Assembly (NCBI GenBank): GCA_024275895.1 | Contig: JAJRYE010000015.1 | Span: 1 to 45,543, forward strand | DNA from: Alphaproteobacteria bacterium | GTDB taxonomy: Bacteria > Pseudomonadota > Alphaproteobacteria > Rhizobiales > BM303 | Length of the DNA stretch: 45,543 nt | Direction: 5' to 3' | Shown: positions 1 to 45,543 of the stretch, in pieces | Layout: each line of letters begins with the position of its first letter | Numbering within the stretch: position 1 is the first letter of the stretch | Translations under genes and position numbers: made by a program | The notes under the pieces: model-generated | Seen by the model: the letters and a program-made list of their open reading frames with translations, nothing else | Databases searched by the model: none | What the model was told of the DNA's origin: nothing

Positions 1-145
1 AGGGCTTTGTGCCGATGCGGAAGGTATAGCGCCCGGTATGGCTGGCGGCCTTGACGATGCAGCGGTACCAGTTGCCCCCGGCCTCTGCGGCAGAGACAGA
101 TGGTATGCCCGAAATCAGGAACAAAACGCCAAAAACAATTCTCAC
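1..145 (-). CDS. Partial secreted protein, N-terminal part only
   Basis: The reading frame runs off the left edge of the window. It starts at a GTG at 143-145, preceded on the minus strand by AGAGG about 8 nt upstream, a good ribosome binding site. The first 21 or so residues (MRIVFGVLFLISGIPSVSAA) form a typical Sec signal peptide with cleavage expected near SAA/EAG. The visible mature part has WYRCIVKAA and GRYTFRIGT, with one cysteine. Only about 48 residues are visible and I do not recognise the family. It is probably a small periplasmic or exported protein. Confidence 0.55.
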   Translation of the reverse strand, partial: MRIVFGVLFLISGIPSVSAAEAGGNWYRCIVKAASHTGRYTFRIGTKP

Positions 146-235
146 AATAACCGCCTCTTCACCCTTTTTGCCGCCCAAGCGGATATGCTAGCATAGTTCA
201 TCAACCCGCTGCATATGAAAACAAAGGCCTGCAAC

Positions 236-811
236 ATGACCAAAACTCCGGCAATCAGCCGCTTCCCGGTACCGGAATTTTCCGATCTGCCGGAGGATAT
301 CCGCGCGCGCATCGAACTTGTGCAGGAAAAGACCGGCTTTATCCCCAATGTCTTCCTTGCCCTCGCCTGGCGGCCGGACGAGTTCCGCGCCTTCATGGCC
401 TATCATGATACCTTGATGGACAAATCCTCCGAAGGGCTCTCCAAGGCCGAGCGCGAGATGATTGTGGTTGCCACCTCCAACGCCAACCAGTGTCAGTATT
501 GCGTTATCGCCCATGGCGCCATCCTGCGCATCCGCGCCAGAAACCCGCTGATCGCGGATCAGGTGGCGGTGAACTACCGCAAGGCGGACATAACGGACAG
601 GCAAAAAGCCATGCTTGATTTCGCCATGCTGGTTTGCGATGCCGCCTATGAGACGGGGGAGGAGGATTTCACCGAACTTGAAGCCCACGGCTTTTCACCG
701 GATGATATCTGGGATATCGCTGCGATCTCGGCCTTTTTCGGCCTCTCGAACCGCATTGCCAATGTCTCCGACATGCGCCCCAATGACGAGTTTTATTCCA
801 TGGGGCGTTAG
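236..811 (+). CDS. Peroxidase-related protein of the AhpD-like (carboxymuconolactone decarboxylase) family
   Basis: The 191-residue protein belongs to the alkylhydroperoxidase-like all-alpha family. Its signature is QCQYCVIAHG, with C86, C89 and H93, the Cys-x-x-Cys-x3-His redox site that reduces peroxides in AhpD. Overall length and the N-terminal ISRFPVPEFSDLPEDIR segment match the uncharacterised peroxidase-related subgroup. An upstream ATG at 215 is possible, but the ATG at 236 has AAAGG about 8 nt before it and gives the N-terminus usual for the family. It stands alone, divergent from the partial secreted gene, and is followed by a palindromic repeat. The physiological peroxide substrate and electron donor cannot be read from the sequence. 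Confidence 0.85.
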   Translation: MTKTPAISRFPVPEFSDLPEDIRARIELVQEKTGFIPNVFLALAWRPDEFRAFMAYHDTLMDKSSEGLSKAEREMIVVATSNANQCQYCVIAHGAILRIRARNPLIADQVAVNYRKADITDRQKAMLDFAMLVCDAAYETGEEDFTELEAHGFSPDDIWDIAAISAFFGLSNRIANVSDMRPNDEFYSMGR

Positions 812-828
812 AGTCTTTCACGTTTAAA

Positions 829-847
829 CGGCACCGGGCCGGTACCG
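829..847. repeat. Short GC-rich palindrome, copy 1 of a dispersed repeat
   Basis: CGGCACCGG and CCGGTACCG flank a single central G, with one mismatch between the arms. It lies 18 nt after the peroxidase-related stop codon. A very similar element, with flanking GTT-AA also shared, lies just after rpmE at 21513-21533. Both are immediately 3' of a plus-strand gene. This fits a repeated extragenic palindrome. There is no T run, so it is not a classical terminator. Confidence 0.5.
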
Positions 848-895
848 ATTCAATCAGAACTGAAAGCCCCAGGGGCTTGTGGACAGGCAGGAATA

Positions 896-1468
896 ATGAG
901 CCGACTTCTTTTCATTCCGCATGGAAAAACCATCCGCATATGCGCCGAGCTGAGCCGTTTGCCGGCCAGGATCGAGCTTCCCCGGCGCAGGGCGGCGGCT
1001 GTCTGGCTGCTGGTTTTTGCCAGCTCCTGGAGCTTTGGCGTCCCCATGCTCATATTCTACGCCATGACGGAGGATATCACCGCCCGCGAGGGGCTCTCCA
1101 AACTGGTCCCGTTTTTGATAGCCTTCGCCATCACCATGACGGTTCTGTATCTTGCCTGGGCGGCGCTGCGCCATTACGCCAGCAATGACCGGATCACATT
1201 TTACCACGACAAAGTGGAGGTGCTTGAGCATCATCTTTTCACCAAGAGAGCATGGTCCGCCCCTTACAGCACCTTCTCCGGACTTGGCCTGCGTGAGCAA
1301 AACGCACCGGTACGGGACGGGAAAAGACACCATTATTACATCATTGAACTGATTCACCCGGATGGAGAAAAGACCATCCCTTTATTTGCTGGTGCCGCGC
1401 CACATGAAAACCAGGTAATAAATCGCATGCAGGACTATTCGCACCGGCTTGGTATCCCTATATTGTAG
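896..1468 (+). CDS. Membrane protein of unknown function, two transmembrane segments and a soluble C-terminal domain
   Basis: This 190-residue protein is not one I recognise by name. Residues 31-58 and 69-90 are strongly hydrophobic and form a hairpin of two transmembrane helices. The remaining 100 residues are soluble and beta-rich in appearance (DRITFYHDKVEVLEHHLF, then HHYYIIELIHPDGEKTIPLF), a layout resembling small bacterial membrane proteins with a PH-like domain. That resemblance is only inferred. The start ATG at 896 follows AGGCAGGAAT. The gene ends 30 nt before the CbbQ-like gene on the same strand and may be co-transcribed with it. Confidence 0.6.
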   Translation: MSRLLFIPHGKTIRICAELSRLPARIELPRRRAAAVWLLVFASSWSFGVPMLIFYAMTEDITAREGLSKLVPFLIAFAITMTVLYLAWAALRHYASNDRITFYHDKVEVLEHHLFTKRAWSAPYSTFSGLGLREQNAPVRDGKRHHYYIIELIHPDGEKTIPLFAGAAPHENQVINRMQDYSHRLGIPIL

Positions 1469-1498
1469 GCTCAACTTGCCTTTTTGCTGGAGAATTAA

Positions 1499-2314
1499 AT
1501 GTCAGGCCCAAACACCGACGCAGAGCAGTACTACATCCACGACGAACCGTTTTATGAAGCGGTGGGAAATGAAACCACCCTTTACGAAGCCGCCTATGCC
1601 AGCCGCCTGCCGGTAATGATCAAGGGGCCGACAGGGTGCGGCAAGTCGCGCTTTGTCGAATACATGGCCTGGAAACTGGGCCGCCCGCTGGTCACCGTGG
1701 CGTGCAATGAAGACATGACCGCCTCTGATCTGGTGGGACGTTTCCTGCTCGACGCCTCAGGCACCAAATGGCAGGATGGTCCGCTTACCGTGGCGGCGCG
1801 CATCGGCGCGATCTGCTATCTGGACGAGGTGGTCGAGGCGCGTCAGGACACAACCGTGGTGATCCACCCGCTGACCGATCACCGCCGGGTGCTACCACTG
1901 GACAAAAAGGGCGAACTGCTTACCGCACACGAGGATTTCCAACTGGTGATTTCCTATAATCCCGGCTACCAGAGCCTGATGAAGGACCTCAAGACCTCCA
2001 CCAAACAGCGCTTTACCGCGCTTGATTTCGATTATCCCGAAGCCGGGCTTGAGGCCCGCATCATCGCTGCTGAGGCCGGGGTGGAGGCTGAGATCTGCGA
2101 CAAGCTGGTCTCCATCGCCCACCGCGCCCGCGCGCTCAAGGGCCACGGGCTTGACGAGGGCATATCAACCCGGCTGCTGGTTTATGCCGGACAGTTGATC
2201 AAGGGCGGGGTGGCGCCCGCTGATGCCTGCGCCATGGCGCTCATCCGCCCCCTGACCGATGATGGCGACATCCGCGCAACGCTGGAAAGCGCCGTGGAGC
2301 TGGTGTTCGGATAG
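1499..2314 (+). CDS. CbbQ/NirQ/NorQ-family AAA+ ATPase (MoxR superfamily)
   Basis: The 271-residue protein is a MoxR-type AAA+ ATPase. Walker A is GPTGCGKS at residues 43-50 and Walker B is ICYLDE at 105-110, with the conserved ACNEDMTASDLVGR and SYNPGYQ segments characteristic of CbbQ and NorQ. Family members form hexameric rings that work with a VWA-domain partner (CbbO or NorD) to remodel a metal enzyme, such as inhibited RuBisCO or nitric oxide reductase. The partner follows after 5 nt. No RuBisCO or nitric oxide reductase gene is in this window, so the client is unknown and no symbol is assigned. The start ATG at 1499 is preceded by GGAG about 8 nt upstream. Confidence 0.88.
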   Translation: MSGPNTDAEQYYIHDEPFYEAVGNETTLYEAAYASRLPVMIKGPTGCGKSRFVEYMAWKLGRPLVTVACNEDMTASDLVGRFLLDASGTKWQDGPLTVAARIGAICYLDEVVEARQDTTVVIHPLTDHRRVLPLDKKGELLTAHEDFQLVISYNPGYQSLMKDLKTSTKQRFTALDFDYPEAGLEARIIAAEAGVEAEICDKLVSIAHRARALKGHGLDEGISTRLLVYAGQLIKGGVAPADACAMALIRPLTDDGDIRATLESAVELVFG

Positions 2315-2319
2315 CCCTC

Positions 2320-4542
2320 ATGACCCATGACGTTCAGCACTGGCGCGAACATCTTGATTGCTCGGTTGCAAAAATCGACGATATATTTGCAGACTGCCTT
2401 GCCGAGGCCCTGAGCGTCATGAGCCCGGCGGCGGTGGAAGACTGGCTGGCGGGCGCCTCGACGATCTGCGGCCTTGGCCGCGGCACGGAACTGGTGCTGA
2501 TTTACCTTGAGGAAATCCCCGCCATCGTGCAGCTCACGGATGAGAGCGTCATCCTCGAGATTGCCGATATGGCGCATTTTCTCTCGCGTAACGCCTGCGG
2601 CAAGGCCATCAATCCCTACCTTTCCACCCTCACCGCCGTGGCAAGGCGCCTCGACAGCCCCGGCTTGCTGCGTGACTGGCTGAAACTGGTGGAGCATATG
2701 GCGCTTCAGGCCCCCGAAGGGCTGGAGCCGCTTTTAGGCAACATTGTGGTCCTGCTCGACCAGCTCTCCATAGGCGGTCTGCGCAACTGGATGGAAAACG
2801 GCATTCGCGCCTATGCCGGCCAGCGCCACCGCATGGGCGATTTTTTCGCGCTTCAGAGCGCCGATTCCCATGCCATGATGCAGCGCGAGCGCTGCGGCAC
2901 CCTGTTTGTCGATAATGAGCGCCGGCTCTCCATGTGGCTGCGCGCCCTCTGGGGGCTGGAGAAAGACTTCCAGCCCTATTCGCTTGCCTTTGACGAGTTG
3001 CGCAAGCCGGTGCCGCATCTTGACCGGCTGGGCTTTCATATCCCCGATGTTTATGACGATCTGGACGGCATCTCCGGCCTGGCGCGCTATTACGCCGTCG
3101 CAGCGCATTTGAGCGCCCACGCCTTGTGGTCCGAGCCAATACTTGCGGATAATTTCAGCCCCTTCCAGCATCTGGCGATTGAGGCTTTCGAGGACGCCCG
3201 CATCGAGCATCTCGCTATGGCGCGCTATCCCGGGCTCGGCAGATTGTGGCGCGCCCTGCACCCGGTGCCGGTCGAGGGCGCCTGCCCGCCGGATTTTTCC
3301 TGTATCCGCCACCAGCTCGCCATGCTCTCAAGAGCCATGCTTGATCCTGATCACGCCTATAGCGACCCGGTGGTTCTTGATTATACGGCAAGGTTTCACG
3401 AGCGTTTTGCCGCCAACCCGCATGACAAAAAACTCGCCATTGAACTGGGGGTCAAATGGCTGGCGCAGAACTACACCCACGCCTTCCGCAAGCCGGAAGT
3501 CTGGTTTGAAAATACCATCGTCTCCTACCGCGACGACAACCGTTATTTATGGCTGTTTTTAGAAGATACCGATGACGATGATGATTTTCATTCCGATCAC
3601 GGCGCCATGGACCGCAGCGGACAAGAGCAGTCAGGCGAGGGGCTGCTGCCGCCGCAGCATTACCCGGAATGGGATTACGCCAGCGCCAGCTACCGCCCCG
3701 ACTGGGCGACCGTTTATGAAAATATTCAGCCCCCCGGCGATGCGGCCTTCATTGATGATCTGCTCGGCAAGCATAAGCAACTGGCGCGGCGACTGAAAAA
3801 AATCATCGACCAGCTCAAACCCCAGCAACGCCGCCGGGTGCGCTATATGGAGGACGGCGACGAGCTTGACCTGGAAGTCCTGCTGCGCGCCTGGACCGAG
3901 TTCAAGGCCCACTCCACCCCCGATACGCGCATCATGCAGTCCCATGTCCGCGACGGGCGCAATATCGCCGTGCTGTTGCTGCTTGATCTCTCGCAATCCA
4001 TCTCCGATGTGCCCGAAGGCGCAAGCGGCAGCATTTTGCAACTCTCGCAAGAGGCGGTCTCCCTGCTTGGCTGGGCGGTGGATGCGCTGGGGGATCCCTT
4101 CGCCATTGCCGGATTTGCCTCCAATACACGCCACGAAGTGCGCTACAGCCATTTCAAGGGCTTTGCCGAAAAATGGGGCCATGAGCCAAAAGCAAGGCTG
4201 GCCGGAATTAAAGCAGGCTACTCCACCCGCATGGGCGCGGCATTACGTCATGCCGGGCGCTATCTGGAGCAGCGCAAGGAAGAGAAAAAACTGCTGCTGC
4301 TGCTCACCGACGGCGAGCCGCATGATATCGATGTCTCCGACGAGGTTTATCTGCACCGCGACACCCATGCTGCAGTGGGCGAGCTTGAAAACAAGGGCAT
4401 TTCCACCTTTTGCATCACCCTTGACGGACAAGCGGATGAATATGTCCGGCCGATTTTCGGCGCCGGCCGTTACGCCATCATCGACAGGCTCGAAAGCCTG
4501 CCCGAAAAATTGCCGCAGCTTTTCATGCAGATGACACGGTAA
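2320..4542 (+). CDS. CbbO/NorD-family VWA-domain protein, partner of the AAA+ ATPase
   Basis: The 740-residue protein has a long alpha-helical N-terminal region. An acidic linker near residue 420 (DTDDDDD) precedes a C-terminal von Willebrand A domain from about residue 545. The metal-ion-dependent adhesion site is intact: D556, S558 and S560 in LLDLSQS, with later LLLTDGEPHDID. In the known CbbQO and NorQD systems this subunit bridges the AAA+ ring to the client enzyme. The gene follows the ATPase after 5 nt, indicating one transcript. Its TAA stop overlaps the ATG of a now-broken histidine phosphatase (TAATG), so the operon originally had a third gene. Whether it is closer to CbbO or NorD cannot be decided by eye. 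Confidence 0.85.
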   Translation: MTHDVQHWREHLDCSVAKIDDIFADCLAEALSVMSPAAVEDWLAGASTICGLGRGTELVLIYLEEIPAIVQLTDESVILEIADMAHFLSRNACGKAINPYLSTLTAVARRLDSPGLLRDWLKLVEHMALQAPEGLEPLLGNIVVLLDQLSIGGLRNWMENGIRAYAGQRHRMGDFFALQSADSHAMMQRERCGTLFVDNERRLSMWLRALWGLEKDFQPYSLAFDELRKPVPHLDRLGFHIPDVYDDLDGISGLARYYAVAAHLSAHALWSEPILADNFSPFQHLAIEAFEDARIEHLAMARYPGLGRLWRALHPVPVEGACPPDFSCIRHQLAMLSRAMLDPDHAYSDPVVLDYTARFHERFAANPHDKKLAIELGVKWLAQNYTHAFRKPEVWFENTIVSYRDDNRYLWLFLEDTDDDDDFHSDHGAMDRSGQEQSGEGLLPPQHYPEWDYASASYRPDWATVYENIQPPGDAAFIDDLLGKHKQLARRLKKIIDQLKPQQRRRVRYMEDGDELDLEVLLRAWTEFKAHSTPDTRIMQSHVRDGRNIAVLLLLDLSQSISDVPEGASGSILQLSQEAVSLLGWAVDALGDPFAIAGFASNTRHEVRYSHFKGFAEKWGHEPKARLAGIKAGYSTRMGAALRHAGRYLEQRKEEKKLLLLLTDGEPHDIDVSDEVYLHRDTHAAVGELENKGISTFCITLDGQADEYVRPIFGAGRYAIIDRLESLPEKLPQLFMQMTR

Positions 4543-4728
4543 TGCGCATTTATTTCATTCGCCACGCGCAATCCGGGTTTAACGCTGTCTATGATCCGGA
4601 CAAAACGGTCCGATGCTGTTTGACGCCCGCCTGAGCCCTCTGGGCGAGAGTCAGGCCGAAAAGGCGCGGCAAGAAGCGCAGCGGCTCGATATTGCAAAGG
4701 TGCTCGTCTCGCCGCTGACCCGGACGGA
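4542..4728 (+). pseudogene. Histidine phosphatase (phosphoglycerate mutase-like), frameshifted and truncated
   Basis: The ATG at 4542 overlaps the stop of the VWA gene and opens with MRIYFIRHAQSGFN, carrying the catalytic RHxxS/N motif of the histidine phosphatase superfamily. This frame ends at TGA 4632-4634. The family sequence continues in another frame from about 4611: MLFDARLSPLGESQAEKAR, then VLVSPLTRT, matching the conserved D..LSPLG..QA and SPLxRT motifs. A one-base loss near 4605-4612 explains the shift. After SPLTRT, at about 4728, the similarity stops, where about 100 further residues with the second catalytic histidine would be expected. The opposite-strand DUF302 gene ends 29 nt later, which suggests a deletion or rearrangement. 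Confidence 0.75.
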
Positions 4729-4756
4729 TAATCCCCTCACCCGCCGCGCGGCATGG

Positions 4757-5215
4757 TTATTTCAGCGCCGCATCGGTCAGCCCGCCGAGAGCCTTGGCCA
4801 TTTTGGCAAAGACCTTGTCACGGGTGGCAATTCGGTAGCGGGATTTGAGTGTCTCCGGGTCGTTATAGGCAAGCCAGACTTTACCGCCCGCATCGCGCCA
4901 GACGAGAGCTTTTAATGGCAGGTCAATACCGATTTTACGGTTGGCCGCCATCAGGGGCGTTCCCATTTTCGGTGTACCGAAGATAATCACCCGGGTGGGA
5001 AGCAACTCCAGACCAACGGTTTTTGCGCCGCCGGCATGATCAATCTGGGCAAAAACAGTAATGCCCTTTTTTTTCAAAACCGCTTCAAAACGGTCCAGGG
5101 TTTCCTTGACGCTATAGGCGCTGGGCTTGACGATCAGCCCCTCGCCGCCGGCAACGGCAAGCCCCGGAACAAACACCAGGGCAAGCAAGAGGGCGGTTTC
5201 AAAAACATATTTCAT
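4757..5215 (-). CDS. Exported DUF302-domain protein
   Basis: The 152-residue protein begins at the ATG at 5213-5215, with GGAG about 8 nt upstream. A longer frame exists upstream but lacks a signal. The N-terminus MKYVFETALLLALVFVPGLAVAGG is cut short here to its first part: MKYVFETALLLALVFVPG is a Sec signal peptide. The rest matches DUF302: KPSAYSVKETLDRFE, then VFAQIDHAGGA, LPTRVIIFGTPKMGTPLM and LKALVWRDAGGKVWLAYNDP. The function of DUF302 is not established. It sits alone, convergent with the broken phosphatase, and may have arrived with the rearrangement that truncated that gene. Confidence 0.8.
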   Translation of the reverse strand: MKYVFETALLLALVFVPGLAVAGGEGLIVKPSAYSVKETLDRFEAVLKKKGITVFAQIDHAGGAKTVGLELLPTRVIIFGTPKMGTPLMAANRKIGIDLPLKALVWRDAGGKVWLAYNDPETLKSRYRIATRDKVFAKMAKALGGLTDAALK

Positions 5216-5788
5216 GGTTTTCTCCAGTTGCGAATTTTCCTGAAGAAGGATAGCGCAGCCGGAGCGGCAATCTGCACTCAACCCTTATCACTTCCGGGTG
5301 ATAACACCCCGCGCCAGAGCGGGCTGGTGCCAAACCAGATGGAACAAAACATGCTCCAGCGTATCTCACTGAGGGTGGTGCAAAAAGTGGTGATCTTCGA
5401 GTTTGTCCTTATTTGACCACCAAACAGCATAAACGGAACCCAGCCTCATCACCGGGACTTTGTGGTTCATTTCACAGCGGCGCAGTTGCCTGAACGTCTT
5501 CAGCTTAAGCGTTCCGCCAACCAGATTTACACGAATTATTGCACTCATGGGTATCACTCGTTCCATTGTTATTCAACATCAACACACAATCCCCACACGC
5601 TCCGAATGCCACTTGAAACCTGATCTTTAAATGTGACTTACGAGGCTTTTCAACGGTTGCATTCCCCAATCCCGGTCTGACTATAATCGGAAAAGATTAA
5701 GGCTACTTAACGGCGGAGTAAAAAATCCTGCAAATGAGTTTGCAAGCAGATCAAAACCGCATTACCGTCTGGCGGAGTTTGATTCAAA
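5216..5788. other. 573-nt stretch with only a doubtful small ORF
   Basis: No conserved gene is evident here. A small inverted repeat at 5285-5304 (TTATCAC, six-base loop, GTGATAA) could be the transcription end of the small minus-strand ORF at 5366-5548. A TTAA-N6-TTAA pair lies at 5697-5710, upstream of the transglycosylase gene. Its spacing is one base short of a CtrA box. The part from 5567 to 5700 is AT-richer than its surroundings and probably holds promoters. Confidence 0.4.
5366..5548 (-). CDS. Doubtful small ORF, 60 residues, no recognised family
   Basis: From the ATG at 5546-5548 the frame reads MSAIIRVNLVGGTLKLKTF and ends in a histidine-rich EDHHFLHHPQ. Codon use is not absurd for this genome, and it is the only open frame of any length in a 570-nt gap. 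However, the ribosome binding site is weak (GGAACGAG about 8 nt upstream), an alternative ATG exists at 5566, and I recognise no homologue. Treat as a possible but unproven small protein. Confidence 0.22.
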   Translation of the reverse strand: MSAIIRVNLVGGTLKLKTFRQLRRCEMNHKVPVMRLGSVYAVWWSNKDKLEDHHFLHHPQ

Positions 5789-7015
5789 ATGAGGCAATTC
5801 ATGATGTTCAAGACCGGAAAAACAGGCATCACAGGCGGGTTGGTTCTCGCGGCCTTTTTTACAATCACCACCGGACCCGTTATGGCGGCAAGTTGCGGAA
5901 CGGGAAATTTTGCCTCATGGCTCAACGGCGTCAAGCGCGAAGCGGCGGCCAGCGGGATTTCGCGCCGGGCGCTTTCCGCCCTGAACGGTCTTAAATATGA
6001 CCCTGAAATCATCCGCAGGGACCGCAGGCAAGGAGTTTTTGCCCAGAGTTTCTTAAAATTCGCCGGCCGCATGGTATCGAAAAATCGCCTTACTGTCGGG
6101 CGCAGGAAACTGAAACAATATGCCCGTACATTCGCCCGCATCAAGAAGCATTACGGCGTCCCCGCCCCGGTGATCGCCGCCTTCTGGGGGCTGGAAACCG
6201 ATTTTGGCGCCTTTATGGGCAACAGCCGCACCATCTCCTCGCTGGCGACCTTGGCCTATGACTGCCGCCGGCCGGAGCTGTTCCGCCCGCAGCTCATTGA
6301 CGCCCTGCGCATTATCGATCACGGCGATCTGCGCGCCTCGGACATGATCGGCGCCTGGGCCGGCGAGCTTGGCCAGTTGCAGTTTCTTCCCTCCGATTAC
6401 ATGGAAAGCGCGGTTGATTTTGACGGCGACGGCAGGCGCGATCTTATCCGCAGCGCCCCCGATGCGCTGGCCTCGGCGGCCGCGCTGATGGTGCGCCATG
6501 GCTGGAAGCGCGGCCAGCCCTGGCTTGAGGAAGTGCGGCTTCCAAGGCAAATGCCCTGGGATCAGGCCGGTATCGATATCCGGCATCCGCGCGCCCAATG
6601 GGCCAAATGGGGCGTTCGCAAGGCCAATGGCCGCCCGCTCCGGGCCGACCGGCTGCCCGCCTCGCTGGTTTTGCCCATGGGACGCCTCGGCCCCGCCTTT
6701 CTGGCCTATCCCAATTTCAGCATCTATCTGAAATGGAATGAATCGCTGGTGTACACCACGACCGCCGCCTATTTCGCCACCCGCCTTGCCGGGGCCTCGC
6801 GGGTCCATAGCGGCAACGGCAAGGTCACGCCCTTGAGCGGCGCCCAGACCAAGCAATTGCAACGGTTGCTGAAACGGCGCGGTTTCGATGTCGGCAAGGT
6901 GGACGGGATTATCGGCGCCAAAACCCGCGCCGCCGTCAAGGCCATGCAGATCAAGTACCGCATGCCCGCCGATTCCTACCCCACCCCGGCCCTGCTCACC
7001 AAATTGCGGCGGTAA
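5789..7015 (+). CDS. Lytic murein transglycosylase, MltB-like (SLT_2) with C-terminal peptidoglycan-binding domain
   Basis: The 408-residue protein is exported, with a signal peptide at residues 1-33 ending near VMAAS. The catalytic domain (about 40-320) is the MltB-type SLT_2 domain. The catalytic glutamate lies in AAFWGLETDFG, followed by LGQLQFLPSDYM and the DFDGDGRRDL segment typical of the family. Residues 345-405 form a PG_binding_1 domain (LQRLLKRRGFDVGKVDGIIG). It cleaves the MurNAc-GlcNAc bond in peptidoglycan, giving 1,6-anhydro ends. ATG 5789 has GGAG 11 nt upstream. The in-frame ATG at 5801, with AGG 6 nt before it, is an alternative. It is monocistronic and convergent with the YmdB-like gene. 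Confidence 0.92.
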   Translation: MRQFMMFKTGKTGITGGLVLAAFFTITTGPVMAASCGTGNFASWLNGVKREAAASGISRRALSALNGLKYDPEIIRRDRRQGVFAQSFLKFAGRMVSKNRLTVGRRKLKQYARTFARIKKHYGVPAPVIAAFWGLETDFGAFMGNSRTISSLATLAYDCRRPELFRPQLIDALRIIDHGDLRASDMIGAWAGELGQLQFLPSDYMESAVDFDGDGRRDLIRSAPDALASAAALMVRHGWKRGQPWLEEVRLPRQMPWDQAGIDIRHPRAQWAKWGVRKANGRPLRADRLPASLVLPMGRLGPAFLAYPNFSIYLKWNESLVYTTTAAYFATRLAGASRVHSGNGKVTPLSGAQTKQLQRLLKRRGFDVGKVDGIIGAKTRAAVKAMQIKYRMPADSYPTPALLTKLRR

Positions 7016-7046
7016 GCCCGACCATCGGAGCACGCCGATGAAGAAT

Positions 7047-7865
7047 TTATACGGACGGCATGATTTCGCGCAAATTGCCGCCAAGCCTTAACGGTGAAAT
7101 CCGGCGCGCAAGCCCGCTTGCATCATCGGTTTCCACGAATGCGCCGCAAAGCGTCGCCTCGCCCCTGGCCGGTGCAAAACGCTGCGAATTGATCTTGGTC
7201 AAAAAGCGCCGCAGCGGCTCTTCCTTGTCCATGCCGACGACAGAATCATAAACCCCGCACATCCCCGCATCGGTCATATAGGCGCTGCCGCCGGCCAAGA
7301 TGTGATCATCGGCGGTCGGCACATGGGTATGAGTGCCGATCACCGCGCTCACCCGCCCGTCGAGAAAATGCCCCATGGCCATTTTCTCCGAACTGGCCTC
7401 GCCGTGAAAATCAACAATAATCGCATCCGCCGCCTCACCCAGCGGACAAACGGCAATCTCGTTCCCGATCGCGGCAAACGGATCGTCCATGGGGTCCATG
7501 AACACCCGCCCCATGGCGTTGATCACCAGCACCTGCGCCCCGTTGGCGGCGGTAAAAAGCCCCGCCCCCTTGCCCGGCGTCCCGGCAGGATAGTTTACCG
7601 GGCGCAGGAAACGCGGCTCGCGCTGGCAGAAAACCAGCGCCTCGCTCTGGTTCCAGGCGTGATTGCCGCTGGTAACTACATCCGCGCCCGCATCGCGAAG
7701 CTCATTGAAAATCTTCTCGGTGATGCCGAACCCGCCCGCGGCGTTTTCACCATTGACGACGGCAAAATCTATCCCCAGCTTTTCGCGCAGCCGCGGTAGC
7801 TCGCGGCAGACCAGATTGCGCCCGCTCCGCCCGACAACATCGCCCAGAAACAATACCCTCAACAC
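7047..7865 (-). CDS. YmdB-family metallophosphoesterase (TIGR00282 type)
   Basis: The protein of about 272 residues carries the calcineurin-like metal ligands of the family: FLGDVVGRSGR, VNGENAAGG, SGNHAWN and GTHTHVPTAD. Bacillus YmdB is a 2',3'-cyclic nucleotide phosphodiesterase. The role in alphaproteobacteria is not established. The GTG at 7865 is preferred because AAAGGA lies 5-6 nt before it and it gives the family N-terminus (M)LRVLFLGDVVGR. An ATG at 7886 would add seven residues. The start overlaps the end of fthC, so the two are probably translated as a pair. This fthC-ymdB order is common in the group. Confidence 0.88.
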   Translation of the reverse strand: MLRVLFLGDVVGRSGRNLVCRELPRLREKLGIDFAVVNGENAAGGFGITEKIFNELRDAGADVVTSGNHAWNQSEALVFCQREPRFLRPVNYPAGTPGKGAGLFTAANGAQVLVINAMGRVFMDPMDDPFAAIGNEIAVCPLGEAADAIIVDFHGEASSEKMAMGHFLDGRVSAVIGTHTHVPTADDHILAGGSAYMTDAGMCGVYDSVVGMDKEEPLRRFLTKINSQRFAPARGEATLCGAFVETDDASGLARRISPLRLGGNLREIMPSV

Positions 7866-8467
7866 CCTGATCCTTTTGCCCCGCATGTAATGAGCCCATC
7901 CTCAGCCAGCACCAGATCCAGCCTCTGGTCAAAGGATGCGTGGGGTACCTCATCCACCATTTGCGCCGCAAAGGCAAGCCCGATGGCGGTCAGCGGACCT
8001 TCAGAGCGCAAGGATTGCAGCGTCCGGTCGTAATAGCCGCCGCCATAGCCCAGCCGGTAACCCTGAGCGTCAAAGCTCAGCAAGGGGGTAATGACAATAT
8101 CGGGAACCAGCCGTTCAGCCCCGGCGGCAGGGCGCGGGATATCATGCGCGCCTTTTACGAGTTTATCGCCCTGCCGCCAGGCGTAAAACTCAAGTCCGGC
8201 GTCTTTCGCCGCAACAACCGGAAGCGCCCCCCTCCATCCTGCTGCTTCAAGCGCCGCCATCAAGCCCAGAGGGCTCATCTCGGAGCCAACCGGATAATAT
8301 CCCGCCACAACGCCCGCAGATTGCGTGTTGAAAAACGCCAATCCGTGGCTAATAACGGATTTCGCCGCCGTAGCACCGCGCGCCATATGCGCCGCGCGCC
8401 GCCTGATGGCCGCCTGTTTACGCAGTTTTTTTTTGAGAAGGGCAATTTCCGCGCCGGATGTTTTCAT
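7859..8467 (-). CDS. fthC: 5-formyltetrahydrofolate cyclo-ligase
   Basis: The 202-residue protein converts 5-formyl-THF to 5,10-methenyl-THF using ATP. The diagnostic motif GYRLGYGGGYYDR is present at about residues 135-150, preceded by the PDIVITPLLSFD segment. The N-terminal LLKKKLRKQAAIRRR is the usual nucleotide-contacting start. The gene lies directly downstream of the 6S RNA gene on the same strand, as ygfA follows ssrS in E. coli, and overlaps the phosphoesterase start. The ribosome binding site is weak, so expression may depend on processing of the 6S-fthC transcript. That last point is inference. Confidence 0.93.
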   Translation of the reverse strand: MKTSGAEIALLKKKLRKQAAIRRRAAHMARGATAAKSVISHGLAFFNTQSAGVVAGYYPVGSEMSPLGLMAALEAAGWRGALPVVAAKDAGLEFYAWRQGDKLVKGAHDIPRPAAGAERLVPDIVITPLLSFDAQGYRLGYGGGYYDRTLQSLRSEGPLTAIGLAFAAQMVDEVPHASFDQRLDLVLAEDGLITCGAKGSGC

Positions 8468-8529
8468 GAAACAGGCAGCCTGAGGATCAACAGCGTGGAC
8501 AGCGAGAAAAACAAATGCGGAGCCGCCAT

Positions 8530-8680
8530 GGCCGTGGGGTTATGCTGATCCCGGGAAACCTAGTAAACTAGGTGGGCGCCAAATGAGAGGAACCACGGTT
8601 CCAACCAGCGTCGGCTCCCTTCAGGATCTTAAGGCCCCGGGGAAATGCGCCCACACGCGCACAGGCAGCACCGCTAATCT
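8530..8680 (-). ncRNA. ssrS: 6S RNA
   Basis: The minus strand between zapA and fthC carries features I know from alphaproteobacterial 6S RNA: CCCCGGGGCCTTAAGATCC followed by AAGGGAGCCGACGCTGG, then GCGCCCACCTAG-TTTA-CTAGGT and TTTCCCGGGATCA. The two flanks, with CCCGGG-rich strands, can pair to make the long stem around the central bubble that mimics an open promoter and sequesters sigma-70 RNA polymerase. The location zapA-6S-fthC is the conserved one. The exact ends are estimates, since I cannot fold the sequence here. Confidence 0.82.
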
Positions 8681-8752
8681 CAATGTAGTCGTTCCGGACG
8701 GGGAATTCCAGTGGCATTTACAACCGGTTGCCACCCGGCCCGGCAATCCGTT

Positions 8753-9109
8753 TTAACCGGCAAGCTGCTTGCCCAACCTCTCCAGGCGCTCGGCGGCGGC
8801 ATCGAGTTTAAGCGCCAGTTCTTTTTCCTCACTGCGTGAGCGTTCCATGGCGCCGCGTTTTGAATCTTGCAGGATTTTAAGCTGATCATGCAAATCTTCA
8901 ATCTTGCTCAGGGATTCATAAAGCCGGTCGGCAACCGTAAGCCCGGCCATGACCAGCAGACGCGTATCCCCGACCTTGCCGAAATGCTTTTCAATATCCT
9001 TCACCTGGGTATCGAGATAAGAGGCCAGTTCCTCCAGATGCTCCTCTTCCCCATCATCACAGGCAAGCCTGTAACTGCGGCCATTAACAACAACACTGAT
9101 TTCAGCCAT
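8753..9109 (-). CDS. zapA: Cell division protein ZapA
   Basis: The 118-residue protein has the ZapA layout. An N-terminal globular part (MAEISVVVNGRSYRLACDDG, HLEELASYLDTQV, DTRLLVMAGLTVADRLYE) is followed by a C-terminal coiled coil from about residue 70 (DLHDQLKILQDSKRG... ERLERLGKQLAG). ZapA bundles FtsZ protofilaments at the division site. ATG 9109 is chosen over the ATG at 9124 because AAAGG lies 8 nt before it and homologues begin at this point. A RIME-like repeat separates it from the co-oriented DUF4164 gene. The 6S RNA gene follows. Confidence 0.92.
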   Translation of the reverse strand: MAEISVVVNGRSYRLACDDGEEEHLEELASYLDTQVKDIEKHFGKVGDTRLLVMAGLTVADRLYESLSKIEDLHDQLKILQDSKRGAMERSRSEEKELALKLDAAAERLERLGKQLAG

Positions 9110-9132
9110 CCACGGGCCTTTCATAAATTCCT

Positions 9133-9233
9133 GAGCACTTCCGGAAAAGTGGGAACCGGTTTTCCGATAACAAGTGTGGCAAAAACAAAGAAATAGAGCG
9201 TGGTTTTGATTCTATCAAAACCAGATACGCTCC
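9133..9233. repeat. RIME-like intergenic mosaic repeat (Rhizobiales type)
   Basis: The left part holds the widely dispersed rhizobial motif CCGGAAAAGTGGGAACCGG followed by TTTTCCGATAA. The right part is a long imperfect hairpin at 9196-9232: GAGCGT-GGTTTTGAT, three-base loop, ATCAAAACC, four-base bulge, ACGCTC. The two halves are joined by an ACAAAGAAATAGAGCG stretch, as in RIME elements of Rhizobium and relatives. It lies between zapA and DUF4164, carries no gene, and supports placement in Hyphomicrobiales. Confidence 0.7.
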
Positions 9234-9247
9234 AGCGGCTGGAAAAC

Positions 9248-9526
9248 TCACGAGCTTTCCAGTGCGGCGCGAATATTCTCCATCGCGACATCAAGACGCT
9301 TTCCGGCTTTGCCCTGAATTTTATCGAGTTGCGAGGCAAAGGCGCGCACCTTGTCCAGTTCCTGCGCCAGATTTGAGCGGTCCTCCGTCAGGGTCTCAAT
9401 TTCCCTGTTCAGGGTTTCAACCGTTTCACTTGTCTGCTTCCGCCGTATCAGCGCGGCCTCAAAGGCGTCAAGCGCCGCATCCAGACGCATCAGCGAACGC
9501 TCAATTCCAGTCTCTTTCGTATTCAC
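9248..9526 (-). CDS. DUF4164-family coiled-coil protein
   Basis: The 92-residue protein is nearly all predicted helix with heptad repeats (RLDAALDAFEAALIRRK, then TVETLNREIETLTEDRSNLA, and a C-terminal KRLDVAMENIRAALESS). It has no cysteine and no membrane segment. Size and position next to zapA match the DUF4164 family of Rhizobiales. The molecular role is unknown. A link to cell division is suggested only by the gene neighbourhood. The start ATG at 9526 is preceded by GGGGAGAG-type purines about 8 nt upstream. Confidence 0.75.
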   Translation of the reverse strand: MNTKETGIERSLMRLDAALDAFEAALIRRKQTSETVETLNREIETLTEDRSNLAQELDKVRAFASQLDKIQGKAGKRLDVAMENIRAALESS

Positions 9527-9595
9527 AATTTCGTCTCTCCCCTACCGTAATCCCGCTCCTTGCTCCACCGGCAAACACGCTGCCTGTATCTTGCC

Positions 9596-9633
9596 GATTG
9601 CATTTTGCCAAGTGCCGGTTGCAAAATGCAATC
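9596..9633. repeat. Perfect 13-bp inverted repeat in a divergent intergenic region
   Basis: GATTGCATTTTGC and GCAAAATGCAATC are perfect reverse complements separated by 12 nt. They lie between the divergently transcribed DUF4164 gene (start 9526) and the ThiE-like gene (start 9803). There is no T run on either side, so a terminator is unlikely. It could be an operator for a dimeric regulator or a mobile palindromic repeat. Nothing else in the sequence decides between these. Confidence 0.5.
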
Positions 9634-9802
9634 CTCAAAATCAAATCAACAGGATCGATGCGGAAAATAAACTCGTATGTCAGCGCATCGTCAACCGTTT
9701 TAGCACTTCCCCTTGTAGAAATTTGCCCGGTTTATGATACATAGGCAACAAATGGCGGCATTTTTGCGGCCACGGCAATACCGCAAACAGGATTTTATAA
9801 TT

Positions 9803-10423
9803 ATGCCGCAAATAAGATGCAGACTGATTCTCATGGCCCCGGATGCGCAAATCACGGCAAATGACCCGGACGCCCTTGCCGGGGCGCTCGGTGGCGGCGA
9901 TGTGGCCGCCATAGTGGCGGCGGAACAAAGCCCCGGCTTTCCTCCGCTTGGCGAGGAAACGCTTGCTCTGGCGCAGGCACGCGGTGTTGCCTGCCTGAAA
10001 ATGAAAGGCGGTATCTGTGAGGATCTGACGGGATTTGACGGCGTGCATCTGGGTGCAAATGCAGATTACACCGCCATTCAGCGCACTCGTCAGATACTGG
10101 GCCGCGATGCCCTTATCGGCGCCGAGGCCGGAGAAACCCGCGATGACGCCATGCGCCGCGGCGAGGCCGGAGTTGATTACATTGCCTTTGCGCCGCAAGA
10201 GGGCGATGAAACGCCTTCGCTGGAGCTGGTGTCCTGGTGGTGCGATCTGTTTGTCGTCCCCTGCGTTGCCACAGGTAAAATCACCGCACAAAACGCCGCG
10301 CCGCTTATCCGCGCCGGCGTTGATTTTCTCATGTTGTCCGCCAGGATCTGGCGCGACCCGGCTTCGCCCGCAGCAATCGTGGCTGATTTCAACCGGCTTA
10401 TCGACGAGGCAGGCCGATCATGA
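9803..10423 (+). CDS. ThiE/TenI-like protein (divergent thiamine phosphate synthase family)
   Basis: The 206-residue protein has the ThiE/TenI alpha-beta-barrel pattern: CRLILMAP at the start, FDGVHLGANADY, DALIGAEAGETRDDAM, GVDYIAFAP, VPCVATGKIT and GVDFLMLSARIWRD. Several residues that bind pyrophosphate and pyrimidine in true thiamine phosphate synthases (the HLGQxD and late serine-rich loops) are altered, so catalysis of HMP-PP and thiazole-phosphate coupling is uncertain. ATG 9803 is used because it gives the family start and has AGGA about 11 nt upstream. It overlaps the Sel1 gene by ATGA. In Rhizobiales this gene usually follows fba in the tkt-gap-pgk-fba cluster, which is absent here. 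Confidence 0.75.
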   Translation: MPQIRCRLILMAPDAQITANDPDALAGALGGGDVAAIVAAEQSPGFPPLGEETLALAQARGVACLKMKGGICEDLTGFDGVHLGANADYTAIQRTRQILGRDALIGAEAGETRDDAMRRGEAGVDYIAFAPQEGDETPSLELVSWWCDLFVVPCVATGKITAQNAAPLIRAGVDFLMLSARIWRDPASPAAIVADFNRLIDEAGRS

Positions 10424-11214
10424 AGGCGCTGATACTCGCACTTTTTGCCCTTCTTATCGGCCTTGCCGAAGCCAGAGCGGATGACACCGCCGCCTCAAAC
10501 GCCTATCAGGCGGGAGATTTCAAGGGCGCTTTTGCAGCGGCGCTAAAAGGTGCCAAAACCGCCGACCCCCTCGCCATCCACCTTCTGGGCGCACTGTACA
10601 TGCGCGGCGAAGGCGTTCCGCAGAACAAGAAAAAAGCGCTTGAATATTTTCAAAAGGCCGCCGCCATGGGTCTTGCCGCGGCGCAATACAATCTCGGTAT
10701 TGCCTATGCCCTGGGCACGGGGACAAGGCAGGATTACGCCAGAGCTCTCAAATGGTACAAAAAGGCGGCGCGACAAAACCATATCAGGGCCAGCTTTGAT
10801 CTTGGCTGGCTCTACCGCAAGGGCCTGGGGGTGAGGCAGGATAACATCGAGGCGGCCAAATGGATCGGCAAGGCCGCCCATGCCGGGCATGTCCCGGCCC
10901 AGCTTGAATACGCCTTCATGATTTTCAAGGGCGAAGGGGTTGAACGCGATATCCCCGTGGCGATCAAATGGTTTCAGCGCGCAGCGGCAAACGGCAACGC
11001 CATTGCCCAGAACCGTCTCGCCCGCCTCTACGCCATGGGATACGGCGTTGAGCGAGATGAGATCAAGGCGGCGAAATGGCATTTTCTGGCCAAAAAGGGC
11101 GGCAATAGCGACAAAAAAATGCAGCGCTTTGTGGACACGCTTACACAAGATGAAATTGATGAAGCCCTGAAGCGGGTAAAAGATTTTGAAAACACCAACC
11201 GCTCCTCAAAATAA
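10420..11214 (+). CDS. Exported Sel1-repeat protein
   Basis: The 264-residue protein starts with a Sec signal peptide (MKALILALFALLIGLAEARA). It contains five Sel1-type repeats of about 36 residues, from roughly residue 45 to 225, each with the LGxLYxxGxGVxxDxxxAxxWxxKAA pattern (examples: GWLYRKGLGVRQDNIEAAKW and ARLYAMGYGVERDEIKAAKW). Such alpha-solenoids act as protein-binding scaffolds, here in the periplasm. The ATG overlaps the TGA of the ThiE-like gene (ATGA), so the two are translationally coupled. The partner protein is unknown. Confidence 0.88.
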   Translation: MKALILALFALLIGLAEARADDTAASNAYQAGDFKGAFAAALKGAKTADPLAIHLLGALYMRGEGVPQNKKKALEYFQKAAAMGLAAAQYNLGIAYALGTGTRQDYARALKWYKKAARQNHIRASFDLGWLYRKGLGVRQDNIEAAKWIGKAAHAGHVPAQLEYAFMIFKGEGVERDIPVAIKWFQRAAANGNAIAQNRLARLYAMGYGVERDEIKAAKWHFLAKKGGNSDKKMQRFVDTLTQDEIDEALKRVKDFENTNRSSK

Positions 11215-11235
11215 TCCGGGGGATGGCTTTTTGCC

Positions 11236-12279
11236 TCACCGCACCGGTCTGTACTTTGCCAGCGCGCGCCCCGAGACAAACGGAACAAAACCCAGATTTC
11301 TGGACCTGCGGTAAATTTCTTCAATATTTTTCTTCTTGAGCGCATAATCGACGGTAAAGATGTGAAGGCCCTTTTGTTGCGCCGGTACCAGCGACGAAAT
11401 ATAGCTCTCACTGCTCATATGCAATGTGCTCTCGGGGTAGCGGTCATGCTGCCTGCGGCATTGGCGCGGCAGGCTGCGGAGGTATTTTGCACTTTCGATA
11501 TCCGCCTCAAATTGCGGCAGCGGGCAATCGCCCGCCGGCTTGTTATCGGCCCCGCCGTCAAACCAGACCTGCTCCTGGGCAATCGCATCAATGGTTTTGA
11601 CATATTCAGGATCATCCGCCAGTTCAGCGGCGTTTTGCGCGATGACCAGAAATCCAGGATCACCCCGCCGTGCCGCCGCCGCCAGATCTCTCACCCAGCG
11701 GATCATCTCCCGGCGCGGATCAACCTTGTCGCGCCTTGCGGCTGAAATCACATTCTCATCGGAATACGCCTCGACCCAATCGAGATAGATCCCGTCAAAA
11801 CCGGCCTTTTTCAGCGCCTGAATATAGCCCTTCTCCCCAAGCCATATCCGGCGCCACCCCTCACGCCAGAACGCCACCGGATAGTTACCCTCCCAGCCAT
11901 CTGGATCATCGGCCACAATCCAGTCCGGATTGCCGATGCGCCAGCCCCGCTTCCAGTAGGAGCGCCACTCCTCCGCCTCGCCGATATCGATATAGGCAAT
12001 CACCAGCCGCCTTCCCTGCGCCCCCTTCAGCCGCCGCACCATTTCAGCGACCTTGAAAGAGGTGTTTTCCCGCTCGGTAAAAACCGGCTCAATCACCACC
12101 ATGTCATAACTTGAGCCGGCAATCTTGTTAACCACCGGCCAGACATTGTCAAAATCAAGAAAATAGAACCAGTGCGAGACATGGCCAAGTTTTTCATGGC
12201 GCAACTGGCGCTCATCCGCGTGCGCGCCAGAGACGGACATTATCAGCATAAAACAGATGGCAATGCGCAAGGCTTTCAT
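11236..12279 (-). CDS. Exported GH114-like (TM1410-type) TIM-barrel glycoside hydrolase candidate
   Basis: The 347-residue protein begins at ATG 12277-12279 with a signal peptide (MKALRIAICFMLIMSVSGAHA). A 60-codon upstream extension is ignored because it lacks a signal. The barrel shows motifs of the endo-alpha-1,4-polygalactosaminidase and TM1410 group: LVIAYIDIGEAEEWRSYW, NPDWIVADDP, GFDGIYLDWVEAYSD and VIAQNAAEL. Acidic residues in YIDIGEAE and YLDWVEAY are the expected active-site carboxylates. The substrate in this organism is unknown; it may be galactosaminoglycan or a cell-surface glycan. The ribosome binding site is weak (AGATCGG). The gene converges with the Sel1 gene and diverges from efp. 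Confidence 0.72.
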   Translation of the reverse strand: MKALRIAICFMLIMSVSGAHADERQLRHEKLGHVSHWFYFLDFDNVWPVVNKIAGSSYDMVVIEPVFTERENTSFKVAEMVRRLKGAQGRRLVIAYIDIGEAEEWRSYWKRGWRIGNPDWIVADDPDGWEGNYPVAFWREGWRRIWLGEKGYIQALKKAGFDGIYLDWVEAYSDENVISAARRDKVDPRREMIRWVRDLAAAARRGDPGFLVIAQNAAELADDPEYVKTIDAIAQEQVWFDGGADNKPAGDCPLPQFEADIESAKYLRSLPRQCRRQHDRYPESTLHMSSESYISSLVPAQQKGLHIFTVDYALKKKNIEEIYRRSRNLGFVPFVSGRALAKYRPVR

Positions 12280-12483
12280 GTGAACCGATCTGCCTGACCA
12301 AAAGCACCGGAGAAGCTTTCTTTCTGGGCCAGAATACAGGGTTTGTCCAGCTTGCAACCCTGCCCCGCCGCGCCCCCGGAGGGATAAAACTCCCATTCCA
12401 CATCTCAAACCGAGCAAATCCCTTGCTTTTTCGCCCCTTATCGGAAATACAAAGATCAAAATACATCAAAGGACCTATTCGTG

Positions 12484-13047
12484 ATGAAAATCAACGGCAA
12501 TGAAATCCGCATCGGAAATGTGATCGAGCACAAGGGCGGTTTGTGGGTGGCGGTGAAAACCTCCCATGTCAAACCGGGCAAGGGCGGCGCTTTTGCCCAG
12601 GTCGAGTTGAAAAACCTGATCGACGGCACCAAGCTCAATGAGCGCTTTCGCTCATCGCAAACCGTCGAGCGGGTGCGGCTTGAGCAAAAGGACTACCAGT
12701 TCCTTTACGCCGAGGGCGACATGCTGGTCTTTATGGACACCGGAAACTACGAGCAGATCGAGCTTCACACCGATTTTGTCGGCGAGCGCTCGCATTTCCT
12801 GCAAGACGGCATGCAGGTGACGGTGGAAAGCCATGAGGGCCGCCCCATCGGTATCTCCTTGCCCGATCAGGTCGTTTTGGAAGTGACCGAGACCGAGCCT
12901 ACCATCAAGGGTCAGACCGCGTCTTCGTCTTATAAACCGGCGCTGATGGATAACGGCGTGCGGGTCATGGTGCCGCCCTTTGTCACTACCGGTGAGCGCA
13001 TCGTGGTTGACACCAACGAGCTTAAATACATCAAGCGGGCCGACTGA
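12484..13047 (+). CDS. efp: Translation elongation factor P
   Basis: The 187-residue protein has the three-domain EF-P layout. An N-terminal KOW-like domain carries the tip loop KPGKGGA with K33, the residue equivalent to the modified lysine 34 of E. coli. An OB domain follows ([15 protein letters not shown]), then a C-terminal domain ending [17 protein letters not shown]. It relieves ribosome stalling at polyproline. ATG 12484 gives the standard start. The adjacent GTG at 12481 has better spacing from AAAGGA (12468-12473) and cannot be excluded. A weak CTTGCT-N17-AAATAC promoter candidate lies at 12422-12450. The stop overlaps the next gene by one base. Confidence 0.96.
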
Positions 13048-13832
13048 TGGCGGGAACAGCATTAATCAACGTGATGGTTGCAGCAGCGCGCAAGGCGGCG
13101 CGCGGTCTGATGCGCGATTTCGGCGAAGTTGAACAGCTTCAGGTTTCGCGCAAGGGCCCGGCTGATTTTGTCTCCAATGCCGACCGGCAGGCGGAAAAAG
13201 TCCTGCACCGGGAGCTTGCCGCCGCCAGGCCGGGCTATGGTTTTTTGATGGAAGAAAGCGGCATTGTGGAAGGGGCCGACAAAACCCATCGCTGGATCAT
13301 CGACCCGCTCGATGGCACCACCAATTTCCTCCATTCCATTCCCATATTCGCCATCTCCATCGCTCTTGAGCGCGAGGGCAAACTCGTTGCCGGGCTGGTC
13401 TATTGCCCGGCAAGTGATGAGCTTTTCACCGCCGAGCGCGGCAACGGCGCCTTTTTGAACGACCGGCGCATTCGCGTTGCCGCCCGAACACGGCTGAAAG
13501 ATGCGGTAATCTGCACCGGCATTCCCCACATGGCCAGGGGCGATCACGGCAGGTTCTCCCGCGAACTCACCAACCTCATGCCCCAGGTCGCCGGGGTAAG
13601 GCGCACCGGTTCCGCCGCCACCGATCTCGCCTGGCTGGCCGCCGGGCGCTTTGACGGATTTTGGGAATATGGTCTCTCCCCCTGGGATATGGCCGCCGGT
13701 ATTGTCCTGATCCGCGAGGCGGGCGGCATCATTACCGATATGGGCGGCGGCGAGAATATGCTCAAAACCGGCAGCATCGCCGCTGCAAATGCAAATCTGC
13801 ACTCAGACATGCGAAAGCTGCTGATTTCATGA
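13047..13832 (+). CDS. Inositol monophosphatase family protein
   Basis: The 261-residue protein has both family signatures: WIIDPLDGTTNFLHS at residues 83-97, containing the metal-binding DPLDGTT, and WDMAAGIVLIREAGG near residue 213, with E69/E70 as the first metal ligand. These Mg-dependent enzymes dephosphorylate inositol phosphates or related sugar phosphates. The SuhB subgroup also binds RNA polymerase and ribosome assembly factors, but assignment to SuhB is not certain. The ATG shares one base with the efp stop (TGATG), indicating translational coupling, an arrangement frequent in Rhizobiales. Confidence 0.92.
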   Translation: MAGTALINVMVAAARKAARGLMRDFGEVEQLQVSRKGPADFVSNADRQAEKVLHRELAAARPGYGFLMEESGIVEGADKTHRWIIDPLDGTTNFLHSIPIFAISIALEREGKLVAGLVYCPASDELFTAERGNGAFLNDRRIRVAARTRLKDAVICTGIPHMARGDHGRFSRELTNLMPQVAGVRRTGSAATDLAWLAAGRFDGFWEYGLSPWDMAAGIVLIREAGGIITDMGGGENMLKTGSIAAANANLHSDMRKLLIS

Positions 13833-13919
13833 CAAATGACCTCAAGAGACTTCATTTTTGCCACGAATCTGACCTATATTGCCTGACCCCTGCGCTAAAA
13901 AAATCACCAAGTGGAAAAA

Positions 13920-14984
13920 ATGTCTTCTGAATTTGAACAATCGGACGAAATGGAAATGGAGCGGCGCAAGCTTGGCTCGCCGCAAATTTTCCTGCTTCGC
14001 ATGGTTATTTTTCTGATCATTGTCGGATTTATCTCGGCCATTCTTTATCCCCAGTTCGCACTCGCCTTTAGCGCCAACCCGATGCTGAACGGTTTGATCC
14101 TCGGCGTTTTGTTCATTGGCATCGTGTTTTCTTTCCGTCAGGTTTTGCGGCTCTATCCCGAAATCAAATGGGTCAATAATTTCCGCGTTGCCGATCCGGG
14201 GCTGGAAAGCTCCCGGCCGCCGGTTTTGCTGGCTCCCATGGCCACCATGCTGGGGGCACGGGTGGGGCGCATGACCCTTTCGGCCCAGGCGATGCGCTCA
14301 TTGCTTGATTCCATCGGCACAAGGCTCGATGAAGCCCATGACAACTCTAGATACCTCATCGGCCTGCTGGTTTTTCTCGGGCTGCTCGGCACCTTCTGGG
14401 GGCTGCTTTCCACCATTCATTCGGTCGGCGACACCATCTCCAGCCTCAACGCCGGCTCCAGTGATACCGGCGTGATCTTCGAAGACCTCAAAAACGGCCT
14501 CGCCGCCCCTCTCAAAGGCATGGGCACGGCGTTTTCCTCCTCGCTCTTCGGGCTGGCCGGCTCGCTCATTCTGGGCTTTCTCGACCTGCAAACCTCGCAG
14601 GCGCAAAACCGCTTTTATACCGAGTTGGAAGACTGGCTCTCCACGGTCACCGAACTGGGCACCGCCGAAATTTCAACCGGCATTGCCCCGGCTCAGCTGC
14701 GCTTTACCCTGCAGGACATGCAGGCCTCTCTCGACGCCCTGACCCATCATGCGCCGCCCTCCGGCGGCCAGGGCGGGGCGCCGGTCGATATTTCCGCCAT
14801 GAACGGGCTGGCCGAGAGCTTTGAAAACCTGGTCATCCAGATGCGCCAGGAACAAAAGCTGGTGCGCGAATGGGCCCAGGCCCAGGCCGACCAGCAGGCC
14901 GAGCTTGCCCCGGCTATCCGCGCTCTGGCGGAACAGGCGAAAAAACAAGATCAATCCGCGCCTTCGGGCAATGACGGGACCTGA
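13920..14984 (+). CDS. MotA/TolQ/ExbB proton-channel family membrane protein
   Basis: The 354-residue protein has about four membrane segments (residues near 23-45, 55-75, 142-165 and 200-225). The MotA_ExbB core contains LIGLLVFLGLLGTFWGLLSTI and AFSSSLFGLAGSLILGFLDL. It ends in a helical cytoplasmic tail of about 100 residues. ATG 13920 follows GTGGA, and a GTG at 13911 is an alternative start. The next gene encodes an OmpA/MotB-like subunit 3 nt later, so the pair should form a proton-driven complex that acts on the cell wall or outer membrane. No flagellar genes are nearby, so a role in flagellar rotation is not supported. Confidence 0.85.
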   Translation: MSSEFEQSDEMEMERRKLGSPQIFLLRMVIFLIIVGFISAILYPQFALAFSANPMLNGLILGVLFIGIVFSFRQVLRLYPEIKWVNNFRVADPGLESSRPPVLLAPMATMLGARVGRMTLSAQAMRSLLDSIGTRLDEAHDNSRYLIGLLVFLGLLGTFWGLLSTIHSVGDTISSLNAGSSDTGVIFEDLKNGLAAPLKGMGTAFSSSLFGLAGSLILGFLDLQTSQAQNRFYTELEDWLSTVTELGTAEISTGIAPAQLRFTLQDMQASLDALTHHAPPSGGQGGAPVDISAMNGLAESFENLVIQMRQEQKLVREWAQAQADQQAELAPAIRALAEQAKKQDQSAPSGNDGT

Positions 14985-14987
14985 TCC

Positions 14988-16877
14988 ATGGCGCGTGCAT
15001 CACGGCGCAAACCCAATAGCGGCGCCAATTACTGGCCCGGATTTGTTGACGCTCTCTCCACGCTGCTTCTGGTTATCATCTTTTTGCTTTCCATGTTCAT
15101 GCTGGCGCAGTTTTTCCTCGCCCAGGAAATATCCGGGCGCGATTCGGCCCTGAAAAAACTCAACTCCCAGGTCGCCGAACTGACCGAGCTGCTGGCCCTT
15201 GAGCATGAAAGCGGCAAGACCCTCAAGCTCGAAATCGCCACCTTGACCGAATCCCTGAGTTCGCTTGAAAATGAAAAAAGCCGCCTCGTCACCCTGCTGG
15301 GCGAGCAAAGCGCCAAGGGAAAGGCGGCCGAGAACGCTATCATCGCCATTCAAAGCCGTCTGGACAAGGAGGCAAAGCTGCGCAAGGACGCCGTTGCCAA
15401 ACTGGAAAAGGCCAACCGCTCAATCATTATCCTCCAGCGCGAGGCGGAAAAGGCCAGCCGTTCCCTCTCCGTCCTGAGCGCAAATCTTTCGGCCGAAAAG
15501 CAGGTCAAGGACAAGGCGCTTGATGAACTGGGCAAACAAAAAGAGCAGATCATCATCCTGCGCGATGAAATGGAACTGGCCAAAGCCGAAGCGGGCAAGC
15601 ACAAGCAGGTTATCCAGTCCCTGAAGAAAACTGCGGCGCAAGCCGAAGCCGAAGCCAGAATGCGCCGTGAGGTCATTTTAGGTCTTCAGGAGACCCTCAA
15701 GAAGGCCAGAAGCGAGGCAGGTAAAAAACAGCAGATCATTATCGCCCTGCGTGATGATATGGAATCCGCCATCGCCCGCGCCAATACGCAAAAAAACCTT
15801 CTTGAAGCCCTCGCCCTGAAAGCCGAGGAAATCCGCCGCCAAACCCGCGACAGCAAGAAAAAAGTGGCGGATCTGCGCGCCCGGATCGCAAAATCGAAAC
15901 TTGACGCCGAAAAACGCAAACTCATTATCGCCCAATTACTCAAAAAGGCTGAAGACGAGCGCGCCAAAGGCGAAAAACAAAAACTTACCGTAATTGACCT
16001 GCGCACCCGCGAAGAAAAAACCCGGGCGCTGGCCGAACATCAAAAACAGATCATTCTCGATCTGCGCAGCCAGAAAAAGAAGAACGAGGCAATTATCGCC
16101 GACCTTCGCTCCCGGGAGGAAAAAACACGCGCTCTGGCGCAGAAGAACGAGAAAATCATTGTCGATCTGCGCACCGAAGAGGAAAAGGCCAGGGCGGCAA
16201 GGGCCAAGCTGGCGGGAAAGCTGAGCAAGGAAGAGGCGCTCAAGGCCAGGGCGCTGGCGCAGGTGGAACTTCTCAACCAGCAGATTGCCGCCATGCGCAA
16301 GCAGATGGCGTCCATTCAGGCCCTGCTTGACGCTTCGGAAGAGCGCGACAAAAAAGCCAATATCAAGATTGCCGATCTGGGGCGCCGCCTCAATGTGGCG
16401 CTGGCGCAAAAGGTTTCGGAGCTGAAAAAATACCGCTCCGAATTCTTTGGCCGCCTGCGCAAGATTCTCGGCGATCGCTCCGATATCCGCATCGAGGGCG
16501 ACCGGTTTGTTTTCCAGTCCGAAGTGCTCTTCGATCCCGGCGCGGCTACAATCAACGCCGCCGGAACCCATGAGATGGAAAAACTGGCCGGCGCCCTGAT
16601 CCAGCTCGACAGGGAAATCCCCAAGGAGATCAACTGGGTGCTACGCGTTGACGGCCACACGGATATCAAGCCCATCAACACCGCCGCTTTCCCATCAAAC
16701 TGGGAGCTTTCCGCCTCGCGCGCCCTCTCGGTGGTGCATTTTCTCATCGATAAAGGCGTTCCCCCCGCCCGCCTCGTCGCCGCCGGTTTTGGCGAGTTTC
16801 ACCCTATCGACAAGGGCACAACGCCCGAAGCCCTGGCCCGGAACCGCCGCATCGAGCTCAAGCTCACCGAGCGTTAA
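14988..16877 (+). CDS. OmpA/MotB-like peptidoglycan-binding protein with a very long coiled coil
   Basis: The 629-residue protein has one N-terminal transmembrane helix (residues 19-45, VDALSTLLLVIIFLLSMFML) and a coiled coil from about 47 to 485. A C-terminal OmpA-like domain follows (about 505-629) with VLFDPGAATINAAG, VDGHTDIKPI, NWELSASRAL and NRRIELKL, the residues that bind meso-diaminopimelate in peptidoglycan. The architecture is that of MotB with an extended stalk. Together with the preceding MotA/TolQ-like protein it likely links the inner membrane to the cell wall. The coiled coil contains heptad-phased 21-residue repeats, listed separately. The stop overlaps that of the convergent xylanase gene by four bases. 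Confidence 0.87.
   Translation: MARASRRKPNSGANYWPGFVDALSTLLLVIIFLLSMFMLAQFFLAQEISGRDSALKKLNSQVAELTELLALEHESGKTLKLEIATLTESLSSLENEKSRLVTLLGEQSAKGKAAENAIIAIQSRLDKEAKLRKDAVAKLEKANRSIIILQREAEKASRSLSVLSANLSAEKQVKDKALDELGKQKEQIIILRDEMELAKAEAGKHKQVIQSLKKTAAQAEAEARMRREVILGLQETLKKARSEAGKKQQIIIALRDDMESAIARANTQKNLLEALALKAEEIRRQTRDSKKKVADLRARIAKSKLDAEKRKLIIAQLLKKAEDERAKGEKQKLTVIDLRTREEKTRALAEHQKQIILDLRSQKKKNEAIIADLRSREEKTRALAQKNEKIIVDLRTEEEKARAARAKLAGKLSKEEALKARALAQVELLNQQIAAMRKQMASIQALLDASEERDKKANIKIADLGRRLNVALAQKVSELKKYRSEFFGRLRKILGDRSDIRIEGDRFVFQSEVLFDPGAATINAAGTHEMEKLAGALIQLDREIPKEINWVLRVDGHTDIKPINTAAFPSNWELSASRALSVVHFLIDKGVPPARLVAAGFGEFHPIDKGTTPEALARNRRIELKLTER
15540..16211 (+). repeat. Tandem 21-residue (63-nt) heptad-phased repeats within the OmpA-like gene
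   Basis: Between residues 185 and 408 a pattern [K/E/Q]-x-[I/V/L]-[I/L]-x-x-L-R/K recurs. The leucine falls at residues 191, 212, 233, 254, 275, 296, 317, 338, 359, 373 and 394. The steps are 21 residues (three heptads), except for one of 14. A further copy lies at 149. The best-preserved units contain IDLRTREEKTRALA, ADLRSREEKTRALA and VDLRTEEEKARAAR. This indicates growth by duplication of a three-heptad module while keeping the coiled-coil register. Confidence 0.75.
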
Positions 16878-17977
16878 GGCTTGCGCTCCACCATGGCGCG
16901 CGCCATGGCGCTCCACAGCGGCTTGCGGCGATAGGCGGCGTCAAAGGGAAGCGGCCGCGGCGCCCGGCGCGAGCGCAGCCGCCCTGCCTTCGCCTGAGCG
17001 GCATACTAGCTATAAGGATCGGCAAGCTGCCAGTTGACAATCATGCGCAGCGCCGGAACGGCAAGTATGTGCTGTAAAAAAGTGTAGCCGCGAAGCGCGG
17101 TCCGCTGGTCCCGTTCGGCGGGAGAGCCGGCGTAAATATCGTCATTGATATCAAACTCGGTGATATAAATATCCAGTCCGCGTGCATCGATCTGCCACAA
17201 AAAATCGGCAAACACGCCGTCATCATAAGGCTTACCCGGTTGCAGATGCCCCTGAAGGCCGATGGCGTGCAGGGGCGCGCCAGCGTCTAAAAGCTGGTCG
17301 ACAAGGTGCAGCATACTGGTGCGGATTGCCTTGCCCACAGCATCATTGCGCTCGGTATGGGCTTCATTGAGCACCAGCTTGACCGCCGGGTCCGCCGCCG
17401 CCGCGCGCGCGAAAGCGCGCTCGACATAGCCCGCCCCCATGGCTTCATACCACGGGCCGTCACGGTATCCGCCGGGCTTGCCGTGTCCGGGCCAGAACGG
17501 CTCATTGACCACATCCCATGAATGCAGTTTACCGGCATAGCGCGTCGTGACCTTGTCGATATGATGGTCAAACACCCGCCGGATTTCACGCGCCGAAAGC
17601 GTCTTCAGCCAGCCGGGTGCATTTTCATTCCAGATCAGGGTATGACCGCGCAAGGCCAGGGCATTATTTTGTGCAAAGGCAAGCAACCGGTCGGCGCGGG
17701 CAAAATCCCACACCTCGCGCCGGGGCCGTATCCAGTCAAACTTGAGCGCCACATCGGTGGTTATGATCGCGGTTTCATCAACATAGAGCTGCCGGTAGGC
17801 CGGATCGTCAAAAATCTCACCCCCCGCCGAGGCCCCGTAGAGAAGGCCGGCCTGTTTGGCAATTGCCGCCAGGCCGGCCTTTCGGGACGCTTTCGCCGCG
17901 CCGGGGCCCATGGCAAGCCCTGCCGAACCGGCGCCAAGAAGAAACAGCATCCCGCGGCGGGACAGATTTTGCGGCAT
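16874..17977 (-). pseudogene. GH10 endo-1,4-beta-xylanase interrupted by an in-frame amber codon
   Basis: The start ATG at 17977 has an excellent GGAGG 5 nt upstream. A twin-arginine signal (SRRGMLFLL, residues 6-14) precedes a GH10 barrel. The acid/base glutamate E159 is in WDVVNEP and the nucleophile E274 in YITEFD; both are intact. Codon 324 (17006-17008) is TAG, just after NWQLADPYS, where family 10 enzymes have a conserved YSW. TGG to TAG is one transition. The same frame continues for 43 codons with RPLPFDAAYRRKP, a normal GH10 end, to TAA at 16874. If TAG stops translation, the last barrel strand loop and C-terminal helix are lost. It may be a recent pseudogene or a sequence error. Confidence 0.82.
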
Positions 17978-18047
17978 ATGTTCCTCCGTGAAACGGTATC
18001 ACAGCCATAACCGGCCTCTACCAGATCCAAGCAAGATCAGGGCCTGT

Positions 18048-19031
<984 letters not shown>

Positions 19032-19229
19032 TTATCCTTTGCAAAATATCCGGTTCGCATGACCATTATCCGTCCGGACAAGAACCGCCTGTTTATTTAC
19101 TCCCCATCCGACCGGCGCCTGAATTGCTGCAAAAGGCCGAAAAGCCGGGTAAAGCGGCTTTTTACGGTCTCACACGACAACATTCATCACCCCTTCACGG
19201 GCAATCGGACCTCCCGGTGACAGGCATTA

Positions 19230-21059
19230 TCATTTTTCAGCCTTTTTTTGCCCGTCAAACTGCAATTTGGCCAGCTCGGCATAAAGCCCGTCTTTCCGGA
19301 TCAGTTCCTCATGGGTGCCGGTGGAGATAATCTTGCCATGATCGAGCACCAGTATGCGGTCGGCATGCTTGACCGTCGCCAGACGATGCGCGATCACCAG
19401 GGATGTGCGGTCCTTCATCAACCCCTCAAGCGCCTGCTGTACCAGGGTTTCGCTCTGTGCATCAAGCGCACTGGTGGCTTCATCAAGCAGCAAAATGGGT
19501 GCATCACGCAATATGGCCCTGGCGATGGCGATCCGCTGGCGCTGGCCGCCTGAAAGGGTAATGCCGCGCTCGCCAAGCCCGGTATCATACCCGTCCGGCA
19601 TGGCGGAAATAAAATCATCCGCCAAAGCGGCTCTGGCGGCTTCCTGGACCTCGTCATCACTGGCCGCCGGACGGCTGAAACGGATATTTTCCGCCACCGT
19701 GGCGGCGAAGATGAACGGGTCCTGATGCACGATGGCGATCTGGCCGCGCAAATCCTCCGGCAAAACATCACGGATATTGACATCATCAAGGGTCACCGCG
19801 CCGCCTTGCGGATCATAATAGCGCAGCAGCAGGTTTAAAATCGTGGACTTGCCCGCCCCCGAAGGCCCGACAATCGCCACCCGTTCACCCGGCTGGACGG
19901 AAAAATCAAGTTTCTCCAGCGCCTGCTCGTCGCCGCGGGTGGGATAGGTAAAGCTTACTTCGTTGAACCGCAAGGCCCCCCTGACCGGTTTGGGCAGCAG
20001 TTTCGGCTTTGCCGGCGGCGCAATTTCAGGCTCGATATCGAGCAGTTCGGTCAAGCGCTCCGCTGCCCCGGCGGCAAGCTGCACCTCGCCCCAGACTTGC
20101 GAAAACTCGCCCAGCGCCCCAGCGGCAAAGGCAGCATAGAGCACAAACTGCCCCAGGGCGCCGCCGGAAATATTGCCTGCCAGCACCTCCTGGGCGCCAA
20201 TCCACAACACGCCGACGATGGACGAAAAAATCAGGAAGATCACCAGAACCGTCATGATCGCGCGCATTTTCATCCGCGACTGGGCCGCTTCAAACGCGGT
20301 TTCCACCGCCTGGGCAAAACGCGAGCGGCCACGCTGTTCCTGCGTATAGGCCTGAACCGTACGAATGCCTTCAAAATACTCGCCCGCGAAAGCCCCCGTA
20401 TCCGCCAGCGTATCCTGCGCCCGCCGTGAGAGCTTGCGCACCATACGGCCAAAAACAATGATCGGAATGACAATCACCGGCAGGGCCAGAAGCACCAGCG
20501 AGCTTAAATAAGCGCTGGTATAGATCATCATGATAATCGCGCCGATGCTGAGCACCAGATTGCGCAGCGCAATCGACATGCTTGCCCCCACCGCCGCCTT
20601 GATCGCCGTGGTGTCCGCCGTCAGGCGCGACAGGATTTCCCCGGTGCGGGTTTTTTCATAAAATGACGGGCTGAGCCCGATGACATGCGAGAACACCCGC
20701 TCGCGCAGATCGGCAACCACCCGCTCGCCAATCCAGTTGACGAAATAAAAACGCCCGCCGCTGGCCAGCGCCAATATGAAGACAACCACGAACATGACGC
20801 CAAAATACTGATCGATAAACTGGCTGTTCTCGGCCGAAAATCCATGATCGATCATGCGCCGCACCGCGATCGGCACCGCCAGCGTCGCCATCGCCGCCAT
20901 GACCAGGGAAAAGACCGCAAACGCAATCATGCCCTTATAGCGCAAAACATGGGGCAGCAATTGCATGAGCGGCTTCAAACTGCGCCCTTTTTTGCGGCGC
21001 ATGGCATCTTCATCAAAGGCGCTTTGCGCCCCGATGGAACCTCTGGCAGTTTCGGCCAA
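19230..21059 (-). CDS. MsbA-like ABC exporter, fused permease and ATPase
   Basis: The 609-residue half-transporter has an N-terminal six-helix membrane domain (about residues 40-330). Its nucleotide-binding domain follows: Walker A GPSGAGKS at 398-405, signature LSGGQ at 502-506, Walker B ILLLDE at 522-527 and switch histidine H558. It should act as a homodimer exporting a lipid, lipid-linked molecule or drug. The family is MsbA-related, but the substrate is not identifiable. The start is a TTG at 21057-21059 with AAGGGGA about 6 nt upstream. A CTATAT box on the minus strand at 21121-21126 is a plausible -10 element. It diverges from rpmE. Confidence 0.9.
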   Translation of the reverse strand: MAETARGSIGAQSAFDEDAMRRKKGRSLKPLMQLLPHVLRYKGMIAFAVFSLVMAAMATLAVPIAVRRMIDHGFSAENSQFIDQYFGVMFVVVFILALASGGRFYFVNWIGERVVADLRERVFSHVIGLSPSFYEKTRTGEILSRLTADTTAIKAAVGASMSIALRNLVLSIGAIIMMIYTSAYLSSLVLLALPVIVIPIIVFGRMVRKLSRRAQDTLADTGAFAGEYFEGIRTVQAYTQEQRGRSRFAQAVETAFEAAQSRMKMRAIMTVLVIFLIFSSIVGVLWIGAQEVLAGNISGGALGQFVLYAAFAAGALGEFSQVWGEVQLAAGAAERLTELLDIEPEIAPPAKPKLLPKPVRGALRFNEVSFTYPTRGDEQALEKLDFSVQPGERVAIVGPSGAGKSTILNLLLRYYDPQGGAVTLDDVNIRDVLPEDLRGQIAIVHQDPFIFAATVAENIRFSRPAASDDEVQEAARAALADDFISAMPDGYDTGLGERGITLSGGQRQRIAIARAILRDAPILLLDEATSALDAQSETLVQQALEGLMKDRTSLVIAHRLATVKHADRILVLDHGKIISTGTHEELIRKDGLYAELAKLQFDGQKKAEK

Positions 21060-21164
21060 AATTATCCCCTTACATTCATTTTATGATTTGCTCATGTTAT
21101 GAGGCTCGCGCTCGATGTTCATATAGCAATCATGAACCGATACAGCAACAAGATCGCTAAAACT

Positions 21165-21193
21165 CTTGTTTGTCGCGCTTAACTGCGCTATAT
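21165..21193 (+). promoter_or_regulatory. Sigma-70-type promoter for rpmE
   Basis: CTTGTT at 21165-21170 and CTATAT at 21188-21193 are separated by 17 nt, close to the alphaproteobacterial housekeeping consensus CTTGAC-N17-CTATAT. Transcription would begin near 21200, giving rpmE a leader of about 75 nt. Confidence 0.6.
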
Positions 21194-21274
21194 GGCCCAT
21201 CTGGAATTTACTGCATTCTCGGCTTTTTTGCGCTATGATGCAGACCGCGCTCTGACTTACCCAAGGCATCTGAC

Positions 21275-21496
21275 ATGAAAAAAGATATCCACCCGGACTA
21301 TCACACCATCACCGTGGTGATGACGGACGGCACCAAATTCGAGACCCGCTCCACCTATGGCTCTGAAGGCGACACCCTGCCGCTGGACATTGATCCCAAA
21401 ACCCATCCGGCCTGGACCGGCGGCGGCCAGCACCTGATCGACCGTGGCGGACGTTTGAGTCGCTTCAAGAAGAAATATGAAGGCTTTCTCAGCTAA
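21275..21496 (+). CDS. rpmE: 50S ribosomal protein L31
   Basis: The 73-residue protein begins [19 protein letters not shown] and ends [10 protein letters not shown], a clear L31. It lacks the four zinc-binding cysteines of the C+ type. The usual form in alphaproteobacteria also lacks them and has the [14 protein letters not shown] segment seen here. It binds the 50S subunit at the central protuberance and contributes to an intersubunit bridge. AAGG lies 8 nt before the ATG. A good promoter lies at 21165-21193 and a strong terminator at 21573-21604, so it is a single-gene transcript. Confidence 0.95.
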
Positions 21497-21512
21497 AGAC
21501 TGCCGTGTTCAA

Positions 21513-21533
21513 CCGGCACCGGGCCGGTGCCGG
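21513..21533. repeat. Short GC-rich palindrome, copy 2 of a dispersed repeat
   Basis: CCGGCACCGG and CCGGTGCCGG are perfect reverse complements around one central G, 16 nt after the rpmE stop codon. It is nearly identical to the element at 829-847. It lies between the rpmE stop and the rpmE terminator and could add stability to the 3' end of the mRNA. Confidence 0.5.
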
Positions 21534-21572
21534 ATCATATAAAAAAGACAGACTCAAAACCGCGAAACAATG

Positions 21573-21604
21573 ACCCGGCTTCCATTCCGGAGCCGGGTTT
21601 TTTT
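21573..21604 (+). terminator. Rho-independent terminator of rpmE
   Basis: ACCCGGCT (21573-21580) pairs perfectly with AGCCGGGT (21591-21598) across a 10-nt loop and is followed by a run of seven T at 21598-21604. It ends the rpmE transcript. The reverse strand has no T run, so it acts mainly in the plus direction, just before the convergent end of rcdA. Confidence 0.88.
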
Positions 21605-21624
21605 ACCTTGCTGGCGGAACCTGT

Positions 21625-22155
21625 TCAAACGTCCTTTTCAAAGGCGGACTGAATCCGCTCCAGTTGCGCATTCAGGGGATCGGATACCGCACTCGCCTCG
21701 GCCGCTTTTTCCACCAGCGCCGCATCAAGCCGGGCAATACGCTGCTGCAAGCCCGCCGCCCGCAGGATCAGATCGCCAAGGCGTTCCGGGAGCATTCCGG
21801 CCTCTTCGGAAAGTTTCACGTCAATTTCTGAGATCGGCACCATATTGGCCTTGGAGCGCGATTCTTCGGAAGTGATTTCGCCCTCGCCGACAGCGCGCTG
21901 CAAAAGCAGCCAGGACGCCATCTGCATGAGCCGGGTGGTCAGTTGCATGCTTTCACGCGCATAGCTCAGGGACCCGTCGCGCTCCAGCGCCGCTGATTCG
22001 CTGCGCCCGGGACCATCAAGATAGGCCGCCGTCTCCTTGACCAGATCCATTCCCTCACGAAACAGCGCTTTAAACAGGCCGGAAGTTGCGAATTTTTCAT
22101 CAAAATCCACGGTCCCGTCCTGCGGGGTTTCACCAAAAGATACGATATCGCCCAT
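21625..22155 (-). CDS. rcdA: RcdA, regulator of CtrA degradation (DUF1465)
   Basis: The 176-residue protein matches DUF1465: ATSGLFKALFREGMDLVKE, then SYARESMQLTTRLMQMASWL and LLQRAVGEGEITSEESRSKA, and a helical C-terminal tail. In Caulobacter this family member is RcdA, an adaptor that helps deliver the cell-cycle regulator CtrA to the ClpXP protease. Assigning the same role here rests on family membership. ATG 22155 is used because GAGGA lies 9 nt before it. A TTG at 22164 would overlap that site. A CtrA box and a terminator-ended RNA lie upstream on the same strand. Confidence 0.86.
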   Translation of the reverse strand: MGDIVSFGETPQDGTVDFDEKFATSGLFKALFREGMDLVKETAAYLDGPGRSESAALERDGSLSYARESMQLTTRLMQMASWLLLQRAVGEGEITSEESRSKANMVPISEIDVKLSEEAGMLPERLGDLILRAAGLQQRIARLDAALVEKAAEASAVSDPLNAQLERIQSAFEKDV

Positions 22156-22295
22156 AACTGCCAATCCTCAAATCTCACCCGCCAGAGGCAGGAAACGCCA
22201 GTTTACCAGAACTCCGTGACCGGGTTCTTAATTTCAGATATGAGCAATATCCACGCCAGCCGCTTTTAAAAAAATACGAAGCCGCAAAGTCGGGA

Positions 22296-22395
22296 CAAAA
22301 AAGAGCCGCGTCAACACGCGGCTCTGAAGTCTAACAGGGAGGCGTCAAACAGAGTGGACAGGAACCACTCCGGATCCAGATAACTGGATTACGCA
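22296..22395 (-). ncRNA. Candidate small RNA with three hairpins and its own terminator
   Basis: Read on the minus strand, the order is: hairpin ATCCAG-TTAT-CTGGAT (22374-22389), hairpin GAGTGG with a seven-base loop and CCACTC (22352-22370), an unpaired stretch containing CCTCCC (22337-22342), and a perfect 10-bp terminator stem AGAGCCGCGT / ACGCGGCTCT with a four-base loop (22302-22325). Six T (22296-22301) follow. CCTCCC is complementary to Shine-Dalgarno sequences, a feature of several alphaproteobacterial sRNAs. No ORF fits. The 5' end near 22395 is estimated from a CtrA box at 22419-22433. It could instead be an attenuated leader of rcdA. Confidence 0.6.
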
Positions 22396-22418
22396 TCTAC
22401 AGTTATTTCAAACAAGGC

Positions 22419-22433
22419 TTAACAAAGGGTTAA
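22419..22433. promoter_or_regulatory. CtrA binding box (TTAA-N7-TTAA)
   Basis: TTAA at 22419-22422 and TTAA at 22430-22433 are separated by exactly 7 nt (CAAAGGG), the full consensus for the cell-cycle regulator CtrA. It lies in an AT-rich region between rcdA and the DUF1192 gene. Relative to the predicted RNA on the minus strand it sits near the -35 position, as expected for CtrA activation. Confidence 0.6.
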
Positions 22434-22543
22434 CAAGACTATCTTGATTGAGACAAAAAATTATCTTGCATTAATATTTGTTGATAAAACCCTTGATATT
22501 CAGCAACTTGTATAACCACATGGTAAACTGGTAAATTAAATAT

Positions 22544-22732
22544 TTATAATTTAAAAACAGAATCGGCGGCATTTTTCGATTTGTTTTTATGCTTTATCTC
22601 CCCCTCAAGGCGCTCGATTTCTTCTTTCAACACCTGGATTCGCATCTCAAGTTCGGCAATGGAAAGCGCGGAGACATCCTCACCCGGCGTGATTGTCCGG
22701 CTGGTTTTTCGCAAAAAATCTTCATCTTCCAT
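22544..22732 (-). CDS. DUF1192-family small protein
   Basis: The 62-residue protein starts at the ATG at 22730-22732, with AGGAA about 7 nt upstream. A longer frame upstream is unlikely. It has the DUF1192 pattern: MEDEDFLRKTSRTITPGED followed by LSIAELEMRIQVLKEEIERL, a short coiled coil, and a lysine-rich tail. The function is unknown. The gene diverges from the quinone oxidoreductase gene and lies near rcdA, an arrangement that recurs in Rhizobiales. Confidence 0.82.
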   Translation of the reverse strand: MEDEDFLRKTSRTITPGEDVSALSIAELEMRIQVLKEEIERLEGEIKHKNKSKNAADSVFKL

Positions 22733-22838
22733 GGCATTTTCCTCATGATTTGCGCCAGCTTGTCCCAAAGCGTACTGGACCTGCAAGCAAAAAAGTGCCA
22801 ATTCCGGTCAGGACTGTCATAAATCGGGATCCTTTGTC

Positions 22839-23849
22839 ATGCCCCCACTCCCCTCCACAATGACCGCCATCTGCATCAGCCGCCCGGGAGGCCCCGAGGT
22901 TCTTGAAGCTGTAGAAATCCCGCGCCCGCATCCGGGCGATCATGAAGTTCTCATTGAAGTTGCCGCCGCCGGCGTCAACCGCCCCGATATCTTGCAACGC
23001 ATGGGGCTCTACCCGCCCCCCGAAGGCGCACCTAGGGGGCCGGGACTTGAGGTTGCCGGAAGAATTGCCGCGTTGGGGAGCAAAACCGGCCGGTTCAGAA
23101 TCGGCGAGCGGGTCTGTGCCCTGCTCACTGGCGGCGGCTATGCGCAATATGCCATTGCAGATAAAAACTGTGTCCTGCCCGTACCGGCCTCTTTAAACCT
23201 GGATGAAGCCGCCGCCCTGCCCGAGACCTTTTTTACCGTCTGGTCAAATTTGTTTGACCGCGCAAGGCTGGAGCGCGGCGAAACCCTGCTTGTCCATGGC
23301 GGCGCAAGCGGCATCGGCACGGCGGCGATCCAGATCGCGCGGGCCATGGGGGCCGTGGTTTTCGCCACTGCGGGCTCGGATAAAAAATGCGCCGCCTGCA
23401 AAAAACTGGGCGCGGATCTGGCGATTAATTATCTGAAACAGGATTTTGTCAGCGCAGTCAAAGCCCGCACGCACGGCAAAGGCGCCGATGTGATCCTGGA
23501 CATGGTTGGCGGCGATTATATCGAGCGTAATTTCAACGCCGCCGCCATTGAAGGCCGCATTGCGCTGATCGGTATTATGGGCGGTGCATCAGCGGATGTC
23601 AATTTCATGCCGCTGTTGCTCAAGCGCCTCACCCTCACCGGCTCCACCCTGCGCGCCCGCTCCAGTGAGGATAAAGGCGCCATCGCCCGGGCGCTTGAAA
23701 AATACATCTGGCCCCGTCTGGCGGCAGGCGCGATAAAACCGCTGATTGACCGCAGTTTTCCCCTGGCCGAGGCCGCCAAAGCCCATGCCTGCATGGAATC
23801 GGGCGCACTCATCGGCAAGATTGTCCTTAAAACTGTCAAAAGTCTTTGA
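22839..23849 (+). CDS. NAD(P)H-quinone oxidoreductase, zeta-crystallin/PIG3-like (MDR superfamily)
   Basis: The 336-residue zinc-less medium-chain reductase has the N-terminal GroES-like part (GVNRPDILQRMGLYPPPEGAP, RGPGLEVAGRIAALG) and a Rossmann domain (LLVHGGASGIGTAAIQIARAM) that binds NADPH. These match the PIG3/TP53I3-type quinone oxidoreductases. It catalyses one-electron reduction of quinones. No zinc-binding cysteine and histidine pattern is present. The ATG at 22839 is taken; the internal ATG at 22860 (MTAICISRPGGP) also fits homologues and may be the true start. It diverges from the DUF1192 gene and precedes trcR on the same strand. Confidence 0.88.
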   Translation: MPPLPSTMTAICISRPGGPEVLEAVEIPRPHPGDHEVLIEVAAAGVNRPDILQRMGLYPPPEGAPRGPGLEVAGRIAALGSKTGRFRIGERVCALLTGGGYAQYAIADKNCVLPVPASLNLDEAAALPETFFTVWSNLFDRARLERGETLLVHGGASGIGTAAIQIARAMGAVVFATAGSDKKCAACKKLGADLAINYLKQDFVSAVKARTHGKGADVILDMVGGDYIERNFNAAAIEGRIALIGIMGGASADVNFMPLLLKRLTLTGSTLRARSSEDKGAIARALEKYIWPRLAAGAIKPLIDRSFPLAEAAKAHACMESGALIGKIVLKTVKSL

Positions 23850-23969
23850 GCGCAGCGGCAAAATCCTTTGCTTCTTTGGTCTTTGTGCTTATATAGAGGT
23901 TCATCCCTTTCATTTTAAATCTTAATAGCCACCATCGCCCGTAAGCGAAGTGTCTGGAGGTAAAAGCCA

Positions 23970-24779
23970 ATGTCGAGAACCCCGCTCATGCCCAAGGCGA
24001 CGGCCGTCTGGCTGGTCGAGAATACGGCGCTGACATTCGAGCAAATTGCTACCTATTGCAATTTGCATGTTCTGGAAGTCAAGGGCATCGCCGATGGCGA
24101 TGTCGCCCAGGGCATCAAGGGCATGGACCCGGTAGCTTCCGGTCAACTCACCCGCTCCGAGCTGGAAAAGGCCCAGGCGGATTCGGGCCACAAGCTTCAA
24201 ATAGCTGCCTCCAAGGTTAAAATCCCTGAAATCAAACGCAAGAGAGCGCCGCGCTACACACCGCTTTCGCGCCGTCAGGACCGCCCGGCCGCCATTGCCT
24301 GGCTGCTTCGCAATCATCCCGAGTTGCGCGATTCGGAAATCATCAAGCTGGTGGGAACCACCAAACCGACAATTACCGCCATCCGCGAGCGCACCCATTG
24401 GAACTCGGCCGCCATTCAGCCCGCCGATCCGGTCACCCTGGGGCTTTGCCTGCAAACCGAACTCGACGCGGTGATTAAAAAGGCGGCTGAGCGCGTCGAA
24501 CGCGAGCGCAAAAAGGAAGAAAAGGAAGCCATCAAGGCCGGCACCCTTCTGCCGACGGAAGAAACCGTGGAACAAACGGCCCCCAAGGGAGCACCGCTGG
24601 CCGAACTCATCACCGCCGAAGAGGTGCAGCTTCACAAGGAAACCACTGAAAAAGCCGCCACCTTCGCCAATCTTTCCGAAAAACCGGAAGAAAAGGAAGC
24701 CGAAAAGGAATATGACGCCGAATCGGTCTTCTCCGGCCTTTCCAAACTGAAAGGCAAGATGAAACAGGAAGACGAGTAA
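23970..24779 (+). CDS. trcR: Cell cycle transcriptional regulator TrcR (DUF1013)
   Basis: The 269-residue protein is a DUF1013 member. The N-terminus MPKATAVWLVENTALTFEQI with YCNLHVLEVKGIADGD and the later RPAAIAWLLRNHPELRDSEI, LVGTTKPTITAIRER and WNSAAIQPADPVTLGLC are diagnostic, the TTKPTITAIRER part looking like a helix-turn-helix. The last 100 residues are acidic and lysine-rich. Family members are annotated as the cell-cycle regulator TrcR in alphaproteobacteria. GGAGG lies 9 nt before the ATG, a strong ribosome site. It is close to rcdA, making this region rich in cell-cycle functions. Confidence 0.88.
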   Translation: MSRTPLMPKATAVWLVENTALTFEQIATYCNLHVLEVKGIADGDVAQGIKGMDPVASGQLTRSELEKAQADSGHKLQIAASKVKIPEIKRKRAPRYTPLSRRQDRPAAIAWLLRNHPELRDSEIIKLVGTTKPTITAIRERTHWNSAAIQPADPVTLGLCLQTELDAVIKKAAERVERERKKEEKEAIKAGTLLPTEETVEQTAPKGAPLAELITAEEVQLHKETTEKAATFANLSEKPEEKEAEKEYDAESVFSGLSKLKGKMKQEDE

Positions 24780-24789
24780 TCCGCCAGCC

Positions 24790-25578
24790 TCATTCCCTGA
24801 CCGGAACCGTGTAGTTCAGCCCCAGCCTGCCGCCATCGGCGTAAATCGTCTGGCCGGTCACATAGCTGGCATCTTCCGACGCCAGGAAGGCGGCGATTGA
24901 GGCGACCTCTTCCGCCTTGCCGATACGGCCCATGGGGGTGCGCGCCAAAACCGTTTTCTTCGCCTCCGCATCCTCATTCACCGAACTCAGCATCCGGGTC
25001 ATGATCGAGCCCGGCCCGATGGCGTTGACCCGAATTCCATAAGGCGCCAGCGACAGCGCCATAACCTTGGTCAACTGGTTGATCCCGCCCTTGGAGACCG
25101 AATAGGGCACCTGTTTGCCGATGGCAAAGATCGCATTCACTGACGACATATTGATGATCGTACCGGGTGCATCCCCAGCCTCGACCTGCTTGACCATCTG
25201 CCTTGCTGCCGCCTGACCACAAAGAAAATAGCCCTTGAGATTGACATTCAGAACCCGGTCAAAATCCTCTTCCGTAAGCTCAAGGAAATCAGCGTCATGA
25301 ACAATTCCGGCATTGTTGACCAGAATATCAACCCGCTCATAACTGGAAACCGCCAGCTTGATCATATTCTGCACCGTGAGCCGCTCGGTCACATCGCAAA
25401 CCGTAAACAGAACATCAAGCCCGGCATCGCGCAGCTCTTCCGCCGCCCCGGCGCCCTGTTTCTCGTCAATATCGCCAAGGACAACCCTGGCGCCATCTTC
25501 CGCCAGCCGCCGTGCGCAGGCGAGCCCGATCCCGTTGGCCGCGCCGCTGACAACCGCAACTTTTCCCGACAATGGCAT
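24790..25578 (-). CDS. Short-chain dehydrogenase/reductase (SDR family)
   Basis: The 262-residue classical SDR has the cofactor-binding VVSGAANGIG (residues 9-18), the structural NNAG (88-91), the catalytic serine in MSSVNA (145-146) and Y159-x3-K163 in YSVSKGG. ATG 25576-25578 follows an AGGGGG purine run. A longer frame upstream is discarded. The acidic residue at the end of the second strand (LGDID) suggests NAD preference. The substrate is not identifiable. It lies 112 nt after the propionyl-CoA synthetase gene on the same strand, so a role in short-chain acyl metabolism is possible but unproven. Confidence 0.88.
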   Translation of the reverse strand: MPLSGKVAVVSGAANGIGLACARRLAEDGARVVLGDIDEKQGAGAAEELRDAGLDVLFTVCDVTERLTVQNMIKLAVSSYERVDILVNNAGIVHDADFLELTEEDFDRVLNVNLKGYFLCGQAAARQMVKQVEAGDAPGTIINMSSVNAIFAIGKQVPYSVSKGGINQLTKVMALSLAPYGIRVNAIGPGSIMTRMLSSVNEDAEAKKTVLARTPMGRIGKAEEVASIAAFLASEDASYVTGQTIYADGGRLGLNYTVPVRE

Positions 25579-25690
25579 GACATCACCCCCTCGAAACCAG
25601 AGCGCGGAATGAACCATCCGTTCCGCGATGCAACCCGCCCCCGCCTCCCCTTGCAAAGGGGCGCGAAAGAGACAGGCAACGCCATGTGTT

Positions 25691-27595
25691 CTAGCCGATA
25701 ATCCCGCGCGCTTTCAATACATCAGTTATTTCATCCAGAACAACCGGATCATCAATCGTGGCGGGAAGCTTCCAGTCCTCGCCATCGGCAATCTTGCGCA
25801 TGGTGCCGCGCAGCACCTTGCCGGACCGGGTTTTGGGCAGGCGCTTGATGATAAAAGCAAGCTTGAACGCTGCCACCGGACCGATTTTTTCCCGCACCAG
25901 CAACACGGCCTCTTTCTCAATAGCGGCCGGATCGCGTTCAACCCCGGCATTGAGAACCAGCAGCCCCACCGGCAATTGCCCCTTGAGCTTGTCGGCAATC
26001 CCGATCACGGCGCATTCGGCCACATCCGGATGCGCCGCCAGAACCTCCTCCATGCCGCCGGTCGAAAGACGATGTCCGGCCACATTGATAATATCATCGG
26101 TGCGAGACATCACATAGATATAGCCGTTCTTGTCGACAAATCCGGCATCGGAGGTTTCATAAAAGCCAGGAAACTCGCTCAGATAGCTTTCCTTAAAGCG
26201 CTCGTCCTTTTGCCACAGGGTCGGCAGACAGCCTGGCGGTAGCGGCAGTTTGATGACAATGGCGCCGGTTTGGCCCACTGGCACCTCATGGCCCGCATCA
26301 TCAAGCACATGAATTTCATAACCGGGCATCGCCACGGCGGGCGAGCCATGCACCACCGGCAACCTGCCAAGCCCGACCGGATTGGCCGCGATCGCCCAGG
26401 CGGTCTCGGTCTGCCACCAATGGTCGATCACCGGTACGCCGAGCTTGTCCTCGGCCCATTGCAAGGTGTCCGGATCGGCCCGTTCTCCGGCCAGATAGAG
26501 CGTGCGGAAATGCGACAGATCATAATCCCCGATCAGCTTGCCCTCCGGGTCTTCCTTCTTGATCGCCCGGAACGCCGTCGGAGCGGTGAACAGCGTCTCC
26601 ACTTTGTGATCGGCGATCACCCGCCAGAACGCCCCCGCATCGGGCGTGCCAACAGGCTTGCCTTCATATAGAACCGTTGTGCAGCCCTGCAACAGCGGCC
26701 CATAGACAATATAGGAATGGCCAACCACCCAGCCCACATCCGAGGCCGCCCAGTAAACCTGCCCCGGCTCGGTGTCATAAATCGCCTTCATGGTCCATTT
26801 CAGCGCCACCATATGGCCGCCATTGTCGCGCACGACCCCCTTGGGCTCGCCCGTGGTGCCGGAAGTGTAGAGAATATAAAGCGGGTCGGTGGCCTCCAAC
26901 ACGGCGCAATCGGCCCGCTGGCCCGCTTTTCGGGCCGCCTCGACCGCCGCGCGCCAGTCCACATCGCGCCCCTCCACCATGGCGGCTTCTTGCATCGGGC
27001 GCTGATAAATCACGCAATTAGCCGGCTTTGCCGACGAAAGCTCTATCGCTTCATCAAGAAGCGGCTTGTATTTGACAATCCTCCCCGGCTCGATGCCGCA
27101 GGAGGCTGACACAATCACCTTGGGCTGCGCATCATCAATGCGCGTTGCCAACTCATTGGCTGCAAAACCGCCAAAAACCACCGAATGCACCGCCCCGATG
27201 CGGGCACAGGCCAGCATGGCGATGGCCGCTTCCGGGATCATCGGCAGATAAATGATCACCCGCTCGCCCCTGACAACCCCCAGATCGTGCAAGACGGCGG
27301 CAAAAACCGCCACCTCTTCGGTCAGCTCCGCATAAGTATAGGTTTTCACCTGATCCGTAACCGGGCTGTCATAAATCAGCGCCAACTGATCTGCGCGCCC
27401 GCCCGCCACATGCCGGTCAAGGCAATTATAAGCCGTATTGCACTGCGCCCCGGTGAACCAGCGTCCGTAAACCCCGGCATTTTCATCAAACACCTTGTCC
27501 CAGGGCTTGTACCAGTCAATCTCCTTCGCGGCCTTGCCCCAGAACCCTTCCGGGTCCGCCCGCCAGCCTTTGTAAACTTCCGCATAACGGCTCAT
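25691..27595 (-). CDS. prpE: Propionyl-CoA synthetase (propionate-CoA ligase)
   Basis: The 634-residue protein belongs to the acetyl-CoA synthetase group of AMP-forming ligases. It has LYILYTSGTTGEPKGVVRD followed by NGGH, a signature of PrpE, along with WWQTETAWAI and YETSDAGFVDKNGYIYVMSR. The C-terminal KTRSGK carries the catalytic, regulatory lysine. It activates propionate to propionyl-CoA. ATG 27593-27595 has GGGGAG 9 nt upstream, giving MSRYAEVYKGWRADPEGFW, the family start; 38 further upstream codons are excluded. It diverges from the acyl-CoA synthetase gene. No methylcitrate-cycle genes are in the window. Confidence 0.93.
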   Translation of the reverse strand: MSRYAEVYKGWRADPEGFWGKAAKEIDWYKPWDKVFDENAGVYGRWFTGAQCNTAYNCLDRHVAGGRADQLALIYDSPVTDQVKTYTYAELTEEVAVFAAVLHDLGVVRGERVIIYLPMIPEAAIAMLACARIGAVHSVVFGGFAANELATRIDDAQPKVIVSASCGIEPGRIVKYKPLLDEAIELSSAKPANCVIYQRPMQEAAMVEGRDVDWRAAVEAARKAGQRADCAVLEATDPLYILYTSGTTGEPKGVVRDNGGHMVALKWTMKAIYDTEPGQVYWAASDVGWVVGHSYIVYGPLLQGCTTVLYEGKPVGTPDAGAFWRVIADHKVETLFTAPTAFRAIKKEDPEGKLIGDYDLSHFRTLYLAGERADPDTLQWAEDKLGVPVIDHWWQTETAWAIAANPVGLGRLPVVHGSPAVAMPGYEIHVLDDAGHEVPVGQTGAIVIKLPLPPGCLPTLWQKDERFKESYLSEFPGFYETSDAGFVDKNGYIYVMSRTDDIINVAGHRLSTGGMEEVLAAHPDVAECAVIGIADKLKGQLPVGLLVLNAGVERDPAAIEKEAVLLVREKIGPVAAFKLAFIIKRLPKTRSGKVLRGTMRKIADGEDWKLPATIDDPVVLDEITDVLKARGIIG

Positions 27596-27708
27596 TATCA
27601 AAATCTCCCCAAATTTCGTAGCTGCACATATTTTTTTAAACGCAGCATACTTTTTCGCAAGCCAACTATCGGCTAAGCTTACCGGCACACTAAAGGAGGA
27701 AGAGCGCA

Positions 27709-29346
27709 ATTTCTATCTATTCAACCGGGCTGGACAAAACCCCGGCCAATTACCAGCCCTTGACGCCGCTGAGTTTTCTTGCCCGCGCCGCCGCTGTTTT
27801 TCCGCGTCAGAGCGCCATTATTCACGGCCAACAGCGTTTTACCTATGCGCAGTTTTACGCCCGCAGCCGGGCGCTGGCTTCGGCTCTGGCGCAAGGGGGA
27901 ATCGGCAACAACGACACCGTGAGCGTAATGCTGGCCAACACGCCGCCGATGCTGGAGGCGCATCACGGCGTCCCCATGTGCGGCGCGGTGCTGCACGCCA
28001 TGAACACAAGGCTTGATGCGCCGGTCATCGCCTATATGCTCGATCACGCCGAAACAAAACTTCTTATTGTTGATCAAGAATTCTCGAAATCTATAAAACA
28101 AGCCCTGGCGCTGGCGAAGGTCAAACCGCGGGTGATTGTTTACAATGACCCTGAAGCACCGCATGAAAATTACCTTCCCGGCACAATTGATTATGAAGAG
28201 TTTACAAGCGGCGGTAATCCTGAATTTGCCTGGGCAATGCCGGAGGATGAATGGGACGCGATCTCGCTCAATTACACCTCCGGCACAACCGGCGATCCCA
28301 AAGGCGTGGTCTATCATCATCGCGGCGCCCATCTCATGGGCTACGCCAATGTGCTCGCCGCAGGCATGCTGCGCCATCCAGTTTATCTCTGGACCCTGCC
28401 CATGTTTCATTGCAACGGCTGGTGTTTTCCCTGGACGCTCTCGCTGGTGGCCGGAACCCACATCTGCCTGCGCCAGGTGCGGGGCAAGAAAATCTGGGAT
28501 GCGCTGGCGGATCACCGCGTCACTCATCTGTGCGGCGCGCCCATTGTCATGAACACGATTTTAGCCGCCCCTGAGCACGAAAAGCGCCGGCTTGCAACCG
28601 CGCCGGAATTTTTAACCGCCGCCGCCCCGCCGCCGGAATCCGTCCTTCGCGCCATGGACGGGGCCGGCTTTGGCGTCACCCATCTTTATGGTCTCACCGA
28701 AACCTACGGCCCCGCCGTCGTCAATGAGTGGCATGCGGAGTGGGATGCGCTCGATCCGCAGCAACAAGCGCGCAAGAAATCCCGTCAGGGCGTGTGTTAC
28801 CCGGCCCTTGAAGGATTGAGCATCCGCGACCCGGAAACCCTGAAAGAAATGCCAAAGGACGGCAAAAGCCTCGGCGAAGCAATGTTCCGCGGCAATATCG
28901 TCATGAAGGGCTATCTGAAAAACCAGGCCGCCACGGATGAGGCGCTGGCCGGTGGCTGGTTTCATTCCGGCGATCTGGGGGTCTGTCATGAAGATGGCTA
29001 TATCGAGCTCAAGGACCGCTCCAAGGATATCATCATCTCGGGCGGTGAAAACATTTCTTCCATCGAGATTGAAAATATCCTGTACAAGCACAAAGATATC
29101 GCCGCCGCCGCCGTGGTCGCCAGACCGGATGAAAAATGGGGCGAGACCCCTTGCGCCTTTATCGAACTGAAAACCGGCGCCGCGCCGCCGACAGCCGAGG
29201 ATCTGATTGCCTGGTGCCGCGATCACATGGCCGGTTTCAAGGTCCCGCGCCATATCGTTTTCACCACCTTGCCCCGAACCTCGACCGGCAAACTGCAAAA
29301 ATTCAAATTGCGGCAAAGGGCGAAAGCAGGAGAAGCTGCGTCATGA
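27709..29346 (+). CDS. Acyl-CoA synthetase (AMP-binding), apparently starting at an AUU codon
   Basis: The protein has the AMP-binding motif LNYTSGTTGDPKGVVYHHRG, LYGLTETYGPAV, GWFHSGDLGVCHEDGYIELKDRSKDIIISGGENISS split here into parts, and the C-terminal catalytic lysine in RTSTGKLQK. It resembles medium/long-chain acyl-CoA ligases. In-frame codons upstream of the first canonical start (TTG 27760) encode GLDKTPANYQPLTPLSFL, the usual N-terminus of this family. The only plausible start there is ATT at 27709-27711, with AGGAGG at 27694-27699, 9 nt upstream. An in-frame TAA at 27691 rules out any earlier start. From ATT the length is 545 residues, normal for the family. The stop overlaps the next gene (ATGA). 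Confidence 0.88.
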   Translation: MSIYSTGLDKTPANYQPLTPLSFLARAAAVFPRQSAIIHGQQRFTYAQFYARSRALASALAQGGIGNNDTVSVMLANTPPMLEAHHGVPMCGAVLHAMNTRLDAPVIAYMLDHAETKLLIVDQEFSKSIKQALALAKVKPRVIVYNDPEAPHENYLPGTIDYEEFTSGGNPEFAWAMPEDEWDAISLNYTSGTTGDPKGVVYHHRGAHLMGYANVLAAGMLRHPVYLWTLPMFHCNGWCFPWTLSLVAGTHICLRQVRGKKIWDALADHRVTHLCGAPIVMNTILAAPEHEKRRLATAPEFLTAAAPPPESVLRAMDGAGFGVTHLYGLTETYGPAVVNEWHAEWDALDPQQQARKKSRQGVCYPALEGLSIRDPETLKEMPKDGKSLGEAMFRGNIVMKGYLKNQAATDEALAGGWFHSGDLGVCHEDGYIELKDRSKDIIISGGENISSIEIENILYKHKDIAAAAVVARPDEKWGETPCAFIELKTGAAPPTAEDLIAWCRDHMAGFKVPRHIVFTTLPRTSTGKLQKFKLRQRAKAGEAAS

Positions 29347-29921
29347 ACAAAATACTGGCCGCAATGATATTGATGTTATTGATCATAAATACAGCCAGGA
29401 CGCAGGAGCTGCCCGCCGCCCGGCAGGCCGTTTTCGACAAGGTGATTGCCTGGCACCATAACAATCCCGAATGCGGCCCTCATCCAGGCGGCGCAGAATT
29501 TAAGGAATATGTTCAGCTTGCCAAAGATATAGCGCTGGTGCTTGTGACTTGCGAAATCGGCACTGATCAGGTCAACTGGATGGCCTATGCCGCTTTTCTG
29601 GATGACGAAGACCCGACCATTTCACAACTCAGTTTTGCCACCACCGACGGCAAACACTGGACGGCTGATATTCGCATCGGTCAGCCCGAATGGGATGAAG
29701 AGGCAAAAACCCTCACAACCACCAATACTCAGGATATGGCTGAAAGTTGCGGTTTTCAGAATATCTACAAATGGCGCCGTCATTCATTTTACCTCATGAC
29801 AACCTACTTCAAACCGTGCCCCGGAGATGAAGCAGGCCGAAAAACCACCAAAAGCCCGGCAGATCATATCCCGGTCAACGATAATAACTGGCCACAGGTA
29901 TTCAGTTTTCAACGAAAATAG
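29343..29921 (+). CDS. Exported protein resembling the C-terminal part of DUF1176
   Basis: The 192-residue protein starts at the ATG overlapping the acyl-CoA synthetase stop (ATGA). It has a signal peptide (MNKILAAMILMLLIINTARTQ ends near residue 21; only its first 18 residues are clearly hydrophobic). The mature part contains CGPHPGG, LVLVTCEIG, TLTTTNTQDMAESCGFQN and YKWRRHSFYLM, a spacing like the DUF1176 family, with four cysteines that could form two disulfides. Function unknown. Coupling to the ligase gene suggests co-expression, not necessarily a shared pathway. A longer frame in the same phase inside the ligase gene is a shadow. Confidence 0.68.
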   Translation: MNKILAAMILMLLIINTARTQELPAARQAVFDKVIAWHHNNPECGPHPGGAEFKEYVQLAKDIALVLVTCEIGTDQVNWMAYAAFLDDEDPTISQLSFATTDGKHWTADIRIGQPEWDEEAKTLTTTNTQDMAESCGFQNIYKWRRHSFYLMTTYFKPCPGDEAGRKTTKSPADHIPVNDNNWPQVFSFQRK

Positions 29922-30003
29922 AGCATATTGATATTGAGCAAATCACTACCCAATCGGCATAGAGCCTGTACAGTCCAGACGAAAAAAAGGCGGGTAGCAA
30001 ACC

Positions 30004-30390
30004 ATGCTTAAAAAAACCGGATCAACTCCTTATTTCACTGGAGAGAGTGATGAGCGGCCATGGGGAAAATGGCAGGTCATCAATACGGGAAACCAGCACA
30101 CGGTAAAGCTCATAGAGGTTGATCCGGGCCAGCGTTTTTCACTTCAGATACACAATCACCGCTCGGAACACTGGCTGGTTGTCGAAGGCCGAGGCACGGC
30201 CACAATCGGCGGTGATATCATCAATATCGAGCAGGGCCGCCATATTTTCATCCCCAGCGACACCAAACACCGGATTCACAATACCGGCTCCGGCCCGCTG
30301 GTTTTCGTCGAGGTGCAGTTCGGCAGATTTCTCGACGAAGACGATGTTGTCAGGCTCGAAGACGATTATGGCCGGACCGAAGCGGAATAA
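30004..30390 (+). CDS. Single-domain cupin related to type II mannose-6-phosphate isomerase
   Basis: The 128-residue protein is one cupin domain corresponding to the C-terminal isomerase half of AlgA/ManC-type enzymes: ERPWGKWQVI, then GQRFSLQIHNHRSEHWLVVEG with metal-ligand histidines and glutamate, and IFIPSDTKHRIHNTG with the second-motif histidine. The guanylyltransferase half is missing, so it stands alone, as found in many alphaproteobacteria. It may isomerise mannose-6-phosphate and fructose-6-phosphate or bind a related sugar phosphate. An 8-bp inverted repeat (AGCGGAAT at 30381 and ATTCCGCT at 30404) spans its end before the convergent chemoreceptor. Confidence 0.85.
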   Translation: MLKKTGSTPYFTGESDERPWGKWQVINTGNQHTVKLIEVDPGQRFSLQIHNHRSEHWLVVEGRGTATIGGDIINIEQGRHIFIPSDTKHRIHNTGSGPLVFVEVQFGRFLDEDDVVRLEDDYGRTEAE

Positions 30391-30423
30391 GCTCCGGGGC
30401 AGAATTCCGCTCCGGTTCTATTC

Positions 30424-32577
30424 TCATGCCGCCCGTCTGTCTTTTGCGCTGCCCTTGCCGCGCCCGGTGCGTCTTTCAGGCCCTTTATAGCTTGAATCTC
30501 CCCCGCTGCGCCGGTTTCCGGGACCTTCGCGCAAATGAAGCAGGAACTGGTCAACCACCGTCTTCATGACCTCCGATTGCCGGGAAAGTTCACTGGCCGC
30601 TTCCATAACCTGGCCTGATGCCTCCCCGGCCTTGTGCGAGGCTTCATTCACGCCGATGATGCTGCGCGAAACCTCTTGCGTGCCCGCGGCGGCCTCCTGA
30701 ACATTGCGGGCAATTTCCTGCGTTGCCGCGCCCTGTTCCTCCATGACCGCCGCTATCGAGGTCGAAATATTATCCACATTCTTGATAACATCGCCAATAC
30801 CGGAAATGGACACAACCGCCCGTTTGGTTGCGCTTTGAATTTCGTTGACCTGGGCAATGATATCTTCGGTTGCCTTGCCGGTCTGGCTGGCCAGTTCCTT
30901 GACCTCGTTGGCGACAACCGCAAAGCCCTTGCCCGCATCCCCGGCCCTGGCCGATTCAATTGTCGCATTCAGTGCCAGCAGATTGGTCTGATCGGCAATA
31001 TCGGAGATCATCTTGATCACTTCGCCAATTTTATCCGCCATGGTGGCCAGCGTTTCGATCTGGGCGCCGGTTTTATCCACATCCTGCACCGCCTGTCTCG
31101 CCGCGGTCGAGGCCTGAACCATCTGCTGATTGATCTCGAAGATGGACGACGACATTTCCTCGGACGCCGCCGCCACCGTCTGTACATTGGCCGAAGCCTG
31201 TTCCTAAGCCGCGGAGACGGCGGTGGACTGGGTGCTGGTCTCTTCCGCGATGCCGGCCATGGACCGGGCCGTGATTTTCAACTCTGATGAAGCCGATGTC
31301 ACGGTTTCGATAACACTGCTGACATTGGCACTGAAATCATCCGCCAGCGTCATCATCATGGCGACTTTTTCCTGTTCTGTACGGCATTTCATCTCCTCAC
31401 GTTCAGCGACAAGCCTCTTGTTTCTGATGGCGTTTTCCCTGAACACTTCGATGGCCCGCGCCATCAGACCGATCTCGTCACGCCGCTCCTGACCCTGCGG
31501 CGCCACGGATGTATCTCCCTCAGCGAGCGCTCCCATCGTTCGCGTCAGATGCCGGATAGGAGAAGAGATTGAGCGGGCGATAATGAAGGATACATATGAA
31601 GTGAGCACCAGAAGACCAAGCAACAAGGCGGCGAGCCACCAGAAGGCCCGGTTGGCCGCAGCGGCAATGGCGCTGGTCTGAACAACAATATTGCTCGCGA
31701 TTTTGTCCTCAACCTTTTTCAGGGCATCGATACGGCGCGTACTGCCCACAAACCAGTCAGCCCCGCTCACAGCCGAGATATCGCCGCCAAAAGGCGCTGC
31801 CGCCGCAAGCTTGCGCATGGCGGCAACCTCGCCCTGAACAGCACCGGACAGCATCTTGTCAAAACTGGCGATCTCATCCCGGCTTGCATAGCGTCTGAAG
31901 ATGCTGAAATAGGTATCCTGCATGGCGCCAAAGCGGATGAACTTGCGGAAAATTGCCGGTTTGAATGTACCCGAGCCAAACCCGGCAGCCCCCATGGCCC
32001 GCTCCAGACCGGCGTGCTCCTTGCCTTGCAAAAGGGCGGTATAGGCCGTCAATGCGTTGATTACGGCTCCATTTTGTGTCAACTCGCCAACACTTTCGAC
32101 CATGGCCAGCAGATTGGCGATCAGGGGCGTATAATACCCCGCCATCTGCCCGACGGAGATTGAAATCTTGTCGACCGAGCCACGCTTCTGGCTCAATTTA
32201 TCCAAGGCCGACGCCGCGCGGGCATAGGGATCTCTAAACCCTTTTAAATTCATCAGATCCCCGGCCACCGCCAGAGTGGATTTGAATTTGCCCAGGGCCC
32301 TGTTGGTATCTGCCCGGCGCCGGCCGATAACGTCGGCGAATTTCTTCCCCCCCGAACCGATAAATCCCGCCGATGTCCCGCGCTCCTTTTGCAACTCGTG
32401 CACAAGCCCTGAAATGACCGGTGCAATATCAATCACATCCGCTATGGCGCCCGCATCTTCCGCCTCACTGCGTTCCGAGGCAAGCCTGTTCATCCCAAGC
32501 CCCAACAGCGCCAGCATCGGGATCAGACAAAGAACGGCTATACGGACGGAGATTTTTGTATTGTTGATATATTTCAT
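30424..32577 (-). pseudogene. NIT-HAMP methyl-accepting chemotaxis protein, split by an in-frame amber codon
   Basis: From ATG 32575-32577 (AAAAGGA 10 nt upstream) the protein has a transmembrane helix (residues 11-30) and a periplasmic NIT-type sensor with HELQKERGTSAGFIGSGG, a domain linked to nitrate and nitrite sensing. A second helix (about 312-335), HAMP and an MCP signalling domain follow. Codon 458 (31204-31206) is TAG, lying between AVSAA and [10 protein letters not shown] where family members have a small residue. The frame stays open for 259 more codons, including the hairpin tip ([12 protein letters not shown] and [12 protein letters not shown]), ending at 30424. Without readthrough the signalling output is lost. 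It may be a recent mutation or a sequence error. Confidence 0.85.
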
Positions 32578-32912
32578 TACGTTACCATCCTTTTTTCTGA
32601 GGGAAGGACAATCCAGCCATGATCGGACATTTTGCAAAGCGTATGGAGGTAACGTAATTGTTATCCGTATAGATAAGGTTAACTAAATCTTTTATTACGA
32701 GGTTTATTTATGAAAATACGTATTAAAAAAAAGTCATTAAACGAGCATACTTTTATACAACTATAAATAGAGTTAAACTATACAATCACTAGTTGCATTT
32801 TAACTTTAAATCCTTCACAATTTTTTTAAAAGGAAGCCTCCATCCGCCACAACGCGATCCGGCCTCCCGTGAAACGGACATGTTGTTCCGTATCCGGCCC
32901 GGCGCCCCACTC
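32578..32912. other. AT-rich intergenic region between gltD and the chemoreceptor gene
   Basis: This 335-nt stretch is clearly poorer in G and C than its surroundings, above all at 32690-32830. It contains an 18-codon ORF at 32710-32766 (MKIRIKKKSLNEHTFIQL) with GAGG 8 nt upstream. This is too short to support as a gene. The chemoreceptor promoter must lie at its left end on the minus strand. The 3' end of gltD lies at the right end without an obvious terminator. I see nothing else. Confidence 0.5.
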
Positions 32913-34331
32913 TCACTCGGGCAAATCAGAGGCCCCCGTTAAAAATATATCGATCGCGCGGGCCGCATCGCGCCCTTCCCGGATCGCCCAGACAACGAGC
33001 GACTGGCCACGGCGCATATCACCGGCGGTAAACACTTTTTCCCGCGAGGTCCGGTAGCTGTCCATATCGGCTTTGACGTTACCGCGCTGGTCACGCTCCA
33101 CTTCCAGCTCATCCAGCATCCCCTCATGCACCGGATGCACAAAGCCCATGGCGAGGAGCACCAGATCGGCGTCAATTTCGGCCTCGGTGCCTTCAATCGG
33201 CTGGAATTTCTCATCCACCTTGATCACATGCACCGTGCTGACCTGTCCCGCCTCGCCGCTGAAACCGGTGGTCATGATCGAGTAATAGCTCTCCGCGCCC
33301 TCTTGCTGCGAAGTGGAAATGCGCTGCTTGACGGGCCAGTCCGGCCAGGTGGCGAGCTTGTCTTCCTTTTCCGGCGGCTGCGGCATGATCTCAAGCTGAA
33401 TGACGCGCAGCGCCCCGTGGCGTATGGAAGTACCGATGCAATCCGAGCCGGTATCACCGCCGCCGATCACCACCACATTCTTGAAATTGGCATGGATAAG
33501 CCGTTCATCGCGCAGCTGATCACCATCAAGACGCCGGTTTTGCTGCGAGAGAAAATCCATGGCAAAATGAATACCGTCAAGCTCACGCCCCGGCACGGGC
33601 AGGTCGCGCGGCTGCTCTGCCCCCCCGGCCAGAAGCAGGGCGTCATGCGAGGATTCCAGCTCGGTTGCGGAAACATCCTTGCCGACATGAACGCCGCAAT
33701 GAAAGATAACCCCTTCGGCCTCCATCTGCTTCACACGCCGGTCGATAAGCTTTTTTTCCAGCTTGAAATTGGGGATGCCATAGCGCATCAGCCCGCCCGG
33801 ACGCACGGCTTTTTCATAGACATGCACCTCATGGCCAACCCGCGCCAGTTGCTGCGCCGCGGCAAGCCCTGCCGGACCCGAACCGACAATGGCAACCGTC
33901 TTGCCGGTTTTGGTCTCGCAGATTTGCGGTACAATCTGCCCCTTCTTCCACGCCCGGTCCACAATGGCACATTCCACCGTACGGATGGTGACCGGGATAT
34001 CCTGCAAATTGAGCGTACACGACGCCTCGCATGGTGCCGGGCAAACCCGCCCGGTAAATTCGGGGAAGTTATTGGTTGAGTGCAGATTGCGGCTGGCCTT
34101 GTTCCAGTTGCCGTGAAAGATCAGATCATTCCAGTCCGGAATCTGGTTGTTCACCGGGCAGCCCTGATGGCAGTAGGGAATGCCGCAATCCATGCAGCGC
34201 GCCGCCTGGCGCTCGACATCCGCCTTTTCCAGTGGAATGACAAATTCGGCAAAACTCAGCACCCGGTCCGAAGCGGGCTTGTAAGTGCGCTCCTGCCGGT
34301 CAATTTCCAGAAAACCCGTTACCTTGCCCAT
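32913..34331 (-). CDS. gltD: Glutamate synthase (NADPH), small subunit
   Basis: The 472-residue flavoprotein passes electrons from NADPH through FAD and iron-sulfur clusters to the large subunit. N-terminal cysteine motifs [14 protein letters not shown] and [12 protein letters not shown] bind two 4Fe-4S clusters. [18 protein letters not shown] is the FAD fold, [15 protein letters not shown] the NADPH fold, and [18 protein letters not shown] the closing FAD motif. The length is normal. The ATG shares one base with the gltB stop (TGATG), so the two subunits are translationally coupled. GGAG lies about 7 nt upstream, inside the end of gltB. Confidence 0.96.
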
Positions 34332-37300
34332 CAGGCTCTCCTCTTCATTTTCTTGCCGCTGCCCTGCATCTGCTCGATCTCGAGCAGGGCGCGGCGGTAT
34401 TCAATCGGCATCACCTTCACGAAGCGCGGCAGATAGCTGTCCCAGTTGGCAAGAATTTCCTCCGCCCGCGCCGAACCGGTATAGGCTTTGTGGTTTTCAA
34501 TCAACTGGCGCAGACGCATGGCGTCAAACTCCGACATGTGATGATGCACATCGATCAGACCATGGGCTTCCAGATCGCCCAGTTGGTGGCCATGTCTGGC
34601 CAGCGCCTCTTCCTCCGCCGGAACCGGCTCAAGGTCGACCATGGAAAGATTGCAACGCTGCCTGAAATCACCGGCCTCATCAAGCACATAGGCAATGCCG
34701 CCCGACATGCCGGCGGCAAAGTTGCGCCCGGTCTGGCCGATAACGACCACAACCCCGCCGGTCATATATTCACAGCCATGATCGCCCGTGCCCTCGACAA
34801 CCGCCACCGCGCCGGAATTGCGCACCGCAAAGCGCTCTCCTGCCACGCCGCGGAAATAGCACTCGCCCGTCACCGCGCCGTAAAGCACCGTATTGCCGAC
34901 AATAATACTGTTTTCGGGCACAATTTTCGCCTCATCCGGCGGCCGGATGATGAGACGCCCGCCCGAGAGCCCCTTGCCGACATAGTCATTGGCCTCGCCG
35001 ACCAGTTCAAGAGTCAGGCCATTGGCAGCAAAGGCGCCAAAGCTCTGCCCCGCCGTGCCAGTGAGCTTGACATGAATACAATCGAGCGGCAGGCCCTTAT
35101 AGCCATAACGACGCGCAATCTCGCCCGAGAGCAGCGCGCCGGTGGTCCGGTCCGTATTGCCGATAGCGGTTTCGATACGGACAAAATCCTTGTCCTCAAG
35201 CGCGGGTTTCGCCTTTTCAATCAACATCCGGTCGAGAACATCGGCAATCTTGTGTTCCTGCCGCTCGGTGTTGTAAATGGCATCGCCTTTTACCGGTTCG
35301 GGTTTGAAGAACAGATCAGAAAAATCAAGCCCCTTGCTCTTCCAGTGATCAATCGCCGCATCCTTGTCGAGCAGGTCCGAGCGCCCGACCATCTCGTTGA
35401 TATGGCGAAAACCCATCTGCGCCATCAGGGCGCGCACTTCCTCGGCAACAAAGAAGAAATAATTGATGATATGCTCCGGCGTGCCGGTAAAGCGCTTGCG
35501 CAAGACCGGATCCTGGGTCGCAATGCCGACGGGGCAGGTGTTGAGATGGCATTTGCGCATCATCAGACAGCCCGCCGCAATCAGCGGCGCGGTGGCAAAG
35601 CCAAACTCGTCCGCCCCCAAAAGCGCCCCGATGACCACATCGCGCCCGGTGCGCAAGCCGCCGTCCACCTGCACGCAAATACGCGAACGCAAACGGTTCA
35701 TCACCAGAGTCTGGTGGGTTTCGGCCAGCCCGATCTCCCATGGGGAGCCGGCATGTTTGATCGAGGTCAGCGGACTGGCCCCGGTGCCGCCGTCAAAGCC
35801 CGATATGGTGACATGATCGGCCCGCGCCTTGGAGACCCCCGCCGCCACCGTGCCGACGCCGATCTCGGAGACAAGCTTGACGGAAATATCGGCAAATTCA
35901 CTGGCGTTTTTCAGATCGAAAATCAACTGCGCCAGATCCTCGATGGAATAGATATCGTGATGCGGCGGCGGCGAGATCAACCCGACGCCGGGGGTCGAAT
36001 GGCGTACCTTGGCGATTACCGGATTGACCTTGTGACCGGGAAGCTGCCCGCCCTCACCCGGCTTTGCGCCCTGGGCCATCTTGATCTGGATCATATCGGC
36101 GTTGACCAGATATTCCGTGGTGACACCAAAGCGCCCCGAGGCCACCTGCTTGATGCTTGAGCGCATCAGATCGCCGTTCTTCTTGACCTTGAAGCGGTCC
36201 GGTTCCTCGCCGCCCTCGCCGGTATTGGACTTTGCCCCCATCCGGTTCATGGCAATGGCCAGTGTGGTGTGCGCCTCGCGCGATATGGAACCAAACGACA
36301 TGGCGCCGGTGGCAAAGCGCTTGACAATTTCAGAAGCGGGCATCACCTCTTCGAGGGGCACCGGCTTGCGGCCACAATCTTGCGCTGTTTTGATGCGGAA
36401 CAGCCCGCGCAAATTCATCAATTGCCGGTTCTGCTCATTCACCGCGCGGGCAAACTCATCGTATTTTTCCTGACTGTTGCCGCGTACTGCATGCTGCAAA
36501 TCCGCCACGCTTTTGGGCGACCAGACATGCGCCTCGCCGCGAAAGCGAAACGCGTATTCACCGCCCACATCGAGCATTCTCTGATGTACGAAAGAGCCGC
36601 CAAAGGCGATTTTGTGCCGCTCGGCGGCCTCGGCCGCAATCTCGTCCAGCCCGACGCCGCCAACCTTGGAGCCGGTACCGGTGAAATAGGCGGCAATGAA
36701 ATCCTTGCTCAGCCCCACGGCGTCAAAAATCTGCGCCCCGCAATAGGACTGATAGGTCGAAATGCCCATCTTCGACATCACCTTGAGCATGCCCTTGTTG
36801 AGCGCCTTGATGTAGCGTTTGTAAATTTTCTCCGGCGACATGTTTTCATCAATGCGCCTTGCCGCCTCTTTGAGCGTCTCAAAGGCCAGATAGGGGTTGA
36901 TCGCCTCGGCGCCGTACCCGGCCAGGGTGCAGAACTGATGCGTCTCACGCGCCTCGCCGGTCTCGACCACAATGCCGACCGAAGTGCGCAACCCCTTGCG
37001 GATAAGATGATGATGCACCGCCGAGGTCGCCAGCAGCGAGGGAACCGGGATGCGCTCGGCCCCCGCCAGCCGGTCGGAGAGGATGATGATATTATAGCCG
37101 TCGCGCACCCGCTTTTCCGAGCGCTCGCAAATCCGCGTCACCGCATCCTTCATGCCGCCTGCGCCTTTGAGCGCCGGATAGGTCGCATCAATGGTGATGG
37201 TGTTGAACTCGTTATCGCCCATCTCGCCGATCACCCGCACCTTTTCCAGGTCTTCATTGGTCAGAATCGGCTGGCGCACTTCCAGACGCTTGATATTGGC

Positions 37301-39070
37301 GGTCCCTTCAAGATCAAGCAGATTTGGCCGCGGCCCGATAAACGAGGTCAGGGACATCACCAGCTCTTCGCGGATGGGATCGATTGGCGGGTTGGTCACC
37401 TGGGCGAAGAGTTGCTTGAAATAGGTATGAAGCAGCTTGGGCCGGGACGAAAGCGCCGAAAGCGGCGTATCGGTGCCCATGGAGCCCAAAGCCTCCTGGC
37501 CCGTGCGCGCCATGGGGATCATGAGGAATTTCAAGTCTTCTTGCGAGTAGCCAAACAGTTGCTGGCGCTCCAGCAGGCTGTCTTCAGGATGCGCCACCGC
37601 CGAGCGCACCTGTTTGATATCCTCCAGCTTGATCTGGGTCCTGTCCAGCCAGGCCTGATAATCATTCGACCCGGCCAGATCCGCCTTGATTTCATCATCG
37701 GAAATAATGCGCCCCTGCTCAAGATCGATCAGCAGCATCTTGCCCGGCTGCAAGCGCCATTTGGTGATGATGCGTTCTTCATCCACCGGCAAAACCCCCA
37801 TTTCAGAGGCCAGAATCACATGCCCGTCATCGGTTTCCAGATAGCGCGCCGGGCGCAAACCGTTACGGTCGAGCGTGGCGCCGATCTGGCGGCCATCGGT
37901 AAAGGCCACCGCTGCCGGGCCGTCCCACGGCTCCATCAGAGCAGCGTGATGCTCATAAAAGGCGCGGCGGCTTTCATCCATCAGCGGATTGCCGTCCCAG
38001 GCTTCCGGGATCAGCATCATCATGGCATGGGCCAGCGAGTAACCGCCCTGCACCAGCAATTCCAGCGCATTGTCGAAACAGGCCGAATCCGAGCGCCCTT
38101 CCGGGATGATCGGCCACAGTTTTTCCAGATCCCCGCCCAGAACCTCCGATTTCATCGTGGCGTAGCGCGCCGCCATCCAGTTGATATTGCCGCGCACCGT
38201 GTTGATCTCGCCATTGTGGCAGATCATGCGGAACGGGTGCGCCAGCGACCATGTCGGGAAGGTATTGGTGGAAAAACGCTGATGCACCAGCGCCATGGCC
38301 GAGGCCATATCCTCATCCATGAGATCAAGATAATAGGCCCCCACCTGATCCGCCAGCAGCATGCCCTTGTAGAGCAGGGTACGCGAGGACATGGAACTGA
38401 TATAATAATCCTCAATCCCCGCCATATGTAGCGCCTGCACCCGGGCAAAGGCGGATTTGCGGATCACGAACAGCTTGCGCTCAAAGCAATCCTGATCAGG
38501 GCAGTTATCCCCGCGGCCGATAAAAAGCTGCCGGTGCAAGGGCTCGGTCGGGCGCACCGACTCGCCCAGATCGGAATTGTCCACCGGCACATCGCGCCAG
38601 CCCAGCACCTTCTGGCCTTCCTCCTCAACCAGAATTTCCAGAATTTTTTCAATTGCCTGACGGGTATCATCCTCGCGCGGCATGAAAAGTTGCCCGACGC
38701 CGTAATGCCCTTCTTGCGGTAAATCCACCCCTTGCGCGTCCATCACCTTGCGCAAGAAGGCATCGGGAAGCTGGATCAACAGCCCGGCGCCGTCCCCGGC
38801 CTTGGGGTCGGCCCCCACCGCGCCGCGGTGTTCCAGATTGCGCAGGATGTTCAACCCGTCAAGAATGATCCTGTGGCTTTTTTTATTGTGGATATTGGCG
38901 ATAAAGCCGATACCGCAGGCATCGCGTTCATTGGCCGGATCATAAAGCCCCTGAGTGGCGGGCAGACCTGAAGAGCTGCGTTCGGGCCGGGGTTTTTCCT
39001 CAATTTGAATCCCGCCTGCCGGCCCGTCCGCATTCTTCGCCATTTTCATCTCATCCCACCTTTTCATCAT
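34331..39070 (-). CDS. gltB: Glutamate synthase (NADPH), large subunit
   Basis: The 1579-residue protein has the class II glutamine amidotransferase domain. After a propeptide of about 51 residues comes the nucleophile C52 in [12 protein letters not shown] central domain, the FMN-binding synthase domain ([15 protein letters not shown]) and the 3Fe-4S motif [13 protein letters not shown] follow. The C-terminal glycine-rich beta-helix contains [14 protein letters not shown]. It makes two glutamates from glutamine and 2-oxoglutarate, the GOGAT step of ammonium assimilation. ATG 39070 is kept (GAGGT 8-9 nt upstream). ATGs at 39049 and 39043 are also possible and would only shorten the propeptide. 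It forms an operon with gltD. Confidence 0.96.
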
Positions 39071-39492
39071 CTCAAGTCACCTCAAACCCGCGCTAGAACT
39101 AGCGCACGGTATAAAAAGCCTTCGGCTTTTGCTGGGCTTTTCGTGCCGCATTCGCCGGGCATCCGTATTGCGTCGCATTGGCGGCGCAAACGCCCTCTGG
39201 CAGGACACAAACCGGAGCCTTCATATCCTTGAAAGCCCGGATTCAAAGCTGCTAAGGCGACCCCATATTATTTTTTTATCCGGAGCCCCGTATCGGCGTG
39301 TCTGTCTGACACCGACTCGAATAGGACAACATACTTGTCCTATTGAAACCCCAAAATGACAGATTTCGGCCCGCAAGGCAAGCCCGTCATCACAACACAC
39401 TGACACACACGTGATTTGCTTGTTATCGGCGGATCGGAGCACTTTGGTGAGGCAACATTCCACCAACCAGAACTTGTCAGGAGATATACAAA
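39071..39492. other. Divergent intergenic region between gltB and the bufferin operon
   Basis: This 422-nt stretch contains no supported gene. From left to right: a small inverted repeat GCGCTA-GAAC-TAGCGC (39090-39105); a hairpin AAAAGCC-TTC-GGCTTTT (39114-39130) that on the minus strand would lie in the gltB leader; and a perfect 10-bp inverted repeat (39320-39344), listed separately. The bufA start is preceded by CAGGAG about 9 nt upstream. I could not find a convincing promoter box for bufA or a SigF-like GTAACC...CGAA pair. Confidence 0.5.
39320..39344. promoter_or_regulatory. Candidate operator, perfect 10-bp inverted repeat upstream of bufA
   Basis: AATAGGACAA and TTGTCCTATT are perfect reverse complements around the 5-nt centre CATAC. 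The site is 149 nt before bufA and 250 nt before gltB. Symmetry, length and spacing fit the binding site of a dimeric regulator, for example of the Rrf2 or winged-helix type. There is no T run, so termination is unlikely. The regulator is not in the window. Confidence 0.5.
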
Positions 39493-39786
39493 ATGAACAA
39501 GACCACAACATCCGCCCTCGTATTCGCCGCTGCCATGACGGCCGCCTTGACCATGGCCGCCGCCCCGGAAGCCAAAGCGGCGAAAAAGGGCATGGAAAAA
39601 TGCTTCGGCGTCGCCAAGGCCGGCAAGAACGACTGCAAGGCCGGTCCCGGCACAACCTGTGCCGGCTCCTCAACGGTTGATTATCAGGGCAATGCCTGGA
39701 AGCTCGTCCCCACTGGAACCTGCACCAAGATGAAACGTGGCTCCAGCAGCATGATGGGCTCCCTGAGCGCCACCAAAAACCTCTAA
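39493..39786 (+). CDS. bufA: Bufferin precursor, DUF2282 family (metal-binding RiPP)
   Basis: The 97-residue protein has a Sec signal peptide (residues 1 to about 29, ending EAKA) and a short mature part with four cysteines, C37, C48, C56 and C77, in the characteristic frame [19 protein letters not shown], then [13 protein letters not shown] and LVPTGTC. This is the DUF2282 pattern of bufferins: secreted peptides whose cysteines are modified by an MNIO enzyme and which bind copper in the periplasm. The neighbouring genes bufB, bufC and doxX complete the system. Which cysteines are modified here is not visible. In characterised bufferins the inner cysteines become thiooxazoles, as I recall. 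It is the first gene of the operon, 25 nt before bufB. Confidence 0.9.
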
Positions 39787-39811
39787 ATCCAACAATCTGA
39801 GGATTTAACCC

Positions 39812-40699
39812 ATGACCCTTTCCGTTGCCCCGATAGTGGCTGACGGGAGCGATCCGGTCCCGGCGCAAGCCGGGATCGGCCTCAAGGCGCAGCATTATCT
39901 TGAAATCATCGAAACCCGCCCGCCGCTGGGCTGGTTTGAGGCGCATCCGGAAAATTATATGGGCGCCGGCGGCCCGCCGCATCAGTATTTAACAGCCATT
40001 CGCGAGCTTTATCCTCTTTCTTTGCACGGCGTCGGCATGGCCCTTGGCGGCGATGAGGCGCTGGACAAGAACCATTTAAACCGCTTCCGCGCTCTGGTGG
40101 AGCGCTATGAGCCGGGCCTTGTCTCCGAGCATCTCGCCTGGTGCCGCAGGGGCGGGGTTTATTACAACGATCTGCTGCCCGCGCCCTATACAGAGGCGGT
40201 GCTCGATACCCTCACCGGGCATATCGACCAGATGCAAAGCGCGCTTGGTCGCACCATTCTGGTTGAAAACCCCTCCACCTATGTCACCTTTGACGACAGT
40301 TACATCCCCGAAACCGAGTTTCTCGCCGAGGCGGCAAAACGCACCGGCTGCGGCCTCTTGCTCGATGTCAACAACGTCTATGTCTCTGGCGTCAATCAGG
40401 GCTTTGACCCTTACGCCTATATCGACGCTTTCCCGGTAGAGGCCGTTGGCGAGATTCATCTCGCCGGGCATCTGGAAGAAATCCGGATCCCGGGCGGCCG
40501 CCTGCTGATTGATGATCACGGCAGTGATATCATTGAGGATGTCTGGGCGCTCTACGCCCACGCCCTCGCCCGCACCGGCCCCGTTCCCACCCTGATCGAA
40601 CGTGATAACAATATCCCCGCCCTTGGCGAACTTCTGGCCGAAGCCGCCCGCGCCGATGAGATCATGCTGGGCAGCAAGCAGCAAATGAGAGCCTCATGA
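39812..40699 (+). CDS. bufB: MNIO (DUF692) enzyme, bufferin maturase
   Basis: The 295-residue TIM-barrel protein belongs to the multinuclear non-heme iron-dependent oxidases. All metal-ligand motifs known from MbnB-type enzymes are visible: H72 (SLHGVG), H107 (SEHLAW), E152 (VENPS), D185 and N187 (LDVNN), H216 and H220 (EIHLAGH), D235 and H236 (DDHG) and E263 (LIERDNN). Such enzymes use iron and oxygen to convert cysteines of a precursor peptide. Here the precursor is bufA, immediately upstream. GAGGA precedes the ATG. The end overlaps bufC by ATGA, so the two partners are co-translated, as expected for a stable BufB-BufC complex. Confidence 0.93.
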   Translation: MTLSVAPIVADGSDPVPAQAGIGLKAQHYLEIIETRPPLGWFEAHPENYMGAGGPPHQYLTAIRELYPLSLHGVGMALGGDEALDKNHLNRFRALVERYEPGLVSEHLAWCRRGGVYYNDLLPAPYTEAVLDTLTGHIDQMQSALGRTILVENPSTYVTFDDSYIPETEFLAEAAKRTGCGLLLDVNNVYVSGVNQGFDPYAYIDAFPVEAVGEIHLAGHLEEIRIPGGRLLIDDHGSDIIEDVWALYAHALARTGPVPTLIERDNNIPALGELLAEAARADEIMLGSKQQMRAS

Positions 40700-41487
40700 G
40701 TAAAAACACCGCCCCGCTCGCCGCTTTTGCCGATGCGCTTCTTAAACCCGGCGGACCCGTTCCCGCCGGGATCATCGCCGCCTGTGAGCCGCCGCTCGCA
40801 AGCCGCTTTGACGTTTACCGCAACAATGTTTTCGCCAGCCTGATCGATGCGCTCAAAGACAGCTTTCCGGTGGTCGAAAGACTGCTCGGCGCGTCGTATT
40901 TCCGCGCTCTGGCGCGCGAGTTCATCATTGCCTACCCGCCCGCCTCGCCGGTCCTGCTGGAGTATGGCGCGGGCTTTGCCGCCTTTCTGGAGAATTTCAA
41001 ACCTCTTGAAGACATGCCCTGGCTAGCCGATACCGCCCGGCTGGAGAGGGCCTGGCTGAGCGCTTATCACGCGGCCGATGAAAACCCGCTGGGAACGCAG
41101 GATTTCGCCGCCATTGCGCCGGCGCAAATTCCCCATATCCGCCTCACCCTGCACCCTTCCGCCCGGCTGCTCCGCTCCTTCTGGCCCATCGCCACCATCT
41201 GGCGGGCCAATCAGGACGGGGCAACGCAAGGCGAGATTGATCTTGATGCCGGTGGCGAGGATGTACTCATCGTGCGGCCGCAAAGCGAGGTTGTGCTTCA
41301 CACCCTGCCCGAAGGCTCGCATCCCTTCATAAACGCCCTGATAAACGGCGCCGATCTGACAAGCGCCCATAAAGCCGCCAGCGCGCAAAATGACGCTTTT
41401 GATCTGAGCCTCAACCTGGCCCATCTTATTGCCGGTGGCGCATTTGTTACCATTTCACACCCATCCCGCAAAAGGTCCGAACAATGA
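40696..41487 (+). CDS. bufC: DUF2063 family protein, partner of the MNIO enzyme
   Basis: The 263-residue protein has the DUF2063 N-terminal domain: FADALLKPGG, RFDVYRNNVFASLIDALKDSFPVVERLLG and FRALAREFIIAYPPASPVLLEYG, each quoted in part. A C-terminal domain follows that plays the part of a precursor-recognition partner in MNIO systems. In bufferin and methanobactin-like pathways the DUF692 enzyme works with such a partner to bind the precursor. Both ends overlap neighbours by ATGA (bufB before, doxX after), showing tight translational coupling in the operon. The protein is cytoplasmic, with no signal peptide or membrane helix. Confidence 0.9.
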   Translation: MSKNTAPLAAFADALLKPGGPVPAGIIAACEPPLASRFDVYRNNVFASLIDALKDSFPVVERLLGASYFRALAREFIIAYPPASPVLLEYGAGFAAFLENFKPLEDMPWLADTARLERAWLSAYHAADENPLGTQDFAAIAPAQIPHIRLTLHPSARLLRSFWPIATIWRANQDGATQGEIDLDAGGEDVLIVRPQSEVVLHTLPEGSHPFINALINGADLTSAHKAASAQNDAFDLSLNLAHLIAGGAFVTISHPSRKRSEQ

Positions 41488-41972
41488 GTGATCAAACACG
41501 CCCTGCAAAGCTCTCGGGCGTCAGCCCAAACGCTTTTGTCAATCTGGTCGCATCGCTCATAAAGCTGCTGGAGAAAACGCCGCAATCCTTCATATCCGCA
41601 CTCGCCAGAGTGATCATTGCCCTGGTGTTCTGGAAATCCGCCCTGACCAAAATCGACGGCTTTTCCATCAGGGACGCCACCTTCATGCTGTTTGAATATG
41701 AGTACAACCTGCCCGTCATCGCGCCGCAGACGGCGGCTTACATGGCCACTTTCGCCGAACTTGTTTTCCCGGTGCTGCTTTTCATTGGCCTTGCCTCGCG
41801 TTTCAGCGCCGCCGCCCTGCTGGTCATGACGGCGGTGATCCAGAGCTTTGTCTATCCCGAGGCCTATATCCTGCACGGGTTATGGGCCATCGCATTGCTG
41901 ATTATCATCGCGCGCGGCCCCGGGATTTTCTCCGCTGATTTCCTGATTCGCAAAAAATACATGCCCGAATAG
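41484..41972 (+). CDS. DoxX-family membrane protein of the bufferin operon
   Basis: The 162-residue protein has about four transmembrane helices (near residues 38-58, 85-105, 107-125 and 128-148). It has the DoxX pattern: ISALARVIIALVFWKSALTK, YMATFAELVFPVLLFIGLAS, and RFSAAALLVMTAVIQSFVYP. In bufferin operons a DoxX protein is the usual fourth gene (BufD). Its molecular role is not established. An oxidoreduction or quinone-linked function is an inference. It overlaps bufC by ATGA. The next gene, an S9 peptidase, starts 48 nt later on the same strand. Confidence 0.87.
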   Translation: MSDQTRPAKLSGVSPNAFVNLVASLIKLLEKTPQSFISALARVIIALVFWKSALTKIDGFSIRDATFMLFEYEYNLPVIAPQTAAYMATFAELVFPVLLFIGLASRFSAAALLVMTAVIQSFVYPEAYILHGLWAIALLIIIARGPGIFSADFLIRKKYMPE

Positions 41973-42020
41973 GCCGTTCCTGCCATACTGCGCCCCGGCA
42001 GAATAACAAGGGGAGCAAGG

Positions 42021-43925
42021 ATGCGCAAAACCGCGCCATTTGGAAGCTGGAAATCAATCATCACCGCCGGGCAGGTCGCCAGGGGCGCTATCCGCTACGG
42101 CATGTTGAAAGGCCGCGGTAATGAATTTTATTGGAGCGAGGGCCGCCCCGGGGAAGGGGGCCGTACGGTTATTGTCCACGCAAGCGGCACCGCCCCCCCC
42201 CGCGATATCCTCCCCGCGCCCTATTCCGCCCGCTCCAAAGTGCATGAATATGGCGGTGGTGAATTTTTTCTTGGCCATGAAGGGCTTTTCTTTGCAAACG
42301 CCGATGATCAGGACCTTTATCATCTCGGGCACGATGGCAATATCAAACGCATCACCTGCGCACCGGAATGGCGCTTTGCGGACGGGGTGCATGACCGCGC
42401 CCGCAACCGCCTGATCTGTATCGGGGAAAAAAAAGACCAGACCGGACCGCAAAATTACATCCTCGCCATCGCTCTTGATGGCGAAAATGCCGGAACACCG
42501 CAAATCCTGCTTCAGGGCCATGATTTTTACGCCTGTCCGCGCCTCAACCGGGACGGCACCAAACTGGCGTGGATAGACTGGGACCTTCCCGCCATGCCGT
42601 GGGAATCCTCACGGCTCCGGGTGGGCGCGATGAATGAAGATGGCCGGATGACCCGAAAACACACCGTGGCAGGGGGGGCAAACTGCGCCGCAACCGAACC
42701 GCAATGGGATGATCAGGGCCGGCTTTATTTCATATCCGATCAAAGCGGATGGGGCACAATTCATATATGGGAGGACAATGAAATTACCGCCCTGCCATGG
42801 CAGGGCCATGAATTTGGCCGCCCCTTGTGGGGCCTTGGCGCGTCCTCTTATGCCCTTTGCGATGACGGGACGATCACAGCGCTTTCTTGCAAAAACGGTG
42901 AACTGGTCCCCGCCCTGTTCAGCCATGAATGGGCAAGGCTGAAAACCCCGGCGCGCCAGATCGATACCATCACCGCCGGTCGCAACCGGATTGCCGCCGC
43001 CGCCATAACCGATACCGCGCCGCAGGCCATCTGCATCCTTGATGAAAACCTCACCTCCATAAGCAAACCGGCCCTGCAAATCCCCCGCGCAGCAATCTCC
43101 ATCGGCCAAATCATCAAATTTGCCACCGGCAACGGCCAAAACGCCCACGGCCTGTATTACCCGCCCCGCAACCCGGACTTTGCCGCGCCCGAGGCGGAAA
43201 AGCCGCCCGCAATCCTTCTTGCCCATGGCGGCCCCACCGGCATGGCTGACCGGGGATTAAAACTCAAAACCCAATACTGGACCAGCCGCGGCTTTGCGGT
43301 CTTTGATGTCGATTACCGCGGCTCCACCGGCTATGGCCGCGAATACCGCGACAGCCTCAACGGACAATGGGGCATGGCCGATGCGCAGGATATGGAAAAC
43401 GGTGCCCGGCACCTCATCGTATCCGGCCTTGCCGATCCTGAGCGGCTTCTCATCTCCGGCTCCAGCGCCGGCGGGTTCACCGTCCTTGCCGCCCTTTGCC
43501 GCTCCTCCGTTTTTGCCGCCGGGGCAAGTTATTACGGCATTGGCGATCTGGAAAAACTGCAAGCGCTCACTCATAAATTTGAAAGCGGCTATCTTCACAC
43601 CCTGCTGGGGGATGATGCGGAAGTGTTCGAGCAAAAGTCGCCGCTTTACAATGCCGGTAAAATCCACAGCCCGGTGATCTTCTTTCAGGGCGCGGACGAC
43701 CCGGTTGTCCCCCCGGCCCAATCGCGCGATATGCACAATTCACTCAAAACCCGCGCCATTCCCACCAGCTATATCGAGTTTGAAGGCGAGTCCCACGGTT
43801 TCCGCCGCGCCGACACCATTATCCACGCCCTGAAAAGCGAATACAGCTTTTACGCCCAAATCCTCGGGCTCGAGCCGCAAGAGGATTTACCGCGCATCAA
43901 GATCAATAATTTCACCCGCGATTAA
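42021..43925 (+). CDS. S9-family peptidase (prolyl oligopeptidase / acylaminoacyl-peptidase type)
   Basis: The 634-residue protein has an N-terminal beta-propeller (about residues 20-370) and a C-terminal alpha/beta hydrolase domain. The catalytic triad is readable: S482 in SGSSAGG, D560 in GADDPVVPP and H592 in GESHGF. No signal peptide is visible, so it should act on small peptides in the cytoplasm. GGGGAG lies 5 nt before the ATG. It follows the bufferin operon by 48 nt without a terminator and may be co-transcribed, though it is not a standard bufferin gene. The end overlaps the convergent metZ by 4 bases. Confidence 0.9.
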   Translation: MRKTAPFGSWKSIITAGQVARGAIRYGMLKGRGNEFYWSEGRPGEGGRTVIVHASGTAPPRDILPAPYSARSKVHEYGGGEFFLGHEGLFFANADDQDLYHLGHDGNIKRITCAPEWRFADGVHDRARNRLICIGEKKDQTGPQNYILAIALDGENAGTPQILLQGHDFYACPRLNRDGTKLAWIDWDLPAMPWESSRLRVGAMNEDGRMTRKHTVAGGANCAATEPQWDDQGRLYFISDQSGWGTIHIWEDNEITALPWQGHEFGRPLWGLGASSYALCDDGTITALSCKNGELVPALFSHEWARLKTPARQIDTITAGRNRIAAAAITDTAPQAICILDENLTSISKPALQIPRAAISIGQIIKFATGNGQNAHGLYYPPRNPDFAAPEAEKPPAILLAHGGPTGMADRGLKLKTQYWTSRGFAVFDVDYRGSTGYGREYRDSLNGQWGMADAQDMENGARHLIVSGLADPERLLISGSSAGGFTVLAALCRSSVFAAGASYYGIGDLEKLQALTHKFESGYLHTLLGDDAEVFEQKSPLYNAGKIHSPVIFFQGADDPVVPPAQSRDMHNSLKTRAIPTSYIEFEGESHGFRRADTIIHALKSEYSFYAQILGLEPQEDLPRIKINNFTRD

Positions 43926-45100
43926 ACGCTTCCAAGCGCATGGGCGATATCAGCAGCCAGATCAGCAGGGTCTTCAAGCCCGGCGGAAATCCGCAACATG
44001 CCGCCGCTGATCCCCAGTTTCGCACGCTCTTTCTTGTCCACGCTCTGATGGGTCGTGGTGGCCGGATGGGTAATCAGGCTTTTGGAATCGCCCAGATTAT
44101 TGGAGATCAAAATCAGCTCCAGCGCATTGCTGAAAGCAAAGGCCGCCCGCTTGCCGCCGTTCAGCTCCACCGCCAGCATCGGCCCGCCGCCGGACATCTG
44201 TCTTTTCACAATTTCCGCCTGAGGATGGTTTGCCAGCCCCGGATAGATCACCCGTTTGACCGCGCCGTGCCCGTCAAGCACCTCCGCCATGGCGGCAGCG
44301 TTCTCCTGCATCTGCCGCACCCGCACATCCAGCGTTTCGAGCCCCTTGAGCATCACCCAGGCGTTAAACGGGCTTAAAGAAGGCCCGGTATGCTTGAGGT
44401 AATCATGGCAGGCCTTGGCGATATATTTCTTATCCCCCAGAATGATCCCGCCCAGACAGCGCCCCTGCCCGTCAATATGCTTGGTGGCTGAATAGACAAC
44501 CACATCCGCCCCCAGCTCGAACGGGCGCTGCAACAGCGGCGTGGCAAAGACATTATCCACGATCAGTTTGGCCCCGCCTCCATGGGCGATTTCGGCAACA
44601 GCAGCGATATCAATCACTTCCAGTTTGGGGTTGGTCGGAGTTTCCAGAAACACCAGCTTTGTCCGCAGCCGCATGGCGCTGCGCCATTGCTCAAGATCAA
44701 CCCCGTCAACCAGCGTCACCTTGATGCCGAAACGTGGCATGAGCGTATTCAGGATATAGAGCGATGAGCCAAACAGCGCCCTTGCCGCCACGATATGATC
44801 ACCGCTTTGCAATTGCGAAAACAGCGCCCCGGCCACCGCCGCCATGCCGGTGCCGGTGGCTCGGGCGTCCCCGGCCCCGTCAATAGCCATCATACGCTCT
44901 TCAAACATGCGCACGGTGGGATTGGCAAAGCGTGAATAAACAAAGCCCGGATCATCAGCAGCAAAACGCGCCTCGGCGGCTTCAGCGCTTTGATAGGTAA
45001 AACCGGAATTGAGAAACAGCGCCTCGGAGGTTTCCGCAAAATCCGAACGCACCGTGCCGCCATGCACCGCCAATGTGCGGCTTTTCCAGTTCTTCGCCAT
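43922..45100 (-). CDS. metZ: O-succinylhomoserine sulfhydrylase
   Basis: The 392-residue PLP enzyme of the Cys/Met metabolism family makes homocysteine from O-succinylhomoserine and sulfide. The PLP lysine is K207 in VVYSATKHIDGQGRCLGG. Other family landmarks are YSRFANPTVRMFEERM and LETPTNPKLEVIDI. The GQGRCLGG segment is typical of MetZ as opposed to cystathionine gamma-synthase. An upstream SAM-II riboswitch and terminator show that S-adenosylmethionine controls expression. ATG 45098-45100 follows an AAGGATATG-type purine stretch. Confidence 0.94.
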   Translation of the reverse strand: MAKNWKSRTLAVHGGTVRSDFAETSEALFLNSGFTYQSAEAAEARFAADDPGFVYSRFANPTVRMFEERMMAIDGAGDARATGTGMAAVAGALFSQLQSGDHIVAARALFGSSLYILNTLMPRFGIKVTLVDGVDLEQWRSAMRLRTKLVFLETPTNPKLEVIDIAAVAEIAHGGGAKLIVDNVFATPLLQRPFELGADVVVYSATKHIDGQGRCLGGIILGDKKYIAKACHDYLKHTGPSLSPFNAWVMLKGLETLDVRVRQMQENAAAMAEVLDGHGAVKRVIYPGLANHPQAEIVKRQMSGGGPMLAVELNGGKRAAFAFSNALELILISNNLGDSKSLITHPATTTHQSVDKKERAKLGISGGMLRISAGLEDPADLAADIAHALGSV

Positions 45101-45122
45101 ATCCTTGTTCCCTCACAACACT

Positions 45123-45150
45123 AAAAAGCCCGGTCACTTCATTGCCGGGC
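45123..45150 (-). terminator. Rho-independent terminator in the metZ leader, expression platform of the SAM-II riboswitch
   Basis: On the minus strand GCCCGG (45145-45150) and CCGGGC (45128-45133) form a stem with an 11-nt loop, followed by five T (45123-45127), 22 nt before the metZ ATG. It lies between the SAM-II aptamer and the gene. The GGCCG at the aptamer 3' end could pair with CGGCC of the stem in an alternative antiterminator. Binding of SAM would then favour termination. Confidence 0.7.
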
Positions 45151-45159
45151 CGTTTGTTC

Positions 45160-45225
45160 CGTACCCCGGCCTTTTAGCAACTTCTTTTACGTGGCTTGCA
45201 AGCCGACCGGCCCAAATCACCACGA
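45160..45225 (-). promoter_or_regulatory. SAM-II riboswitch
   Basis: On the minus strand the conserved SAM-II core is readable: CGTGGTGATTTGG, then CGGCTTGCAAGCCACGT, an AAAAGAAG joining region and GCTAAAAGG. The CGTGG at the start and CCACG in the middle form the first stem, and the last part forms the pseudoknot with the joining loop. SAM-II aptamers precede met genes in alphaproteobacteria and repress on SAM binding. Here the target is metZ. The ends are approximate. Confidence 0.85.
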
Positions 45226-45238
45226 ATTCAACAGCGGC

Positions 45239-45268
45239 ATATTGCCAATCCCCGACCGCGGCGTCAAG
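45239..45268 (-). promoter_or_regulatory. Promoter of metZ and its riboswitch
   Basis: On the minus strand CTTGAC (45263-45268) and CAATAT (45239-45244) are separated by 18 nt, close to the alphaproteobacterial sigma-70 consensus. Transcription would begin about 6-8 nt later, just before the SAM-II aptamer. Confidence 0.65.
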
Positions 45269-45276
45269 GCTTTGAC

Positions 45277-45319
45277 AAAACCGGCGTCATTGCCCGGCAA
45301 CTGCGGGCAATGACGCCGG
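45277..45319 (-). terminator. Terminator after the Hsp20 gene
   Basis: A perfect 16-bp inverted repeat, CCGGCGTCATTGCCCG (45281-45296) and CGGGCAATGACGCCGG (45304-45319), has a 7-nt loop. On the minus strand it is followed by TTTT (45277-45280). It begins 11 nt after the Hsp20 stop codon and lies directly upstream of the metZ promoter, insulating it. Confidence 0.75.
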
Positions 45320-45329
45320 GAACCGGACA

Positions 45330-45543
45330 TTACGATTTTTTACCCTCAAGGGTTTTCGCCTTTTTGGATTTTACGGCGGAAATCTCGATGGTGCGGGGCT
45401 TCATCGCCTCGGGAATTTCGCGCACCAGTTCAACATGCAGCAAGCCGTTTTCCAGCTCCGCCTTCTTGACCTTGACATGATCCGCCAGCTCAAAGCGGCG
45501 GTCAAAGCTGCGCGCGGCAATGCCCTGATGCAGAAAATCGCCC
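45330..45543 (-). CDS. Hsp20-family small heat shock protein, C-terminal part
   Basis: The frame enters from the right edge and ends at TAA 45330-45332. The visible 71 residues are the second half of the alpha-crystallin domain: FLHQGIAARSFDRRFELADH, VKVKKAELENGLLHVELVRE and IPEAMKPRTIEI, the ENGLL and IPE motifs being typical of IbpA-type Hsp20 proteins. A lysine-rich tail (SKKAKTLEGKKS) follows. It holds unfolded proteins for refolding by DnaK and ClpB. The N-terminal arm and the promoter, where a ROSE-type thermometer often occurs, are outside the window. Confidence 0.9.
   Translation of the reverse strand, partial: GDFLHQGIAARSFDRRFELADHVKVKKAELENGLLHVELVREIPEAMKPRTIEISAVKSKKAKTLEGKKS

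Follow-up and report, generated by a model that had tools for sequence, protein, structure and literature searches.

The window, the whole 45,543-nucleotide stretch of contig JAJRYE010000015.1 that we analyzed, carries on its minus strand a gene for a small RNA of about 100 nt (22296..22395) between rcdA and a DUF1192 gene. The RNA was identified by a match to the Rfam family RF02356, BjrC1505, and by its fold, and its start was placed from the position of the putative promoter. rcdA (DUF1465; Pfam PF07323, E 5e-50) is the next gene downstream at 21625..22164 on the minus strand, with a likely ATG start at 22155, and the RNA lies directly upstream of it, as the initial annotation had said. The upstream neighbor, also on the minus strand, is the DUF1192 gene at 22544..22801 (Pfam PF06698, E 4e-19), whose real start is probably an ATG near 22732. 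Past DUF1192 and a dehydrogenase gene, farther upstream of the RNA, the window encodes the named cell-cycle regulator TrcR (PF06242; 23970-24779), which is found upstream of BjrC1505 in 37 of 151 loci. The window also contains a 6S RNA (RF00013) at 8516-8674 (minus strand, 54.6 bits) and a SAM riboswitch aptamer, SAM_alpha (RF00521), at 45154-45233 (minus strand, 72.3 bits).

The small RNA is a member of the BjrC1505 family

In the Rfam covariance-model search, the match covers 22440-22296 and the full length of the model (1-140) with 88.3 bits, and the gathering score of RF02356 is 50 bits. Where the initial annotation had recognized no known family, there is one already catalogued in Rfam; the CtrA-type promoter is the new part. 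Direct reading and an alignment with 62 relatives place the BjrC1505 core, GAGUGG-N-CCACUCUGUUUGACGCCUCCCUGUUA, and the GCCGC terminator in the window RNA.

The 101-nt RNA folds with -43 kcal/mol, compared to -23.4 +/- 3.0 for dinucleotide shuffles (z -6.5). SL1 is a 6-bp hairpin (22374..22389, minus strand; ATCCAG-TTAT-CTGGAT) that is supported by the fold and by covariation. It is followed by SL2 (22351..22371, minus strand), a 7-bp stem seen in the fold and the alignment, whose loop is UUCCUGU here and CUCCUGU in most relatives. SL3 (22329..22350, minus strand) is a weak hairpin of the predicted fold with the stem GUUUGACG/UGUUAGAC and CCUCCC (22342-22337) as its 6-nt loop. An intrinsic terminator on the same strand (22297..22325) consists of a perfect 10-bp stem at 22325-22302 and six T to 22297. 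The two short hairpins (22389-22374 and 22371-22351), the perfect terminator and the call of a small-RNA gene that ends at it had all been read correctly from the sequence. CCTCCC was also correctly located, and as a C-rich loop it is of a putative anti-Shine-Dalgarno type; it had been described as an unpaired single strand, which did not hold, as it is predicted to form the loop of a third hairpin.

Covariation speaks for some of these elements. Two of the four consensus pairs of SL1 have two-sided changes that preserve pairing, and several two-sided compensatory pairs occur in the terminator among 63 sequences. SL2 and SL3 barely vary, so covariation is no test of either hairpin; the inner GACG/UGUU pairs of SL3 are nearly invariant, and covariation is neutral on them. 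That the core is constant in the named loci partly reflects how they were chosen, because these loci were found through an exact match. We conclude that the RNA is BjrC1505, with the structure and the terminator of that family.

The Rfam name and description of RF02356 mention no regulator, and the 5' third of the model corresponds here mostly to a CtrA-type promoter. The model draws 14 pairs in its first 43 positions. Over 90 sequences, 37.4% of these were standard pairs, compared to 37.3% after shuffling, when tested in a gapless register; with the register moved by -3 to +3, the share was 34-45%. Pairing in this register equals that of shuffles, and we reject the 5' helices as genuine RNA structure. 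Because the helices pair at chance level and the Rfam model includes the box, we read its 5' part as promoter.

BjrC1505 is found beyond the window's order

Among the window's genome and 60 near relatives, RF02356 matches 51 of 61 genomes at E<=0.001, and in 45 of these the score exceeds the cut-off. In a class-wide sample of 289 genomes it matches 30, and it has no match in any of 14 control genomes, Caulobacter vibrioides included. At least 120 stretches from named genomes contain the exact 23-mer of the core; among the matches listed (80 records) are Bradyrhizobium, Nitrobacter, Bosea, Stappia, Roseibium, Mesorhizobium, Phyllobacterium, Brucella and Parvibaculum.

We built a promoter-free model of the RNA from 63 sequences and ran it on the 289 class genomes. 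At E<=0.01, 79 genomes match, the window's genome among them. The class-level set used below comprises 23 loci with E<=3.1e-5, the best of the 79 matching genomes excluding the window's own; these loci span 14 families, 13 of which lie outside the window's order. That order was taken to be Hyphomicrobiales from the identity between same-order loci and named ones such as L019 and L130. Several genomes that were scored as RNA-negative (loci L182, L183, L184 and L186) have a diverged copy of the RNA before rcdA. Two or three copies are present in some genomes: G269 (contigs C10 and C15), G061 and G024. In G269, two copies lie close together on one contig.

None of the nine Trans_reg_C proteins in the draft assembly of the window's genome, which is 87% complete, is CtrA. 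This is probably an assembly gap; ctrA is encoded in a sister genome of the genus.

A CtrA-type box is conserved at a fixed place upstream of BjrC1505

A full TTAA-N7-TTAA box, TTAACCCTTTGTTAA, lies at 22433-22419 on the minus strand, as the initial annotation had reported, and is kept in relatives. The draft genome contains 31 such boxes and 32 instances of the reversed control pattern; a lone full box is weak evidence because the control is equally frequent. What exceeds chance is conservation at a fixed place and with a fixed spacing. We therefore measured the box across loci. Of 179 loci (L001, a duplicate of the window, was set aside), 152 had a strict anchor, and 115 nt of upstream sequence were available for 148 of the 152; the non-redundant promoter set, with less than 70% identity in the promoter, numbers 94. 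Four locus pairs that were the same record twice were removed in the non-redundant counts. Another 27 Rfam loci (L034-L060) without this anchor were inspected visually and were dropped before the counts; at least one of them, L059, is a false match that reads like a tRNA.

With a spacing of 7, a box that matches in 7 or more of the 8 bases is present in 91 of the 94 non-redundant upstream regions, and it is perfect (8/8) in 47. At other spacings from 3 to 12, boxes of at least 7/8 appear in 12-29 of the 94 regions and perfect ones in at most 4; the dinucleotide-shuffle expectation is about 10%. Since the Rfam model contains the box, we counted again on loci that had been collected with the RNA core only. 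Among 73 non-redundant regions recovered by the exact core 23-mer, 70 have a box of at least 7/8 with a spacing of exactly 7, and 38 of the boxes are perfect. Conservation also holds at the class level: of the 23 loci, which come from 14 families, 22 have the box, and other spacings occur in 0-8. The next six weaker matches (E 8e-5 to 2e-4) include the box at 7/8 or better in just one, which places the limit of the family near that E range. The box is conserved across the class at a fixed place and spacing. The initial annotation had tied its reading to hairpin conservation in related genomes; the box, the hairpins and the adjacency to rcdA are kept across the order, and the RNA and the box across the class.

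When 69 promoters were aligned on the box, the consensus was GTTAACC-N5-TTAAGCTTTC, followed by TATNA 26 nt past the start of the box. Information content is 1.3-2 bits per position in the half-sites and 0.1-0.4 in the spacer, with the exception of the C after the first half-site (1.6 bits). In the window, the position weight table of these 69 aligned promoters points to AATAAC (22402..22407, minus strand) as a likely -10-like element, 11 nt past the box and a partial match to the family consensus TATNA[CT]. If TATNA is the -10, the box would span about -38 to -24. A spacing of 7 nt is that of CtrA sites in the available text of PMC3616915 and PMC4287350. The sequence feature expected of a direct member of the CtrA regulon, a conserved TTAA-N7-TTAA at the promoter position, is present.

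The effect of binding has a sign that cannot be read from sequence. CtrA is both an activator and a repressor in Caulobacter, and the RNA could be repressed by it, or the motif could be used by another factor. We consider this unlikely. Across the family, the box sits about 11 nt upstream of the TATNA-like -10, where a -35 would otherwise be, and there is no conserved -35 besides it, which argues for activation over repression; the 7-nt spacing, being CtrA's own in the excerpts of PMC3616915 and PMC4287350, argues against another factor. We infer that BjrC1505 is transcribed in the window's organism and that CtrA would activate it.

The box is inherited with the RNA rather than with rcdA

Of the 132 loci whose flank is 900 nt or longer, 127 have rcdA no more than 1 kb downstream and on the strand of the RNA; the five without adjacent rcdA are L011, L018, L097, L098 and L149. 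DUF1192 lies within 1 kb upstream in 100 loci, and 136 of 151 loci have at least 600 nt of upstream flank. The near-constant presence of rcdA would be expected if the transcript were a long rcdA leader, with CtrA driving rcdA and the small RNA being an attenuator product released at the leader terminator. Published work is compatible with such a leader: CtrA sites have been credited to rcdA in earlier studies of this group (PMC2877005 and PMC3616915, in the portions available), and agrobacterial rcdA is described in an excerpt of PMC10469942 as having several start sites and a far-upstream CtrA site.

Genomes in which the RNA and rcdA are separated point the other way. In G010 and G016, two of the genomes behind these five exceptions, rcdA is found elsewhere in the genome and the RNA retains its box; a pattern search of the 480 nt upstream of the relocated rcdA found no box. 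The box staying with the RNA argues against a mere rcdA leader. In the class-level set, moreover, rcdA was detected adjoining the RNA in just 12 of 23 loci, a count that may miss diverged rcdA genes. The gap between the RNA and rcdA ranges from 62 to 571 nt, whereas the RNA core is nearly fixed, partly through the selection of the set. A leader that accounts for the whole story is therefore unlikely, and we rate a transcript of this kind as quite improbable.

Shared CtrA control of separate RNA and rcdA transcripts is possible. CtrA would then act on the small RNA at this box, and on rcdA at a second one or by way of partial read-through. Boxes of at least 7/8 occur in the gaps between the RNA and rcdA in 23 of 85 loci, and perfect ones in 7, above the counts at other spacings (3-12 and 0-2, respectively). 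In Sinorhizobium meliloti Ak57, Sinorhizobium K101 and Shinella, one full box precedes a diverged RNA and a second lies between its terminator and rcdA. The window's gap, on the other hand, has no second full box, and 62 of the 85 gaps have no box of 7/8 or better. In S. meliloti, rcdA mRNA was unresponsive to CtrA depletion despite CtrA binding by ChIP-seq at the rcdA promoter region as a whole, according to the accessible part of PMC4433202. A two-transcript unit of this kind is thus possible and, in our estimate, rather less than probable. This layout of two full boxes upstream of rcdA, flanking a diverged BjrC1505-like RNA, is seen in the Rhizobiaceae loci L276, L277 and L279; in L276, of S. 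meliloti, the boxes lie at 2670-2684 and 2844-2858.

The diverged copy of S. meliloti Ak57 scores 29 bits with the promoter-free model and has no Rfam match at E<=0.1. We suggest this diverged RNA as a candidate for the missing CtrA-dependent transcript in S. meliloti; because a second box is present, this is a suggestion and not proof.

No target is singled out for the C-rich loops

The initial annotation had called for target prediction with the CCTCCC loop and had raised the idea of a feedback circuit through rcdA. Duplex energies over 33 start regions in the window singled out no target. The loop is predicted to pair with the rcdA start region at -18.4 kcal/mol, second of the 33 genes (best -21.5), a rank that could favor feedback onto rcdA and is unremarkable for an anti-Shine-Dalgarno loop. 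The ctrA start region of the sister genome gives just -13.1 kcal/mol. As pairing energies single out neither gene so far, and the RNA is also found away from rcdA, we regard a loop closed by pairing with rcdA or ctrA mRNA as very improbable.

The reverse complement of the SL3 region occurs with at most 3 mismatches at 44 places in the draft genome, the small RNA gene included, compared to 9 for the reversed control; this excess may be due to composition. Twenty-nine other places were read as loci, and two of them are Shine-Dalgarno-like sites at a start codon: L229, whose product we take to be SCP2-like, and L225, presumably ferritin-like. L229 was rejected as a target, as its protein is present in only 5 of 31 genomes and the pairing site is not conserved in the three relatives that were read.

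BjrC1505 differs from small RNAs with known links to the cell cycle

CcnA of Caulobacter resembles the window RNA in having a CtrA box before a noncoding RNA with a C-rich loop in a cell-cycle circuit, but it is 182 nt long and lies in the replication origin (PMC8959179, in part), whereas the window RNA is about 100 nt and lies beside rcdA. The two are set apart by place and structure; with place and length differing and no RF02356 match in the Caulobacter control, we rejected identity. EcpR1 of Sinorhizobium is likewise a conserved rhizobial small RNA acting on cell-cycle genes, but the accessible text of PMC4414408 places it downstream of divK-pleD and describes it as stress-induced with a GC-rich loop, UCCGCCGCAUCU. 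That loop is absent from the window's 101 nt, whose neighbors are rcdA and DUF1192, and EcpR1 was excluded. GspR is a CtrA-tied small RNA of S. meliloti; it lies between SMc03844 and SMc03845 and has no known promoter signature, as stated in the available section of PMC5928217. Because of these neighbors, it was rejected as the S. meliloti homologue of BjrC1505.

The terminator half of mmgR/suhB (RF00519), SorX and SorY, CCUCCC-ACUU-GCCGC, is similar to that of the window RNA. Membership in mmgR (RF00519) was rejected at 31.8 bits against a gathering score of 41 bits. The 3' half of the window RNA (22288-22376, minus strand) resembles mmgR, SorX and SorY but scores under the cut-off of each; several alphaproteobacterial small RNAs may have a terminator module in common. 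The SmelA075-like RNAs are known under the names alpha-r14 and cuckoo. They would be expected to have several CCUCCUCCC loops, judging by an excerpt of PMC3927594, and the window RNA, which has one CCUCCC and one UCCUGU, was not assigned to them.

Discussion

The observations of the initial annotation are confirmed, and its interpretation is partly supported. We consider it probable that the locus encodes BjrC1505 as a trans-acting small RNA, about 100 nt long, that has its own CtrA-dependent promoter and may silence mRNAs through its C-rich loops. Phosphorylated CtrA would bind TTAA-N7-TTAA, which would cover about -38 to -24 and stand in for a -35 element, and would switch on the RNA late in the cell cycle; transcription would end at the RNA's own terminator. 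The two C-rich loops, UCCUGU and CCUCCC, would then probably pair with Shine-Dalgarno regions and silence the mRNAs; as read from the loops, pairing with mRNAs, anti-Shine-Dalgarno action and any targets are putative. By way of such an RNA, CtrA could also have a negative effect on protein synthesis.

In the open-licence literature, we found no functional study of BjrC1505, whose name occurs in one paper as a table entry, no use of the identifier RF02356 and no published link between CtrA and BjrC1505. Madhugiri 2012 is reportedly the original description.

Known links of small RNAs to the CtrA circuit are few, and most are confined to one species or one order. BjrC1505 is an uncharacterized, widely conserved RNA with a CtrA signature in almost every relative examined, a signature that can be tested in Bradyrhizobium, in Mesorhizobium or, with the diverged copy, in S. 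meliloti. We suggest that the promoter part be trimmed from the Rfam model RF02356 and that CtrA sites so far attributed to rcdA in this group be reassigned or shared. The pattern suggests a widespread, hitherto unremarked CtrA-controlled RNA. We more tentatively propose, at slightly less than even confidence, that the CtrA circuit has in BjrC1505 an ancestral arm common to the class, switched on directly by CtrA in most alphaproteobacterial orders, and that part of what is described as CtrA control of rcdA is the promoter of this RNA. If true, such an arm could help explain why CtrA binds at the rcdA region of S. meliloti without a change in rcdA mRNA.

Follow-up and report, generated by a model that had tools for sequence, protein, structure and literature searches.

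A Buf1-class bufferin operon beside glutamate synthase: a conserved box upstream of bufA and a palindrome that follows gltB

The closest described systems to the locus studied here are the Buf1 bufferin operons, e.g. Caulobacter CCNA_03363-03366 (PMC12452194, PMC8224329), whose gene order is identical to that found in the window, the whole 45,543-nucleotide stretch of alphaproteobacterial DNA that was analysed. Both encode a four-cysteine precursor with a signal peptide, an MNIO enzyme, a DUF2063 protein and a DoxX protein. In Caulobacter, the SigF regulon, which includes the buf operon, is induced by copper (PMC8224329). The chemistry and the operon core of the published bufferins (PMC12452194) served as the template for our functional interpretation, and 120 related genomes (121 with that of the window) constituted the comparison set.

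Judged by gene content and protein family, positions 39493-41972 are a complete four-gene bufferin operon of the Buf1 class and an ordinary new member of that known class. All four genes lie on the + strand: bufA (39493-39786) codes for a Buf1/DUF2282 bufferin precursor of 97 aa (PF10048, 91.7 bits, 2.7e-26), bufB (39812-40699) for the MNIO (DUF692) maturase (PF05114 MbnB_TglH_ChrH, 351 bits, 4.8e-105), bufC (40696-41487) for the DUF2063 partner (PF09836, 87.9 bits, 5.4e-25) and bufD (41484-41972) for a DoxX membrane protein (PF07681, 56.1 bits, 5.8e-15). ATGA overlaps join bufB to bufC and bufC to bufD; between bufA and bufB there is a gap of 25 bp. BufA begins with a Sec-type signal peptide of 29 residues, as judged by eye only, and its four cysteines (Cys 37, 48, 56 and 77) are all kept in 98-100% of 54 BufA sequences. 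BufB scores above the cut-off of the NCBIfam model MNIO_BufB ('MNIO family bufferin maturase'; 378.5 bits, cut-off 310) and matches PDB 3bww at 1.6e-41, and its ligand-type residues H72, H107, E152, D185, H216, D234, H236 and E263 are invariant among 24 MNIO sequences. The full-length AlphaFold model of BufC (pLDDT 90) matches TglI (8hci_A, E 2.8e-6) and also NGO1945 (3dee, E 3.4e-4), in alignments spanning 227-239 columns. The gene-level marks of Buf1 membership are all present, namely a DUF2282 precursor, a BufB-group MNIO, a DUF2063 partner with an RRE and a DoxX gene in the operon. A sequence-only reading had proposed a complete bufferin operon, which the Pfam and NCBIfam families, the conserved cysteines and the invariant ligand-type residues bear out; its account of the reading frames (signal peptide, four cysteines, three genes joined by ATGA overlaps) likewise matches the coordinates and the sequence.

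From the published homologous bufferins we infer thiooxazole formation, export and copper binding. BufA would be synthesised with a Sec signal peptide, and in the cytosol BufB, together with its DUF2063 partner BufC, would oxidise the central Cys48 and Cys56 to thiooxazoles. The modified BufA would be exported via Sec, a Cys37-Cys77 disulphide would form, and the periplasmic product would bind surplus copper, with BufD as a putative DoxX membrane accessory.

The same bin holds a second block (L003, G000:C10:1-4873), in which a partial bufA is followed by bufBCD, S9 and Hsp20 genes. Its genes share 69-96% identity with those of G025 (family f25) and ~44-61% with those of the window, and its BufB is sister to that of G025 with 100/100 support; a recent paralogue of the window operon is therefore unlikely, and the block is likely to be a foreign contig or the result of horizontal transfer. 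A different arrangement is seen in L064 (G050), where two bufA genes stand in tandem before bufB.

The window operon is divergent from gltB, the gene for the glutamate synthase large subunit (34331-39070, - strand), and is followed by an S9-family peptidase gene (42021-43925, + strand; 143 bits, Pfam). Divergent gltB-buf neighbours occur in 15 of the 38 genomes of a first set and in 12 more of a second, i.e. in 27 of 72 genomes bearing BufB. On this evidence the gltBD linkage, which had been put forward as a novelty, is shared synteny and not new here. In 14 genomes, gltB adjoins the S9 gene divergently with no buf between them (G004, G005, G007, G012, G018, G020, G029, G032, G033, G037, G038, G047, G055 and G057; the sequence was read in five of the loci), a synteny that rules out the S9 enzyme as a bufferin protease. 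The peptidase does lie downstream as had been described; it flanks gltB in loci devoid of buf, and belongs to the gltB-S9 neighbourhood and not to the bufferin system. Between S9 and Hsp20, the window carries a metB-like PLP enzyme gene (43922-45100, - strand), and the relatives L173-L175 and L177 have an apparent threonine aldolase gene directly after S9. On the BufB tree, gltB linkage is scattered (11 changes for 14 loci) and NrsF linkage clustered (3 changes for 7 loci). Most simply, gltB-buf-S9-Hsp20 is one inherited block with later losses of members; alternatively, buf may have been inserted between gltB and S9.

A SigF-type box (GTAACC-N14-18-CGAA) was found nowhere in the window, and the window operon has neither of the Caulobacter-type features, a linked NrsF/ECF gene and a GTAACC-N16-CGAA promoter. 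NrsF was not found in the bin of the window (G000) or in the same-genus G001 (96% complete); the former is 87% complete, so that its lack of NrsF is weak evidence alone, and G001 agrees. Over 61 genomes, NrsF scored above the cut-off in 14, in seven of them within ~3 kb of buf; the 15 genomes with gltB linkage in the first set yielded none. The contig scan contributed 21 named loci, mostly from outside the order, and a SigF-like box precedes bufA in 0 of 14 gltB-linked loci, 4 of 7 NrsF-linked loci and 8 of 14 named outside loci. Because both NrsF and the SigF box went undetected in this genus, the regulation of buf there is, by these signals, different from the Caulobacter model.

A candidate bufA operator or promoter element, which we term the buf box, stands 92-70 nt before the bufA ATG (TGACACACACGTGATTTGCTTGT, 39401-39423, + strand). 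Motif discovery by EM on the 250 bp before bufA in 39 loci of the order returned the palindrome TCACG-N4-CGTGA followed by TTT, with a log-likelihood of 192 vs 106-109 for four dinucleotide shuffles. At up to two mismatches, 36 matches were counted before bufA, where the remainder of the loci predicts 3.9, and 26 of the 39 loci carry the box. The 32 hold-out loci come from genomes outside the discovery set, of the same order and partly of the same genera, and are thus not fully independent; they gave 28 matches at up to two mismatches (2.7-3.2 expected) and 14 at up to one (0.1-0.2 expected). The window copy carries two mismatches and is inconspicuous without comparison to relatives, and the same-genus copy is TGACGGCAACGTGATTTGCTTGT. 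No fixed -10 element emerged, as none of the columns that follow TTGATTT is strongly conserved. Judged by its recurrence, TCACG-N4-CGTGA is a bufA-associated element across the order, which the sequence-only reading had missed: the absence of a SigF promoter that it reported was confirmed, and it is the buf box, not the inverted repeat named in that promoter's place, that is associated with bufA.

The inverted repeat itself (39320-39344, no strand assigned) consists of two 10-bp arms and a 5-nt spacer, AATAGGACAA-CATAC-TTGTCCTATT, lies 149 bp upstream of bufA and is, as had been described, perfect. The window has no second copy of it, and shuffles predict 0. Its proposed role as the bufA operator did not withstand comparison. 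A search of 121 genomes of the order with the core ATAGGACA-N7-TGTCCTAT (up to two mismatches) gave at least 75 places, and 59 of the 75 matches listed lie 173-647 bp before gltB (measured to about codon 25). These 59 include every exact match listed (7) and 14 of the 15 listed with a single mismatch. The order-wide form upstream of gltB is ATAGGACAG-N5-CTGTCCTAT, with about one copy per genome (39320-39344 in the window; loci L173-L182). Three stray copies with the same symmetry hint at amino-acid metabolism: that in L163 precedes a gene for a LysE-like exporter, that in L165 precedes one for an aminotransferase-like protein, and that in L164 has a MarR-like gene and a gene for an OmpR-type response regulator as neighbours, all names being given by eye. 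A dedicated bufA operator, which the perfect arms, the short distance to bufA and the want of a SigF-type box there would favour, is highly improbable in view of three observations. Among the genomes searched for BufB, 24 have the palindrome upstream of gltB, with buf elsewhere in 14 and BufB not found in 10; in a same-genus relative (L035) it is separated from bufA by 1.4 kb and from gltB, measured to about codon 25, by 355 bp; and in the order relatives compared, it is missing upstream of bufA orthologues wherever buf is not beside gltB, the very outcome that the sequence-only reading had named as refuting the operator. Because it stays with gltB even where buf is elsewhere or was not found, the palindrome is, by its distribution, a gltB element outside the buf system, with gltB as its likely owner; it would stand beside buf through the inherited gltB-buf-S9 synteny, and a general function as buf operator is ruled out. 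Since no more than 149 bp separate the palindrome from bufA in this genome, it may have a side effect on buf here. Where buf adjoins gltB, the regulator of the palindrome might act on both and so couple copper buffering to nitrogen status. Such shared control would fit the maintenance of the linkage in 27 of 72 genomes, the retention of the palindrome in most gltB-linked genomes and the single intergenic region that serves gltB and buf here; however, a separate buf box stands between the palindrome and bufA, gltB linkage is dispersed across the BufB tree, and the palindrome and bufA are well apart in L035, so that we regard it as quite unlikely.

The buf box, for its part, could be a general promoter or global-regulator site instead of a buf-specific operator. 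The NrsF-linked loci L045, L066 and L071 have it, too, ahead of SigF-type promoters, so that it may belong to a general activator. Against this, the extended element (up to two mismatches) matches just once per genome in G000 and G001, each time ahead of bufA, and the box is roughly ten times less frequent in other parts of the loci; we regard a general site as rather unlikely. In L044, L066, L071, L208 and L216, the TCACG palindrome lies 3-5 nt before a GTAAC element resembling a SigF -35. A factor acting at the TCACG-N4-CGTGA box, rather than SigF-NrsF or the 39320-39344 palindrome, probably governs buf expression. More tentatively, and at somewhat less than even odds, the bufferin operons of the order would be under a buf-dedicated, metal-responsive regulator binding this box, which takes the place of SigF-NrsF where buf is gltB-linked and supplements it where buf is NrsF-linked.

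Taken jointly, a Buf1 bufferin operon with chemistry of the published type, control through the buf box and a palindrome belonging to gltB is the account that we favour, with a probability of about 0.84. What is new here is the conserved regulatory box, the three novelties previously claimed being explained by the gltB neighbourhood. A misleading lead is thus removed, in that the palindrome belongs to glutamate synthase and not to the bufferins and the S9 peptidase drops out of the bufferin system, and a DNA box ahead of bufA, validated on hold-out loci, is offered instead; it suggests that SigF does not control bufferin genes in every case. With a single copy in its genome, the box offers a directly testable route to the bufferin regulator and to the signal that this senses.

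Among other MNIO systems, the captophorins and HvfABC oxazolins (PMC13097082) likewise combine an MNIO with a DUF2063/RRE partner and form thiooxazoles on a cysteine precursor, but their precursors have EGKCG repeats, whereas that of the window is a DUF2282 protein; the window proteins also scored under the cut-offs of the NCBIfam HvfC and HvfX models. BufB shares its MNIO family with the enzymes of TglHI (pearlin) and MbnBC (methanobactin), and the BufC model resembles TglI, although the substrate and product classes of those systems differ from those of the window, where a TglA or MbnA precursor is absent. Unlike the Caulobacter Buf1 operon, which it otherwise mirrors gene for gene, the window operon has no adjacent sigF/nrsF and no GTAACC-N16-CGAA promoter; it bears the TCACG-N4-CGTGA box and is divergent from gltB.
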